A stretch of DNA of 64,000 bases. Origin: Syntrophobacterales bacterium (GTDB lineage: Bacteria > Desulfobacterota > Desulfobaccia > Desulfobaccales > 0-14-0-80-60-11). The stretch lies in contig JAGVAH010000117.1 in NCBI GenBank assembly GCA_020060385.1, forward strand, positions 1 to 64,000. Reading direction: 5' to 3'. Below are positions 1 to 64,000 of this stretch, one piece after another (positions within the stretch are counted from its first letter, which is position 1; every line of letters starts with the position of its first letter). Position numbers and translations under genes: made by a program. The notes beneath the pieces were generated by a model, which was not told the origin of the DNA, ran no database searches, and worked only from the letters and a program-made list of their open reading frames with translations.

Positions 1-35
1 CAAGCCCCCACCCCCAATCCCTTACATTTAAGAAA

Positions 36-59
36 GGCGGGGCCGCAGGCCCCGCCTTT
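36..59. terminator. GC-rich hairpin followed by T-run (likely intrinsic terminator)
   Basis: GGCGGGGCC-GCA-GGCCCCGCC-TTT, perfect 9-bp stem. Confidence 0.7.
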
Positions 60-60
60 A

Positions 61-116
61 CTGCTTACTGCTTACTGCTTACTGCTTACTGCTTACTGCT
101 TACTGCTCGCTGCTCA
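61..116. repeat. 7-bp tandem repeat (CTGCTTA), about 8 units, last two variant
   Basis: Read directly: six CTGCTTA copies, then CTGCTCG and CTGCTCA. Confidence 0.9.
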
Positions 117-226
117 CTTCCCCTGGCGCCTCCCCCCGCCTCTTTTAGGTAGGGAAAAATTGACAAACCGGAGGGAAACATACTAAAAGAAATGAAAAAC
201 TTGGAACTGCAGACGGCGGGGGCCTC

Positions 227-928
227 ATGGTTGATCAAGAAAAGGAAAAGCCGGCAAAGCCCCATTACCACGGCCATCGCCAACGCCTCCGCACCCGCTT
301 TCTCAAAGGCGGGGCCCCGGCCCTCCACGACTACGAACTCCTGGAACTCCTCCTCACCTTCGCCATCCCCGTGGCGGATGTCAAACCCCTGGGCAAGGGC
401 CTGATTGCCCATTTCGGCTCTTTCACCCAGGTCCTGGACGCCTCTCCCCAGGATCTCATGGACTTCCCCGGCCTGAAGGAATACTCCGCCACCCTCATCA
501 CCCTGGTGAAGGCCTGCGCCGAATACTATCTGCAAGAAGAGGCCCTGAAACGCAACCCCATCAACTCCCTGGACGCGCTGGTGGCCTATTGCCGCACCGC
601 CCTGGGGGGCCTCAGAGACGAGCAGTTCCGGGTCCTGTTCTTGAACAGCCAGAACGAAATCATCGCCGAAGAGATCGTCCAGGAGGGCACCGTGGACCAG
701 ACCGTGGTCTATCCCCGCAAGGTCCTGGAACTGGCCCTGAAACACAAGGCCACCGCCCTGATTTTGGTCCACAACCATCCCAGCGGCAGCCTCAAACCCT
801 CGGCCGCGGACCGGGAACTGACCCGGGCCCTGGTGAAGGCCGCCAAAACTATACACCTCACGGTCCACGACCATTTGATCGTCAGCAGGCAGGGGTACTT
901 TTCCATGGCGGAGCATAATATGCTGTAA
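227..928 (+). CDS. radC: RadC family protein (JAB/MPN domain)
   Basis: Translation has the RadC C-terminal domain with HNHPSG motif (LILVHNHPSGSLKPSAADRELTRAL). Confidence 0.93.
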   Translation: MVDQEKEKPAKPHYHGHRQRLRTRFLKGGAPALHDYELLELLLTFAIPVADVKPLGKGLIAHFGSFTQVLDASPQDLMDFPGLKEYSATLITLVKACAEYYLQEEALKRNPINSLDALVAYCRTALGGLRDEQFRVLFLNSQNEIIAEEIVQEGTVDQTVVYPRKVLELALKHKATALILVHNHPSGSLKPSAADRELTRALVKAAKTIHLTVHDHLIVSRQGYFSMAEHNML

Positions 929-956
929 GAACTTTTTTAAGAAAGGAGGAGAACAG

Positions 957-1757
957 ATGCAAATATCCATTGTCAAACTTGGTCACCCTCAAGTGGATAT
1001 CCATCGAGTGATAAATATCATAAACAATAATCAAAACCTTTATAATTTAGTTTATAAAACCCAAGTGCCTAATTTAGGTAAATCCGATCTTGAGGGCTGG
1101 TTATATAGCGATGAATTATTATTTAGTAAACTTGCCCCACATATGAAAAGCGATGTTCTTACAATAGGAATAACATCAGTTCAATTAGAGGACGATTGGT
1201 TCATTCGACCCAACGACGATCGTTCCGGGATGATAGTAACAATTTATCAAGCAGACTCTGTGATAGAAAAATCAAAAAAAGACATAGAGGATTTTGTTAT
1301 TTATAAAATCATTACTTGCATATTGGCAAGTGAATTTTATAAAAATAGCAACAAATCGCCTTTTGAAGATTTAATTCATGATGATTGTCGTGGCTGTCTT
1401 TTTGATTTCTGCCCCGATAAGGAAAGCCGCGCTTTTGGTTTAAGTAAATTATTGATTGATGATCAATGCCGAGGAAATTTATTAAATGCTAATGTTCCTC
1501 AAGAGAATATCTTAGCTATTGAATCAGTCATGCAGTATATGAAAAAGCCAAGTTTAGGTAAGAGTGCATATTCTGTACAACAAAATCCTTATCTTGCAGG
1601 ATTATTTGGGATTGGTATTGGAATTATGGTTAATACCATTGCAAGTTATCTATTTGAGGCACGTAATTTTCTAATAAGTATTATATTAATTCTGCTGTTT
1701 ACATTAGGTACCATTTATGGAAAATTTTTATACGATAAATACCAAGCTCCAATGTGA
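957..1757 (+). CDS. Hypothetical protein, AT-rich gene, C-terminal hydrophobic segments, HDDCRGCLFDFC motif
   Basis: 266-aa ORF, strong RBS (aaaggaggagaacag-ATG), two hydrophobic C-terminal helices; composition far more AT-rich than flanks. Confidence 0.75.
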   Translation: MQISIVKLGHPQVDIHRVINIINNNQNLYNLVYKTQVPNLGKSDLEGWLYSDELLFSKLAPHMKSDVLTIGITSVQLEDDWFIRPNDDRSGMIVTIYQADSVIEKSKKDIEDFVIYKIITCILASEFYKNSNKSPFEDLIHDDCRGCLFDFCPDKESRAFGLSKLLIDDQCRGNLLNANVPQENILAIESVMQYMKKPSLGKSAYSVQQNPYLAGLFGIGIGIMVNTIASYLFEARNFLISIILILLFTLGTIYGKFLYDKYQAPM

Positions 1758-1768
1758 TTTCCTAAGCA

Positions 1769-1856
1769 CGTAGGGCGGGAAAACGCAGCGCCTCCCGCCT
1801 GTAGTTAGCCAACTCAATTGCCGAAGGCGGGAGGCGTTTCACTTTCCCGCCCTACG
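1769..1856. repeat. Imperfect palindromic intergenic element
   Basis: cgtagggcgggaaaacgcagcgcctcccgcc ... ggcgggaggcgtttcactttcccgccctacg. Confidence 0.75.
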
Positions 1857-1965
1857 CCACTAGCCTTTCCCCTGGGGAAGCCATTAATGTTGCTATAAAG
1901 AATGCTCGATATCCATGGGGGGACTGCAGCTGCCCAGAATCAGGGAAGATGGAGGAAAGGTATAG

Positions 1966-3546
1966 ATGCTGTTGTCGGAAATTATCCGGAAGGCCACCAA
2001 GATCGCCCCGGAAAAGCCCGCGGTTATCTGCGGGGATGAAACTCTCACCTATAACCAGTTGGTGGCAAGGATGGATTTCTGGGCCCAGAAGCTGATGGCC
2101 CTCGGTATCACCAGGGGTGAGCGCGCGGGCTTGCTCATGCATAACAGCCTTGATTTTGTGCAGTTTTATTTTGCCTGTTTCCGGATCGGCGCCATTGCCG
2201 TCCCCTTTAACAACAGATATGAGAGGCCGGAATTGATTTATGCCCTGAACCAGAGCGGCAGCCGCATCTTGATCGCCGGCCAGGAATTTTCGGCGTTAGT
2301 TATGGATATCAACAAATCCGCGCCTGATCTTACGGGCGTCTATGTGATGGATAATTCTCTCCAGGAAATCTTCGCCAAAACCGCGGCCCGGGCGGAGGCG
2401 ACTGAGATAGTCGAACTGTCGGAGGCGGACATTAACGATCCCGCGGTCATTATTTATACCTCGGGAAGCACCGGCAAACCCAAGGGGGTCATTCATACCC
2501 ATAGTACCCTGTACCATCATATCTTAAATAAGACCAATAGCCTGGAACTGAGCCAGGATGAGGTGGGCCTGGCAGGCACGCAGATCTGCCATTGTGCCGG
2601 TTTGTTAGGGATCCTGCTGCCGGTCCTGGCCAACGGCGGCACCTGTGTGTTGCTTGGGGAATTTGAGCCAGGCGCCTATATTGAACACCTGAAAAAATTC
2701 AAACCCACGATCCTTGTTTTAATGCCCACCCAATTGCTGGAGGTCCTGGAGCATCCCAACTCGAAAGATGCCGATTTCTCCCGGACCCATTCCATGTTAA
2801 TCGGTGGTGATAAAGTGCCCCACCACGTGTATGAGCTTTTTCGCGCCCAAGCGGGATTTGATCTGTCCGAAGGCTGCGGCATGACCGAGTGCGAGGGCTA
2901 CTGCGTGCAACCCCAACATGAGCCGAAAAAACCCGGTTCCATCGGCAAACCCATTGCCGGGGTGAAGGTGAGACTGGCCGACGCCTCAGGGCAGAAACTG
3001 CCAGATAATCAGACGGGGGAGATCCAATTGCAGGCTCAATCCCTGACCGTAGGTTACTGGAACAAACCGGAGGAAACCAGTAAGGCCTTTATTAACGGCT
3101 GGTTTAGGACCGGCGACCTGGCCTTCAGAGACGAAGATGGCTATTATCATTTTGCCGGCAGAATCAAGGAGATCATCATCCGGGGCGGCTCCAACATCAT
3201 GCCGGGCGCGGTGGAAGATGTGCTGGACGACCATCCCCAGGTCGAGTTAAGTGGGGTGGTGGGTTTTGCCGATGCCCATTACGGCAGTATTGTGGGAGCT
3301 TTTATCATGCCCAAGGACCCGGCCCATCCTCCTACCCCGGAAGAGTTGCGCAAGTTTGCGGCGGCCAGGCTGGCGCAATACGAAATCCCCGAAAAGTGGA
3401 TCTTTGTGGACCATCTCCCGGAAAATGCCACCGGCAAAATCGATCGCCAAAAACTCCATATCTTAGCGGCCCAATACACCGAAGAAGCAAAAAAGAGATT
3501 GCGGGTTAAGGTTCACCCAAAAAGCTTAAAGAGAATAGAAAAATAG
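1966..3546 (+). CDS. AMP-dependent acyl-CoA synthetase/ligase
   Basis: AMP-binding signature YTSGSTGKPKGVIHTH, GWFRTGDLAFRDEDGYYHFAGRIKEIIIRGG, C-terminal ATGKIDRQKL. Confidence 0.93.
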   Translation: MLLSEIIRKATKIAPEKPAVICGDETLTYNQLVARMDFWAQKLMALGITRGERAGLLMHNSLDFVQFYFACFRIGAIAVPFNNRYERPELIYALNQSGSRILIAGQEFSALVMDINKSAPDLTGVYVMDNSLQEIFAKTAARAEATEIVELSEADINDPAVIIYTSGSTGKPKGVIHTHSTLYHHILNKTNSLELSQDEVGLAGTQICHCAGLLGILLPVLANGGTCVLLGEFEPGAYIEHLKKFKPTILVLMPTQLLEVLEHPNSKDADFSRTHSMLIGGDKVPHHVYELFRAQAGFDLSEGCGMTECEGYCVQPQHEPKKPGSIGKPIAGVKVRLADASGQKLPDNQTGEIQLQAQSLTVGYWNKPEETSKAFINGWFRTGDLAFRDEDGYYHFAGRIKEIIIRGGSNIMPGAVEDVLDDHPQVELSGVVGFADAHYGSIVGAFIMPKDPAHPPTPEELRKFAAARLAQYEIPEKWIFVDHLPENATGKIDRQKLHILAAQYTEEAKKRLRVKVHPKSLKRIEK

Positions 3547-3944
3547 CTTCGGCATTGGCAAGGCTTAATCAGCCGCGGTAAAGGCGATGGAGCCCTTCCG
3601 GGAAAGTCTTGGAGCAAATGCTGGCGGGTGGCGTCTTTCCCCAACCTCAGTGGTCGATGAGCGGTACCGGCACAACTCCCGGCACCAATCAAACCAATTT
3701 TAATATTTTCTCTTGCGGATGCGGCCCGAGGTCTGGTGAGGACCCCCAAGCCCTCTTATCTCACCGTCCCTGCTCAACCAATCATCACCCACCAGCGCCG
3801 CTTTTCCCCCGCGGAGCCTAATATGATATGTTGCGGATATACAAACTTCAGGTGAAGCATGGTTAATGGCCAGATAGTCGCTATCAATCCCATCGGGGTT
3901 CTTGCTGTTCAGCCAGCCTCGGTCCTCTTTGGCCAAAAATGCTC

Positions 3945-3969
3945 GGAGCAGGGGATTGTCCCCTGCTCC
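3945..3969 (-). terminator. Hairpin 3' of RCC1 gene, weak intrinsic terminator
   Basis: ggagcagggga-ttg-tcccctgctcc, followed on the minus strand by GAGCATTTTT. Confidence 0.4.
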
Positions 3970-4013
3970 ACCCGAGACAGTATTATCAAACCGCGCAAAT
4001 AACCCCAGCCGCT

Positions 4014-5177
4014 TCAATTCAAGGGAATCACAACCGCGCGGGGCGCGTTAAAGGTTTTAATCTGCGTTGGCCTAAGGCGGTTGGTAGTATCCCCCAGGCC
4101 CAGCTGGCCATAGACGTTATATCCCCAGGCCCAAAGGGAGCCCTTGGCCTGAATACCCAGGCTGTGACAGCGTCCAGCGGCAACGGCCGCCAACCCGGCA
4201 CCTACCAGGGTGGGGGTGGTGCGATTAGTGGTATTCCCTACGCCCAACTGGCCATATTCGTTATCTCCCCAGGCGTAAATAAAGCTGTTGGCCTTGATCC
4301 CTAAAGTGTGAGGGCCCATAGCGGCGGCCACGGTCACCCAATCAGTGGCGCTGCCCACCCGGGTGGGGGTAAGACGGTCGGTGGCATCGCCCAGGCCCAG
4401 TTGTCCATAGCCGTTATATCCCCAGGCCCAGAGGGAGCCATCGGCCTGGAGCCCCAGGCTGTGAAAGTCTCCAGCGGTCACGGCCACCCAGTTGGTGGCG
4501 CTGCCCACCTGGGTGGGGCTGAGGCGGTCGTTGGCATCTCCCAGGCCCAGTTGGCCATTGCTGTTATATCCCCAGGCCCAGAGGGAGCCGTCGGCCTGGA
4601 GCCCCAGGCTGTGAAAGTTTCCGGCGATTACGGCCACCCATTTAGTGGCGCTGCCCACCCGGGTGGGGCTATCGCGCTCGATTTTATCCCCCAGGCCCAG
4701 CTGACCTAAGCCATTATCTCCCCAGGTCCAAAGGGAGCCGTCGGCCTGGAGCCCCAGGCTGTGCCAGCCTCCACCGGCCACGGCCACCCAGTTAGTGGCG
4801 CTGCCCACCTGGGTGGGGGTATGGCGCCCGATGTTATCCCCCATGCCCAGTTGGCCATAGTTGTTGTATCCCCAGGCCCAGAGGGAGCCAAGGGTCTGGA
4901 TCCCCAGGCCGTGATACTCTCCAGCGGCGACGGCCGTCCAGTCAGTGGAACTGCTCACCCGGGTGGGAGTGAGACGGTCGGTGGCATCCCCCAGACCCAG
5001 CTGGGCATAACCGTTTTCTCCCCAGGCCCAGAGGGTACCGTCTTTCTGAATGGCCAGCGTGTGATAGCCTCCTGCCGCAATTACGGGTTTGTCGGGTGCG
5101 GCGGCGCTGAGCGCAGGAAAGATAAAGAGAGTAATTCCACAAACCAACAGCCATAACCCCAAACACCGCAATCTCAT
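4014..5177 (-). CDS. RCC1-repeat (chromosome condensation regulator-like) secreted protein
   Basis: Signal peptide (LWLLVCGITLFIFPALSAAA) followed by about 50-aa repeats GSLWAWGYNxYGQLGLGDxTxRxxPTxVGSATxWVAVAAGxxHSLGLQ. Confidence 0.88.
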   Translation of the reverse strand: MRLRCLGLWLLVCGITLFIFPALSAAAPDKPVIAAGGYHTLAIQKDGTLWAWGENGYAQLGLGDATDRLTPTRVSSSTDWTAVAAGEYHGLGIQTLGSLWAWGYNNYGQLGMGDNIGRHTPTQVGSATNWVAVAGGGWHSLGLQADGSLWTWGDNGLGQLGLGDKIERDSPTRVGSATKWVAVIAGNFHSLGLQADGSLWAWGYNSNGQLGLGDANDRLSPTQVGSATNWVAVTAGDFHSLGLQADGSLWAWGYNGYGQLGLGDATDRLTPTRVGSATDWVTVAAAMGPHTLGIKANSFIYAWGDNEYGQLGVGNTTNRTTPTLVGAGLAAVAAGRCHSLGIQAKGSLWAWGYNVYGQLGLGDTTNRLRPTQIKTFNAPRAVVIPLN

Positions 5178-5908
5178 GGCACTTCCTCCCAGACGGTGAA
5201 GTAAGGCAGAGTGATGCTGCAAGATGCTTACCTTGGGATCAGACCCATTCGCAACTGATTACAGAGCCCCAGCGGGGGGAATCCCGACTTATGCCATACC
5301 AGGTTATAAGTATTGAAAATATTTAAAGATATTTGGTTATGACGATAGAAAGCTCAGAGTTGAGGGCCCAGCCAGACTATTCCACCACTTCCCCCTCTTA
5401 GGGGGAAGGCAATCTTGTTGGCCTTTAACCAATCTCCCAGTGCGCCCCAAGAAATTCCAGCTCATATTTCTACCCGAAGGAATTAAGACAAATTGTGATC
5501 AGGCAACCAGATATGGTTTTGGGTAATCTGTTGACGATTTTAGCAAAAAGAGCTTTTAAGCCCGATGTATCCTTGAAAATTCGTTGCCGAAAGTCAAGAA
5601 AAAAGGACCGTTATGCGGGCGGGTATTTGCCACCCAAGCACCTCGCCAATACCCCAGATAATATTTGAGAAACGATAACATGCGCCTCTCCTGGTAGATG
5701 GGGAGAAAATACGAAGATATGCTAAACAAAATCAGTCCCACCGTCTTAGTATCTCCATAGCCGCCTCCACAGAATCATCGAAGCGCCAACAAGCCACCTC
5801 CTCGCAGATTACCGCCGCCCTAAAACGCCTTTAGGCATATTGCTGCTATATATTTTCTTTTGAAAACCTTATAATTTTATCTGGTATACCCATCTAATTT
5901 TTTTCTCT

Positions 5909-7321
5909 GTGAGTATGGTTCCAGAAAACGTCATTCGGGAAATTGAAGCCAGCGTCGGCCAGGAGCAGGTTCTCACCGCGGCCGAGGACCGCTGGACCTA
6001 TGCCTTTGACGCCACGGAAGAGGCGCATCTGCCGGACCTGGTGGTCTTTCCGGGGTCCGCCGCGGAGGTGGCGGCCATCGTCCGGTTGGCGAATGAGCAC
6101 CGCTTCCCAGTGGTGCCCCGGGGCGCGGGCACGGGCCGGAGCGGCGGCTCCGTGCCCATCCAAGGCGGGGTGGTCCTGGTTTTGACCCGGCTTAATCGCA
6201 TCTTGGAGATCAATACCCAGGACCTGGTGGCGGTGGTGGAGCCGGGGGTGATCCTGGGCAGGTTCAAGGCCGCGGTGGAGGAGCAGGGCCTCTATTATCC
6301 CCCGGACCCGGCCAGCGCCGAATTCTGCACCATGGGCGGCAACGTCGCCGAATGCGCCGGGGGCGCGGTGGCCGTGCAGTACGGAGTCACCCGGGATTAC
6401 GTCCTGGGGCTGGAGGTGGTCCTGCCCACCGGGGAGATCATCGAGGCCGGCACCCGCACCATGAAGGGGGTGGTGGGCTACGACCTCACCCGCCTCTTCT
6501 TGGGGTCGGAGGGCACCCTGGGGGTGATCACCCGCATCACCCTCCGGCTGGTGGCCAAGCCTCCGGCCCGGCAGACCCTGGCCGCGGCCTTCGGGACCTT
6601 AACCGCCGCGGCCGGGGCGGTTAGCCGCATCCTGGCCTCGGGCCTGGCCCCCACGGCCCTGGAGTTCATGGACCAGGTCACCTTGAAGTGCGTCCGGGAG
6701 ATGCTGCCCTTTAAAGTTCCTCCCCAGGCCGCGGCCCTTTTGCTCATCGCCGTGGACGGCCACCCCCGGGACGTGGAGGAGCGGGCCGGGGCCATGGCCC
6801 GGTTCTGTGAAGAGCAGGGGGCCAAACCGGTGCTCCGGGCCAAAACCGCGGCGGAGGCCGAAGAATTGTGGCAGGCCCGGAAGGTCGTCTCCCCGGCCCT
6901 CAAGAAGATAAAGCCCCAGAAAGTGAGCGAGGACGTGGTGGTGCCCCTGGGGGCCATCCCGGACTTGATCGCGGCCCTGGAAGAGCTGTCCCAACGCCGG
7001 GGCCTGGTGATCCCCTGCTACGGCCACGCGGGGGACGGCAACATCCACGTCAACGTCCTTTATGACCGCGGCCGGCCGGGGGAAGTGGAGGCGGTGGAGC
7101 CTACGGTGGAGGAGATTTTTGTCCTGGTGCGGGGGCTTAAGGGCACCCTTTCCGGGGAGCACGGCATCGGCCTCACCAAGGCCCCCTATCTGGGAATGGA
7201 ACTGGCGCCTGCGGCCATCGCCCTGCAGAAACGCCTCAAGCAGGCCTTTGACCCCAACAACATTATGAATCCGGGCAAGATTTTTCCCCCAGGGGAGAAA
7301 GCTAAGGACCCCCGGGTTTGA
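5909..7321 (+). CDS. glcD: FAD-binding oxidase, glycolate oxidase GlcD / D-lactate dehydrogenase-like
   Basis: PVVPRGAGTGRSGGSVP FAD-binding motif, C-terminal GDGNIHVN and SGEHGIG motifs. Confidence 0.9.
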   Translation: MSMVPENVIREIEASVGQEQVLTAAEDRWTYAFDATEEAHLPDLVVFPGSAAEVAAIVRLANEHRFPVVPRGAGTGRSGGSVPIQGGVVLVLTRLNRILEINTQDLVAVVEPGVILGRFKAAVEEQGLYYPPDPASAEFCTMGGNVAECAGGAVAVQYGVTRDYVLGLEVVLPTGEIIEAGTRTMKGVVGYDLTRLFLGSEGTLGVITRITLRLVAKPPARQTLAAAFGTLTAAAGAVSRILASGLAPTALEFMDQVTLKCVREMLPFKVPPQAAALLLIAVDGHPRDVEERAGAMARFCEEQGAKPVLRAKTAAEAEELWQARKVVSPALKKIKPQKVSEDVVVPLGAIPDLIAALEELSQRRGLVIPCYGHAGDGNIHVNVLYDRGRPGEVEAVEPTVEEIFVLVRGLKGTLSGEHGIGLTKAPYLGMELAPAAIALQKRLKQAFDPNNIMNPGKIFPPGEKAKDPRV

Positions 7322-7459
7322 CTTCCGCCCCCGCATGGGAGCCGGGGCCTTAAGGGAATTAATATTTTAGAAATTTTTAATGCTTGACAAAATTTTCACA
7401 ATGACGTAGTTTGAAAAACCAAAAACCGGCGATAAAATCTTTAAGGAGGATATGTCGGC

Positions 7460-7777
7460 ATGGCCACTATCGAATACAAGGGTAAAACTTTTAGCGTTGA
7501 TGAAGACGGCTTCCTGGAAAACCTGGATCAGTGGTGCCAGGAATGGGTGGATTATGTGAAGGATTCCGAGGGCATCAAGGAACTGACCGACGAGCATTGG
7601 AAGGTCATCAATATGCTCCAGGATTATTATAAAAAGAATGGCATCGCCCCCATGGTACGGATTCTCTCCAAGGTGACCGGCTTCAAGCTGAAACATATCT
7701 ATGAGCTGTTCCCCTCCGGGCCGGGCAAAGGCGCCTGTAAGATGGCAGGGTTGGCCAAACCCACCGGTTGCGTCTAA
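7460..7777 (+). CDS. dsrC: TusE/DsrC/DsvC family sulfur relay protein
   Basis: 105 aa, C-terminal GPGKGACKMAGLAKPTGCV with the two conserved Cys of DsrC. Confidence 0.95.
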   Translation: MATIEYKGKTFSVDEDGFLENLDQWCQEWVDYVKDSEGIKELTDEHWKVINMLQDYYKKNGIAPMVRILSKVTGFKLKHIYELFPSGPGKGACKMAGLAKPTGCV

Positions 7778-7812
7778 GCCATCCTCCATTTACATATATC
7801 TTAGCGATTTCT

Positions 7813-7848
7813 AAGCAGATTCCCCCTACCCCAGGGGGAATCTGCTTG
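7813..7848 (+). terminator. Strong hairpin downstream of dsrC
   Basis: Perfect 14-bp stem AGCAGATTCCCCCT-ACCCC-AGGGGGAATCTGCT. Confidence 0.7.
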
Positions 7849-8030
7849 AATTTTGGCACTAGAGGCGCGCCTTCCAAGGCCGGGAAAGAATCATTTGACA
7901 ATCCTCCCTTTTTTCCTTTAAAATTCAAAAAAATAATATGTCCTGCTAGTCTTTTCCGGTTGCACCCCGGTCCGCCGCCATGGCGGGACCGCCGCCGACT
8001 CTGTCTAGGGTTCCTGAAGGAGGTGCCCTT

Positions 8031-9884
8031 ATGTCCCACCTCATAAAAAAAGTTTTATTCATCGAACCTCGAGCTCCCCGCCCCCATATCTTCAGCCGGG
8101 TGGCCATCCCCCGGATCGGCCCGGTGCTGTTGGGCACCATCCTGCAGCGCCAGGGGCTGGAGGTAAAGGTCATCATTGAGGAGATCTCTTCACCGGATCA
8201 TCAGACCCTTAACTTTAACCCCGACCTGGTCTGCATCTCCAGTATCACTTCCACCGCGCCCCGGGCTTATGAATTGGGAGACTACTACCGGCGGCAAGGG
8301 GTGCCGGTGGTCATGGGCGGGGCCCATTCCAGCTTTGTGGTCCGGGAATCCCTGGACCATGCCGACTACGTCATCTGCGGGGAGGGGGACGAGGCCTTGC
8401 CGGAATTGGTGGCCAACCTCAACTCCGGGGGAGACCTGGCCGGGGTGCAGAACCTGTCCTATTTGGAAGGCGAGACCCTGCGCCAGAACCCCTGGCGGCC
8501 TTTCCTGGAGAACCTGGACGATCTCCCCATCCCCAATTACAACCTGGTCCACGACTGGAACGCCCGCCGGGGCCGCCGCTTCGTGTCCATTGCCACTTCC
8601 CGGGGCTGCCCCTTTAATTGCCGCTTCTGCGGGGTGATCAAGCTCTTCGGCCGCAAGTACCGCTATAATTCCGTGGACCGGGTGATGGAGGAGATCCGGC
8701 AAAACGGGGTCAAGGCCCACCATGTCTTTTTCTGCGACGACAATTTCACCGCGGATCGCAACCGGATCAAGGAATTGTGCCAGCGGATGCTCCAGGAGAA
8801 CCTGAACATCGAGTGGAGCGCCCAGGTGCGGGTGGAGGCGGCCAATGATGAGGAATTGATGGAACTCATGGCCCGGGCCGGCTGCTACTGTGTCTTCGTG
8901 GGCCTGGAATCTATCAATCCCGCCACCTTGAAGCTCTACAACAAATCCCAAACCGTGGAAAACATCAAGGATTGCGTCATTAATTTCCATCGCCACGGCA
9001 TCCGGGTCCACGGCATGTTCGTCTTCGGTTCCGAAGAGGACCACTACCAGGTCATCCGGGACACCGTGAAGTTTTCCCGGCAGTTGGATTTGGATTCTTT
9101 GCAATACCTGATCCTCACCCCCATTCCCGGCACCCCGGTCTATCAGGAATTGGAGGACCAAAACCGCATCTTCTGCCGGGATTGGAGCCACTACGACGGC
9201 CATCACGCGGTCTTCCAGCCCCGGCAGCTCACCCCTTATGAGCTCCAATATGAGACCATCCGGGCCATGAAAAAGTTTTACTCCTGGCCTTCGGTGCTCA
9301 AACGCCTGATCGCCCGGGATTGGTTTTATGTCAAACTCAAGGCTTACGGGCGTTTCCTGATGTGGAAATCCCAGTGGGGTAAGAGCAACCACGTATTGCA
9401 CTTGAAAGAACAGCTCTTTTCCCGGGTGCGGCAACTCCGGGGCTGGCTCCCGGGGGGCAACTACGTGCCCCGGGTCGGCATCCCCGCGGATATCTGGAAG
9501 CTGGGCCCCTGGGAGAACAGCCACCGGGAATTTCTCCTGCGGTTTCTGCGGCGCCTGGGGGTGGAAGTGGTCCAGGAGGGGGCAGCCGATAAGGCGGAAA
9601 CCGGTCCCCTCTCCTTGGTGCAAACGGAAATTGCCCGTCTCCAGGAAAAGGCCGATCTCATCCTTCTGCCCCTCTGGGAAGGATTGGAGGAGGCCCGCCA
9701 AAAGATCAAGGACGCGCACCAGCATATCACCCAGGAAACCGTGTCCCGCCTGCTGACCCTGGAGTTCAGCCGGGAATCTTTTTATAACGCCTGCATGGAA
9801 TTGGGCCTCTGCTTCCAGAAACGGCTGCGGCGCATCCGCCGCATCTACTTCCAGACCCTGGCCGAAGTGGGGGCGCAGATTTAA
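8031..9884 (+). CDS. B12-binding domain radical SAM protein
   Basis: Start chosen at ATG preceded by ggaggtg; radical SAM CX3CX2C in ATSRGCPFNCRFCGV; N-terminal B12-binding-like region. Confidence 0.88.
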   Translation: MSHLIKKVLFIEPRAPRPHIFSRVAIPRIGPVLLGTILQRQGLEVKVIIEEISSPDHQTLNFNPDLVCISSITSTAPRAYELGDYYRRQGVPVVMGGAHSSFVVRESLDHADYVICGEGDEALPELVANLNSGGDLAGVQNLSYLEGETLRQNPWRPFLENLDDLPIPNYNLVHDWNARRGRRFVSIATSRGCPFNCRFCGVIKLFGRKYRYNSVDRVMEEIRQNGVKAHHVFFCDDNFTADRNRIKELCQRMLQENLNIEWSAQVRVEAANDEELMELMARAGCYCVFVGLESINPATLKLYNKSQTVENIKDCVINFHRHGIRVHGMFVFGSEEDHYQVIRDTVKFSRQLDLDSLQYLILTPIPGTPVYQELEDQNRIFCRDWSHYDGHHAVFQPRQLTPYELQYETIRAMKKFYSWPSVLKRLIARDWFYVKLKAYGRFLMWKSQWGKSNHVLHLKEQLFSRVRQLRGWLPGGNYVPRVGIPADIWKLGPWENSHREFLLRFLRRLGVEVVQEGAADKAETGPLSLVQTEIARLQEKADLILLPLWEGLEEARQKIKDAHQHITQETVSRLLTLEFSRESFYNACMELGLCFQKRLRRIRRIYFQTLAEVGAQI

Positions 9885-9962
9885 GGAATAATGTTGCAGG
9901 GAAGGCGGGGCAGCAGCGGCTCCCACGCCCTCCCCTCAAACTCCCCTCCCTACCCTCTTGAC

Positions 9963-10000
9963 AAAAAGGGGCGGACCCGCAGGTCCGCCCCCTCTTTTTC
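9963..10000. terminator. Bidirectional intrinsic terminator
   Basis: aaaaaggggcggaccc-gca-ggtccgccccctcttttt. Confidence 0.8.
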
Positions 10001-10066
10001 CCAATCAAGGGCTCTGAAAGCAAATAAACCCAAGATACTAGATAGTTGACCTCACCGCATTACCTG

Positions 10067-10188
10067 ATACCATTTCGCAATCAAAAGACATTGAACTGTA
10101 GGGGCGAATCTTGTATTCGCCCTGTGCGGGTGGGCGAACACCAGGTTCGCCCCGACAAGAAAATTGCCGTTAGATTGCGACTTGGTAT
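10067..10188. repeat. MITE-like element family 1, copy 1 (122 bp)
   Basis: Ends ATACCATTTCGCAATC / GATTGCGACTTGGTAT are imperfect inverted repeats; related copies at 38901 and 48671. Confidence 0.7.
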
Positions 10189-10214
10189 GATTTAGGGAAG
10201 GGCGCCAGAACCGG

Positions 10215-11654
10215 TCATTCCTCCAGCTCCCCGGCCAGAGGCGGCGCCAAACCGAAGCGCTTGATTTTGCGGCGCAGGGTGTTCTTGTCAATCCCCAATT
10301 CCCGGGCCGTGGCCAGACGCCGCCATTGGTGGCGTTCCAGGGCCTCCCAGAGCACCCGTTTCTCCTGCTCCTGGAGTGTCAAAGCGTTGGTGGCCGGCCC
10401 CAGGTGGTGCTCCCCTTGCAGGTGGTCCGGCAGATGCTCGGGGAGGATTTCCCCCTGGGGGCAGAGGATGAAGGCGTGTTCGATGGCGTTTTCCAGTTCC
10501 CGGATGTTCCCCGGCCAGTCATGGCCCAGGAAAATGGCCAGGGTCTCCTGGTTCAGCCCCTGGATATTTTTATTCTGCAACCTGTTGAAGCGGTCGATAT
10601 AGTGGGCGGCCAACAGGGGGATGTCTTCCTTGCGTTCCGTCAGCAGGGGCAGTTGGAGCTTCACCACATTGATGCGGTAGAAGAGGTCTTTGCGAAAATC
10701 CCCGGCCGCCACCAGCTGGGCCAGGTCCTTATTGGTGGCGGTGACGATGCGCACGTCGGCCTTGACGCTCTTGGATGATCCCAGGGGCGTGTAGGCCCGC
10801 TCTTCCAGGACCCGGAGCAGCCGGGCCTGCAGGGCCGGGGAGATATCCCCGCATTCATCCAGGAAGAGGGTGCCCCCCTCCGCGGCCGCGAAGCGGCCCT
10901 GGCGATCCCGCCGGGCATCGGTAAACGCGCCCGCGGTGTGGCCGAAGAGTTCGGATTCCAGCAGGGTGTCGGGCAGGGCCCCGCAGTTCACGGCCACGAA
11001 GGGGCCCCGGGAGCGGGGGCTCAGGTTGTGCAAGGCCCGGGCCACCAGCTCCTTGCCGGTGCCGCTTTCCCCCTGGATCAAGACGGTGCTGTCGGTGCGG
11101 GCGATTTGGGGCAGGAGCTCGAAGATCCTCTGCATCAAGGGGGACTTGGAGATGATGTCTCCCAGGCGATGCTGGCGGGTTTCCCGGTGCAGCTCCTCCG
11201 CCGGGCTCAAATCCCGGAAGGTTTCCACCCCGCCGATGACCTGCCCCTGGTCATCCCGCAGCAAGGCGGTGCTGACGCTGATGGGCAGTTCTTTGCCGTC
11301 GGCCCGGTGGATTCTCACTAACCGGTTGATCACCGACTCCCCCGTCTCCATTGTATGCCCCAAAAGGCAGGCGGATTCACAAAGGCTGGTCCGCAAGACA
11401 TCGCAGCAGGGACGGCCCAAGGCCGCGGCCGCGGGAATCCCGGTAATCTCCTGGGCCGCCCGGTTGAAAAAGGTGATGCGCCAGTCGGGGTCCACCGTGA
11501 ACACGCCATCCGCGATGCTATCCAGGATAATGGTGTTTTGGGGCAGGAGTTCAACTTGGTCGGCGGCAAACTTAGGCGCCTGTTTACTCCGGTTGATACA
11601 AAGTTTTGATCCGGATTTGGGGGAGGGATTGCCGGGCACTCTTATATTTCCCAA
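10215..11654 (-). CDS. PAS-domain sigma-54-dependent Fis family regulator (EBP1) with GAFTDA variant
   Basis: PAS region, Walker A GESGTGKE, GAFTDA in place of GAFTGA, Walker B TLFLDECGDIS, C-terminal Fis-type HTH. Confidence 0.92.
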   Translation of the reverse strand: MGNIRVPGNPSPKSGSKLCINRSKQAPKFAADQVELLPQNTIILDSIADGVFTVDPDWRITFFNRAAQEITGIPAAAALGRPCCDVLRTSLCESACLLGHTMETGESVINRLVRIHRADGKELPISVSTALLRDDQGQVIGGVETFRDLSPAEELHRETRQHRLGDIISKSPLMQRIFELLPQIARTDSTVLIQGESGTGKELVARALHNLSPRSRGPFVAVNCGALPDTLLESELFGHTAGAFTDARRDRQGRFAAAEGGTLFLDECGDISPALQARLLRVLEERAYTPLGSSKSVKADVRIVTATNKDLAQLVAAGDFRKDLFYRINVVKLQLPLLTERKEDIPLLAAHYIDRFNRLQNKNIQGLNQETLAIFLGHDWPGNIRELENAIEHAFILCPQGEILPEHLPDHLQGEHHLGPATNALTLQEQEKRVLWEALERHQWRRLATARELGIDKNTLRRKIKRFGLAPPLAGELEE

Positions 11655-11910
11655 GGTCTGGCCGAAATCTAATCTTTTAATTATATCAAATCTTCGTTCA
11701 CATGAATACTATTCTGTACCCACAACCTTTTACGCCAGGGTCGGCAGAATTAAATCCTTTAGGACTTTCTGTGGCGCCCCCAGGACTATAATCCAGGTTG
11801 AATTATGGCCGGAAGCGAAGTAAGGTGGCACGGAAAAGCGACAGTAACTTTCACAGAGAAGAACACCTCCGGAAACCCCTTTCCGGAGCTGCCAGGACTA
11901 GGGAGACCCC

Positions 11911-13506
11911 ATGAGGCGCGAGCATGTCTGTTGTGTCTTACTGGTTTCAGTCCTCTTCATTGCCGGGTGCTTCAAAGTGGGTCCGGACTTTACCCCCCCC
12001 CAGGCCAAGGTGGCACCAGCCTGGCAGGATGCCGGAGAGCGGCAGGTACAAACCGCGTCCAGGGAACACCGGGACTGGTGGCGGGCCTTCAAAGATCCCG
12101 CCCTGGACCGTCTCATCGACACCGCTTACCGGGAAAATCTGAATCTGCGCCGCGCCGGGGTGCGGGTCCTGGAAGCCCGGGCCGAATTGGGCGTGGCCGT
12201 GGGCGAATTATTTCCCCAAACCCAACAGGCCTTTGGCTCCGTGGAGAAGTACCATTATAGCAAACATGCCCCCCTGGCCGCGTTCAACCAGAATTTAAGA
12301 TATTTTCAGTCCGAAGTGGGTCTCCAGGCCAGTTGGGAACTGGACTTTTGGGGGAAATTCCGCCGGGCCGTGGAATCCGCGGACGCCAGTCTGGTGGCCG
12401 CGGTGGCCGATTACGACGCCACCCTGGTGAGCCTCACCGGCGACGTGGCCGCTTCCTATATCCTCATCCGCACCCTGGAAAAGCGCCTGGACATTGCCCG
12501 GTAAAACGTGGCCACCCAAAAGGAGAGCCTGAAGATCGCCGAGGCCAAGTTCCAGGGCGGCACGGCCACCCAGCGGGACGTGGAGCAGGCCAAGACCCAA
12601 TTGTTCAACACCCAGGCCACCATTCCGGCCCTGGAAATCCAACTCCGCCAAGCCAAGAATGCCCTCAGCGTCCTTCTGGGGATGCCCCCCAACCAGTTGG
12701 CCGACCTCCTGGCCGGAGAAGGGTCCATTCCCGCGCCCCCGCCCCAGGTGGCGGTGGGCATCCCCGCGGACCTGCTGCGCCGGCGGCCGGATATCCGCGC
12801 CGCTCAAGCCCAGGCCGCGGCCCAATGCGCCCAGATCGGTGTAGCCAAGGCCGAACTTTTCCCGGCCTTCAGCCTCATCGGCACCTTTAGCTTCCAGTCC
12901 AGCGACGTGGGCAAATTCGCCCTGGGGCAGATGTTCAACTGGAGCAGCCGCAATGCCCAGGCCGGCCCTTCCTTTCAATGGAATCTGTTGAACTACGGGC
13001 GGCTCACCAACCAGGTGCGGGTCCAGGACGCCCGCTTCCAGCAGCTGCTCATCGGTTATCAGAATGCGGTCCTCAAGGCCCAGCAGGAGGTGGAGGACTC
13101 TTTGACGGCCTTCCTGCGCTCCCAGGTGCGGGCCCGGATGCTGGGGGAGAGCACGGCCGCGGCCCGGCGCTCCTTAGACCTCTCGGTCCTCCAATACCAG
13201 GGAGGCACCACCGATTTCACCACCGTGCTCACCGCCCAACAAGCCCTCTTAAACGAGCAGGACAACCTGGCCATCACCCTGGGGGACATCTCCCGTAATC
13301 TGGTGGGCGTCTACCGGGCCCTGGGGGGCGGCTGGCAACTCCGGGAGGGCCAGGATTTTATCCCGGAGCCGGTGCGGGCGGAGATGGCCCAACGCACGAA
13401 TTGGGGGGGATTGCTGGCTCCGGCCAACTATGCCCTCTCCGCACCGGGGACCGGCCAGGGGGTGAAAGGACCAGAGGCCCCGCCCCCCGCGGGAAAAAAA
13501 GATTGA
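11911..13506 (+). pseudogene. RND efflux outer-membrane lipoprotein (NodT/OprM family) interrupted by in-frame TAA at 12502-12504
   Basis: ORFs 11911..12504 and 12508..13506 share a frame; the coding sequence continues across TAA (…EKRLDIAR*NVATQKESLKIAEAKF…). Confidence 0.85.
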
Positions 13507-13603
13507 GTCTGAGGCAGGAGGCGTGAGGGAGAGCCAAGGCTCAAGATTCCTCCCCTCTCCATCCTCACCATCTCCAAAGGTAACATCACTGGAGCTTGCC
13601 ATC

Positions 13604-14818
13604 ATGAGTCCCAAGAAGTTGCAGCCTTTTTGCGGTTTCCGGCTCCTGAGGTGGGGTTCGATCCCCTTGTTTCTCGTGATCCTGGGTGGGTGCGGCGACA
13701 AAGGCGGCTACACACCCCCGCCTCCCCCCAAGGTGACGGTGAGCCAACCCTTAAAAGGGCCGGTCACCGAATACCTGGAACTCACCGGCAACACCCAGGC
13801 CATCAACACCGTGCAGCTCCGGGCCCGGGTGGAGGGCTACCTGGAAAAGGTCTTTTTTCACGATGGCGATCGGGTGAAAAAAGGGCAGTTGTTGTTCCTC
13901 ATCCAGCAAAACACCTACCAGGCCAAGCTGCAGCAGGCCAAGGCGGATATCGCCACCCAAAAGGCCCGCCTGCTCCACGCCCAAACGGAATTAACCCGGT
14001 ACTCCAAGCTCCTCAAGCAAAAGGCCGCGTCCCAGGTGGACGTGGATAAGTGGCAATATGAACGGGATGCGGCCCAGGCTGCGCTCTTGGCCGCAGAAGC
14101 GCAGCGGGACCTGGCCCAGCTCAACCTGGACTATACCCGGGTCACCTCCCCCTTTGACGGCCGCATCGACCGGCGCCTCCGGGACCCCGGCAACCTGGTG
14201 GGCTCGGGGGAGAGCACGGTGCTGGCCAATGTCAACCAGATTGCCCCCATCTATATCTATTTCACCATCAATGAACGGGACCTCCTCCGCCTCATGGGCG
14301 GGACCCGCCTTTCCCCGGAAGAGGCCAGCAAAAAGAAATGGCCCATGTCCTTCGGCCTGGCCAATGAAAAGGGCTATCCCCACGAGGCGCGCCTGGATTT
14401 TGCGGCCATCAGCGTCACTTCCACCACCGGCACCCTGCTGCTCAGGGGAATTTCCCCCAATAAGGAGGGCAAGGTCCTGCCGGGATTGTTTGCCCGGGTG
14501 CGGGTGCCGGTGGGAGAGAAAAAGGCGGCCCTGGTGGTGCCGGTGCCGGCCCTAGGTTTTGACCAGCAAGGCCCCTATGTCCTGGTGGTGAACGAGAAAA
14601 ATCTGGTGGAACGCCGCAGCGTCACCCTGGGCACGGAAGTGAATGGCTTCCGGGTCATCGATGCCGGGCTTAAGGGAAACGAATGGGTGGTGGTGGAAGG
14701 GGTCATCAAGGCCATTCCCGGGCGGCGGGTCACCCCGGAGAAAGGCGCCTTGACGTTCCCCGCCCCCAAGGAAAAAACCGCCTGCCGGCAGGCCGGGAAA
14801 GGGAAGACCGGCTCATGA
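13604..14818 (+). CDS. RND efflux periplasmic adaptor subunit (AcrA/MexA-like lipoprotein)
   Basis: Lipobox LVILGGC, VELRARVEGYLE-type motif, HlyD-like coiled coil; ATGA overlap with next gene. Confidence 0.92.
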   Translation: MSPKKLQPFCGFRLLRWGSIPLFLVILGGCGDKGGYTPPPPPKVTVSQPLKGPVTEYLELTGNTQAINTVQLRARVEGYLEKVFFHDGDRVKKGQLLFLIQQNTYQAKLQQAKADIATQKARLLHAQTELTRYSKLLKQKAASQVDVDKWQYERDAAQAALLAAEAQRDLAQLNLDYTRVTSPFDGRIDRRLRDPGNLVGSGESTVLANVNQIAPIYIYFTINERDLLRLMGGTRLSPEEASKKKWPMSFGLANEKGYPHEARLDFAAISVTSTTGTLLLRGISPNKEGKVLPGLFARVRVPVGEKKAALVVPVPALGFDQQGPYVLVVNEKNLVERRSVTLGTEVNGFRVIDAGLKGNEWVVVEGVIKAIPGRRVTPEKGALTFPAPKEKTACRQAGKGKTGS

Positions 14819-17800
14819 TTTCCCGGTTTTTCATCGAACGGCCCATCTTTGCCAACGTCATCGCCATTGTCACCATCATTATCGGCCTGGTCTGCTTTTA
14901 TTATTTGCCGGTAGCCCAATATCCCCCGGTGGTGCCGCCCACCATCCAGGTAACCACCCGCTACCCCGGGGCCAGCGCCGAGGTGGTGGCCGCGACCGTG
15001 GGGATGCCCATCGAACAGGCGGTCAACGGGGTGGAGAACTGCCTCTACATGTCTTCCACCAGCGGCAGTGACGGCAGTTACACCTTGACCGTCACCTTTG
15101 CCGTGGGCACCGATCTCAACAACTCCCTGGCCCTGGTGCAGAACTATGTGAACAGTTCCTTGGCCCAGCTTCCCGACAGTGTCCAGAGGCAAGGGGTCAC
15201 CGTTAAGAAGATCTCCACCGATATCCTGCTGGTGGTCAGCCTCTACTCCCCGGAGGACCGTTTCGACGAGACCTTTCTTTCCAATTACGCGGTCATCAAC
15301 CTGCAAAACCCCCTGGCCCGGCTGCCCGGTGTCGGCCAGATCCGGGTCTCCGGGGCGGGATCCTACAGCATGCGGGTCTGGCTGGACCCCAACCGCCTCC
15401 ACTACTATGACCTGTCCACCACCGAGGTCATGGAGGCCCTCCGGGGACAAAACGTGCAGGTGGCCGCCGGTCAGTTGGGTGGCGCGCCCGCCCCACCCGA
15501 CCAGGCCTTCCAGTTCACCATGAACACGTTGGGCCGGCTGGCCGAGGTGGAACAGTTCGAAAACATCATCGTCAAGAGTCAGCGGAGCGAAGAAACCGCC
15601 CAGGTCGTCCGGGTCCGGGACCTGGCCCGGGTGGAGTTGAGCCAGCAGAGTTACGCCAATTTTTCCAGCGTCAGCGGCCGCCACAGCACCCAGATACTGG
15701 TCTTCACCCTGCCCGGCGCCAATGCCCTGGAGGTGGGGGAGGCAGTGAAGCAGGCCATGGCGGAGATGAAACAGAGTTTCCCCCAGGGCCTGACTTACGT
15801 CATCCAATACGACACCACCATCTTTGTCCGGGAGGCCATCAACGAAGTCTATAAGACCCTGTTCATCGCCGGCATCCTGGTGCTTATCGTCATCCTGGTC
15901 TTTCTCCAAAACTGGCGGGGCACCCTGGTGCCGGCCACCACCATCCCGGTGACCATCATCGGCGCGTTTGCCGCCATGCAGATGCTGGGCTTCGGCATCA
16001 ATCTGATGACCCTTTTCGCCCTGATCCTGGCCATCGGCATTGTGGTGGACGACGCCATCATCATCGTCGAAAACGCCTCCCATTATATCGAGAAAGGCCT
16101 CAGCCCCAAGGACGCCGCCATCAAGGCCATGGCCGAACTCACCGGCCCGGTCTTCGGCATCACCCTGGCCCTGGTCTCCGTCTTTTTGCCCGCAGCCTTT
16201 CTGCCAGGGATCACCGGCCAGATCTTCCGGCAATTCGCCCTGGTCATTGCCGCTACCGCGGTCATCAGCGCCATCAACGCCCTGACCCTCAAACCCGCGC
16301 AATGCGCCCTCTGGCTCCGGGCCCCAAAAGAGCGGCAACCCAACATGTTTTATCGAGGTTTCAACAGGGCTTACGGGATGATGGAGGATGCCTATATCCG
16401 CCTGGTGGAATGGATGGTGCAACGGACCGGGTTGATGGCGGTCATCTTTTTGGTCATCATCCTCCTGGCAGGTTGGCGCTTTGCCGCGCATCCCCTGGGT
16501 TTTCTGCCCACGGAAGACCAGGGTTACTGCATGGTGGTGACCCGTCTGCCCCCGGGGGCCTCCCAACCCCGGTCCAGAAAGGTGGCGGAGCAGGTTGGGG
16601 AGGTCCTGAAAAAGGCTCCGGGGGTCCGGGGCTGGGTGACCATCGGCGGATTCTCCATTCTGGACGCCGCCAATCTTCCCAATGTCTTCACCACTTTCGT
16701 GGTCTATCAGGATTGGGACAAGCGGGACGCAGCCTTAAGCCAGGAGCGGATTGTCGGCAATCTCTGGCGCCAATTTGGCGGCAACCGGGAGGCGGATATT
16801 GCCGTCCTGGTGCCCCCATCCATCAGGGGCCTGGGCCAGGCCGGGGGGTTCCAGATAATGATCGAAGACCGGGGGGCCTTGGGTCTGGGGGAGTTGCAGA
16901 AGGCGGTCCTGGAAATTATCCAGACGGGCAACTCCCAGCCGGGTTTGCAGCGCCTGGGCACTACCTTCAGCGCCCTTAGCCCCCAACTCTACCTGGACAT
17001 CGACCGGGTTAAGGCGGAATCCCTGGGCGTGCCCATAGATGCCGTATTCAGCACCCTGCAAGCCTTTCCCGGCACTTCTTTTATCAACCTTTTCAACAAG
17101 TTCAACCAGGTCTTCCAGGTCAACGTACAAGCCGAAGCCCGCCATCGCCTGCAGCCCGAAGACCTCAAAAACCTCTACGTCCGCAACAATAAAGGAGAAA
17201 TGGTGCCTCTGGGGACCCTGCTGGAGGTGAAACAGATCCTGGGCTCGGAACTGGTGACCCGCTACCAGCTCTTTCCGGCTGCACCCATCTACGGGGTAAC
17301 GGCCCCGGGGGTCAGCTCCGGCCAGGGGCTAAAAATCATGGAGGACGTCGCCCGGCACACCCTGCCCCAAGGCATGAGCTATGAGTGGACCGCCACCGCT
17401 TATCAGGAAAAGCAGGTGGGCCTCCAGGCCTACTTCATCTATGCCCTCTCCATCACCCTGGTGTTCATGGTCCTGGCCGCGCTCTATGAGTCCTGGACCA
17501 GCCCCCTGGCCGTGATTATCACCGTGCCCATGGCCATGGTGGGGGTGCTCCTGGCCCTCATCCTCCGGGGTTTTGACAACAACCTCTACACCCAAATCGG
17601 CCTGGTGCTGATGATCGCCCTGGCCAGCAAGAACGCCATCCTCATCGTGGAGTTTGCCCGGGACCTGCGCCGGGAAGGCCTGTCCATCGTGGAGGCGGCG
17701 GTGGAAGCCACCCGGCGGCGTTTCCGCCCCATCGTCATGACCTCCTTTGCCTTTATCCTGGGGGTGGCGCCCCTGGTGGCGGCCTCCGGCGCCGGGGCCG

Positions 17801-17940
17801 CCAGCCGGCAGGCCATCGGCGCGGTGGTCTTTGGGGGCATGCTGGCTTCCACGCTTTTGGCCATCCCCTTTGTGCCGGTCTTTTTTGTGCTTTTGGAGCG
17901 CCTCAGCGAAAGGATAATGGAGGGAAAGGAACAACCCTGA
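14815..17940 (+). CDS. RND efflux inner-membrane transporter (AcrB/HAE1 family)
   Basis: MISRFFIERPIFANVIAIV start, GIVVDDAIIIVEN motif, full length about 1041 aa. Confidence 0.95.
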   Translation: MISRFFIERPIFANVIAIVTIIIGLVCFYYLPVAQYPPVVPPTIQVTTRYPGASAEVVAATVGMPIEQAVNGVENCLYMSSTSGSDGSYTLTVTFAVGTDLNNSLALVQNYVNSSLAQLPDSVQRQGVTVKKISTDILLVVSLYSPEDRFDETFLSNYAVINLQNPLARLPGVGQIRVSGAGSYSMRVWLDPNRLHYYDLSTTEVMEALRGQNVQVAAGQLGGAPAPPDQAFQFTMNTLGRLAEVEQFENIIVKSQRSEETAQVVRVRDLARVELSQQSYANFSSVSGRHSTQILVFTLPGANALEVGEAVKQAMAEMKQSFPQGLTYVIQYDTTIFVREAINEVYKTLFIAGILVLIVILVFLQNWRGTLVPATTIPVTIIGAFAAMQMLGFGINLMTLFALILAIGIVVDDAIIIVENASHYIEKGLSPKDAAIKAMAELTGPVFGITLALVSVFLPAAFLPGITGQIFRQFALVIAATAVISAINALTLKPAQCALWLRAPKERQPNMFYRGFNRAYGMMEDAYIRLVEWMVQRTGLMAVIFLVIILLAGWRFAAHPLGFLPTEDQGYCMVVTRLPPGASQPRSRKVAEQVGEVLKKAPGVRGWVTIGGFSILDAANLPNVFTTFVVYQDWDKRDAALSQERIVGNLWRQFGGNREADIAVLVPPSIRGLGQAGGFQIMIEDRGALGLGELQKAVLEIIQTGNSQPGLQRLGTTFSALSPQLYLDIDRVKAESLGVPIDAVFSTLQAFPGTSFINLFNKFNQVFQVNVQAEARHRLQPEDLKNLYVRNNKGEMVPLGTLLEVKQILGSELVTRYQLFPAAPIYGVTAPGVSSGQGLKIMEDVARHTLPQGMSYEWTATAYQEKQVGLQAYFIYALSITLVFMVLAALYESWTSPLAVIITVPMAMVGVLLALILRGFDNNLYTQIGLVLMIALASKNAILIVEFARDLRREGLSIVEAAVEATRRRFRPIVMTSFAFILGVAPLVAASGAGAASRQAIGAVVFGGMLASTLLAIPFVPVFFVLLERLSERIMEGKEQP

Positions 17941-18159
17941 GGGGAGAAGGCAGACCCCCTGGCCATCGGCAAGGAAATTGCAATTAAAAAAGATATGGCC
18001 CAATCCCCCAGGTCTTCGGAGAGTCACCCCCTCCATAATAATGGGGCAGGCCTTTCCCCAGGACCGGGCCAAAGACTATCCCTGTATCCACAGCCGGGTA
18101 GTTGCAGTCTGGGGGGAGCCACCCGTTAAGAGGGTCTCCCCAGTCGGCCATACCCGAGA

Positions 18160-18184
18160 TGCCGGGTGCAAAATGCACCTGGCA
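18160..18184. other. Strong hairpin in leader of EBP2
   Basis: TGCCGGGTGC-AAAAT-GCACCTGGCA. Confidence 0.5.
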
Positions 18185-18255
18185 GCAATGGTTCAAGATT
18201 AGCTGCCAGAGCCACTCTGCCCTCAGGTCAGTTGCCGGGAAGAATCTTTTTAATT

Positions 18256-19719
18256 ATGCAGCGCGGTGGGGTCTTGAGAAGAGTTATGCCGGAAGAGTCA
18301 AAAAGAGTTTCCCCAGCAAAGCCGAAATCTGGACGCCGCCCGCGGCCCGAGCCCGGTCTTCCTGTGGCCCCGGCCAACACCCCGCCCCCCAACGCCATCA
18401 TTCTGGATAGCATGGCCGACGGGGTTTTCACCGTGGACCTGGAGCAGCGCATTACTTTCTTCAACCGGGCGGCCCAGGAAATCACCGGGGTGCCTCGGGA
18501 GGCAGCCCTGGGCCGTCCCTGCTCCGAGGTGTTTCGGACCAGCTTTTGTGGCCCGGCCTGCGCCTTGCGGCACACCTTGGAGACAGGCCAGCCGGTGGCC
18601 AACCGGCCCACGGAAATTAGCAGGGCCGATGGCCAACGGATCCTCATCGGCGTCAGCACCGCCCCCCTGAAGGACGGGGAGGGCCGCATCATCGGCGGGG
18701 TGGAGACCTTCCGGGACCTGCGCCCGGCCCCTGAACTGCGGGGCCCCGCCTTCAATCAGAACCGGCTGGGGGGCCTCATTTCCAAATCGCCCCTGATGCA
18801 GAAGATATTCGAACGCCTGCCGGCCATCGCCCGGGCCGGCAGCACCGTCTTGATCCAGGGGGAAAGCGGCACCGGCAAAGAGGTGGTGGCCCGGGCCTTG
18901 CATATCTTGAGCCCCCGCTCCCCAGGCCCTTTTGTGGTGGCCAATTGCGGGGCGTTGCCTGACGCCTTGCTGGAATCCGAGCTCTTCGGCCACGTTGCCG
19001 GCGCGTTTGCGGATGCCCCCCGGGAACGCCGGGGACGCTTCGCCCTGGCCGCGGGCGGCACCTTATTTCTCAACGAAATCGGCGAGATTTCCCCGGCCCT
19101 GCAGGTGCGGCTGCTCCGGGTCCTGGAAGAGCACGCCTACACCCCCTTGGGGGCGCCCCGGGGCCTCAAAGCCGACGTGCGCCTGGTGACTTCCGCCTCT
19201 CAGGACTTAGGGCGGCTGGTGGAGGCCGGGGCCTTCCGCAGGGACCTCTATTACCGCCTCAGCGTCATCAAATTAAGGATGCCGAACCTGGCCGAACGCC
19301 GGGAAGACATCACTTTTCTGGCCCAACACTTCATCGCCAGCTTCAATAAACGGCAGAACAAGAGGATTGAAGGGCTGAGCGGCGACACCCTGGCCATTTT
19401 CCTGGGCCACGACTGGCCCGGCAATGTCCGGGAACTGGAAAGCGCCATCGAGCGGGCCTTCATCGTCTGCTCCCAAGGCCTGATCCTGCCCCGGCATCTG
19501 CCGGACCACTTCCACCCCCAAAATTCCACGGTCTCCAGCCGCGCCCCGGGGTTGAGTTTGAAGGAGCAGGAAAAGCGCCTCCTCCGGGAGGCTCTGGAGC
19601 GCCACCAGTGGCGCCGCCTGGCCACGGCCCGGGAGCTGGGGATTGACAAGAACACCCTGCGCCGCAAGATGGAACGTTTCGGCCTGAAGCCGCCGGGTCA
19701 AGGGGAGCCGGCAAGTTAA
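18256..19719 (+). CDS. PAS-domain sigma-54-regulator paralogue (EBP2) with degenerate AAA+ motifs
   Basis: Walker A GESGTGKE intact; GAFADA, Walker B LFLNEIGEIS, sensor-I region LVTSASQDL; HTH nearly identical to EBP1. Confidence 0.9.
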   Translation: MQRGGVLRRVMPEESKRVSPAKPKSGRRPRPEPGLPVAPANTPPPNAIILDSMADGVFTVDLEQRITFFNRAAQEITGVPREAALGRPCSEVFRTSFCGPACALRHTLETGQPVANRPTEISRADGQRILIGVSTAPLKDGEGRIIGGVETFRDLRPAPELRGPAFNQNRLGGLISKSPLMQKIFERLPAIARAGSTVLIQGESGTGKEVVARALHILSPRSPGPFVVANCGALPDALLESELFGHVAGAFADAPRERRGRFALAAGGTLFLNEIGEISPALQVRLLRVLEEHAYTPLGAPRGLKADVRLVTSASQDLGRLVEAGAFRRDLYYRLSVIKLRMPNLAERREDITFLAQHFIASFNKRQNKRIEGLSGDTLAIFLGHDWPGNVRELESAIERAFIVCSQGLILPRHLPDHFHPQNSTVSSRAPGLSLKEQEKRLLREALERHQWRRLATARELGIDKNTLRRKMERFGLKPPGQGEPAS

Positions 19720-19869
19720 TCCTCCCTCTCTCCACCGGAAGGACATCTGGGAACAATTTGATGCCATTGAGAAATAATTTGGGTGCAATCAGTTCCCTAT
19801 ATTTCCTGCCCCCAGGGTCCTGCCTGGGTCCAGCCCTTGCCAATCCCCGCTTTCACCGGGGCCCGGCCC

Positions 19870-19885
19870 TGGCACAATAATTGAT
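19870..19885 (+). promoter_or_regulatory. Candidate sigma-54 (-24/-12) promoter
   Basis: TGGCAC-AATAA-TTGAT versus consensus TGGCAC-N5-TTGCW; one mismatch in the -12 box. Confidence 0.35.
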
Positions 19886-20331
19886 TAAGAAGAAAGGTCA
19901 AGCCCTGGAATTCTCGCCCCCGCCCTTCCCTCCTGGAAACGGCAGGCAGAGGCGCTTATTCAGGGGCAAAAAGAGGCTTAGGGCAGCCGGCATGCAAAGT
20001 GAACGCACGAGTTGCGGCCATTGGCTGGCGTAGTTATATTTAATCAATAACCCTCTGCCGCATTTATCATGTCTTTGCCGACAATGCGGGGCCGTGGGAG
20101 TGGAAAAGGGGAAGCATCCATTTACTGACTGAGAAAGAGTTTGGCAGCCCTGACGGTTGATCGCGGCTTTGGTGGCAGGCCGCAGGTTCTTGACTTCCGG
20201 GACCTTGCCGCTGCCGGCCGGGAGATGATGACTGCTCCCGGCGTGACATCTTCAGCCCGGGATATTTGGCCTTGCCCAAGAAGATTTCACCTGCATCCCA
20301 CAATCTGCCTTAAAGATAAAGAAATTCATCC

Positions 20332-23300
20332 ATGGAAAGCCAACAGCCAAAGATCGGCGCGGTAATGGTAGTGGGCGGCGGCATCGCCGGGATGCAGGCC
20401 AGCCTGGACGCAGCCGCGGCCGGCTACAAAGTCTATCTGGTGGAACGGGACATCTCCATCGGCGGGGTCATGGCCCAACTGGACAAGACCTTCCCCACCA
20501 ACGATTGTTCCACCTGTCTCATCTCCCCCAAACTCATCGAGGTGGCCCGGCATCCGGATATCGAGATCCTGACCCAGGCCGAAATCGAGAAACTGGAAGG
20601 GGAAGCAGGCCGCTTCTCCGTCACTCTCAAACGGGAGCCCCGCTATATCGACGCTTCCCGGTGCAATGCCTGCGGCGCCTGCGCCGAGGCCTGCCCGGTC
20701 TCCCTGGCCTCCAGCTTCGATGAAGGGCTGGGGCAGCGGCCCGCGGCCTACCGCCATTTTCCCCAGGCCGTGCCCTCCACCTTTGCCATCAAGAAATTCG
20801 ACCGGGCCCCCTGCGTCCGGGCCTGTCCGGCCAACTTGAGCGCCCAGGGCTACGTGCAGCTCATCAAGGCCGGCAAGTATGAAGAATCCTTAAAAATCAT
20901 CATGGAGCGACTGCCTCTGCCCGGCACCATCGGCCGCATCTGCCCCCATCCCTGCGAGACCGACTGCCGCCGCCGGGAGGTGGACGAGCCGGTGGCTATC
21001 TGCAGTCTGAAACGCTTCGCCGCGGACCAGGCGGATTGGGGCAGTCTGCCGGTGCCGGAGATTCCTCAGAAAAACCAGAGCGTGGCCATCATCGGCGCCG
21101 GGCCCGCGGGTTTGAGCTGCGCCTACCACCTGGCCCTGCAAGGCTATCCGGTGGTCATCTTCGAGGCCGCGCCCGCGGCCGGGGGCTGGCTGCGCTACGG
21201 CATCCCGGCATACCGCCTGCCCCGGGAGATTCTGCAACGGGAAGTGGATTATCTTAAGCGCCTGGGGGTGGAGATCCGTTATCAGACGCCCATCGGCCCG
21301 GGCCGCACCATCAACGACCTCCTCACCCGGGACGGGTTCGCCGCGGTCTTCCTCGGCGTAGGCGCCCAGGACTCGGTGCGCCTGCCGGTCCCGGGCACAG
21401 ATGCCCGGGGCGTCCTCTGGGGGGTGGAATACCTCCGGGAGGTCAATTCCGGGGGCGCGGCCGACCTCCAAGGCCGGAGGGTGGTGGTGGTGGGCGGCGG
21501 CAATGTGGCCATGGACGTGGCCCGGGTGGCCCGGCGCCAGGGGGCCGCAGAGGTGACCATGGTCGCCCTGGAATCCCCCGAGGAATTGCCCGCCTCCCCC
21601 TGGGAAGTGGAGGAGGCCAAGGTGGAAGGGATCCGTATCCTCCACCGTTGGGGCGTCAAACAGATTCTGGCCCCGGCAGGAAAGGTCACCGGCATCGAAC
21701 TCCAGGCCGTGGAGAGGGTCTTTGACGCGACGGGCCGCTTTTCCCCCACATACTTTGAAAATCAAACCACCAGCCGGGAGGCCGACGTGGTCATCCTGGC
21801 GGTGGGCCAGAAGACCAATCTTAAGTTCATCGAGCCCGGGGACGGCATCCAGCTCAGCCCCCGGGGCCTCATTGAGGCGGACCCGGAGACCCTGGCCACC
21901 TCCCGGGAGGGCGTCTTTGCCGGGGGCGACGTGGTCACCGGACCCTGGATCGCCATCGGCGCGGTGGCCGCGGGGCGGGAGGCTGCCCTCTCCATCGACC
22001 GCTATCTCCAGGGGTTGGACCTCAAGGCGGACCGGGAGCCCCCCCTGCGACCCATCAAAGACGGGGAATGGTCGCCCATTCCGGACCAGCTACCCAAGGC
22101 GGGCCGGGCGAAGATGCCGGAGCTCCCCCGGGAGGAATGGGGGCAGAATTTTCAGGAACTCAACCTGGGCTTCACCGCGGATCAAGCCCGGGCCGAGGCG
22201 GAGCGCTGCCTCAATTGCGGGGGCTGCTCCGAATGCCTCCAGTGTGTGGAGGCCTGCCAGGCCGGGGCCATCGACCACCACCAGGCGCCGCGGACTGAAA
22301 CCCTGGAGGTGGGGGCCCTGATCCTGGCCCCGGGCTTCAGGACCTTTGACGCCCGCACCAAGGGGGAATACGGCTACGGCCGCTACCCCAACGTCATTAC
22401 CTCCCTGGAGTTTGAGCGGCTCCTTTCGGCCACCGGCCCCTGCGCCGGCCATGTGCAGCGCCCCAGCGACGGCCGGGACCCCAAAAAGATCGCCTGGATC
22501 CAGTGCGTCGGCTCCCGGGACGCGTCCGTGGGCCGGGAATATTGCTCTTACGTCTGCTGCATGTACGCGGCCAAGCAGGCCATCATCGCCAAGGAACACG
22601 ACCCCGGGGTGGAGCCCGCCATCTTTTTCATCGACTTTAGGGCCCAGGGCAAGGGTTTCGACCGTTATTACGAGCGGGCCCGGGACGTCCACGGGGTGCG
22701 CCTCGTCCGGGCCATGATTTCCCGGGTGACCCAAAATCCCAGTACCCAGAACCTGGAGTTGACTTTCGTCGACGCCGACAACCGGGTGCAGACGGAAGAG
22801 TTCGATATGGTGGTGCTCTCCGTGGGTCTGAATCCCCATCCCGCCACCAAAAAACTGGCGGAGGTCTGTGACATCGCCACCGACAAGTGGGGGTTTGTGG
22901 CCAGCCCCCCCTTGAAAATGGTGGAGACCAGCCGGGAAGGCATCCTCACCTGCGGCGTCTTCCAGGCACCCAAGGACATTCCGGAAACCGTGGGCCAGGC
23001 CTCCGCGACCGCGGGCGCGGCCGCCATGCTCCTGGCCGAGGCCCGGGGCACTTTGCTCTCCAAGGCCGAATATCCCCCGGAACGGGACATAACTCAGGAA
23101 GAGCCCCGCATCGGCGTCTTCGTCTGCCATTGCGGCATCAACATCGCCGGGGTGGTGGACGTGGCCCGGGTAAGCGACTATGCCCGGACGCTGCCGGGCG
23201 TGGTCTATGCCGACCACTTGACCTTCACCTGCGCCACCGACTCCCTGGAGAAGATGCGCCAGGTGATCGAGGAGCAGGGCCTCAACCGGGTGGTGGTGGC

Positions 23301-24798
23301 CTCCTGCAGCCCCCGGACCCACGAGCCCCTCTTCCAGGACAATCTGCGCAAGGCCGGCCTCAACAAGTACCTCTTTGAAATGGCCAACATCCGGGACCAG
23401 GACTCCTGGGTGCACCAGGGCAAACACGAGTTGTCCACAGCCAAGGCTCAGGAGTTGGTGAAGATGGCGGTGGCCCGGGCGGCCGTCCTGGAGCCCTTGT
23501 CCGAGTTGCCCTTCAAGGTAAACCAACGGGCTCTGGTGCTGGGTGGCGACCTGGCGGGCTTAGCGGCGGCCCTGACCCTTGCCAACGCTGGCTACGGGGT
23601 CTATCTCCCGGATATTCAGGAACGCTTCGGCGGCAGCCTGGCCCATAAGAAGTATTACACCCTGGAGGGCCATGCTATCCAGCCTTTTATGCAGGAATTA
23701 GTGACCCAGGCAGAGATGCATCCTAAAATCCGCTGGTGGCCTGAAGCCCGGATTACCAGTTTCTCCGGGCACGTGGGGAAATTCCGGTGCGACCTGGAGT
23801 CTCCCCGGGGCAAATGGTCGGTGCAATTCGGGGCCGTGGTCATCGCCACCGGCGCCAGGGAATACCGGCCCTGGGAATATCTCTATGGAGAACACCCCAG
23901 GGTTCTCACCCAGTTGGAGTTGGAAAACCGACTGGTGGACCAACCCGAGAGCCTGGGCGAGGCTCCTACCGTGGTAATGATCCAATGCGTGGGCTCCAGG
24001 GAGCCGGAGCATCCCTACTGCAGCCGGGTCTGTTGCGGCGAAGCCATCAAGAACGCCATCAAAATCAAGGAACTCCGCCCCCAGGCCCAGGTATTCATAC
24101 TTTACCGGGACATCCGCACTTACGGCCTGAAAGAGATTTATTATAAAAAGGCCCGGGACCTGGGGGTGCGCTTTATCCGTTTTGAGCCGGAGGCCCAGCC
24201 GGAAGTGGCGGCCCCGGGCGAGGGCCTGGAAATTACCGTCTTGGACCAGAACCTCAAGAGCCCCATCAAGATAGCCGCCGACTACCTGGCCCTGTCCGCG
24301 GCCATCCGGCCCCATCCGGCCTCCCAGGAGATTGCCAGATTGTTCAAGCTCCCCCCGGACGCGGACGGCTTTTTCATGGAGGCCCACTTAAAATTAAGAC
24401 CCCTGGATTTCGCCTCTGCCGGGCTTTTCCTCTGCGGCTTGGCCCACGGCCCCAAGTTTCTGGATGAAAGCATCGCCCAGGCCCAGGGGGCCGCGGCCCG
24501 GGCCATGGGCATCCTGGCCCAGAAGGAGATGTTCGTGGGGGGCGCGGTGGCCCGGGTCGATCCCCGCAAGTGCGCCATCTGCCTCACCTGCATGCGCACC
24601 TGCCCCTATGGGGTGCCCCACGTGGACCAGGGGGAAGGGGTCGTCAATATCGACCCCGCAGCCTGCCAGGGCTGCGGCAACTGCGCCAGCGCCTGTCCCC
24701 GGAAGGCCATCGAAGTGATGCACCACCGGGATAAGCAGTTTGTGGCCAAGATCAGCGCCCTGGAAGTGGAGGAGGTCGAGGATCAGGCGGCCAGTTAA
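20332..24798 (+). CDS. HdrA-like multi-domain oxidoreductase with inserted GltD/NfnB-like NAD(P)H-binding domain and C-terminal 2x[4Fe-4S] ferredoxin
   Basis: HdrA N-terminus (VVGGGIAGMQASLDAAAAGYKVYLVERD…NDCSTCLISPKL), GltD-type region (CVRACPANLSAQGYVQLIKAGKYEESLKII…GAGPAGLSCAYHLALQGYPVVIFE), further HdrA segments, C-terminal CX2CX2CX3C pairs. Confidence 0.92.
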   Translation: MESQQPKIGAVMVVGGGIAGMQASLDAAAAGYKVYLVERDISIGGVMAQLDKTFPTNDCSTCLISPKLIEVARHPDIEILTQAEIEKLEGEAGRFSVTLKREPRYIDASRCNACGACAEACPVSLASSFDEGLGQRPAAYRHFPQAVPSTFAIKKFDRAPCVRACPANLSAQGYVQLIKAGKYEESLKIIMERLPLPGTIGRICPHPCETDCRRREVDEPVAICSLKRFAADQADWGSLPVPEIPQKNQSVAIIGAGPAGLSCAYHLALQGYPVVIFEAAPAAGGWLRYGIPAYRLPREILQREVDYLKRLGVEIRYQTPIGPGRTINDLLTRDGFAAVFLGVGAQDSVRLPVPGTDARGVLWGVEYLREVNSGGAADLQGRRVVVVGGGNVAMDVARVARRQGAAEVTMVALESPEELPASPWEVEEAKVEGIRILHRWGVKQILAPAGKVTGIELQAVERVFDATGRFSPTYFENQTTSREADVVILAVGQKTNLKFIEPGDGIQLSPRGLIEADPETLATSREGVFAGGDVVTGPWIAIGAVAAGREAALSIDRYLQGLDLKADREPPLRPIKDGEWSPIPDQLPKAGRAKMPELPREEWGQNFQELNLGFTADQARAEAERCLNCGGCSECLQCVEACQAGAIDHHQAPRTETLEVGALILAPGFRTFDARTKGEYGYGRYPNVITSLEFERLLSATGPCAGHVQRPSDGRDPKKIAWIQCVGSRDASVGREYCSYVCCMYAAKQAIIAKEHDPGVEPAIFFIDFRAQGKGFDRYYERARDVHGVRLVRAMISRVTQNPSTQNLELTFVDADNRVQTEEFDMVVLSVGLNPHPATKKLAEVCDIATDKWGFVASPPLKMVETSREGILTCGVFQAPKDIPETVGQASATAGAAAMLLAEARGTLLSKAEYPPERDITQEEPRIGVFVCHCGINIAGVVDVARVSDYARTLPGVVYADHLTFTCATDSLEKMRQVIEEQGLNRVVVASCSPRTHEPLFQDNLRKAGLNKYLFEMANIRDQDSWVHQGKHELSTAKAQELVKMAVARAAVLEPLSELPFKVNQRALVLGGDLAGLAAALTLANAGYGVYLPDIQERFGGSLAHKKYYTLEGHAIQPFMQELVTQAEMHPKIRWWPEARITSFSGHVGKFRCDLESPRGKWSVQFGAVVIATGAREYRPWEYLYGEHPRVLTQLELENRLVDQPESLGEAPTVVMIQCVGSREPEHPYCSRVCCGEAIKNAIKIKELRPQAQVFILYRDIRTYGLKEIYYKKARDLGVRFIRFEPEAQPEVAAPGEGLEITVLDQNLKSPIKIAADYLALSAAIRPHPASQEIARLFKLPPDADGFFMEAHLKLRPLDFASAGLFLCGLAHGPKFLDESIAQAQGAAARAMGILAQKEMFVGGAVARVDPRKCAICLTCMRTCPYGVPHVDQGEGVVNIDPAACQGCGNCASACPRKAIEVMHHRDKQFVAKISALEVEEVEDQAAS

Positions 24799-24860
24799 TT
24801 ATCTGTCAGCTATCAGCGGTCATTGATCAGTGAACGGCTTATAACTTGTTCTTGTAACTA

Positions 24861-24998
24861 GATACCTTTGCGGAAGTCTTTTAGTTTGTCATTCTGAACG
24901 GAGCGTAGCGGAGTGAAGAATCTAGGCATGCCCAGCGCTAGATTCTTCGGTCGCTCCGCTCCCTCAGAATGACAAGAAAAGGGATTTTCGCAAACTTC
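24861..24998. repeat. MITE-like element family 2, copy A (about 138 bp)
   Basis: gtcattctgaacggagcgtagcggagtgaagaatct … agattcttcggtcgctccgctccctcagaatgac with related outer arms. Confidence 0.7.
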
Positions 24999-25033
24999 AA
25001 CTTGGAACCTGGAACTCATAGGAAAAATTTACC

Positions 25034-25492
25034 ATGGAGTTTCAACCTAAAATCCTGGCCCTGGTGTGCACCTATTGCACTTACACCGCCGCGGATATGG
25101 CCGGTTCGGCCCGGATGCAGTATCCCGCCACCGTGCGCATCGTCAAATATCTGTGCACCGGCCGGATTGACCTCATCCACATCCTCAAAGCCTTTGAAGC
25201 CGGGGCCGACGCGGTCATGGTCAGCGGCTGCGAAGCGGGCAGCTGCCATTTCCTGGAAGGTAACCTCCGGGCCCGGGAGCGGGTGGAATACGCCCAGAAA
25301 TTACTGGCAGAGGTGGGCCTGGGGGGCCGTCTGGAGATGTTTGAGGTGGCAGCCTCCGACGCCCCCAAATGGGTGGCTGCAGTCAAGGAAATGACCCAGC
25401 GGGTGGAGGCCCTGGGACCCAGCCCCCTGCGCCGGGGCAGGCATCTCCATCCCGAAGTGGTGGAACAATTGGAGAATATGGTGCAATCATGA
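25034..25492 (+). CDS. mvhD: MvhD-type iron-sulfur subunit (HdrA-associated)
   Basis: ALVCTYCTYTAADMAG…VSGCEAGSCHFLEGN typical of MvhD/FlpD. Confidence 0.88.
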   Translation: MEFQPKILALVCTYCTYTAADMAGSARMQYPATVRIVKYLCTGRIDLIHILKAFEAGADAVMVSGCEAGSCHFLEGNLRARERVEYAQKLLAEVGLGGRLEMFEVAASDAPKWVAAVKEMTQRVEALGPSPLRRGRHLHPEVVEQLENMVQS

Positions 25493-26169
25493 TCATTGCC
25501 GAACGGAAGCCCTTTGCCGAAATCAAGGCCATGGTGGCTCCTTACAAGAAGATCCTCATCATCGGCTGCGGCACTTGCGTGGCCGTGTGCCTGGCCGGGG
25601 GTGAAAAAGAGGTGGGGCTCCTGGCCTCCCAGTTGAAACTGGCCCTGGGGCTGGAAGACAAGCGCCTGGAAATCGGGGAAATCACGGTGGAGCGCCAGTG
25701 CGACCTGGAATTCCTGCGGCCCTTGTGTGATTTCACCGCGGACTACGAGGCCATCATCTCCATGGCCTGCGGCGCCGGGGTGCAGTATCTCAAGCAACTA
25801 TGCTACCTGCAGCCCATTTTCCCCGGCGTCAACACCAGCTTCATCGGCGTCAACAACGAACCGGGCTACTACACCGAGCGCTGCCGGGCCTGCAATCACT
25901 GCTATCTGGGGCTCACCGGCGGCATCTGCCCGGTGACCATGTGCCCCAAGGGCCTGCTCAACGGCCCCTGCGGCGGCACCATCCAGGGCCGCTGCGAGGC
26001 TGACCCGGAGAAGGAGTGCGCCTGGAGCAAAATCTACCACCGCCTGGAACTGGAGGGGAGTCTGGACAAAATGCGGCGGATCATGCCTTTGCACCCCCAC
26101 GACCGGAGCACCACCCCGGGAACGGTAATCCACCCTGCCTTTAAGAGGAGATACGGCGCCCATGAGTAA
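25489..26169 (+). CDS. metV: Methylenetetrahydrofolate reductase C-terminal-domain protein (MetV)
   Basis: GCGTCVAVCLAGGEKE and CRACNHCYLGLTGGICPVTMCPKGLLNGPCGG; starts in ATGA overlap with mvhD. Confidence 0.88.
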   Translation: MIIAERKPFAEIKAMVAPYKKILIIGCGTCVAVCLAGGEKEVGLLASQLKLALGLEDKRLEIGEITVERQCDLEFLRPLCDFTADYEAIISMACGAGVQYLKQLCYLQPIFPGVNTSFIGVNNEPGYYTERCRACNHCYLGLTGGICPVTMCPKGLLNGPCGGTIQGRCEADPEKECAWSKIYHRLELEGSLDKMRRIMPLHPHDRSTTPGTVIHPAFKRRYGAHE

Positions 26170-27058
26170 GCTCCAGAAGACGTTGGCAGGCGGCGCCTTC
26201 ACGGTGGTGGTGGAACTTAAGCCCCCCAAGGGCACCCAAGTGGCGGAGATGCTGGCGCCAGTGGGCGCGCTGCAAGACCGGGTGGCCGCGTTCGCGCTGC
26301 CGGACAACGAACACGCCCGCATGCGCCTGGCCCCCTGGGCCGCGGCCCGTCTGGTCAAAGACGCGGGCGCCGAACCCCTGGTCAACCTCACCTGCCGGGA
26401 CCGCAACCGCCTGGCCCTGGAAAGCGATCTATTGGGGGCCGCGGCCCTGGGTCTGGAAAACCTCCTGCTGGTGAGCGGCGACTATGTCACCCTGGGGGAC
26501 CACCCCCAGGCCAAACCGGTGTATGACGCCGACTCGGTGCAGCTCCTGCAAATCGTCCAGGGGTTAATGGCGGGGCAGGACAGCGCCGGTAACCCCTTAA
26601 AGGGCAACCCCGTGTTTTTCCCGGGCGCGGTGGTCATCCCGGAGGCCGACCCCCTGGCGCCCCAGCTCCTCAAATTCGACAAGAAGGTGGCGGCCGGGGC
26701 CCAGTTTTTTGTCACCCCTCCCGTCTTTGACCTGGAGAGATTCCGCCAGTTTAAGGAGCATATGCCCTCCCACCCGGTCAAACTTTTGGCCGGCATCAAG
26801 GTCCTGGGCGCGGATGAGGTGGCCCAGGCGGCTGCGGGCCAGTGGCGCAAGGTCTATTCCCTGCCCCCGGACCTGCTGGCCGAGTTATCGGGGAAGGAAG
26901 CCGAGGAAGTCCTGGCCCTGGGCGCGGCCCAAGCCGGCCGTTTATTGAAACAGATCAAGGATGAAAAGCTGGCGGACGGCGTCTATCTCAAGGCCAAAGG
27001 CCGGACGGACTTGATGATGCGAGTCCTGGAAGCAGCAGGTTTGCAACACAAGGGGTGA
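26162..27058 (+). CDS. metF: Methylenetetrahydrofolate reductase
   Basis: MTHFR-like TIM barrel (FTVVVELKPPKG…LLLVSGDYVTLGDHPQAKPVYDADSVQLL); overlaps metV. Confidence 0.9.
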   Translation: MSKLQKTLAGGAFTVVVELKPPKGTQVAEMLAPVGALQDRVAAFALPDNEHARMRLAPWAAARLVKDAGAEPLVNLTCRDRNRLALESDLLGAAALGLENLLLVSGDYVTLGDHPQAKPVYDADSVQLLQIVQGLMAGQDSAGNPLKGNPVFFPGAVVIPEADPLAPQLLKFDKKVAAGAQFFVTPPVFDLERFRQFKEHMPSHPVKLLAGIKVLGADEVAQAAAGQWRKVYSLPPDLLAELSGKEAEEVLALGAAQAGRLLKQIKDEKLADGVYLKAKGRTDLMMRVLEAAGLQHKG

Positions 27059-27170
27059 AAAGGGGAAAAGGTTAAGAGGGGAAAAGGGGAAACGCATCCA
27101 GAGTCTTTTTTTTTTCTTTCCCTTTCCCCCCCCTGATCGAATTAGCCAAGAGGTCGATTTAAGAACAAGG

Positions 27171-28430
27171 ATGAATAACCAAACCAGATACCCCGTAGTC
27201 GTCCTCGGCGGCGGCATCGCCGGGATTGCGGCTGCTTTGGAGCTGACCCGCCTGGGTCATGAGGTGGCCCTGGTGGAAAAGACCCCCTTTTTCGGGGGCC
27301 GGGCGGCCCACCTGTGCTGCAAGGCCACCGATGTCTGCCAGAAATGCGGCGCCTGCCTGGTGCAGGAGCGCCTCAAGGCCCTGTTCCAGGAGCCCCGCAT
27401 CAGCCTTTACCCCCAGACCGAATTGCTGGAGAGTTCCCGGCAGAACGGCCTTTTCCACCTGCGCCTGCAGCAGCAGCCCCTGGTGATCAACCCGGAGCGC
27501 TGCGTGGACTGCGGCCTCTGCCAGGAGGAATGTCCCGCGGCCACCCAGGGGGCCATCATAACCACCAGCGTCACCCAGAATCACCCCCGGTACGCGGTGG
27601 ACCCCGCAGCCTGCCTCTATTTTCAGGACGGCTCCTGCCGGGTCTGCCAGCAGATCTGTCCCCCCACGGCCCGGGCCATCGATCTGGAGCAGCCGGAGAA
27701 AACCATGGATCTGGCGGCAGAGGCGGTTATCGTGGCTACGGGCTACCGCCCCGGGGACCCGGCCTGCCGGTCCCATTACGGCTACGGCCGGCACCCCCAG
27801 ATTCTCAGCGGGGTGGAACTGGAAGAGCGCCTCAAAAACGGCACCGGGCTGGTGGGGCCTGACAGGGAGCCGCCCCGGCGGGTGGCCTTCATCCAGTGCG
27901 TGGGCAGCCGGGACCTGCAACATCCTTATTGCTCCCAGGTCTGCTGCGGCTATACCCTGCGGCTGGCCCGTCTTCTGAAGCACCGGCAGCCGGAGGCGGA
28001 GATCACCACCTTCTATATGGACCTGCAAAACACCGGCCGGGACGCCCCCCGGCTGCAAGCCGAGGCCCACCGGGAAATCAAGGTGGTCCGGGCCTTGCCG
28101 GGGGACCTGCGGGCCGCGGCCGACGGCAGTTTGCGCCTCCGTTATCTCCACGAGGAAAACGCGGCCGCGGTGGAGGCCGCCTTCGACCTGGTGGTCTTAT
28201 CCGTGGGCATCGGCCCGGGCGCGGATAACGCCGCCTTGGCGGCCCTGCTCCAGGTGGAGCTGACTCCCGACGGCTTTTTTCAGACCTCCGGCCGGCAACA
28301 GTACACCGAAACCTCTCAACCGGGCCTCTTCCTGGCCGGCACCGCCTCAGGCCCCCGGGACATCGCCGGGTGCATCACCCAGGCCCTGGCCGCGGCCCGC
28401 CAGGCGAGCCAATACGTGCAAAAATCATGA
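27171..28430 (+). CDS. hdrA: HdrA-like FAD-dependent oxidoreductase
   Basis: VVVLGGGIAGIAAALELTRLGHEVALVEKTPFFGGRAAHLCCKATDVCQKCGACLV, 4Fe-4S motifs. Confidence 0.9.
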   Translation: MNNQTRYPVVVLGGGIAGIAAALELTRLGHEVALVEKTPFFGGRAAHLCCKATDVCQKCGACLVQERLKALFQEPRISLYPQTELLESSRQNGLFHLRLQQQPLVINPERCVDCGLCQEECPAATQGAIITTSVTQNHPRYAVDPAACLYFQDGSCRVCQQICPPTARAIDLEQPEKTMDLAAEAVIVATGYRPGDPACRSHYGYGRHPQILSGVELEERLKNGTGLVGPDREPPRRVAFIQCVGSRDLQHPYCSQVCCGYTLRLARLLKHRQPEAEITTFYMDLQNTGRDAPRLQAEAHREIKVVRALPGDLRAAADGSLRLRYLHEENAAAVEAAFDLVVLSVGIGPGADNAALAALLQVELTPDGFFQTSGRQQYTETSQPGLFLAGTASGPRDIAGCITQALAAARQASQYVQKS

Positions 28431-30460
28431 GCATCGCCCGCGATCTGGATATCATTCTGGCCCACGGTCCGGAACTCTCCGCCGGCGGCCTGGACTATTA
28501 TAAACTGGGCCTCTGGGCCGCAGGCCTGCCCAAAAGCCGCATCCTGGCCTTGAACCCCGGCCTTCCCGCCGAGGAATTGGCCCAGCGGTTGCAGGCTTTC
28601 CTCTACCGTGGCTCGGAACACCGGGTGCTTCTGGCTGCCCTGGACCCCCGGCTACGGGCCCGGCAGATTATCCGCCTGCTCCTGGAGGAGATCCGCATCA
28701 ATCCCGAGTTCCTGGGAGTGCTGGACCTGCAGGAGGCCCTGGGCTATCCCGACCCCCAGGCCTGCAGCCTCAAGGCCCATAACCTCATCAGGCTGGCCGC
28801 GTCCATGCTTACCCGGGCCGAACCCATCGTCACCCGGGAACTGCCGGTGAATTCCCGGGTGCTGGTGTGGGGGGATTCCTTTGCCGCCTTGAAAGCCGCG
28901 GTGGACCTGGTTAATCAGGGATATCCGGTTTTGCAGGCCTTTCCCGGGCCTGCCTTTAAGCCCCTGATTCCCGGCGCCCCCCTCACCCAGCCGCCGGGAG
29001 AGGAACTGCTCCAGCTCACCTCCCAGGCCCAGTCCCACCCCGCCGTCCAGTTGGCCCCCCAGGCCCGGATTATAGAGGTCCAGGGGAGTGCCGGGAACTT
29101 TCAGGTGAAGCTGGAGACGGACCAGGAGGTCCGGGTAGAGACGGTGGGAGCCATGATCCTGGCGCCGGAAATGCATCTGCAGCCGGGGGAGGCCGCGGCC
29201 AGCCTCTCCCCCCACCCCCGGGTCCTGACCCAGACCAGGCTGGAGGAAATCCTGGCTGCCCCGGAGGAGGCCAAGGACCTCTTGGGCCCAGGGGCCCCCT
29301 CCCTGCAGGTGGCCTTCCTGGGGGCCGACTCCCACCCCCTGGCCCTGCGCCGGGCCCTGGACGCGGCCAAGAAATTCTTGGCCCGGGACGATTGCCGGGT
29401 GCTCCTCTTGACCCGGGACGCCAAAGTGGGAGTCCCGGAGTTGGAGGGGGAACTGGAGGAGGCCGCGTCCTCCGGCCTCATCGTCGTCAAACTGCCGGGG
29501 CTCCCGGCCCTCTCCCTGGAGGGCGACCGGCCCCGCTTTACCTTTTTTGATCCGGTGATGCACCAGGAAGAGAGCCTGGCTTGCGATCTGGTAATCCTGG
29601 ATGAGGTTTACGCCCCCGCAGCCGGCAACGCCGCCCAGGCCGAACTTCTGGGCCTCTTTCCCGGCCCCCGGGGATTCTTCCAGGTGGACAACGTCCGCCA
29701 CCTGCCGGTGATCACCAACCGCCGGGGCATCTGCGTGGCGGGCCCGGCCCGGGGCGTCATGGGGCTGGATCAGGCCCTGGCCGAAGCTGACGCCGCAGTC
29801 TCGGCAGTGCACCAGCTCCTTGGCCGGGGCCGGGCCGAGGCCCCCCAGGGCCGGGCGGTCATCGACCGGGGGCGCTGCGTTCTGTGCCTCACCTGCCACC
29901 GCCTCTGCCCCCACGGCGCGGTGAGCTGGGACAACCGGGCCATCATCAACGAATTGGCCTGCCAGGGGTGCGGCGTCTGCGCCTCCCAGTGCCCCAACGA
30001 GGCCATCCAGATCCGCAACTTCACCGACGATCAGGTGGTGGCGGCCATGGAGACCCTGGACCCCCGCCTCACCCCCAAAATCGTGGCTTTTTTATGCCAG
30101 AACTCCGCCTGGGAAGCCTATCACGGGGCTTTAAAGATGCAACAAATCGTCCTGCCCCTGGGCTTTACTCCCTTAAGGATGCCCTGCGCCGGCAAGATCG
30201 ACATCGATTACCTGCTCAAGGCCTTTACCTACGGGGCCGATGGCGTCTTGGTGCTGGGCTGCCACTCCGACAACTGCAAGTCCCAGATGGGCAATGAGCA
30301 CGCCCTGTGGCGGGTGGAGAGGGCCCGGACGATGCTGGAGGAGGCCGGGGTCGATCCCCGGCGGTTGGTCTTCAGGACTCTGGCCGCCAACGCCCCCCGG
30401 GACTTCCTGGCCGCGGTGCATCATCTGGCCGGCCTGCTGCAAGAGGTGAAGGCGGCTTAA
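28427..30460 (+). CDS. Degenerate HdrA-like half + 2x[4Fe-4S] ferredoxin + MvhD fusion
   Basis: CVLCLTCHRLCPHGAV / CQGCGVCASQCPNEAI, then MvhD-like IVAFLCQNSAWEAY…GCHSDNCKSQMGN. Confidence 0.85.
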   Translation: MSIARDLDIILAHGPELSAGGLDYYKLGLWAAGLPKSRILALNPGLPAEELAQRLQAFLYRGSEHRVLLAALDPRLRARQIIRLLLEEIRINPEFLGVLDLQEALGYPDPQACSLKAHNLIRLAASMLTRAEPIVTRELPVNSRVLVWGDSFAALKAAVDLVNQGYPVLQAFPGPAFKPLIPGAPLTQPPGEELLQLTSQAQSHPAVQLAPQARIIEVQGSAGNFQVKLETDQEVRVETVGAMILAPEMHLQPGEAAASLSPHPRVLTQTRLEEILAAPEEAKDLLGPGAPSLQVAFLGADSHPLALRRALDAAKKFLARDDCRVLLLTRDAKVGVPELEGELEEAASSGLIVVKLPGLPALSLEGDRPRFTFFDPVMHQEESLACDLVILDEVYAPAAGNAAQAELLGLFPGPRGFFQVDNVRHLPVITNRRGICVAGPARGVMGLDQALAEADAAVSAVHQLLGRGRAEAPQGRAVIDRGRCVLCLTCHRLCPHGAVSWDNRAIINELACQGCGVCASQCPNEAIQIRNFTDDQVVAAMETLDPRLTPKIVAFLCQNSAWEAYHGALKMQQIVLPLGFTPLRMPCAGKIDIDYLLKAFTYGADGVLVLGCHSDNCKSQMGNEHALWRVERARTMLEEAGVDPRRLVFRTLAANAPRDFLAAVHHLAGLLQEVKAA

Positions 30461-30468
30461 CAGGGGCT

Positions 30469-30523
30469 GTCATTCTGAACGGAGCGCAGCGGAGTGAAGA
30501 ATCTCGTTTTTTGTGATTCTTCT
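30469..30523. repeat. MITE-like element family 2, copy B (partial)
   Basis: gtcattctgaacggagcgcagcggagtgaagaatct. Confidence 0.7.
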
Positions 30524-30575
30524 GGCCGCAACTGGGTATCAGGGGAGGGTGGGGATGCCTTGCAGGGAGCGCCTT

Positions 30576-31223
30576 TTATCCCCCCGCCAGAATAATCTGC
30601 CGTAATTGCGCGGCCGCGGCCCTGGGGTCCGGGGCCCCGGTCACCGCGCTCATCACCGCGGGGTGTCTGGCCCCCCGGGCCACCACCTGGCCGATGTTGG
30701 CCGGGGTGATGCCCCCCATGGTGGTCCAGGGAATACGCAGGTGGGGGGCGATGCGCTCCAGGGCCCCGGGGCCCAAAGGAGTGGCGGCGGGTTTCGTCTG
30801 GGTGGCGAAGATGGGGCCGATATTGACGTAGCTGGCGCCCGCGGCCTCCGCGGCCAGGGCCTCTTCCAGGGAATGGGTGGACGCGCCGATAAAGAGCTCC
30901 GGCGCGATGAGGCGGGCGGCGCTGACCGGCAGGTCCTCCTGCCCCAGATGCACCCCGTCCGCACCGCTGGCCAGGGCGATGTCCAGCCGGTCGTCAATGA
31001 TTAAGAGCGCGCCTACGGCCCCGGTCCGTTGCCGGAACTCCCGGGCCAGTTCATAGAGGGCCAGGCCGCCCAATTCCTTTTCCCGCATCTGCACGATCTT
31101 CACCCCCGCGGCCAGGGTCTCTTCCAGGACCGCCAGCGCGGTTCGACCGCCGCAAAACGCGGTGGTAATCACCACATAAAGATCCGCGGCCTCGAAAACG
31201 GCCCGGCTCTGGGCGTGGTTCAT
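30576..31223 (-). CDS. thiE: Thiamine phosphate synthase
   Basis: KIVQMREKELGG, GADGVHLGQEDLPV, SYVNIGPIFATQTKP, TMGGITPANIGQV. Confidence 0.94.
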   Translation of the reverse strand: MNHAQSRAVFEAADLYVVITTAFCGGRTALAVLEETLAAGVKIVQMREKELGGLALYELAREFRQRTGAVGALLIIDDRLDIALASGADGVHLGQEDLPVSAARLIAPELFIGASTHSLEEALAAEAAGASYVNIGPIFATQTKPAATPLGPGALERIAPHLRIPWTTMGGITPANIGQVVARGARHPAVMSAVTGAPDPRAAAAQLRQIILAGG

Positions 31224-31426
31224 CAGCCGCCCCCCACCAGGCGCACCAGTTCCAGGACGTCCCCCTCATCCAGGGGCGTCTCCCGGTAAGCGGTGCGGCC
31301 CACGATTTCCCCGTTTTTCTCCACCACCGTGGCCTCAGGCTTGAGGCCCAGCTCCTCCAGCAAAGCGAACACTGAAGCTGCGGCGGTATTCCTGGGTTCG
31401 CCGTTGATGGTCAATTTCAATGACAT
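31223..31426 (-). CDS. thiS: Sulfur carrier protein ThiS
   Basis: 67 aa beta-grasp protein ending in GG; overlaps thiE start. Confidence 0.92.
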   Translation of the reverse strand: MSLKLTINGEPRNTAAASVFALLEELGLKPEATVVEKNGEIVGRTAYRETPLDEGDVLELVRLVGGG

Positions 31427-31566
31427 ATCTCCTGATTAAAAATCTTACCATCGAGACACAGAGGACACAGAATTACACAGAGAAGAAACTTATGGTGGGC
31501 AAAGCCCACCATAAGTTTTTCCCTCTGTGATTCTCTGTGATCTTTGTGTCTCTGTGGTTAATTTTT

Positions 31567-32709
31567 TCATTCCACAAAGGCCCGGTCGAAGTCCTTCCAG
31601 ACCGGATCGTAGCCCGCCCGGCGGATGGCCGCCACCACTTCCTCCGGGGTGCGCCGGTCTACGGGTTCGAACTGTTCCAGGGCGCTGTCCCCCAAATGGG
31701 AGTAGCCCCCCGGCCTGGTGGAGGAGCCCGCGCTCATCATGGTCACCCCCAGGTGGATCAACCGGTCCCGGAGCCCGGGCCGCTCCCGGGTGGAGAGGTT
31801 GAAGCCCGCCTCCGGCAAAAAGAGGCGCAGGGCCAGCATCAGTTGCACCAGCTCCTTATCGCTCAAGGGGTGGGCAATGGTGTGCCGGGGGGGGACCTTG
31901 AAGAGGCGGGGGAAGGAGACCGCCACCGCGCTCTGCCAGCATTCCTTTTGGAGGTAGCGGGCGTGGAGCGCGGTCCAGAAGCCGTCCAGGCGCCAGTCGC
32001 AGAGGCCCAGGAGGGCGCCGATGGACAGCCGCCGCACCCCGGCATGGCCCGCGGCCTCGATGGCTCCCAGACGGGCGGCATAGTCCTTTTTCCGGCCCTT
32101 GAGATGCACCTGGGCGTAAGTCTCCCGGTGATAGGTCTCCATGTACAGGGTCACCCCTTCCAGGCCCGCGTCCACCAGGCGGCGGTACTCCTCTTCTTTG
32201 AGGGCATAGATTTCCACGGACACCCCGGGGAAGTATTCCCGGGCGATGGCCACGGCCTGGACGATATAGTCCAGCGGCGCGGCCTGGGGATGGTCCCCGG
32301 TGAGGAGCAAAAGATTTTGGAAGCCGTGGGCGGCCAGGGTTTCGCATTCGGTGCGGATCTCCCCGGGGGTGAGGGTCCGCCGCTCCCCCTCCTGGCCGGA
32401 GTGGCAGGCATAGGCGCAGTAGGTGCAATCCGCGGCGCAGATGTTGGAGAGGTAGATGGGCACGTAGAGGCCGATGATGCGCCCGAACTGCCGCCGGGTC
32501 TGGCGGTGGGCCAGGCGGGCCATCTCCTCCAGCCGCAACGCGGCCGCGGGCGACAGGAGCGCAGCCAGGTCCTCGGCCTGCAAAATATCCCGGCGCAGGG
32601 CCCGGGTGACGTCCGCGTCCGTGGCTTTGGTAATGAGGCCGCGGATGCGGGCCTCGGGCCAGGAGTCCAAGGTTTTAGTGAAGGGGGAAGGTTTTGATGC
32701 TGTTTTCAT
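31567..32709 (-). CDS. thiH: 2-iminoacetate synthase ThiH
   Basis: Radical SAM ISNICAADCTYCAYAC; ThiH-typical length and context. Confidence 0.93.
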   Translation of the reverse strand: MKTASKPSPFTKTLDSWPEARIRGLITKATDADVTRALRRDILQAEDLAALLSPAAALRLEEMARLAHRQTRRQFGRIIGLYVPIYLSNICAADCTYCAYACHSGQEGERRTLTPGEIRTECETLAAHGFQNLLLLTGDHPQAAPLDYIVQAVAIAREYFPGVSVEIYALKEEEYRRLVDAGLEGVTLYMETYHRETYAQVHLKGRKKDYAARLGAIEAAGHAGVRRLSIGALLGLCDWRLDGFWTALHARYLQKECWQSAVAVSFPRLFKVPPRHTIAHPLSDKELVQLMLALRLFLPEAGFNLSTRERPGLRDRLIHLGVTMMSAGSSTRPGGYSHLGDSALEQFEPVDRRTPEEVVAAIRRAGYDPVWKDFDRAFVE

Positions 32710-32782
32710 AGAATTATATTTGTTATGAGATCAAGCTGATACTGTATTGAATCAACACCACCCCATTCGTTCGATATGATTG

Positions 32783-33043
32783 TTAAGAGGTGCTTTCATC
32801 TTTTAATTCTTTTTCTACCATTTGCTTAAGTATGGAGGACGCATAAATCCGTATCTGCTCGTCATCAATGCGTTTAAAATAACTTTTGTCGCAATGATAT
32901 TGAGAGCTATACCAAACATCGAAGGCGAATATGGAGCGATCTACCTGCCTGATTCTGAGTCTCCCATAGTACTCCTTTCCACCAACCCTCACTTTGAGTT
33001 CTTCGATCACACTACCATCGTCAAGTCTCTCCTGCCTTGACAT
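32783..33043 (-). CDS. Hypothetical protein, AT-rich
   Basis: 86-aa ORF downstream of HNH gene. Confidence 0.5.
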   Translation of the reverse strand: MSRQERLDDGSVIEELKVRVGGKEYYGRLRIRQVDRSIFAFDVWYSSQYHCDKSYFKRIDDEQIRIYASSILKQMVEKELKDESTS

Positions 33044-33163
33044 GTTTTAGCCTCCTAACAGAGTATCTCAATTGAAGACAAAAACGGAGCTTGTGAACCG
33101 AAATAAAAAAATACAGGTTTAAACTGCATTTGGTCTATTCTTTACTTAGCGTATTTAATATGT

Positions 33164-34033
33164 TTACTTTTTAATTTTCTGAACAATCTCCCGTAGTTCT
33201 ATTAAAGACAGGATAGGGTTTTCCCGATGGATCATTCTGTGGCAATTTGAGCAGAGAACGGCAAAATCATCTTTCGGCGAGACTTTTATGGCTTGATTTG
33301 GCGGCAATTCGTACATGGGCTTAAGATGGTGAGCCTCAATATACTTATGCCCGAGCTTTCCATAGACCTTTTCATAATTAAACGCACAAACCTGACAAGT
33401 ATAACCATGAAATTGTTTCGCAGCTTGCGCTGCCTGAGGATTGCGCTCGACTTTACGATGATTTTGAATTCGACATCGTTCTTCATATGTTGACTCGGGT
33501 AAGTCAAGTTGAAAAAGATCATCCTCAGAGGGTACTTGTCCTGGAATAATTATCTCAATGATTTGATTATCCTTAAACGGAATCGGGGACTTGAAACTCT
33601 CCCAAATCTCTTTAAGCTTATCCTTATTATCCTCTGATTCGTTTATGGGATACCAACACCGAGTATTGGCAATGTTTTTGTGAGGTATGCCGTGCCGGTC
33701 AAGGGCATCCTCTAAATCTCTCAGATGACCTTTGCCCTCACGAATCGATTCAATATCTATTAAAAAATATTTCGGATATCGCTCGCTTTCTTCTCCTTCA
33801 TTGCGGAATAGGAAACTATTTGATTCAGCAAGATAAACTATGTTTCCTTTAATGTAAGAAAAGATTAGCAACTCCCCTGGCCACATTCCCTTTTCCGCAA
33901 TCCTCCCTTTTGTCACCAGGAACTGTCCCTGGGGATTGCGTTCGCGCAATTTGTTATTGAAATAATCTTTGACCATTTCCGGTGTTCTCATGTCTGGATC
34001 ATCGGGGCTAAGTTTAATGATACGCATATCCAT
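33164..34033 (-). CDS. HNH endonuclease-domain protein
   Basis: CQVCAFNYEKVYGKLGHKYIEAHHLKPMYEL…LCSNCHRMIHR. Confidence 0.85.
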   Translation of the reverse strand: MDMRIIKLSPDDPDMRTPEMVKDYFNNKLRERNPQGQFLVTKGRIAEKGMWPGELLIFSYIKGNIVYLAESNSFLFRNEGEESERYPKYFLIDIESIREGKGHLRDLEDALDRHGIPHKNIANTRCWYPINESEDNKDKLKEIWESFKSPIPFKDNQIIEIIIPGQVPSEDDLFQLDLPESTYEERCRIQNHRKVERNPQAAQAAKQFHGYTCQVCAFNYEKVYGKLGHKYIEAHHLKPMYELPPNQAIKVSPKDDFAVLCSNCHRMIHRENPILSLIELREIVQKIKK

Positions 34034-34044
34034 CTCCCAAGAGT

Positions 34045-34096
34045 CCGTAGGGTGCGTCTCACGCACCAATTTCGGCGCGTAAGACGCGCCCTACGG
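34045..34096. repeat. Palindromic intergenic element
   Basis: ccgtagggtgcgtct…agacgcgccctacgg. Confidence 0.7.
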
Positions 34097-34097
34097 C

Positions 34098-34346
34098 TCA
34101 TTCTCCCGATTTGGCGCGCCTGCTGGCAGGCTTAGCCGGTCGCGTCGTTCTCCGGGCAATTTCCATCAGGGAACGCAAGGCCTCATTCAGCGCTTCTTCC
34201 GTGGGAAAGGCCTGGGCCACCTCCGGACTGCGCATGACCACGTTAGTGGGGCCCCGGGAAGCTTCCAGATACTTGCCGCGCATCCCGGGACCGAGGTCCT
34301 CCCGGCGATATTCCGGGCGCAAATCATCAGACTTAGCCTTCTGCAT
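34098..34346 (-). CDS. Small conserved-looking hypothetical protein (DLRPEYRREDLGPGMRGKY…TNVVM…VAQAFPTEEALNEALRSLM)
   Basis: 82 aa; resembles a common small bacterial family with DMRPEYDFS-GVRGKY motif. Confidence 0.65.
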   Translation of the reverse strand: MQKAKSDDLRPEYRREDLGPGMRGKYLEASRGPTNVVMRSPEVAQAFPTEEALNEALRSLMEIARRTTRPAKPASRRAKSGE

Positions 34347-34625
34347 AGATGTTTTGGTGGGCCATGCCCACCCTACATGATGATCTTGGGAACGCCTTTA
34401 CCCGCCAAGCTCAGCTTGGCAACGATTTTCGTTCCCAAGTGCAACTTGGGAACGAGGGGAATGAGGATGTCGCTTTTAGCTGCTCCCCTCACCCCGGCCC
34501 TCTCCCCCCGCAGGGGGGGAGGGTTGGGGGGAGGGGGAGGATAAGAGCAGTATTCTTGACCTTTAAGCGACTTTCGTCGATATCTCGACTTGCTATCCTA
34601 TCCCCCCAGGTATCTGGGGTAGAGG

Positions 34626-35222
34626 TTATTTTTTAGTTTTCTTCAACTCTTTGAGAATTTCCTGGGCCTCGGCCAGCCCCTGGTCGGCCGCCTTTTCCAG
34701 CAAGGCCTGGGCTTGGGCCACATCTCTCGGCACCCCGTCACCCCTGGCATACATGAGCCCCAGACAGAGCTGGGCCTTGGCGTCGCCCTGGGCCACCGCC
34801 TTTTCCAGCCAGGCCTTGGCCTGGGCGTAGTCCCGCTTCACCCCCTCACCCTGGGCGTACATATAACCCAGGCTGAACTGGGCCGCGGCGTTGCCCTGGG
34901 CCGCAGCCTTTTCAAACCAGGCCTGGGCCTGGGCATAATCCTTCTGCACCCCCAAACCCTTGAGATACATCACCCCCAGATTCTTCTGGGCCTGGTGGTA
35001 GCCCTGGGCCGCGGCCTTCTCGAACCAGGCCTGGGCCTGGGCCCAATCCTTGGCTACCCCCTCCCCTTTGGCGTACATGGCCCCCAGGCTGCACTGGGCC
35101 GCGGCGTCCCCCTTTTCCGCCTTGGCCTTAACTTCCTCCAGGGATTGGGCGTAAGCCAGGTGGGCCAACCCCACCCACACCACCAAAAGAGATAAGGTAA
35201 AAATGCCTTTTTTCATGGCCAC
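34626..35222 (-). CDS. Sel1-repeat (TPR-like) secreted protein
   Basis: Signal peptide and 36-aa repeats (AAAQGNAAAQFSLGYMYAQGEGVKRDYAQAKAWLEKA). Confidence 0.92.
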   Translation of the reverse strand: MAMKKGIFTLSLLVVWVGLAHLAYAQSLEEVKAKAEKGDAAAQCSLGAMYAKGEGVAKDWAQAQAWFEKAAAQGYHQAQKNLGVMYLKGLGVQKDYAQAQAWFEKAAAQGNAAAQFSLGYMYAQGEGVKRDYAQAKAWLEKAVAQGDAKAQLCLGLMYARGDGVPRDVAQAQALLEKAADQGLAEAQEILKELKKTKK

Positions 35223-35330
35223 TCCCGTTTTCCAGAGATTTGCCTACAGGTTCGATGCTCTTGCAGGGGCTGACCCTGGTGTCCGCCCTGGTCCGGGCGT
35301 ACACGGGGAGCGTCCCGGCCCGGCTGCATT

Positions 35331-36011
35331 TTAACCCATGGGGATGATTTTGTAATCCTGGAGGGCTTCGAAGACCCCATGGAAGACCAGCCCCATGCCG
35401 ATGGCGGCCACGAAAAAGCCGACGATGCGGGTGGCCGCGTCAATCCCCCCCGGCCCGATGCGCCCCAGAAGCTCCTTGGCATAGGCCAGGATCACGTAGG
35501 TGACCAGCATCGCCGCCAGGATGGCCAGACAGATGCCCAGCAGGTCCACGAAGTCCGAGATGGGATGTTTCACCAGGGAACTCATGCCCATGATGGTGGC
35601 CAGGACCCCGGGGCCGAACATCAGGGGCATGGCCAGGGGCACGAAGGCGATATTTCCGGCTGGCTGGCCCGACCCGCCGCCGCCGTGGATCACCCCTTCG
35701 GAGGGGGAAGGCAGAAAAAGAGAAAAGCCGATGCGCATGAGGATAATGCCGCCCACAATGCGGATCATGCTCAGGGAGACCGAAAAGACCTTGAGCACCA
35801 AAGTGCCGAAGATCAGGAAGAAAAAGATCAGGCCAGCAGTGTAGAAACAGGCCCGGCGGGCCACCTGGCGGTGGGCCTGGCTGTCCTGGCCGGCCAGAAG
35901 CTTGAGGAAGATGGGCAGGGACTCCAGGGGATTAATTACCGCCAATAAGGTCGTAAAAGTCCCCACAAACAAAGCCACCGATCTGCCCATGGTCCATTCT
36001 CCCCAGCCCAT
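35331..36011 (-). CDS. MarC family integral membrane protein
   Basis: FTTLLAVINPLESLPIFL, GGIILMRIGFSL, MPLMFGPG. Confidence 0.88.
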   Translation of the reverse strand: MGWGEWTMGRSVALFVGTFTTLLAVINPLESLPIFLKLLAGQDSQAHRQVARRACFYTAGLIFFFLIFGTLVLKVFSVSLSMIRIVGGIILMRIGFSLFLPSPSEGVIHGGGGSGQPAGNIAFVPLAMPLMFGPGVLATIMGMSSLVKHPISDFVDLLGICLAILAAMLVTYVILAYAKELLGRIGPGGIDAATRIVGFFVAAIGMGLVFHGVFEALQDYKIIPMG

Positions 36012-36180
36012 TAGAATAAAATCAACCGCGGTGCCGCTCTCTCTATAATAATTATAACCGCCTCAATCTTCCAGCACAGTTTGAGGCCACAACCTTAAAC
36101 AGTAGAGGACGCTGCTTCTCTCCATAGTCTTGCGCCTCCCCCGCCTTTGCTGACGCCGCTATTTGTCTTCCCGGATTTCT

Positions 36181-37173
36181 TCATTCCGCCAGGAGCAGGA
36201 ATCTCACGGGATCGATGAAAGCCCTGGCAATCTCGGTGAGGACCGCGCAGTGGTCGGAGACAAAATCAGCGTTGACGCCGTTAAAAACGACCTGGCTCTG
36301 CTTGACCCGGATGCCCTGGCCCCTGATAAAGAGAAAATCAATGCGGGAAGGGGAATCAACGCTGGTAAAGGGATTTCCGGGAACCCCGAAGGTGCAGCCC
36401 CCGGTACTTGCCGGGGTGCAGCAGTTTTTGGGGTCGGCAAAGCCGTTGGCCCTGGCATAGGAATCGATAAAGCCCTGGTCAAGGAACTTCTGATAGGCAG
36501 CCGGGGAATCGTTAATGGAAAAATTCATATCTCCGGCCACCAGGCTGGCAACTGCTGGATTTTGGGCATCTGTCAGGTTGACGAATTCCATCAAGGCATC
36601 AATCTGGGGATCGATGCCTTCCTCAGAAGGATTATAGATATGGACGCTATATAGATTTATCTTGCCGAATCCGGGGATATCCACGGCAGCCATGACGATA
36701 TTTTTTCTCCCCGGGAAATCCGGTCCCGGGAGATCCGTGGGCGTCCCGGTGCTGGCCGCGGCAGTGGCTAGCATGATGTATCTGGGCAGGATGCCCACTT
36801 TAAAAACCAGGTAGGGAGGGTAACCCCAGTTGGCTTCGGTGCAATACCCATACTGCAGGCCGGCCGCGCCTAACATCGAGGCCAGGTCCGCGCCGCTATC
36901 CTGGGTGGGGGGGGTATCATAAGAGCCCCCGGAAAGCTCTTGCAAGGCCAGGAGGTGGACCGGGGTGGTCACCAGAAAATCGACTATCCTCTGGAATCTT
37001 GATTCCCTGGCTTCCGAGGCGCGTTGCATCACGTTCAGGGTTAATATTTTTACGCTCGCCTGGGGCTCCGGGGGTTGTTGGGTGAGATTCTGGAAATCAG
37101 CCGAGACCTGATTAGGAATCAAACCAAAAACCAGGAGGAAAAGAATGGCTACCCAAAAACTATTCTTTTGCAT
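36181..37173 (-). CDS. Endonuclease/exonuclease/phosphatase family protein, secreted
   Basis: Signal peptide; VKILTLNVMQ…LLALQEL…VAGDMNFS…RIDFLFIRG…SDHCAVLTE. Confidence 0.88.
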   Translation of the reverse strand: MQKNSFWVAILFLLVFGLIPNQVSADFQNLTQQPPEPQASVKILTLNVMQRASEARESRFQRIVDFLVTTPVHLLALQELSGGSYDTPPTQDSGADLASMLGAAGLQYGYCTEANWGYPPYLVFKVGILPRYIMLATAAASTGTPTDLPGPDFPGRKNIVMAAVDIPGFGKINLYSVHIYNPSEEGIDPQIDALMEFVNLTDAQNPAVASLVAGDMNFSINDSPAAYQKFLDQGFIDSYARANGFADPKNCCTPASTGGCTFGVPGNPFTSVDSPSRIDFLFIRGQGIRVKQSQVVFNGVNADFVSDHCAVLTEIARAFIDPVRFLLLAE

Positions 37174-37188
37174 ATGCTTCAGGCTTGG

Positions 37189-37968
37189 CTATTCCAAGAA
37201 CCCCGTGAGGGGGGAGGAGGCGGCCGCGGCTTCCCGCTCCGGGCCCAGGCCGGAAAGGTACGCCAGGCGGCCCGCGGCCACGGCCATGGCGAAGGCGCCC
37301 GCCATCTTGCCGTGGTCTTCTGCTTCGGCCAGGGCCGTATTCACCAGCACCGCGTCCGCGCCCATCTCCATGGCCTCCGCGGCATGGGAGGGCGCGCCCA
37401 GCCCCGCATCCACCACCACCGGCACCTTGGCCTGTTCGATGATGATGCGGATCATGTCTTTGGTCCTTAAGCCCCGGTTGCTGCCGATGGGCGCGCCCAG
37501 AGGCATGACCGTGGCCGTGCCCAGTTCTTCCAGGCGTTTGGCCAGGATGGGGTCCGCCTGGATGTAAGGAAGCACCACAAATCCGTCCTTGATGAGCATC
37601 TCCGCGGCCTTGAGCGTGTCCACCGGGTCGGGCAGCAGGTAGCGGGGTTCCGGGGTGAGTTCCAGTTTCACCCAGGGGGGCAGGCCCATGGCCCGGGCCA
37701 TCTTCGCCAGGCGCACGGCTTCTTCAGCGGTCCGGGCCCCGGAGGTGTTGGGCAGGATCAGGTGTTTTTGGGGGTCCAGGACCGAAAGGATGCTGTCTCC
37801 CTGGGGTTGGGAGAGGTCCACCCGGCGCAGGGCCACGGTGACGATCTCGGCGTGGGAGCCGCTGAGCGCGGCCTTCAGGGCCGCGGCGGAGGGGAATTTC
37901 CCCGTGCCCACCAGCAGGCGGGAGCGGAAAGAACGGCCGGCGATGATCAAAGGATCGTGGGGCATCAT
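37189..37968 (-). CDS. thiG: Thiazole synthase
   Basis: [66 protein letters not shown]. Confidence 0.96.
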
Positions 37969-38102
37969 TAACTCATGGAGAATAAAAGTTCCAAGTTCCA
38001 GGTTCCAAGGTTAGACCGCGACTCCCAGACTTTCTCATAACTTACGGAGGAGTCGCAGGCTTTGGCCTTTATTTTTACAGCCCACAGCTCACTGCTTACT
38101 GT

Positions 38103-38855
38103 TCACTTCCCCGGGCCGCACAGGGGACAGTCAGGTTGCTTCACCCTCTGGACCTGGCGAAAACGGCCCTGGAGCCCGTCATAGGACAACAATTGGCGCG
38201 TCAGCGGGGATTTCCGGCCCAGCAAAAGCTTCAAGGCTTCCAGGGCCTGCAGGCAACCCAGCACCCCGGCCACCGCGCCCAGGATGCCTTCCTCCGGGGC
38301 TGGCAGGGGCGGCTGCGGCAGCAGGCAGCGGTAGCAGGGGTTACCCGGACCCGGCTCCAGGACCAGGAGCAGGCCCTGGAAACCGCCCACGGCCGCGGAC
38401 ACCAGGGTTTTTTGGTCCCGCCAGCAGTAGTCCGCCACCAACAGGCGGGTCTCAAAATTGTCGCTGGCGTCCAGCACCAGGTCATTTTCTATTAGTATAT
38501 CCCGGATATTAGCCGCATCCAAGCGCGTATCGTGCAATTGCAGGCGGCAATGGGGATTCAGGGCCGTCAGGGTCTCCCAGGCCGACTCCACCTTCCGCCG
38601 CCCCAGGTCATGAATGTTGTGGAGAATCTGCCGCTGCAGATTCGAAGCCTCCACCCCATCGCTGTCGATGATGCTGATCTGTCCCACACCCGCGGCGGCC
38701 AGGTAATACAAGGCCGCGGAGCCGATGCCCCCTGCGCCCACCACTGCCACCCGGGCGGCCCGCCAGCGCTGTTGGCCTGCCTCCCCCACCTCCGGGAGCA
38801 TGAGGTTCCGGGAATAGCGGAAGAGTTCTTCTGGGGAAAAATCCAGGCTCATCAA
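38103..38855 (-). CDS. thiF: HesA/MoeB/ThiF family adenylyltransferase
   Basis: VAVVGAGGIGSAALYYLAAAGVGQISIIDSDGVEASNLQRQILH, CYRCLLP…CPLCG zinc Cys. Confidence 0.92.
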   Translation of the reverse strand: MMSLDFSPEELFRYSRNLMLPEVGEAGQQRWRAARVAVVGAGGIGSAALYYLAAAGVGQISIIDSDGVEASNLQRQILHNIHDLGRRKVESAWETLTALNPHCRLQLHDTRLDAANIRDILIENDLVLDASDNFETRLLVADYCWRDQKTLVSAAVGGFQGLLLVLEPGPGNPCYRCLLPQPPLPAPEEGILGAVAGVLGCLQALEALKLLLGRKSPLTRQLLSYDGLQGRFRQVQRVKQPDCPLCGPGK

Positions 38856-38900
38856 GGCTCCATATTGGCAATACCTTGGGAGGAGAAACGACCCTTTTTT

Positions 38901-39022
38901 ATACCAAGTCGTGATCTAACAGCAATTCTTCTGTAGGGATGAACCTGGTGTTCGCCCGCCTGCACCGGGCGAATACAAGATTCGCCCCTACAATTCAATG
39001 CCTTTTGATTGGGAACTGGTAT
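38901..39022. repeat. MITE-like element family 1, copy 2 (122 bp, inverted relative to copy 1)
   Basis: Reverse complement aligns nearly end to end with 10067..10188 by eye. Confidence 0.7.
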
Positions 39023-39177
39023 TAATCCCAGCTTGCCTTGCAGGGCTATATTTGCTGGCCGCAGGCTTTGGTCGCGCTGGCACAGGCTGGAAAGCCTGCG
39101 CCACCTGTTGCCCGGACCCCGGTCTCCAAGCGGGGCCGGAGGCCCGCCCCATCTGGCCCTTAGCCCCCTCCCCCCAT

Positions 39178-40563
39178 TCATTTCTCTCCTCCCCCTTCCC
39201 CTTCCTTCCCCGGCTCCAGGCTGCAGGCCTTGAGCTTCCGGTAGAGGTGGGAGCGCTCCAGGCCGATACGCTCCGCCAGCAGGCTGACGCTGCCCCGGCA
39301 TTCCTCCAGTTGGCGGCGCAGGTAGGCCCTCTCGAAGCCGGCCCGGGCCTCCCGGAAGTCCCGCATTGCCAGGAGGCGGTCCAGGTCCCCGGCAGGGGTG
39401 GCGGGCGCGCCCGTGAGTTGCAGGTCCGCCACATCGATCTGGGGGCCCGGGGTGAGGATGGCTAGGCGCCAGATGAAATTTTTCAGTTCCCGGACGTTCC
39501 CGGGCCAGTTGAGATTGGTGAGGGCTTCCAGGGCCCGGGGGGTGATGGTCTTGGCCGGAGTTTCGTTCTCCCGGGCCAGTTCCTGGAGAAAATGCTTGGC
39601 CAACAAAGGGATGTCCTGCCGCCGCTCCCTTAAGGGGGAAACGTACAGGGGAATGACGTTGATGCGGTGATACAGGTCTTCCCGGAAGGTCCCCCGCTGG
39701 ATTTCCTCCACCAGGTTCTTGTTGGTGGCGGCCACCACCCGCACGTCCACCTGCAGGGGGCGGCTGCCTCCCACCCGCTCAAAACGCTGTTCCTCCAGGA
39801 TGCGGAGGATCTTGGCCTGGGTCTTCAGGCTCATATCCCCGATTTCATCCAGGAAGAGGGTACCTTCGTGGGCCAGGTCGAACTTGCCCTGGCGGCGGCT
39901 GGTGGCCCCGGTGAAGGCCCCCTTTTCGTGGCCGAAGAGCTCGCTTTCGATCAAGTCCTCGGGGATGGCGGCGCAGTTCACCTCCACGAAGGGCTTGTGG
40001 GCCCGGAGGCTGAAGGAGTGGAGGGCCCGGGCCACCAGTTCCTTGCCGGTGCCGTTCTCCCCGGTGATCAACACCGAGGCGTTGGTGGGGGCCACCATCT
40101 GCAGTTGTTCCCGGAGGCGACGGACGACTGCGCTGGTGCCGATGATTTCCCGGACCGGCGCGGCCTTCTGCCGCAGCCGCCGGTTCTCCTCGGCCAGCCG
40201 GGCCATTTCCAGGGCGTTGCGGACGGTGAGGAGGATATTGTCGGCATTGGGGGGCTTTTCAATGAAGTCGTAGGCCCCCAGGCGGGTGGCCTTCACCGCG
40301 TTCTCCACCGAGCCGAAGGCGGAAATCATCACCACCGGCAGGAGGGGCTGCCGGGCCTTGAGCTCCTGGAGAATCTCCAGGCCGTCTTTTCCCGGCAGGG
40401 CGATATCCAGGAGGACCAGGTCCGGGGGGCCGTCGGCCACCACCTTTAAGGCAGTCTCCCCATCCGGCGCGGTGAGCACCTCGAACCCTTCATCCTGAAG
40501 GATTCCAGCAACTGCCTGGAGGATTTGGGGCTCGTCATCCACCACTAGCAGAGTGCCCGGCAT
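39178..40563 (-). CDS. ntrX: NtrC/NtrX-type sigma-54 response regulator
   Basis: Receiver LLVVDDEP…LVLLDIALP, canonical GAFTGA, TLFLDEIGDM, C-terminal Fis HTH. Confidence 0.92.
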   Translation of the reverse strand: MPGTLLVVDDEPQILQAVAGILQDEGFEVLTAPDGETALKVVADGPPDLVLLDIALPGKDGLEILQELKARQPLLPVVMISAFGSVENAVKATRLGAYDFIEKPPNADNILLTVRNALEMARLAEENRRLRQKAAPVREIIGTSAVVRRLREQLQMVAPTNASVLITGENGTGKELVARALHSFSLRAHKPFVEVNCAAIPEDLIESELFGHEKGAFTGATSRRQGKFDLAHEGTLFLDEIGDMSLKTQAKILRILEEQRFERVGGSRPLQVDVRVVAATNKNLVEEIQRGTFREDLYHRINVIPLYVSPLRERRQDIPLLAKHFLQELARENETPAKTITPRALEALTNLNWPGNVRELKNFIWRLAILTPGPQIDVADLQLTGAPATPAGDLDRLLAMRDFREARAGFERAYLRRQLEECRGSVSLLAERIGLERSHLYRKLKACSLEPGKEGEGGGEK

Positions 40564-42778
40564 ATTCTCCCCTGTGCATCGGCATGTCGATGATAATTCT
40601 AGTGCCCTGGGGCACGTTGTTTTCCACCCGGATCTCGCCGTGGTGATCGGCGATGATGGAATTGACAATGGCCAGCCCTAACCCGGTCCCCCCCCTCTTG
40701 GTGGAGAAGTAGGGCTCGAAGATGCGCACCTTGTCCCGGTCCGGGATGCCGGCGCCGGAATCGGCCACGGTGAGTTCCACCAGGTCCCGGTCCGCGTCGC
40801 CCTTTAAAGAGACGGTGATCTTGCCGCTCCCCGGCATGGCGGCCAGGGCGTTGTCCATAAGATTGAGAAGGACCCGCTTCATCTGCTCCCGGTCCAGGAG
40901 GACGGGGGGCAGGTCCTGATCGGGTTGAAACTCCAGGGTGATGCGGGGCTGCACCTCCCGGTAGAGGAGCAGGGTCTCCTGAATCAGGGCGTTTAGATCC
41001 TGGGGGGCCAAGGTGAGCTGCGGCAGGCGGGCGAACCGGGAGAATTCGTTGACCAGCTTCTTCAGTTCATCCACCTGGCTGATGATGATCTGGGTGCATT
41101 CCTGGAAGACCTGGCCGTCTTCCCCCAGACGCTCCGCATAGCGCCGCTGCAGCCGCTGGGCCGCCAGTTTGATGGGGGTGAGGGGGTTTTTCACTTCGTG
41201 GGCGATGGACCGGGCCACCTCCCGCCAGGCCGCCAGGCGCTGGGCCCGTTCCAGCTCGGTCAAGTCCTCGAAGACGATGACCACCCCAAGGTCCTGGCCG
41301 GCCTCATCCTTGAGCACTGTGGGCTTGAGCAAAAGATAGAGGGTCTGGTCCGGGAGGGCCACGTGCAGGGGTTTCTCCACCGTGCCCTTGGGAGAGCGCC
41401 GGGCCGCGGCAATGACCTCGGCCAGGCGGTGATACTCACCCGGGGGGAGCAGGTCCCGGCAGTCCTGCCCCAACACCTCTTCCCGCCGCCAGTGGAGCAT
41501 CTGGGCCGCGGAGTCGTTGATGGTGGTGAGGCGGCCCCCGGCGTCGATGCTGATCACCCCCGCGGCCACGTTCTTCAACAGGATCTCCATGTCCCGCTTC
41601 TGGGTGGAGATGAGATCCACGGACTCGCTCAACTGCCGGTAGGCCGCGGCCAGTTGCGCCCGGCTCTGCTGCAGGTCCTGGGTCATCTGGTTGAAAGACT
41701 TCACCAGGAAGCCGATTTCATCCCGGCCTTCCTGGTCGATGTGAATATCGTAATCGCCCCCTGCCACCTTCATGGTCCCCTCGGCCAGTTGCCGGATGGG
41801 GGTGGTGATCTCCCGGGCCATATAGAAGCCCAGCCAGATGGCGGCCAGCATGGCCACCAGGGTGACGATCAGCAGGGTGAGATAATGGGTCACCTTGACC
41901 GGGCTGAGTTCCAGCTGGCGCTGCCGTAATTCCTGCAGGCTGCGGGTCGCTTCCGCGACCCTAAGCAGGTGGGTCTTGGGGATGCGCTTGCGCAGCAGGA
42001 GGTAGCCCTTAAGGTGACCCGCGGCGTCGGTCACCGGCACCTTGAGATTCAAAAGTTCGTCCGCGCCCACCTTCTGCCGGATGACCGCATCCTCCGGTGC
42101 CGCCGGGTCCCCGGATGGCGGAGCCGGCAGCCCCGGCAATGGTCCCAACCGGGGGTCGTAACTGGCAGCCAGCCGCTTCCCGTGGATATTTAGAACCTCC
42201 AGGCCCGTGAGATGATAAGCCGACCGGTTCCGGTCCGCGCAGGCTTGGAGAAAATCCCGGTCCTGGGGGCTCCACCGGTCTTTTTCCTGTAACTCCTGGC
42301 TGAAGATGCGGCCGAAGGCCCGGAGATTGTCTTCCAGGTCCAGGGAGAAGATGCGGGTCAGGTCAATGGCCCTATCCAGGGACTCCTCCACCTGCCGGTC
42401 CCAGGAACGGTCCATCTGCCTGGAGATGAGCTGCCAGGACATGAAAAAGAGGAAGAGGGTGGGCAGCAGGGTGAGGCTGATAAAGGTGAGAACCAGGCGG
42501 GTGCGCAGCCGGGAGCCGAAGACCTTGCGCCGCCGCTCCAGGAAGAGCTTGGAGATCTGGCGGAAGATGAGGAAAGTGAAAAGCAGCAGCAGAAAGGTGT
42601 TGAGATTGAGGAGGCTGAAGGCCAACAGACTGCCGGTGACCGGCTGCCCCCCCCGGCGCACCAGGAACACCTCCAGGCCCGTGATGGCCACCACCAGGAC
42701 CAGAATAAGGACAATAAGGATCCTTTCCCGGCGGCGCTTTTGAGACTCAAGGGCTTCCGGCGAGGATAGGGGTTCCAT
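40535..42778 (-). CDS. ntrY: NtrY-like membrane sensor histidine kinase (HAMP, PAS, HisKA, HATPase)
   Basis: WREVARSIAHEVKNPLTPIKLAAQRLQRRY, HAMP segment, GTGLGLAIV. Confidence 0.93.
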   Translation of the reverse strand: MEPLSSPEALESQKRRRERILIVLILVLVVAITGLEVFLVRRGGQPVTGSLLAFSLLNLNTFLLLLFTFLIFRQISKLFLERRRKVFGSRLRTRLVLTFISLTLLPTLFLFFMSWQLISRQMDRSWDRQVEESLDRAIDLTRIFSLDLEDNLRAFGRIFSQELQEKDRWSPQDRDFLQACADRNRSAYHLTGLEVLNIHGKRLAASYDPRLGPLPGLPAPPSGDPAAPEDAVIRQKVGADELLNLKVPVTDAAGHLKGYLLLRKRIPKTHLLRVAEATRSLQELRQRQLELSPVKVTHYLTLLIVTLVAMLAAIWLGFYMAREITTPIRQLAEGTMKVAGGDYDIHIDQEGRDEIGFLVKSFNQMTQDLQQSRAQLAAAYRQLSESVDLISTQKRDMEILLKNVAAGVISIDAGGRLTTINDSAAQMLHWRREEVLGQDCRDLLPPGEYHRLAEVIAAARRSPKGTVEKPLHVALPDQTLYLLLKPTVLKDEAGQDLGVVIVFEDLTELERAQRLAAWREVARSIAHEVKNPLTPIKLAAQRLQRRYAERLGEDGQVFQECTQIIISQVDELKKLVNEFSRFARLPQLTLAPQDLNALIQETLLLYREVQPRITLEFQPDQDLPPVLLDREQMKRVLLNLMDNALAAMPGSGKITVSLKGDADRDLVELTVADSGAGIPDRDKVRIFEPYFSTKRGGTGLGLAIVNSIIADHHGEIRVENNVPQGTRIIIDMPMHRGEYAGHSASGG

Positions 42779-42781
42779 GGA

Positions 42782-44596
42782 CTAACCCAGGGGCAATCTG
42801 ATCAGGAAGGTGGTGCCGTGGTCGGGAGTGCTGTCCACCTGGATGCTGCCCCGGTGGTCGGTAATTATCTTGTGGATCACCGCCAGCCCCAGACCGGTGC
42901 CCTTGTCTTTGGTGGTGAAGAAGGGGTGGAAGATATTTTCCAAGACCTCCGGGGCCATGCCCTTGCCGGTGTCCCGCACTGCAAACCAGGCCTGCCCATC
43001 CTGAAAGCCGGTGGAGAGGAAAATCTGGCCATGCGCTTCCGTGGCCTCCAGGGCATTCTTGATCAGGTTGAGCAGCACCTGCTTGAGCTGGTTGGGGTCG
43101 GCCTCCAGGAAGGGCACGGGGTCAAGCTTTTCTCCCAGGCTAATGCCCTTTTCCCGGGCCGCCTCCAGCATTAGCGCCTCCACTTCCCGGACCACCTGGT
43201 TCAAGTCGATCTTTTGCTTTACCGGCAACGCGGGCCGGGTGAAATCCCGGAGGTCCCCCAAAAAAGTCTCCAGGCGTTTGACTTCTTTTTGAATGACTTG
43301 CAGTTTTTCCCGGGTCTCCGGTTCTCCTTCCAGGCGGCGCTCCACCTGGCGGGCCAGTCCGCCGATGACCATCAGGGGATTCTTGATTTCATGGCTGACG
43401 TAGGCCGCAGCCTCTCCCACCGCCGCGAACCTCTCGGAATGCATCAGGCGTTCCTGGGATTCCACCAACTCCCTGGTTTTCAGGTCTATTTCCCGGGTCA
43501 GGGTCTTATTCCAGGTGAGCGCGGCCCCGATCATCGCCCCGGAGGCCAAGAGGACCAGAATAAAAAAGGTCCCCACCAGGAACAATTCCTGGTGCATCAC
43601 TTCCGAGACCGGGCCGGACACTTCCTCCACCGGGGCCACCACGCAGACTCCCCAGAGATTGCGGGCCGGGGTTTCTATCTGGGTTACGCCCGTGATCAAG
43701 CCTTTATCAAACCTGATGGGGACATATGCCGCCAGCTTCGGTATCTGCCCCAATCTTTGGCGGTGCCAGCCGGAGTCGTATTCCGTCACCCCTTCCTTGC
43801 CCCCCAGCAGGGCGGCGTCCAGCTCCTTGAGCCCCCGAAAGAGGATTTGAGGATTGCGGGCCAGGCGGATCTGGATGGCATTATGGGCCACAAAATTCTT
43901 TTCATAATGCGCCAGAAAGATTTCATCCTGGTCGATAATCCAGGCATAGCCGGTCCGGCCGGAGCGGACATCGGCCGTCACTTTCTCACAAATAAAAAAG
44001 GGGTCAATGATCAGTTCCAGCACCCCCGAGAAACGGCCTTTGGCGTTCGCCCAGTACAAAGGGGTCAGAAACCGCATGACCCTGCGGCCTTTCCAGGGGG
44101 GTTCCCCATAGACAAAAGTCTTGCTCAAAAAGAGCTTGCCCCGGTGGGCGGGGTCCCGGGCCCATTCCAGGTAAGAGGCCGGCAGGCCGACCTTGCTGGG
44201 GGGCACCGGCTGGGGGGAGACGCTGAAGATCTGTAAGGCCACTCCCTGGGCGTTATAGTGGCGGATCTCCAAGATGCCGAAGACCTTGTGGCGGGAGAAA
44301 CGCTCCGCCAGGGAGGCCTCTATGGAGTTTTGCTGGGGAGCGATAGTCTGATATAAGCCCGCATATCCCAAGAGGATATTTTCCAGGAAGTCGAAATAGG
44401 ACTCCACGTTGTCGGCGATCTTCCGGGCCAGCATCAATTGCTGCTGGTTAAACTGCTCCCGCATGATGATTTCCACTTTGTGATTCAGCTTTTGCCAGAA
44501 AAAGAAAAAGGCCCCGGAAAGAAGAATCGCTCCGGCCAGGATGGCGAGAATGACGGGAGTAGGGGAAAATAATTTGTGGACCCGGTCCGATTCCAT
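42782..44596 (-). CDS. Membrane sensor histidine kinase with extracytoplasmic Cache-like domain
   Basis: SHEIKNPLMVIGGLARQVERR, N-box and GTGLGLAVIHKI; two TM segments flanking sensor region. Confidence 0.9.
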   Translation of the reverse strand: MESDRVHKLFSPTPVILAILAGAILLSGAFFFFWQKLNHKVEIIMREQFNQQQLMLARKIADNVESYFDFLENILLGYAGLYQTIAPQQNSIEASLAERFSRHKVFGILEIRHYNAQGVALQIFSVSPQPVPPSKVGLPASYLEWARDPAHRGKLFLSKTFVYGEPPWKGRRVMRFLTPLYWANAKGRFSGVLELIIDPFFICEKVTADVRSGRTGYAWIIDQDEIFLAHYEKNFVAHNAIQIRLARNPQILFRGLKELDAALLGGKEGVTEYDSGWHRQRLGQIPKLAAYVPIRFDKGLITGVTQIETPARNLWGVCVVAPVEEVSGPVSEVMHQELFLVGTFFILVLLASGAMIGAALTWNKTLTREIDLKTRELVESQERLMHSERFAAVGEAAAYVSHEIKNPLMVIGGLARQVERRLEGEPETREKLQVIQKEVKRLETFLGDLRDFTRPALPVKQKIDLNQVVREVEALMLEAAREKGISLGEKLDPVPFLEADPNQLKQVLLNLIKNALEATEAHGQIFLSTGFQDGQAWFAVRDTGKGMAPEVLENIFHPFFTTKDKGTGLGLAVIHKIITDHRGSIQVDSTPDHGTTFLIRLPLG

Positions 44597-44777
44597 ACCT
44601 ATTTTGCCCTCTTAAGGAATTTAAATATTATCATCCACGGGGCCGGGTGACAAGTTTAGGGTTAAGGGGCCGGGGGCTAGGGACCAGTCGTTTTGCCTCC
44701 TGGGTTAACTGACCCCTGCCCCCTGGTCCCTGATCTCTCAAAGGGAGAACCTGGGGTCTCCGGTTCGGCCCCGGGGC

Positions 44778-45572
44778 TCATTCCTTTTTCTTGGCGGCCT
44801 GCCAAATCTCCTCCATCTCCTCCAGGGTGGCGGTCTCCGGGGTCTTGCCCTGCTTGACCAGGGTCCGCTCCACCACATGGAAGCGCTTGATGAATTTATA
44901 GATGGTGCGCCGCAGGGCCCCCTCGGAATCGATGTTCAGAAAGCGGGCCACATTGACCAGGGCAAACAAGAGATCGCCCAGTTCCTCCTCCCGGGCCTCC
45001 AGGGGCGGCGCGGCCAGGGCCCGGCGAAATTCCTGCCATTCCTCCTCCACCTTGTCCAGGGCCCCTTTAACTGAGGGCCAGTCGAACCCCAGGCGGGCGG
45101 CCGCCTCCCCCAGGCGCTGGGCCTGCACCAGGGCCGGCAGGGCCGGGGAGACCTTATGCAACGCGGCCTGGTTCTTCCCCTTGCCCTCCTGGGCCTTGGC
45201 CCGCTCCCAGATGCGGCGCAAATCTTCCCGGGTCTTGGCCTCCTCCCCCCCAAAGACATGGGGATGGCGGTGGATCATCTTGGCGGTGATGCCCGCGGCC
45301 ACTTCCTCAAAGGAAAACTCCCCCTGCTCCTGGTACAGGTCGCTGATGAACACCAGGTGCAACAGGAGATCCCCCAATTCTTCCTTAATCTTCTCCGGGT
45401 CTTTGCTTTCCAGGGCTTCCACCAGTTCATAGGCTTCTTCCAGCACATAGGTCTTCAGGGTTTCCGGGGTCTGGCGCGCGTCCCAGGGGCACCCCCCGGG
45501 GCCCCGCAAACGGCGGACTATGGCGACAAATTCCGTCACGGCCGCGCCCGGGTCCCCTTTCTTGTGGTTCAT
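44778..45572 (-). CDS. mazG: Nucleoside triphosphate pyrophosphohydrolase MazG
   Basis: LRGPGGCPWDARQTPETLKTYVLEEAYELVEAL…KEELGDLLLHLVF. Confidence 0.95.
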   Translation of the reverse strand: MNHKKGDPGAAVTEFVAIVRRLRGPGGCPWDARQTPETLKTYVLEEAYELVEALESKDPEKIKEELGDLLLHLVFISDLYQEQGEFSFEEVAAGITAKMIHRHPHVFGGEEAKTREDLRRIWERAKAQEGKGKNQAALHKVSPALPALVQAQRLGEAAARLGFDWPSVKGALDKVEEEWQEFRRALAAPPLEAREEELGDLLFALVNVARFLNIDSEGALRRTIYKFIKRFHVVERTLVKQGKTPETATLEEMEEIWQAAKKKE

Positions 45573-45683
45573 CTGCAGTCAACTCCCCAAAGGTGTATTT
45601 AACATCCGGTTCCTTGATGACCACGAGCGGCGCTGCGGGAAAATCATGCCGGAGGGCAAGCGTTGGACCTTTTGCACCCAAGA

Positions 45684-46223
45684 CTAGGCAGCTACATTTT
45701 TTTTCTTCGGTTTCTGCAGTTGCTGCAGATAATCGGTCAAACGCTTTTTGAATTCCGGGGGCAGCAGTCCCAGGGCCTGCCGGGAAAAATGGATCAGGTA
45801 AGGAGCAGTGCGGGATTCTTTCAAGAGATGGGAGTCCCGGGGCATGACCACCCCAATGAGCATCAGAGAAAATCCCAGGAGCAGCGCCCCTTTGATCAGG
45901 GCAAAAAAACCTCCCAAGAGACGGTCGAATACGTCCAGATAGAGATGATAGAGGAGGCGCTGCAGCAAGTGAGCCACCAGACGGATGCCCCAGTAAACCG
46001 CCACCAGCACCAGGGCGAAGGCCACCCAGCGGGCATAATCGGGATTGGTGATCCAGGGGCTGAGTCTGGCGGCCAACGCCTGGTGGACATGGGCCGCGGC
46101 CAACACCCCCCCCACAACGCCGGCCAGTACTGCCAATTCTTGGAACAGGCCCCGGTAGTAACCCCGCAGGGAGATGAGAATCAGGAGAACCAGTATCCCC
46201 AGGTCCAATAGATTCAAGCCCAT
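45684..46223 (-). CDS. CvpA family membrane protein
   Basis: NLLDLGILVLLILISLRGYYRGLFQELAVLAGVVGGVLAA. Confidence 0.88.
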   Translation of the reverse strand: MGLNLLDLGILVLLILISLRGYYRGLFQELAVLAGVVGGVLAAAHVHQALAARLSPWITNPDYARWVAFALVLVAVYWGIRLVAHLLQRLLYHLYLDVFDRLLGGFFALIKGALLLGFSLMLIGVVMPRDSHLLKESRTAPYLIHFSRQALGLLPPEFKKRLTDYLQQLQKPKKKNVAA

Positions 46224-46341
46224 GGTCGCCTCATCCGGCTCGCCCCAGCGAAAAAATATCCCCGGTCAACCCTCCGGCAGGTTTAGGGGACGGACGCTTG
46301 CTCACCCCAGGGGTCGTTTGCCGCCTGCCGTGGGGTTACCT

Positions 46342-46866
46342 TTAGTCCTCTTCGATCTTGTCGATACGGTGCACCCGGAGATAGAGGCCGGGCCCCAGGG
46401 AGGCCAACTCTCCGTAGATCATGATGTGGTCCAAGCGGTGCAGCTCATAGGTCCTTTTCTGAGAAGGATCCAGGGCCGCCAGATCAAAGTAACCCCGCAT
46501 TTCCGGCGTGCCGTAGGTGGCGAACCATTGCAGTTTATACCAGCTAAAGGGGTACCTGATCATGTCCAGGTAGTTGCGCACCAGGGCCGGGTCATAAGTG
46601 AGATATTGCCAATAGTAAGCTGGCACCTTGATCTTCTGGCCGGCCTGCAGCTTGGCGGTCTCGGGGGCCAGCAGCTCCTCGTAGGTGATGGGGGCATAGG
46701 TCTCCAACTCCACCTGGGCCGGCAAGGGCGGAAGCTGGCCGCAAGCTGCCAGCAACCAGAGGAGGCCAGCCAGCAGCGCCACTAGGCCACCTCTCCCTCT
46801 AATCCGGCCACCTTCAGTCTGATTGCCCGTGCCTTTACTGCCAGCCCTGATTTTCATGGTTGTCAT
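46342..46866 (-). CDS. Putative lipoprotein, unknown function
   Basis: Lipobox-like LLAACG after hydrophobic stretch. Confidence 0.7.
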   Translation of the reverse strand: MTTMKIRAGSKGTGNQTEGGRIRGRGGLVALLAGLLWLLAACGQLPPLPAQVELETYAPITYEELLAPETAKLQAGQKIKVPAYYWQYLTYDPALVRNYLDMIRYPFSWYKLQWFATYGTPEMRGYFDLAALDPSQKRTYELHRLDHIMIYGELASLGPGLYLRVHRIDKIEED

Positions 46867-46918
46867 CCCGTGCTATTTACCTTAAAAAGAAAAAAGACTG
46901 CCGTCAAGGAGATGCGTT

Positions 46919-47182
46919 ATGGCCTGTCCCATTATTATCCGCCATCATGATGGTTTCCAATCCTACCTGGTGTTGGATCCGGAAAACCCCCGGGAACTTT
47001 TGCGCCACTGGGGGTTTAAGGAGGAGTTTTCCATCCGCCCCTGGCTGGGTTCCCTGGACCCGGTTGACGCCAGGGAGGAATGGTGCGAAATGCTGGCGGA
47101 AGAGCTGGATAACTATAACATCAGCGATGAAGAAAGCCGGGAATATTGCTCGGACCGCTCCTACTGGGACGAACTGAAATGA
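46919..47182 (+). CDS. Hypothetical acidic 87-aa protein
   Basis: Clean ORF with upstream aaggagatgcgtt RBS. Confidence 0.6.
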   Translation: MACPIIIRHHDGFQSYLVLDPENPRELLRHWGFKEEFSIRPWLGSLDPVDAREEWCEMLAEELDNYNISDEESREYCSDRSYWDELK

Positions 47183-47407
47183 CCAGGGGGGACCCCGAGA
47201 CCGGCGCTTCCGCCTGTCCTCTAGTCCCTGCCCTCCCCAAACTAGTGTCACGTTCCACAAATAGTGTGATATAAATTTGGCCCCTCTTGATTGCGAGGTT
47301 TTTTAAGGGGATTATCAGGCGGTTATATAATCCCCCCTTACCCCCCTTTAGAAAAGGGGGGTAAAAAATCGCAATTTTAATTGTCACAGTAATTAAGGGA
47401 CGGCACA

Positions 47408-48646
47408 CTAGTCCTTCTCCAAAAAGACGTGGGCCAGGACCCGGGCGTCCCCCAGGAGATTGCTCAGCAAAGTGAATTCGTTGGGTTGGTGCGCGGTCTG
47501 GCTCACCGTCATCCACACGGCCGCGTGCAGGCCCTGCTGGCGAAAAAAGGCCGCCACTGTCCCTCCCCCGATCCCCCGGGGCTGCGGGTCCCGGCCGTAG
47601 ACCTCCTGGATGGCCCTTTCCAAGGCCTTGACCACCGGCGCGTCCAGGGGGGTGGCCGGGGCGCTGGGTAGTTCCTGCACCGGCTCCACTGTCAGCTTCA
47701 CCTCGAAGCGCCGGGCCGCCTCCTGCCCCAGGGCCAAGACTCTTTCTTTCACCCGGCTCAGATCGTACTCCGGCAACACCCGGCAATCCAGATAAAAGAC
47801 ATCCCGGCCGGGAATGGTGTTGATATTGGGGACATTGGCCTCCTTCTTGGTGGGTTCGAAGGTGCTCACCGGGGGCCGGAACAGGGGGTCTTCCAGGGAA
47901 AACTCCCGGGCCAACTCTTCCAGGGCTAGGATCACGTGGGCGCTGGCCCGCAGGGTGTTCCGCCCCAGGTCCGGACGGCTGGCGTGGCACTGCTTCCCCT
48001 CCAGGGTCAGTCGCAGCCAGAGGATGCTCTTCTCCGCCACCTCGATGAGGGTGCCGTCCAGGCTGCCGGCATCCGGGACAATAATCAGGTCTGCCGGCGA
48101 GAAGAGCTGGGGCTGCTCCCGCAGCAGGTGGATCAGCCCCTTTTCGTTGCCGGTCTCCTCGTCGGAGACCAGGGCCAGGGCCAGGGTGCGGGGGGGAGTG
48201 ATTCCCAGGTCCAGGATGGCCTTGACCGCCATCAGGGAAGTGACGATGCCGTGGTGGTCGTCTTCCGTGCCCCGGCCATAGAGGCGGTCCCCCTCCACCC
48301 GCAGGGTGAACGGGTCAGAGTCCCACAGGGTCTCATCCCCCGGGGGCACCACGTCCAGGTGGCTCAAAACCCAGACCTTTTCCGGACGCCGGCCCGGGAC
48401 CAGGGCCACCAGGTTGGGACGCTGGCCGCCCGCCACCCGGGCATCCGGCGCGGGATAGTTCTCCACCTTCAGACCCCAGCTCCGGAGCATCTCCGCCAGG
48501 AAGGCCGCCTTCTCCCCTTCCCCGGGGCCCCCGTGGTCCGGCCCCACTGCGTTCCTGGAGACCAGTTCCCGCTGCCAATCGATCACCTGCTGTTGATAAT
48601 CCCCAAGGCGCACCGCCACCCGCTGATAAAGATCTTTTCCAGTCAT
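47408..48646 (-). CDS. M20 family metallopeptidase
   Basis: VWVLSHLDVVPPGD, YGRGTEDDHHGIV, LVSDEETGNEKG. Confidence 0.92.
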   Translation of the reverse strand: MTGKDLYQRVAVRLGDYQQQVIDWQRELVSRNAVGPDHGGPGEGEKAAFLAEMLRSWGLKVENYPAPDARVAGGQRPNLVALVPGRRPEKVWVLSHLDVVPPGDETLWDSDPFTLRVEGDRLYGRGTEDDHHGIVTSLMAVKAILDLGITPPRTLALALVSDEETGNEKGLIHLLREQPQLFSPADLIIVPDAGSLDGTLIEVAEKSILWLRLTLEGKQCHASRPDLGRNTLRASAHVILALEELAREFSLEDPLFRPPVSTFEPTKKEANVPNINTIPGRDVFYLDCRVLPEYDLSRVKERVLALGQEAARRFEVKLTVEPVQELPSAPATPLDAPVVKALERAIQEVYGRDPQPRGIGGGTVAAFFRQQGLHAAVWMTVSQTAHQPNEFTLLSNLLGDARVLAHVFLEKD

Positions 48647-48670
48647 CCCCTAACCTTTCCCCTAGGCTTT

Positions 48671-48788
48671 ATGCCACTTCGCCATCCTAAGGCATTTATT
48701 CACAGGGGCGAACCTGATGTTCGCCCCTAGGACTGGGCGAAGGCAAGATTCGCCCCATAAAATTTGCTGTTAGATTGCGCATTGAGAC
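48671..48788. repeat. MITE-like element family 1, copy 3 (diverged)
   Basis: atgccacttcgccatc…ggggcgaacctgatgttcgcccc…gattgcgcattgagac aligns to copy 1. Confidence 0.6.
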
Positions 48789-48925
48789 CTTTGCGAAAGT
48801 CCTTTAACTTGTCATTCTGAGGGAGCGGAGCGACCGAAGAATCTCATGGGCCTCGGAAAATGCGAGATTCTTCACTCCGCTGCGCTCCGTTCAGAATGAC
48901 AGAAAGGGACTTGCGCGGAAGTCTC
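48785..48925. repeat. MITE-like element family 2, copy C (about 141 bp)
   Basis: GAGACCTTTGCGAAAGTCC … GGACTTGCGCGGAAGTCTC outer arms; gtcattctgagggagcgg…cgttcagaatgac core. Confidence 0.7.
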
Positions 48926-49122
48926 GCCTGGTTATTAGCCCCCAGGTTAGCCCCCAGGAAAATCTATGAAAATACATCCCGGGCTTTTCCTGCCCCCACC
49001 CATCATATATAATGCCTGAGGTTAAGGGCAAGCAGATTAGGCCTAGCTACCCTGCTTCCCCCCCTTTCTTGGCGCCCGGCAACAACCAAAAATTGATCAT
49101 CTGCCTTTAGGAGGAATAACCC

Positions 49123-49530
49123 ATGAAGATTAAACGGATCGCCCATCTGGGCATTGCCATCAAAGACCTGGACGCAGGAAAAAAACTCTATGGCAGCAGT
49201 CTCGGCCTGGCCCTCAAAGGCGACGAAGTGGTGGAATCCCAAAAAGTGAAGGTAAGCTTTATCGGGGTGGGGGAATCCAATCTGGAACTCCTTATCCCCA
49301 CCGCGGACGACAGTCCGGTGGCCAAGTTTCTGGAGACCAAGGGCGAAGGCTTCCATCACCTGGCTTTGGAGGTGGAGGACCTGGCCGGGGCCCTGGAAGA
49401 GCTCAAGGCAGCGGGCGTGCGCCTCATCGACGAGAAACCCCGGGAAGGGGCCCACGGCGCCCTGGTGGCCTTTATCCACCCCAAGGCCACCTACGGTCTG
49501 CTCCTGGAACTGTGCCAATATCCCCATTGA
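49123..49530 (+). CDS. mce: Methylmalonyl-CoA epimerase
   Basis: IKRIAHLGIAIKDLDAGKKLY…GEGFHHLALEVEDLAGALEELKAAGVRLIDEKPREGAHG. Confidence 0.93.
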   Translation: MKIKRIAHLGIAIKDLDAGKKLYGSSLGLALKGDEVVESQKVKVSFIGVGESNLELLIPTADDSPVAKFLETKGEGFHHLALEVEDLAGALEELKAAGVRLIDEKPREGAHGALVAFIHPKATYGLLLELCQYPH

Positions 49531-49542
49531 GATGCCCCGCCC

Positions 49543-50343
49543 ATGGCCTTGACGGCTGAGGCCCTGATCTCCCGGGTCCAGGTCAACATCCCCTTCCCTT
49601 TCCTGGGGGAAGGTTACCTGGACCTTTTCCTGGACCGGGGCCTGAACCCGGAAATCGGCTTGGATGCCCGCAGCCTGGGGCGTTACTCCCGGAGGGATTT
49701 TACCTATATGGCCCGGGCCTTCCACCAGGCCCGGCGCCGCCTCACCCTCCATGCCCCCTTTCAGGACCTGCTCCCCGGGGCCCTGGACGAAATTATCCTC
49801 AACGCCAGCCGCCGCCGCCTGCGCCAGGCCTTCCGGTTATTGCCGGTCTTCAAGCCGGTGACCATCGTCTGCCATCTGGGCTACGATGCCAAATTTTATC
49901 ACTGGGAGCGCCAGGATTGGCTGGCAAGGAGCGCGGCCACCTGGAAGGAGTTCGCGGCCCTGGCCGCGGCCCAGGGGGTGACGGTGATGCTGGAAAACGT
50001 CTATGAGGAGGACCCGGACCTCTTCCTGGATCTCTTGACCCTGGTGAACGCCCCCAACCTCCAGGTCTGCCTGGACGTGGGCCACCTCCAGGCCTTCGGC
50101 GACGGCGACTACGACCGCTGGCTCCACACCCTCTGGCCCCACATCGGCCAGCTCCACCTCCACGACAACCGGGGGGACCACGACACCCACCTGGCCCTGG
50201 GCCAGGGCACCGTGCCCCTCAACATGGTCCTCCAGTTCCTGGCGTCCCGGGACCGGCAACCCCTGGTCACCCTGGAACCCCACCAGGAAGGCAGCCTCTG
50301 GCCGTCCTTGGAATACCTGGCCACCATCTGGCCTTGGGAGTGA
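49543..50343 (+). CDS. Sugar phosphate isomerase/epimerase family (TIM barrel)
   Basis: VTVMLENVYEEDP…QVCLDVGHLQAFG…QLHLHDNRGDHDTHLALGQGTV. Confidence 0.9.
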   Translation: MALTAEALISRVQVNIPFPFLGEGYLDLFLDRGLNPEIGLDARSLGRYSRRDFTYMARAFHQARRRLTLHAPFQDLLPGALDEIILNASRRRLRQAFRLLPVFKPVTIVCHLGYDAKFYHWERQDWLARSAATWKEFAALAAAQGVTVMLENVYEEDPDLFLDLLTLVNAPNLQVCLDVGHLQAFGDGDYDRWLHTLWPHIGQLHLHDNRGDHDTHLALGQGTVPLNMVLQFLASRDRQPLVTLEPHQEGSLWPSLEYLATIWPWE

Positions 50344-50397
50344 GAAGATAGCGGCCAGTGATCAGTAATCAGTAAAAACCGTAAGCTCAGGTCTCCA

Positions 50398-50435
50398 ACT
50401 GCTCACTGCTCACTGCTTACTGCTCACTGCTCACT
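50398..50435. repeat. 7-bp tandem repeat ACTGCTY, about 5 units
   Basis: actgctc actgctc actgctt actgctc actgctc. Confidence 0.9.
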
Positions 50436-51038
50436 ATCCTCAAAGAGCAATCCGGCCAGTTCCGGCCAGTCTCTCACCTCCAGGAAAGGGTGTGGCTGCC
50501 GGTTCCAGGGTTGGGCAAAGAGGATGGGGGTGATGCCGTGCGCGGCCAGGTGGTGGCAGGTCTCCAGACGGTCCTCCACGAAATAGTGGATGCCGTGGTC
50601 CTGGAGATAGTGGATTTTACTGTCGGGGTCGCCGGTGGCGAAGACCCGGATGGCCTCCGGGTCCACCTGGTCCAGGGTGCGGTGCAGCCAGGCGCGGATG
50701 GGCCGGGCCCGGTCCCGGGCGGTGATGAACAGCAACGGCGTCTCCTGGGCCAAGCGGGTTAAGACCGGCACCGCGTGGGGAAAGGGTTCCACCGGCAGTT
50801 CATGGGGCCGGTCGATGAGTTCCCGGATCAGGGTGTCGATGATCCAGGGCTCCAGGTCCAGGCAGTCTTCCAGGAAGAAGGTGGTGATGTGCTCGTAGCG
50901 CAGATGCCCCCGGCCGTAGCGGTCCCGGGCCAGATCCAGGAAGGTGGTCATGATGTCCGCCACCACCCCGTCGATGTCAAAGGCCAGGCGGTCCTTGGGA
51001 ATGGGACCCCGCACCTGATCCGGCAACGTCACTTTCAT
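50424..51038 (-). CDS. HAD-like hydrolase / 5'-nucleotidase (NT5C) family
   Basis: LAFDIDGVVADIM, LLFITARDRARP, HYFVEDRLET. Confidence 0.82.
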   Translation of the reverse strand: MKVTLPDQVRGPIPKDRLAFDIDGVVADIMTTFLDLARDRYGRGHLRYEHITTFFLEDCLDLEPWIIDTLIRELIDRPHELPVEPFPHAVPVLTRLAQETPLLFITARDRARPIRAWLHRTLDQVDPEAIRVFATGDPDSKIHYLQDHGIHYFVEDRLETCHHLAAHGITPILFAQPWNRQPHPFLEVRDWPELAGLLFEDSEQ

Positions 51039-51274
51039 CCTGAGAACACCACTTCTTTGCTCCTAGTATCATGTCCCGGAAATACTATGCAAAAGTAGCG
51101 CAGTCTTTTCTCCCTCCCCCTTGAGGGGGGAGGGTCGGAGTGGGGGTGGCGTCTTTTTGGCTGATTACAGCTACTTGCCTAAAGTCGCCCCCCTCCCCCC
51201 AACCCCCTCCCCCCGTGGGGAGGGGGGGGTTTTAGGAGCCGATATGTTGTTAGTTATTCCTGGGACACAACACT

Positions 51275-51416
51275 AGAAGCCATTTCAAAACCCCAAGTTC
51301 CATAAAATTGTCATTCTGAACGAAGCGAAGCGGAGTGAAGAATCTAGTATTTTCAATGCGTTGGGTCCACAACCTGCATTCAGGATGACAGGAAAATAGG
51401 TTTTGCAATAGGTTCT
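51275..51416. repeat. MITE-like element family 2, copy D (about 142 bp)
   Basis: AGAAGCCATTTCAAAACC … GGTTTTGCAATAGGTTCT arms; gtcattctgaacgaagcgaagcggagtgaagaatct core. Confidence 0.65.
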
Positions 51417-51429
51417 AGGCCAATATCAG

Positions 51430-52593
51430 CTAATGCTTGGTTATCAGCTGTTTTATCAAGGGCGACAACTGCTCCTTGATGATCTCTGCGGTCATGATGG
51501 AGCCCCGGTCATTGTGATGCACAATATCGTATAAGTATTCTTTCTCCTGGGGAGTCACCTTGGCTAAATCAATGACCAGCACCCCATTTTCCCGGCCCTT
51601 GCGGCGGATGGTCTCGTTAAAGGAGTCGAAGAGCGCCTTATACGTGGCATAGTCTATGGAGGATTTCTGCACCGTCCCGGCGATAATCCCGTCAGGTTTA
51701 TCCTTTAAGCGGCTGGCCATGGTCATCAGCACCGGGGTGACCTGCCTGGCCCGGCAAAGATCGATAAACGCCTGCAAATTCATGGCAAATTCTTTATTTA
51801 AGGCATCTTCATCTATTTTCAGAGTCTGGCCTCGCACCTGGGCAAATTCGTCCTGGTTACTGGCGGCCGCCTTTTCCTTTCTCAATGATCGCAGCCACTT
51901 ATCAAAATTATGGAGGGCCGCGGCCAAATTAGGAATCCAGCGATCCCGGATAATCTTGAAAAAATTCGCCACTATCTCCTGATTGATATCAAAAATCACC
52001 GAACGGGATAAATTGCGATTCCAATAGGATTTTTCATACAACAAGATATTTAAGTCATTGATATTGTGCATCATAATGGCAATATTCGGTTTTAAGGGGA
52101 ACCCCTTATTCAGCAAAATATCCATGGAATGCAGTGAATGGTTGCCTGACCTGGCTCCATTATAAGAATTTACTTTGATATTGAAGGCCTTCTCCAGCAA
52201 GACCCCGGTTAAATAAGGGAATCTATTCTCCTCCTCCACAAAACGGCATTCCGTGGTGGACCCCCCTAAAAACAGCAAGGCGATATCCGGATGCTCATAT
52301 TTTTTGGAGGGCATAATAAAGCCATCATCATCAATCCTTAAGAGATATTCCTGGCGTTTGAGAGTATCGTAATTGGTCTCCGTTATGCCCGCCTGCCAGC
52401 GCAGACGCATATTAGGGCGATATTCCCTCAACATAATGGCCCGATTGGGCAGGTTGTAATTAAATCCGAACCCGTGATTTTTGTACTTTAATAATTTTTC
52501 TGCCCCCAAGATGATGCCGATGAACGCGAGGATCACCATCACCCCAATGGTCTTCTTGGGATGTTTTTCAAACCAGTTGCCGGCCATAATCAC
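51430..52593 (-). CDS. SGNH/GDSL hydrolase-like membrane-anchored protein
   Basis: LLFLGGSTTECRFVEEENRFPYL, N-terminal TM segment. Confidence 0.8.
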   Translation of the reverse strand: MIMAGNWFEKHPKKTIGVMVILAFIGIILGAEKLLKYKNHGFGFNYNLPNRAIMLREYRPNMRLRWQAGITETNYDTLKRQEYLLRIDDDGFIMPSKKYEHPDIALLFLGGSTTECRFVEEENRFPYLTGVLLEKAFNIKVNSYNGARSGNHSLHSMDILLNKGFPLKPNIAIMMHNINDLNILLYEKSYWNRNLSRSVIFDINQEIVANFFKIIRDRWIPNLAAALHNFDKWLRSLRKEKAAASNQDEFAQVRGQTLKIDEDALNKEFAMNLQAFIDLCRARQVTPVLMTMASRLKDKPDGIIAGTVQKSSIDYATYKALFDSFNETIRRKGRENGVLVIDLAKVTPQEKEYLYDIVHHNDRGSIMTAEIIKEQLSPLIKQLITKH

Positions 52594-52713
52594 AGTCCTC
52601 GGGGGGGTTAGAAGGCCACTTAACCAGGGAACAGGCGGTGGAGGCGCTGACGCCCTGGCGCCGCCGCCTCAGGTCGGGAAGTCTTAAAAATCACCCTGCT
52701 GTGGACGCTTGGT

Positions 52714-53388
52714 TCAAAGTTGCTGGAGGATCCCCAGCACTTCCCCTTCATCTAAATCATACCATTCCTCATAGGCGTCGGCCACTGCGAAAGACCAGCC
52801 CCCCCGGACGTTGAGGCAGAAGAGTTCGTCCACCAGGGGAAGGAGGCTCTCCGCCGTGTGGGCCGCGGCGGTGGGCACGGCCACGATGATCGCCCCCGCG
52901 CCCTTGCCTTTAAGAAATTGGATGGCCGCCCGCATGGTGTAACCCGAAGCCAGGCCATCGTCCACGATGATGGTGGCGGCTCCGGCCAGGTCCGGATAGG
53001 GGCGGTCTTGACGGAGCAGCTTTTCCCGCTGCTTCAGGGTGGCCAGGGTCTTTTGCACCTGCAGGTCGATCTCCGCCGGGGTCATTTGCAGGCGCCTCAG
53101 AAACTCTTGATGGAAGATGGCCTCCCCCCTGGGGTCAAGGGCGCCGAAGCCCGCCTCCGTGGTCCAGGGGAGTTGGATCTTGCGGACAATGACCAGGTCC
53201 AAAGGCACTTCCAAGGCCCGGGCGATCTCCGCGGCCACCGGCACACCCCCCGCGGGAATGGCAAAGAGGCGCGCCCCCCGGCCCTGATAGCCCAGGAGCC
53301 TGGCGGCCAGCAGGCGTCCGGCTGCTGCCCGGTCTTTAAAGACGTGGACCCGGTCCCGCAAAGTGGTATCTTCTAGAAGCTTTCCCAT
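52714..53388 (-). CDS. Phosphoribosyltransferase family protein
   Basis: ATIIVDDGLASGYTMRAAI PRPP-binding motif. Confidence 0.92.
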   Translation of the reverse strand: MGKLLEDTTLRDRVHVFKDRAAAGRLLAARLLGYQGRGARLFAIPAGGVPVAAEIARALEVPLDLVIVRKIQLPWTTEAGFGALDPRGEAIFHQEFLRRLQMTPAEIDLQVQKTLATLKQREKLLRQDRPYPDLAGAATIIVDDGLASGYTMRAAIQFLKGKGAGAIIVAVPTAAAHTAESLLPLVDELFCLNVRGGWSFAVADAYEEWYDLDEGEVLGILQQL

Positions 53389-55763
53389 TGCCTTACATAA
53401 AAATCCTCCAGGCCCTTAACCCGTTCCCGGAATTCGGCCTGGCCCAGGCGGGCGCCGGTGAGGCCCCCCTTCAGACTGATCTCCGCAAGATATACTTCCC
53501 CGGCCTCAGAGACCAAGAGGTCCAGAATGGCATAAGGGAATTGGCCCCGGGCCATAACCTGTCGGCAGAAAGCGAGGATCTCCGGGGTGACTTCCAGGGG
53601 CCGGGAGGAGCCCCCCTGGAAGAGATTCTTGCGGAAGCTCCCGGGGTTGAGGCGCTCATAGGCCTCGGCGTAATCCCCCAGGACCACGGCCCTAAAGTCC
53701 CGGGCCCCGGCCAGAAAGGGCTGCACCACCAGGGGGAAGGGCAGACCCTGGAGCCCCCCCAGGCTGTACAAAACCTCCAGGGAAGACCAGAGGCTCACCC
53801 CCAGCCCCAGGTGGGCCTGGTCCCTCTTGGTGACCACCTGGCCGTCCCCCGGGAACTGGGGCTGACCCAGGCGCCGGGCTAGGTCCGGGAGACTGTAGGC
53901 CGCGAAGGTGCCGGGGACCATGAATTCCCCCAGGACTTCGGCCTGGGCCACTTTGGAGCGGACGAGCATCTGGGCCAGGGCGGCGGGGAAAAAAGCCACG
54001 CCCCGGCTAACCAGGTCCAGGAGCTTCGCTTCTTCCCCTGGCCTCCAGGGGAAGAGGCCGAGGATGGCGTCTCCGGCTCCCAGTTGCCGGTAGTGGCGGC
54101 GAATTTCAGTGATAGTACGTAGTATCAGGGGGGGGGCATGGAAGCCACTATACTTCTGCTTCTTCGCCAGGTCAAGCCGCACCGGGACCACTGGGGCAGC
54201 CCGCATTTTTCGCATTTTGGCCCGCCCCTGCCGGGAGACGTAAATATCATAGTCCCCCACCTGGGCCAGGCGGCGCCACTTCCCAGCGATGCGCTCCGGC
54301 GGGTAGATCTGCCGGAAGACACTTTTGCCGAACGCGCCCACCACCAGCACATCCGCGCCCACCCGGTTGAAATCATAGGGTTTTTTCCGGGGATTGAGGA
54401 GCACTATGCGCTCCGGGGTGGATTCGTGAAAATAAAAGGCGGGCATTAAATGGATGGGATAGTCGTCAGTGAGAAAGACCAGCTCGTACTCCGGGGTTTC
54501 GATGAGGCAGGAGCGGGGCACATGGGTTTTAAGGTAGTTCACCAGGCGGTAAGGAGTGTCCAGGGTGTGGGTATATATCTCTTTCAGGTAACCCGCGCCG
54601 GAAAAGGGATAGAACATAATCAGGACCGCGGCCACCAAGCCTGGGGCCAGCCAGCGGGGGGGGCGCGGCAGCCAGGCGCTCAGCCGCACTGCGGCCCGGC
54701 CGAGAAAGAGGGCCGCCAGGGGACTGGCCAGAAATAAGGCCGGCAGGGCAAAACGGTGCCACCAGACCGCGGTGAGGTAAACCAGGCTCCACAGCCCAAA
54801 ATTTATCAGCCAGAGCTTCTCGCCCCAGGAGGCTCCCTTTTTCCAGACCCCGTATGCTCCTAGGGCCCCCAGCCAGAAGAGGGGGTGGCGTAGGAGAATG
54901 AGCAGGCTTTCCGGATAAATGCGGCCGATGGTCAGGGGCGTGAAGAACTCGTGGCACAGAAGTTTTTTCTGTTGCAGGAAATGGAGGACCGCGGCTTCCA
55001 GATTGCCCAGGATGACCCATTTCAGGAGGAGATAGGCCAGTAAAGGCAGGCACACCCCCAGGCTAAAGGCCAGGAGCGATTTGAAGAGATGGACTTTGTC
55101 CCGCCACCACTGCCGCATCAGGAGAAAGAGCGGGGGCAGGAAGGCCAGGCCGTAGAATTCCTTGGCGTCAAAGGCCAAGCCTAAAAAGATGCCCCCCGCA
55201 AAAAGGGCGCCCCGGGCCGGGGTATCCAGGCCTCGCCCCAGAAACCAGAGTCCCAGAAGAAAGAGTCCCAGGGCCGGCACGTCCCCCAGCACGGAACGGC
55301 CCCAGGAGAGCACGTCGGTGCCCAGCAAGGCCAGGGCCACCGCTCCCAAGGCCGCCGCGGGCCCCCAGAGGCGCCGCGTTCCCAGGTAAAGGGCCAGGAA
55401 AAGAAGGACCAGATAAGCCCCGGCCACCAGGCGGCCGGGGACCACCCCCACCCCCAGGAGCTTATAGGCCAGGGCCACCGGCAGGATGATTGCCGGGCCG
55501 ACGCTGATGCGGAAGTCCAGATCGTTAAGCTGGTTGGGGCTCTGCACGGTGAAGGCGTAGCGCCCGTGCTGCACCAGGTTGGCCGCGGTCTCGGAAAAGA
55601 TGGCCTCATCCCACCAGATACTGGGGAAATTAGCCAGGTTATAAAAACTTCCCCAGACTACCAGGGCCCAGAGCAATATCCCGGCCCAAAACCGGGGACT
55701 ATTGGGTTTGAACAAGCCTTTGCACCTTGAACAGATAGATGGCTGCCGCCCTGACCGGGCCAT
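53373..55763 (-). CDS. GT39-type membrane glycosyltransferase fused to ATP-grasp-like C-terminal domain
   Basis: N-terminal multi-TM with WWDEAIFSETAANLVQHG; C-terminal VVTKRDQAHLGLGVSL…LPFPLVVQPFLAGARDFRAVVLGD…EVYLAEISLKGG. Confidence 0.85.
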   Translation of the reverse strand: MARSGRQPSICSRCKGLFKPNSPRFWAGILLWALVVWGSFYNLANFPSIWWDEAIFSETAANLVQHGRYAFTVQSPNQLNDLDFRISVGPAIILPVALAYKLLGVGVVPGRLVAGAYLVLLFLALYLGTRRLWGPAAALGAVALALLGTDVLSWGRSVLGDVPALGLFLLGLWFLGRGLDTPARGALFAGGIFLGLAFDAKEFYGLAFLPPLFLLMRQWWRDKVHLFKSLLAFSLGVCLPLLAYLLLKWVILGNLEAAVLHFLQQKKLLCHEFFTPLTIGRIYPESLLILLRHPLFWLGALGAYGVWKKGASWGEKLWLINFGLWSLVYLTAVWWHRFALPALFLASPLAALFLGRAAVRLSAWLPRPPRWLAPGLVAAVLIMFYPFSGAGYLKEIYTHTLDTPYRLVNYLKTHVPRSCLIETPEYELVFLTDDYPIHLMPAFYFHESTPERIVLLNPRKKPYDFNRVGADVLVVGAFGKSVFRQIYPPERIAGKWRRLAQVGDYDIYVSRQGRAKMRKMRAAPVVPVRLDLAKKQKYSGFHAPPLILRTITEIRRHYRQLGAGDAILGLFPWRPGEEAKLLDLVSRGVAFFPAALAQMLVRSKVAQAEVLGEFMVPGTFAAYSLPDLARRLGQPQFPGDGQVVTKRDQAHLGLGVSLWSSLEVLYSLGGLQGLPFPLVVQPFLAGARDFRAVVLGDYAEAYERLNPGSFRKNLFQGGSSRPLEVTPEILAFCRQVMARGQFPYAILDLLVSEAGEVYLAEISLKGGLTGARLGQAEFRERVKGLEDFYVRQWESF

Positions 55764-55778
55764 GGGTTATACGATAAA

Positions 55779-55806
55779 AAAGCCTGCCCTCTTCTAGGGC
55801 AGGCTT
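55779..55806 (-). terminator. Intrinsic terminator of U32 peptidase gene
   Basis: Minus strand AAGCCTGCCCT-AGAAG-AGGGCAGGCTTTTTT. Confidence 0.88.
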
Positions 55807-55864
55807 CAATATACAATAAAGTAAAAAAAGTTGGGCGGAAAAATTTCACCAAAAAGTAAATTTT

Positions 55865-56893
55865 TCAGAGGCCGACAATCTGCCGGTGCAGCTCCTTGGT
55901 CTTCTCCGTCCGGGCCTGGTCCCGCTCCTGCACCAGGACGGTCAAGCGGTCCTGGATGCGCTGATAGAAATAGCTGTTGATGTCCTCGCCCCGCTGGTGG
56001 GCGTCGATGAGCTGCCGGTAGCAGCAGATCATCTTGGCGATCATGGACACCGCGTATTCCCGCCCCTGGACCTTAATGGTGGCCAGCCCCAGATCCAGGT
56101 AAGCCTTCAATTCATCCCCCAGGATGGCGAAGGCCACATTGGGATTGGTGTGCACCCGGGCGTTGATGGCGTCGATGACATGCTGGGGCTGCCCCCGCTG
56201 GCGCAGCACCTTGCGGCGCTGTTCATCGGTGAGGAGACAGAGCCGGAAGCAGCTGCCGCTGCGGTCCGGCCAACCTTCGTATTCCACGATCTCGTTGCCC
56301 TCCTCATCGTGATAGACCTTGCGCACGTAGGAATCAGCGATGAGTTCGTGGAAGAGACAGTTACCGACGCCGCCGATACAGCGGTTCCCGTGGACCAGGA
56401 CCTCGGTCTTGAGCCCCAGGGAGTCCGCTTCCTGCTTGAACCGGGCCAGCTTCTCCACGGTATCGATTTCCGTGGAGGCCACCAGCTGGGTGGCGCCATA
56501 AGATTGATACCGGGCCATCTCCTCCCGGGTCTGGATGTTGCAGCCCACACTGGCGTGGATGACCAACTCCGGGAACAGCCGGTGGACTTCCTGCATCACC
56601 GCCGGGGTTTTGACGATCACCCCTTCGATGCCAAAGCCCGCGTACTTCTCCACTTTCTGGAGCACCAGGGGCAGCTTTTCCGGGGGGATTTCGGCATTCA
56701 GGGCCACCCGCACCTTACTCTGGTGCGTGGCGGCAATGCGGACGGCTTCGCCGATCTGGCTGTCTTCCAACTCCCAGGCGCATTTGCGGCGGCTAAAGCC
56801 TTTTGCTCCCACATAGACGGCATTAGCGCCGTTCTTGCAAACCGCCTGCACCATTTCCAGGCTGCCGCCTGGGGCTAATAATTCGTTAATCAT
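55865..56893 (-). CDS. Peptidase U32 family protein
   Basis: [60 protein letters not shown]. Confidence 0.88.
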
Positions 56894-57231
56894 AAGCTTC
56901 CCACACCTCCCTGAGCCTGCCAAAAAACGGTTCCTCTAGGCTCGGCCAACTTCCTTCTGCCAGTGCCTGTGGTAACCCCCAGGTATGGTGGGTTCCTGCC
57001 CCGCGTCGATATTCTCGGAAACCGGCTTTTTCCCCGGATTCCGGCGGTGTTAAGGTTTTGTGAAAATTTTATTAAATTTTACGCCAGGCCCATTTTTTTT
57101 TCAAGAAAGACTTAATACTTTTTCCCGTTTTTAAGCCTCCTTTTTCGGGTTTTTTCTCTGCCTGGCCTAGGAGAAAACCCCGGAATTTTGGTCAGCCGCG
57201 GCTCCGGTGAGCCTCTTGGCCCAGTCCTTTC

Positions 57232-57399
57232 CTAACCCCTGAGGTAGGTAACGGCCAGGACAAAGCACAAACCGATTTCCACCCCCCAGGTGAGGGCATA
57301 AATCAACAGCTGCATCCGGGAGCCGTAATCTTCTTCAAGCAGGATGCGGTTGGGCTCCCGCACGATATCCCAGGAACTCAGTTCTTTCTCTGCCACCAT
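57232..57399 (-). CDS. Small single-TM protein (55 aa) immediately after 2-oxoacid:ferredoxin oxidoreductase beta
   Basis: Own translation: MVAEKELSSWDIVREPNRILLEEDYGSRMQLLIYALTWGVEIGLCFVLAVTYLRG*; preceded by GAAGAGGAGAGAACT-ATG; absent from supplied ORF track. Confidence 0.7.
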   Translation of the reverse strand: MVAEKELSSWDIVREPNRILLEEDYGSRMQLLIYALTWGVEIGLCFVLAVTYLRG

Positions 57400-57412
57400 A
57401 GTTCTCTCCTCT

Positions 57413-58267
57413 TCAATAGAAATCAGCCAGAAGCTGGGGTAAGTCCCGTTGCGGCTGCTGCCGCACCAGGGGGCCGGCCTGGAGGGCCGGATGGGCTTCT
57501 TCCAGCAGGGGCCTAAGGCGGCGGTAGATCACCCCCATGGGGATGCGCTCCCCCCATTCCTTGGCCTTCTGGTAGGCCCAGAGTTCATTTTCCGGGTCGT
57601 AATCCGGGGTCTCTTCCAGCCGGTAGACCCGCTCCCGGTACCATTGATAGGTATTGACCCGGTTAAACGTCACACAGGGCTGCAGCACTTCCAAAAACGC
57701 CAGGCCCCGGTGGGTCATCGCCTGCTGATAAAGTCCCTTAAGGTGCTCCGGGTCCGTGGCCGAACCCCGGGCCACCCAGGAGCACCCCTGGCTCACGGCC
57801 AGGGCCAGGGCCGCCAGGGGTGGGTACGGCACCCCCTGGGGCTGGAGAGTGGTCTTGAGCCCCTGGTCCGTGGTGGGGGAGGCTTGGCCCTTGGTCAGGG
57901 CGTAAACCTGATTGTTGTGCACCACCAGGGTCAGATCCACGTTGCGGCGGATCGCCCCCAGGAGGTGGTTGCCTCCCTCCCCGTAACAGTCCCCGTCCCC
58001 GGCCACACAGACCACTTTCAGGTCCGGGTTGGCCAGACGGATGCCGGTGCCCACCGGCAGGGTGCGGCCGTGAATACCGTTAAAAGTGTTGCAACTCAGA
58101 TAGTGGGGGAACTTGCTGGACTGGCCGATCCCCGACACCACCACCAGATCCTGGGGCCGGATATCCAACTCCCCTAAGGCCCGCTTAAAGGCCTGGAGCA
58201 GGACAAAATTCCCGCAACCCGGGCACCAGGCCGACTCTATGCCCGCATATAACTCTATCGGCAGCAT
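57413..58267 (-). CDS. korB: 2-oxoacid:ferredoxin oxidoreductase beta subunit
   Basis: WCPGCGNFVLLQAFKRAL, TPP motif GDGDCYGEGGNHLLGAIRRN. Confidence 0.92.
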   Translation of the reverse strand: MLPIELYAGIESAWCPGCGNFVLLQAFKRALGELDIRPQDLVVVSGIGQSSKFPHYLSCNTFNGIHGRTLPVGTGIRLANPDLKVVCVAGDGDCYGEGGNHLLGAIRRNVDLTLVVHNNQVYALTKGQASPTTDQGLKTTLQPQGVPYPPLAALALAVSQGCSWVARGSATDPEHLKGLYQQAMTHRGLAFLEVLQPCVTFNRVNTYQWYRERVYRLEETPDYDPENELWAYQKAKEWGERIPMGVIYRRLRPLLEEAHPALQAGPLVRQQPQRDLPQLLADFY

Positions 58268-58336
58268 GGCTTCCCTTATAAAAACTCATACCCCAGGGGC
58301 TAATAATATAGCACACCTGTTTTGTCAAGAAAAGGT

Positions 58337-60046
58337 TTATATCACCCCTGACAGGCCCCGGAGAATATATTCCGGGGTAAAGGGCGCGCCGTCATCCTTG
58401 AGCAGCAGATGATCCGCCTTGATCCCGGTCTCCTGGCGCAGCAGCCGGTGAAGCTGGCCGGTGGCGTTCATCTCCGCCATCACCAATTTTTTGCTCCCCT
58501 TCAGGGCCGCGGCCACCGCGGCCACCGGCAAGGGCCAGAGCTCACTGAGATGCACCATGCGGGTCGGGGTGCCGTTGGCCGTGAGGAGAGCCACCGCTTC
58601 CTTCACCGGCCCCAGGCTGGAGCCCCAGCAGATGAGAGTCAGCGGCGCGTCCGGGTCCCCCGCGGTGGTGATGCCCCCCATTTCCTGGACCAGGCCCTCA
58701 AGTTTGCGCAGGCGCTTTTCGTGCATCTGCACCCTGACCCCCAGATCCTCGGTAAGATGCCCATCCGGGGTGTGTTCATCGGAATCCGCCACCACCAACT
58801 CCGGGCCGAAGCCCGGCAGACGCCGGGGGGAGACGCCGTCCGGGGTATAGGCGTAACGCTCATAGGGCGGGGCGGCCGGTCCGGTGGCCAGGGCCCGGTC
58901 CACCTGCACCTCCGGGAATTCCGCTGCCAGGTGGGTAAACTGGGTGTCCCCGAAATATTGGTCGGTGAGGATAATCACCGGTAATTGATAACGGTCGGCC
59001 CAATTCAGGGCCTTGGCGGTGAGCGCGCAACCCTGGGCCGGGGTGCCGGGGGCCAGGACCGCCCGGGGGGCATCCCCCTGGCTGGCGAAAAGCACAAAAC
59101 TCAGGTCCCCCTGCCCCGTGCGGGTGGGCAACCCGGTGCTGGGCCCGGGGCGCATGGAGACCACGATCACCAGGGGGGTTTCGGTCATACACGCCAACCC
59201 CAGGGCCTCGGTCATCAGACAGAAGCCACCCCCGGAGGTGCCGGTCAAAGACCGGGCCCCGGCATAGGAGGCGCCGATGGCCATATTGATGGCTGCGATC
59301 TCGTCTTCGGCCTGCTCCACCACCACCTGATGGCGGGAGGCCCGTTGGGCAATGGCGTTCAGCAGGCTGGTCCAGGGGGTCATGGGATAGCCGCTGACAA
59401 ACTGCAGCCCCCCGGCCAGGGCTCCCAGGGCCATGGCTTCATGGCCGCTGATCAACAGCCGGGGCTCAGGAGGCGGGTTGATCCCGGCCAGGGAGAACCC
59501 ATAGGTCTGGGCCGCGGCCTGTTCATAGCCCCGGGTGGCGGCCTGCACGTTCCACTCCACCACCTCGGCCCCCTTGTCCCCGAAGGTTTCCTGCAAAAGG
59601 GTGAGCAAGGGGGTCAGGGAGAGCTTCAGAAGTCCCAGGACCGCGCCGCAGGCCCCGGCGTTGAGCGCGATTTCGGCCTTGTCCGCAGCCCCGGGCAGCA
59701 GACTTTCCGGGCTCAGGGCCAGCCTAGGGATACCGTTGGGGATTTTCTTCACCTCCGCGGCATCGTAAATGATGAGGCCGTGGGAGAGGATTTCCGGGGT
59801 GTGCAGGTCAACGGTCTCCTGATTCAAAGCGATGAGGAGGTCCACCCCTTCCCGGGAGGAAGAGAGGCGCCGGTCCGCCAGGCGCACCTGGTTGAACAGG
59901 TGGCCTCCCCGAATCCGGGATTCGTAGCTCTGGACCGTCAGGACCCAGCAGCCCTGACGCATCAGGGCCTTGGCCAGGGGCAGGGTGATGGAGTGCACTC
60001 CCTGGCCCGCGGCGCCGCCGATGAGGATGTTCAAGTCAACAGGCAT
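58337..60046 (-). CDS. korA: 2-oxoacid:acceptor oxidoreductase, fused gamma-alpha subunit
   Basis: N-terminal gamma domain (GGAAGQGVHSITLPLAKALMRQG) then alpha (GHEAMALGALAGGLQFVSGYPMTPWTSLL). Confidence 0.92.
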   Translation of the reverse strand: MPVDLNILIGGAAGQGVHSITLPLAKALMRQGCWVLTVQSYESRIRGGHLFNQVRLADRRLSSSREGVDLLIALNQETVDLHTPEILSHGLIIYDAAEVKKIPNGIPRLALSPESLLPGAADKAEIALNAGACGAVLGLLKLSLTPLLTLLQETFGDKGAEVVEWNVQAATRGYEQAAAQTYGFSLAGINPPPEPRLLISGHEAMALGALAGGLQFVSGYPMTPWTSLLNAIAQRASRHQVVVEQAEDEIAAINMAIGASYAGARSLTGTSGGGFCLMTEALGLACMTETPLVIVVSMRPGPSTGLPTRTGQGDLSFVLFASQGDAPRAVLAPGTPAQGCALTAKALNWADRYQLPVIILTDQYFGDTQFTHLAAEFPEVQVDRALATGPAAPPYERYAYTPDGVSPRRLPGFGPELVVADSDEHTPDGHLTEDLGVRVQMHEKRLRKLEGLVQEMGGITTAGDPDAPLTLICWGSSLGPVKEAVALLTANGTPTRMVHLSELWPLPVAAVAAALKGSKKLVMAEMNATGQLHRLLRQETGIKADHLLLKDDGAPFTPEYILRGLSGVI

Positions 60047-60415
60047 AGAACGGCCATGTCCTCTCAATCTTTTATTTAGATTTTAATCATCACCAGGAGA
60101 AAATAAAGGTGTCCCCAGAATTAGTTCCTGGAGCACCTGTCAATAAAGATTCTCAGAGGGCAATTCCTCATGGGCCTGCGGCCCCCTAAAGATTATGAAA
60201 AGTCGTAGGGCGGGCGTCTCCCCCGCCTCAGTAATCCGCCCAGGCTGGAAGGCCTGGGCTACCAACTTTTCGGAACAGTCGCTCATGAGCCAGAGGCTCA
60301 CCCATAAAGTAGGGAAAATTTGGTGGGGCGGGCCTCCGTGCCCGCCAAGCGACAGGCGGCCAGGGACGGCCGCCCCACCGATTTATTGCTGTCCAGGACC
60401 TTTTCAAAGCAGATT

Positions 60416-61471
60416 TCAGATCCCAGGACCATGCCTGGGCCCGGCCCCACCCTCTGAAGGGGCGAGGCCGTCGGCTCGGAGCCGTTCCAGGATGAACTCC
60501 CCCAGCAAAGATTGCCCCACCGGCTTCAGGTGGGAGTCGTTCTGGTAATACAACCTTTGCCCTTGCCGTTCCTGTCTCTGGAACAGGGGCAGAGGGTTCA
60601 GGACCTGGACGCCCGCGGCCGCCAGCCCTTCTTTCAGCCGGATCGCCAAAGGATATTCGTCCCGCTGCAGCCCCCGGGGATCGCTTACCCTCCCTCCCAG
60701 TTGCTCAAAATGCTGCAAATATAAATCGCTCACCTGGCTGGCGTCGGGGATCACCACCACATATTTGTGGCAGGCCGGACTGGCATAACTAACCAGCTTC
60801 TTGATGCCGTCAATGAGAGTCGCCACATCCCGGCCCCGCTCCCCCCGGGCCAAGATGGTGTCCTCCAAATTGCCGGGTTCGGCCTGGGTATAAATGGTCA
60901 CGCTCAAGGGGTAGGTGGAGGGCGAAAAGGGGGGATCCGCGTTCTGATCCCTTTCGGCACCGGGGCTTCTCAGCAACTGCCCCAGCCGGTAATTGGCGAA
61001 GGTCAGGGACCGCAGACCTAGATGACTGCACATAAACCCGTAGATATACCGGGGCAGGGTCATGGTCCGCCAGTTCAGGGGCCGGCGGATATCCTGGATA
61101 TCATTGCCCACGTAGACCTGGTAGATGAACACCTGGGGCTGAAACTCCCGGAAGCGGCGGGGGGCCATAAATAAGGATTCGCAGACTCCGGTGGCCGAAA
61201 CGGCCGCACAGATGACCCGGTAGGAGGGGAGCTTCCGCCTTAAGAAAGCCACCCAGGTGTGCGGGCCCACAGAAAAAGAATCCCCCATGGCCAAAAGAGT
61301 TTTCCGGGTGGCTTCCCCCAGGTCTCCGGGGCGGTTGTTGGCCCTGAGTTCCGGTTGGTAGAAATCGACGAGCTGATGGCGGTAAATGCCTTCGAAGACC
61401 AGAAGAAAGCAGGCGAGGCAGATGATGAGATACGCCCCGAAAAACAGGACTCGCTTGGTCATGGCGGCCAC
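60416..61471 (-). CDS. SGNH hydrolase-like / AlgX-AlgJ-type membrane-anchored protein
   Basis: N-terminal TM, LLAMGDSFSVGPHTWVAFLRRKL, C-terminal YYQNDSHLKPVGQSLLGEFI. Confidence 0.78.
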   Translation of the reverse strand: MAAMTKRVLFFGAYLIICLACFLLVFEGIYRHQLVDFYQPELRANNRPGDLGEATRKTLLAMGDSFSVGPHTWVAFLRRKLPSYRVICAAVSATGVCESLFMAPRRFREFQPQVFIYQVYVGNDIQDIRRPLNWRTMTLPRYIYGFMCSHLGLRSLTFANYRLGQLLRSPGAERDQNADPPFSPSTYPLSVTIYTQAEPGNLEDTILARGERGRDVATLIDGIKKLVSYASPACHKYVVVIPDASQVSDLYLQHFEQLGGRVSDPRGLQRDEYPLAIRLKEGLAAAGVQVLNPLPLFQRQERQGQRLYYQNDSHLKPVGQSLLGEFILERLRADGLAPSEGGAGPRHGPGI

Positions 61472-61513
61472 GGGTTGCCGGCAGGGGCACGCTCTGCCGC
61501 TAGCTCTCCCCCC

Positions 61514-61542
61514 AAAAAACCACCTGGATAGCCAGGTGGCTT
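61514..61542 (-). terminator. Intrinsic terminator downstream of dnaJ
   Basis: Minus strand GCCACCTGG-CTAT-CCAGGTGGTTTTTT. Confidence 0.85.
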
Positions 61543-61610
61543 CTAGGATTATTCCATGGAGAAAGGGATGTTGGTGAAAACCGGACTAGGGCGGCGTTGC
61601 CCCTGAACCG

Positions 61611-62765
61611 CTATTTTCGATGACGGTTTTTCCAGGTATGCCAAATCTTTTTTAATATGCCTTCGTCTTCCGGGTCCCCCTGAGCCTGGGCCTGGACCCC
61701 CACGGGGGCCGCGTCCGGTTCCTCCTTGACCCACTCCTGCAGCAGCTCTTGCTGCTTGGGGGTCAGGTGCCGGGGCACGGTCACCTGCACCTCCACCAGC
61801 AGGTCCCCCCGGCGGGGGCCCTTGGGAAAGGGGACTCCGTCCCCTTTGAGGCGAATGGTCTCCCCGGGCTGCGTACCGGGGGGAATGACCAGCTCCCGGG
61901 TGCCGGAGAGCAGGGGGATGGTCACCCGGGTGCCCAAGGCCGCCTGGGCAAAGGAGACGGGCACCGTCAGATGCAAGTCGTGGCCCTCCCGGCGGAACAG
62001 GTCATGGGGCCGCACCTGGAGGATAATGTAAAGATCCCCGGGAGGCCCCCCGAAAAGGCCATCGTTGCCTTCCCTGGACATGACCAGGTGGGTGCCGCTG
62101 TCCATGCCCGGGGGAATTTTGACCTTGAGTTTCTTTTTCTCCCGGGCCCGGCCTTCTCCCCGGCAGGCGGGGCAGGGTTCGGAGATAAACTCCTTCAGCC
62201 CCTGGCAGCGGGGACAGGTGGTGGTGATCTGAAAGATGCCGTGGGTGCGGGAGACCACCCCCCGGCCGCCGCATTGCGGGCAGGGAGTTCTCTGGGTTCC
62301 GGGCTTGGCCCCGGTGCCCCCGCAGGTGCGGCAGTTGACCACCCGGGGCACCTCCAGGGTCACTTCCGTACCCATGGCCGCGTCCATGAAATCCAACACC
62401 AGATCGTAGCGCAGATCGTTGCCGGCCTGGGGCTGCACCCCGGCTGCCCCCTGGAAACCAAAGACGTCTCCAAAGATGTCGCTGAAGGTCTGGAAGATAT
62501 CGGAAAAGTCCCGGAACCCGGTGAACCCGGTGGAAGACAGGCCCTCGTGGCCGTAGCGGTCGTAAAGGCGCCGCTTTTCCGGGTCCCGGAGGACCTCATA
62601 GGCCTCCGCGGCCTCCTTGAACCGCTCCTCCGCCTCTTTATTGGCGGGATTGCGGTCCGGGTGGTACTTCATGGCCACTTGGCGGTAGGATTTTTTAATT
62701 TCTTCAGAGGTGGCATCCCGGGACACCCCCAGGATGCGGTAGTAATCGTGATTATTCGGGGACAT
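61611..62765 (-). CDS. dnaJ: Chaperone protein DnaJ
   Basis: J-domain with HPD, G/F region, four CXXCXGXG-type zinc motifs. Confidence 0.96.
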
Positions 62766-62771
62766 ACTCTT

Positions 62772-63071
62772 TTAGGCGAGGCGGGCCTGCACCGCAGTAG
62801 TTTTTTCGCCTAACTTTACCTCCTTATCCCGGCGATCGTCAATAGTAATATGGGTAACCACCCGTTGCACCCCCCGGTTAAAGGGCAGCTCGTGCAATGC
62901 CCGGGCCACCTCCAGGAGATGGGAGACCTCTCCGTGCACCAGGGTGCCCATATCGGTGAGCAGGTGGGGGATATTTTCCTTCTGGAGATACCTTTCCAAT
63001 TCCGCGACATAATCCCCGACGCTGGGACGGCCTAATCCCAGGGGGATAACGCTGATCTCCATGATGGCCAT
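62772..63071 (-). CDS. MTH1187 family thiamine-binding protein
   Basis: MEISVIPLGLGRPSVGDYVAELERYLQKENIPHLLTDMGTLVHGE. Confidence 0.85.
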   Translation of the reverse strand: MAIMEISVIPLGLGRPSVGDYVAELERYLQKENIPHLLTDMGTLVHGEVSHLLEVARALHELPFNRGVQRVVTHITIDDRRDKEVKLGEKTTAVQARLA

Positions 63072-63099
63072 TGAGGTGCTCCCTGGGGGAATGCCTGGA

Positions 63100-63450
63100 T
63101 CAGACAGGCAAGACTCGACGCACCGCCTCCTTAAGACGGGCCAGGTCGTGGGACTTGACCACAAAGGCATCGGCGCCCAAGACCTTGAAATCCTTGGGTG
63201 GGATGCAATGGGAATAGAAAATCACCCGGGTATCCTTCCTGGTGCCCTTGACGATACGCCCGGTCTCCACCCCGGACATATCCGGCAGCAAGACCTCCAG
63301 GATGACCACGTCCGGCTTGAACGCCTCCACCAGGCGCATTACGCCGGCGCCGTTCCCGGCCACCGCCACCTCATAGCCTTCGTCCTGGAGTTCTTCCAGG
63401 CATAGCCGCTGGATATGAGGCTCGCTGTCGGCAAAAAGGATTTTTGACAT
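63100..63450 (-). CDS. Single-domain receiver protein with Asp-to-Glu at predicted phosphoacceptor
   Basis: MSKILFADSEPHIQRLCLEELQDEGYEVAVAGNG…PDVVILEVLLPDMSG…FVVKSHDL. Confidence 0.85.
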   Translation of the reverse strand: MSKILFADSEPHIQRLCLEELQDEGYEVAVAGNGAGVMRLVEAFKPDVVILEVLLPDMSGVETGRIVKGTRKDTRVIFYSHCIPPKDFKVLGADAFVVKSHDLARLKEAVRRVLPV

Positions 63451-63670
63451 GGCCAGCACCTCCTCCATGAAGCGGTGCTCCCCCCAAGTTTTGTCCAAAT
63501 TTTAATATAACTACTCCTTGTCTATTTGTCCAGTAGGGTCACGGTCGTCCTTTTTTGTCCCCGGAGCCCGTAACTGGCTGCCAACAACACGAAACCCTCT
63601 AAAAAAAAAATTTACCTTAAGTAAAGATATATGGGGCCTAAAGGCATTAGCAGGTGGAGACGCCCCCTAT

Positions 63671-64000
63671 CTAAGCCCCTTCCCCCTCCTCTCCCGATCC
63701 TGGCTCCTGGCCCTTCTGCCGGAATTCCCGCCAACGCCGCACCAGTTCCGGCTCCGCCCCTTCCGTCCCCGGCTCATAAAACCGGGACCCGGCCACCTCC
63801 CCGGGCAGGTAGTCCTGGGGCACAAAGTGTCCGGGAAAGTCGTGGGGATAAAGGTATCCCTGGCCGTGCCCCAGGCCCTGGCGGTCCCGGTGGGCGTCTT
63901 TAAGGGGGGCGGGCACCTGGGTGGCCCCCTTTTCCTCCAGGGCCGCCTGGGCCCGGAAATAGGCAGCCGTGGAGTTGCTCTTGGGGGCCAACGCCAAATA
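63671..64000 (-). CDS. rarA: Replication-associated recombination protein A (RarA/MgsA), C-terminal part; 5' end beyond window
   Basis: NSTAAYFRAQAALEEKGATQVPAPLKDAHRDRQGLGHGQGYLYPHDFPGHFVPQDYLP. Confidence 0.9.
   Translation of the reverse strand, partial: YLALAPKSNSTAAYFRAQAALEEKGATQVPAPLKDAHRDRQGLGHGQGYLYPHDFPGHFVPQDYLPGEVAGSRFYEPGTEGAEPELVRRWREFRQKGQEPGSGEEGEGA

Follow-up and report, generated by a model that had tools for sequence, protein, structure and literature searches.

The fate of methyl-THF electrons in complete-oxidising sulfate reducers is unsettled: at about −200 mV these are too positive for direct reduction of NAD, and even in acetogens it is an open question what MetVF partners with physiologically. 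The 64,000-nucleotide stretch of DNA analysed here (the window) contains a metVF locus flanked by genes for HdrA- and MvhD-type proteins, in the genome of a sulfate reducer that also encodes CODH/ACS and sat-aprBA-qmoABC. Which electron-transfer system does this locus encode, and which reaction does it serve? The earlier note had described six co-directional genes, and all six open reading frames were found on the plus strand at the coordinates given, with the overlaps as described (ATGA at 25489 and at 28427, 8 nt between metV and metF) and with domain identities backed by Pfam, NCBIfam and PDB comparisons (FlpD/MvhD E 5e-44 and 1e-28). The features are, in window coordinates:

20332..24798, + strand: HdrA with GltD insert (1488 aa); Pfam/NCBIfam domains, PDB HdrA (E 4e-183), GltD/Nfn homologues
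20800..22014, + strand: GltD/NfnL-like domain within HdrA; PDB homologues, motifs
24885..24980, no strand: palindromic repeat between hdrA and mvhD; RNA hairpin of −55.7 kcal/mol, z −9.9
25034..25492, + strand: MvhD (152 aa); Pfam FlpD (E 5.2e-44), Cys columns
25489..26169, + strand: MetV (226 aa); Pfam PF12225 (MetV_C, E 3.1e-33), Cys columns
26162..27058, + strand: MetF (298 aa) of a divergent clade; Pfam MTHFR (E 8.5e-20), residues, tree
27171..28430, + strand: A′, a short HdrA-type FAD/Fe-S protein (419 aa); PDB HdrA (E 2e-64), own clade
28427..30460, + strand: B′, a degenerate HdrA with 2×[4Fe-4S] ferredoxin and MvhD domains (677 aa counted from the ATG); Pfam, residues, AlphaFold model with a match to full-length HdrA (E 2.7e-30)

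The genes of HdrA and MvhD are separated by a gap of 235 nt which holds the strong palindromic repeat, and those of MetF and A′ by one of 112 nt; owing to these two gaps, transcription of all six genes as a single unit is rated from the sequence as likely, not more. The six-gene order is kept throughout the order Desulfobaccales wherever the contig allows, and the metV-metF-A′-B′ core recurs in 58 of the 59 Desulfobacterota loci with enough contig, in a set sampled by B′ similarity alone. Given the same gene order in relatives, the arrangement is far from chance. The operon is a member of a widely conserved, little-described operon family of sulfate-reducing bacteria, and the A′ and B′ genes are not a private oddity of this genome.

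The largest protein consists of an HdrA N-module (residues about 1–152 and 619–915) into which the GltD-like domain is inserted (residues 157–561), and an HdrA C-module (about 916–1488) with a C-terminal 2×[4Fe-4S] unit; archaeal HdrA proteins are the best solved homologues. The Glu/Lys pair, used as criterion for a bifurcating HdrA flavin (PMC9430772), is kept in both modules. The GltD domain contains the [4Fe-4S] Cys motifs, an FAD motif from residue 253 and an NAD motif from residue 387 (VGGGNVAMD...VTMVALES). As the latter is devoid of the NADPH-type YRR Arg pair, NADH appears to be the likelier substrate than NADPH. The postulated entry of NAD(P)H via the GltD domain embedded in HdrA is supported as the most plausible route. 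Within the same cluster, MvhD retains all five FlpD-family Cys residues, and MetV, whose gene adjoins metF, shares its 13 Cys columns with canonical MetVs.

This composition resembles the type IV (Hdr-type) MTHFR, MetVF-HdrCBA-MvhD, of Moorella thermoacetica and Sporomusa ovata (PMC9430772, PMC8760232), for which subunit expression placed the NADH site on HdrA and the methylene-THF site on MetF (PMC8760232). The Moorella system likewise combines MetV, MetF and MvhD with a very large HdrA (1487 aa there, 1488 here) that contains the GltD insert and bears Glu/Lys pairs in both HdrA modules. Unlike type IV MTHFR, the window cluster is without HdrB and HdrC, as had been noted (the whole contig, C67, lacks any CCG, i.e. 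HdrB, domain), possesses A′ and B′ in addition, has a Pro at the position of the pterin-binding Gln of MetF, and lacks the Arg pair at its NAD site. The HdrA-GltD fusion itself loses its presumed novelty, as M. thermoacetica HdrA has the same insert (PMC9430772) and HdrL of Desulfobacterium autotrophicum HRM2, an HdrA/glutamate-synthase fusion followed by MvhD, was named in 2009 (PMC2702500). HdrL matches the window protein in the GltD domain inserted in HdrA and the mvhD gene next to it, but differs in not being reported together with metVF in the accessible sections of that paper. According to the available text of PMC6895022, Thermacetogenium phaeum also carries hdrA within its metFV cluster and encodes HdrBC elsewhere, and methyl-THF oxidation towards quinone has been proposed; unlike in the window genome, hdrBC lies beside formate dehydrogenase there, and A′/B′ genes are not described in that text. 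In syntrophic Desulfobacterota (Seep-SRB1g and others), metF-HdrABC neighbourhoods with proposed bifurcation (PMC10553843) similarly combine HdrA-type genes with metF in sulfate reducers and probably belong to the same operon family; the accessible part of this source describes metF-HdrABC only and does not discuss the fusion, selenocysteine or MetF divergence.

A candidate for the missing HdrBC function emerges from the relatives. In 29 of 70 related loci the gene of an HdrC-HdrB fusion (HdrD) follows directly 3′ of B′, and no HdrD is found directly downstream in the other 41. In genome G214 all six genes and that of the Sec-HdrD lie in a single run. Each of the 29 genes has one in-frame TGA, always at the same site (xxE-TGA-GH), which would be read as selenocysteine. 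The window genome contains an unlinked HdrD ortholog on contig C134, which shares 90% identity with the copy in the operon of a same-genus genome (G401), as well as a tRNA-Sec gene. HdrD also occurs in members of the order devoid of A′/B′, often beside hydrogenase or Hdr genes, and is therefore not specific to the MetVF complex.

Based on gene content, conserved order and residue states, which like the unlinked HdrD gene and the tRNA-Sec gene are directly established, we infer a physical complex, a direction of electron flow and a link to HdrD. We give an even chance to the view that the six genes specify a soluble MetVF redox complex of the Hdr type (type IV) in a sulfate reducer that oxidises acetyl-CoA, with A′/B′ as relay and HdrD as partner. 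In this complex NADH would be bound by the GltD domain of HdrA, and the HdrA flavins with Glu/Lys pairs would distribute electrons among NAD(H), ferredoxin and a branch of higher potential, by bifurcation or, in the oxidative direction, by confurcation. MvhD would pass electrons to MetV and to the MetF flavin, and A′ and B′ might form a non-bifurcating Fe-S/flavin relay for electrons to or from HdrD; A′ keeps the HdrA Glu with the bifurcation Lys exchanged for Arg, and B′ is without both the cluster and the Lys. Counted against this proposal were the hairpin repeat splitting hdrA from mvhD, the unspecific occurrence of HdrD, the lost Gln of MetF and the canonical MetFs encoded elsewhere. A conserved operon in which MetVF is tied to a pair of HdrA-type relays and to HdrD, a selenoprotein, offers concrete candidate partners that are testable in cultured strains.

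The earlier note had envisaged a bifurcating, NAD(P)H-dependent MTHFR whose second HdrA, together with the HdrA-MvhD fusion, wholly takes the place of HdrBC. The contig without HdrB/C, the loci without adjacent HdrD, and the Glu and Asp equivalents and flavin region kept in MetF are compatible with it, but the replacement is left unsupported by the adjacent HdrD of relatives, other members of the order and the same-genus genome among them, and the unlinked ortholog in the window genome. Moreover, B′ shows a degenerate FAD glycine motif and has lost the HdrA 4-Cys cluster and the bifurcation Lys; it gained no catalytic site, and Pfam detects no CCG domain in it. We thus regard complete replacement as unlikely. 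Even less probable, to a point where we hardly expect it, is a derivation of A′/B′ from duplicated QmoAB in a complex feeding APS reductase or menaquinone. The sizes and order of QmoA (420 aa) and QmoB (722 aa, HdrA-MvhD) on contig C24 do resemble those of A′ and B′, the HdrA-MvhD fusion coming after the short HdrA in both, and QmoAB has HdrBC as its partner in Gram-positive sulfate reducers (PMC8982180). Tree and residue states nonetheless reject this ancestry: QmoA and QmoB_N of this genome group apart (100/99) without A′, which lies in a clade of its own (100/100), and true QmoB retains both the 4-Cys cluster and the Lys, which are lost in B′. No qmoC or apr genes exist in the A′/B′ neighbourhood, the canonical set being on C24. 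Searches of the open-licence PMC literature for Qmo-like genes alongside MTHFR turned up no relevant paper; earlier descriptions outside it are possible.

More serious, though still less likely than not, is the alternative that MetF is no longer an MTHFR and that MetVF either serves a different substrate as a flavin/Fe-S module or does nothing but relay electrons, the canonical MTHFR of the pathway being encoded elsewhere, on C18 and C5. Compared with E. coli Glu28/Asp120/Gln183 (for their roles see PMC9900621), the window MetF keeps the catalytic Glu and Asp but has Pro in place of the pterin-anchoring Gln. It belongs to a separate deep clade confined to operons that also encode HdrA-MvhD or close kin; in such operons the Gln is lost from nearly all MetFs (exceptions L104, L153 and L166) and the catalytic Glu from those of L082, L148, L101, L102, L104 and L164, whereas operons outside the order without HdrA have canonical residues in 100% of their MetFs. 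Against a change of function stand the retained Glu and Asp, the intact MetV Cys residues and the 62–83% identity of clade members within the lineage, the latter indicating that some conserved function remains. Owing to the lost Gln, plain MTHFR catalysis is doubtful, MTHFR activity of the window MetF is uncertain as judged from its residues, and its substrate may no longer be methylene/methyl-THF; the label "metF" in clusters of the HdrA-GltD branch need not denote an MTHFR. Of the original proposal, the Hdr-linked MetVF electron-transfer operon and the entry of NAD(P)H through the GltD domain persist; HdrBC replacement and fusion novelty are unsupported, and plain MTHFR function is doubtful.

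We speculate, with little confidence, that a conserved metV-metF-A′-B′-hdrD(Sec) complex provides complete-oxidising sulfate reducers with the missing outlet for electrons from the oxidation of methyl-THF, leading directly to selenocysteine HdrD and thence perhaps to DsrC. The Desulfobaccales version would have gained the NADH-bifurcating HdrA-GltD while its MetF drifted from folate, giving a re-purposed redox complex derived from MTHFR.

Among minor observations, a scan of four loci against Rfam gave no known RNA element at gathering scores in the vicinity of the Sec codons, and a sigma-54 promoter 5′ of the operon was dismissed, since 11 matches versus 9.5 expected are no excess over chance. 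One arm of the palindrome at 24885..24980 reappears at 30470, 48875 (minus strand) and 51311.

The gene cluster at 20332–30460, which the earlier note had interpreted as an unusual methylene-THF reductase (MTHFR) system, is a real, conserved and incompletely described variant within the Hdr-type MTHFR kind. The features initially regarded as unusual are mostly known or explained; of greater interest are those emerging from comparison, namely a conserved A′/B′ core, a putatively linked selenoprotein partner and the drift of MetF. The six co-directional genes and their overlaps are present as claimed (ORF positions re-checked), and domain searches recovered the 1488-aa HdrA with its GltD/NfnL-like insert (ca. 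residues 157–561), MvhD, MetV, MetF, a short HdrA (A′, 419 aa) and an HdrA-ferredoxin-MvhD fusion (B′, 677 aa). Over 658 columns, the AlphaFold model of B′ (mean pLDDT 78) aligned to archaeal HdrA at full length (E 2.7e-30, TM about 0.56). The HdrA-GltD fusion itself is no novelty, as the HdrA of Moorella thermoacetica carries the GltD insert in the same design (PMC9430772) and, according to PMC2702500, HdrL of D. autotrophicum fuses HdrA with glutamate synthase and has mvhD as the next gene.

The 235-nt gap between hdrA and mvhD contains a palindromic repeat (fold −55.7 kcal/mol, z −9.9), which looks like an insertion because the corresponding spacers of close relatives are much shorter. One arm is found again at 30470, 48875(−) and 51311; the dispersed repeat TCATTCTGAACGGAGCGnAGCGGAG occurs at 24889 and at these three positions (0 expected by chance), and makes a large palindrome at 24885–24980. 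Upstream of the operon and in the same direction, 18166–19719 encodes a sigma-54-type regulator (its PAS and AAA motifs were recognised by eye in the translated sequence), a possible candidate for the operon regulator; an enrichment of −24/−12 promoter sites was not found.

Scanning 84,980 species genomes with an alignment built on the 677-aa B′ yielded 80 loci, nearly all under Desulfobacterota group names or “Deltaproteobacteria”. Counting those loci whose contig extends sufficiently in the 5′ direction, A′ lies immediately 5′ of B′ in 67/67, metV occurs in 59/59, and metF, as well as the complete order metV-metF-A′-B′, in 58/59; upstream of metV, HdrA is encoded in 11 of 50 and MvhD in 10 of 50. 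Judged from gene order, the core is therefore metV-metF-A′-B′, and HdrA-GltD plus MvhD was either added in this lineage or lost in others. The six-gene order is repeated in members of both families of Desulfobaccales, as far as contigs reach. Part of the core family was probably seen earlier as metF-HdrABC in syntrophic sulfate reducers (PMC10553843). Some B′ orthologs within the order (L077:11136-14102, L081:4604-7522(-), L076:3532-6531) have ca. 300 additional C-terminal residues with molybdopterin-dinucleotide-binding (formate dehydrogenase C-terminal) and GcvH-like domains (Pfam E 1e-10 to 1e-18); the lipoyl-lysine position of the latter is not conserved (by eye).

The HdrB-type CCG domain was, as claimed, not found on the window contig, and 13 matches occur elsewhere in the genome. 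A cluster without hdrBC has a precedent in T. phaeum, where only hdrA accompanies metFV and hdrBC is encoded elsewhere (PMC6895022). The suggestion that the second HdrA and the MvhD fusion replace HdrBC became less likely: an HdrC-HdrB fusion (HdrD) follows B′ directly in 29 of the 70 loci with room downstream, including three genomes of the order (G401, of the same genus, G354 and G214), and an ortholog is present on contig C134 of the window's genome, cut by the contig start and 90% identical to the G401 copy. An HdrBC function supplied from elsewhere is thus the likelier reading, HdrD being its presumed source. Each B′-adjacent HdrD contains a single in-frame stop, always TGA, in the context xxE-TGA-GH, and the C134 copy has the same TGA. 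This would be a selenocysteine codon, a single site and a single codon across divergent genomes being as predicted; tRNA-Sec is present in the genome. HdrD may be shared with other systems, since it is unlinked in most of the order, also found in genomes without A′/B′ and often located near hydrogenase/Hdr genes. C134 (L063) combines a 1083-aa HdrA, NuoE/F-like genes, MvhD, a likely NiFe-hydrogenase set and Sec-HdrD; its MvhD match likewise has an in-frame TGA, and the tRNA-Sec match lies at the opposite contig end.

Solved GltD/NfnL/DPD relatives show YRR after the second Rossmann strand. The window GltD domain has VALES there, its close orthologs also lack the Arg pair, and YRRS is present in the paralog on contig C18 and in L083/L148, L088, L090 and L170. 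As such Arg residues usually contact the 2′-phosphate, NADH appears the likelier substrate. E356/K409 of archaeal HdrA mark the bifurcating flavin (PMC9430772), and this pair is kept in both modules of the 1488-aa HdrA, as in Moorella HdrA. In A′ the Glu is retained and the Lys replaced by Arg throughout the seven sequences compared. Nearly all B′ sequences have lost the adjacent four-Cys cluster and the Lys (Lys aligned there in L140). B′ retains its two ferredoxin clusters as well as four MvhD cysteines; A′/B′ therefore look like a non-bifurcating relay. The FAD glycine motif of B′ is lost in the window lineage and kept in distant B′ sequences. A kinship with Qmo was considered; in the HdrA-core tree, the A′ sequences (17/17) group in a single clade with 100/100 support, away from the genome's own QmoA and QmoB, so that the resemblance is one of architecture.

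In MTHFR (E. coli numbering), the pterin is held by Asp120 and Gln183, and catalysis requires Glu28 (PMC9900621). In the window MetF, Glu and Asp are present and Gln is replaced by Pro; all Desulfobaccales operon MetFs lack this Gln. Both Glu and Gln are absent in L082/L148 and L101/L102/L164; L104 keeps Gln and lacks Glu, and L153 and L166 keep both. Operon MetFs outside the divergent group (no HdrA upstream) have all three residues in every case. The divergent MetFs form separate deep clades, with long branches flagged and exact placement unsure. The MetF flavin region and the 13 MetV cysteines are conserved, and thus the operon is under selection; its reaction may be other than methylene-THF reduction.

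The genome encodes CODH/ACS and, on contig C24, a sat-aprBA-qmoABC locus (sat and apr read from sequence); by gene content the host is therefore a sulfate reducer with the Wood-Ljungdahl pathway. The methylene/methyl-THF couple lies near −200 mV versus −320 mV for NAD (PMC8760232). For a sulfate reducer that oxidises acetyl-CoA to pass electrons from methyl-THF to NAD, it would have to confurcate them with those of reduced ferredoxin, and the E/K-bearing HdrA-GltD could do so; alternatively, the electrons of methyl-THF might exit via A′/B′ and then HdrD.

With four MTHFR-domain and four MetV-domain matches in the genome, the window metV/metF pair is one of several, and the MetFs encoded elsewhere, on C18 (core) and C5, are canonical. 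The C18 cluster, metF′-hdrA(GltD)-mvhD-metV-metF (L066:8713-16159), is without A′ and B′ genes; it has two metF genes, as do L084-L090. The upstream metF of this type forms a deep clade of its own, and its C18 product (own_C18_up) has AGE in place of the TGD Asp of canonical MetFs. Other tandem HdrA-type arrangements occur on C12 (L071) and C91 (L067), where a 782-aa HdrA-MvhD fusion adjoins a 565-aa HdrA.
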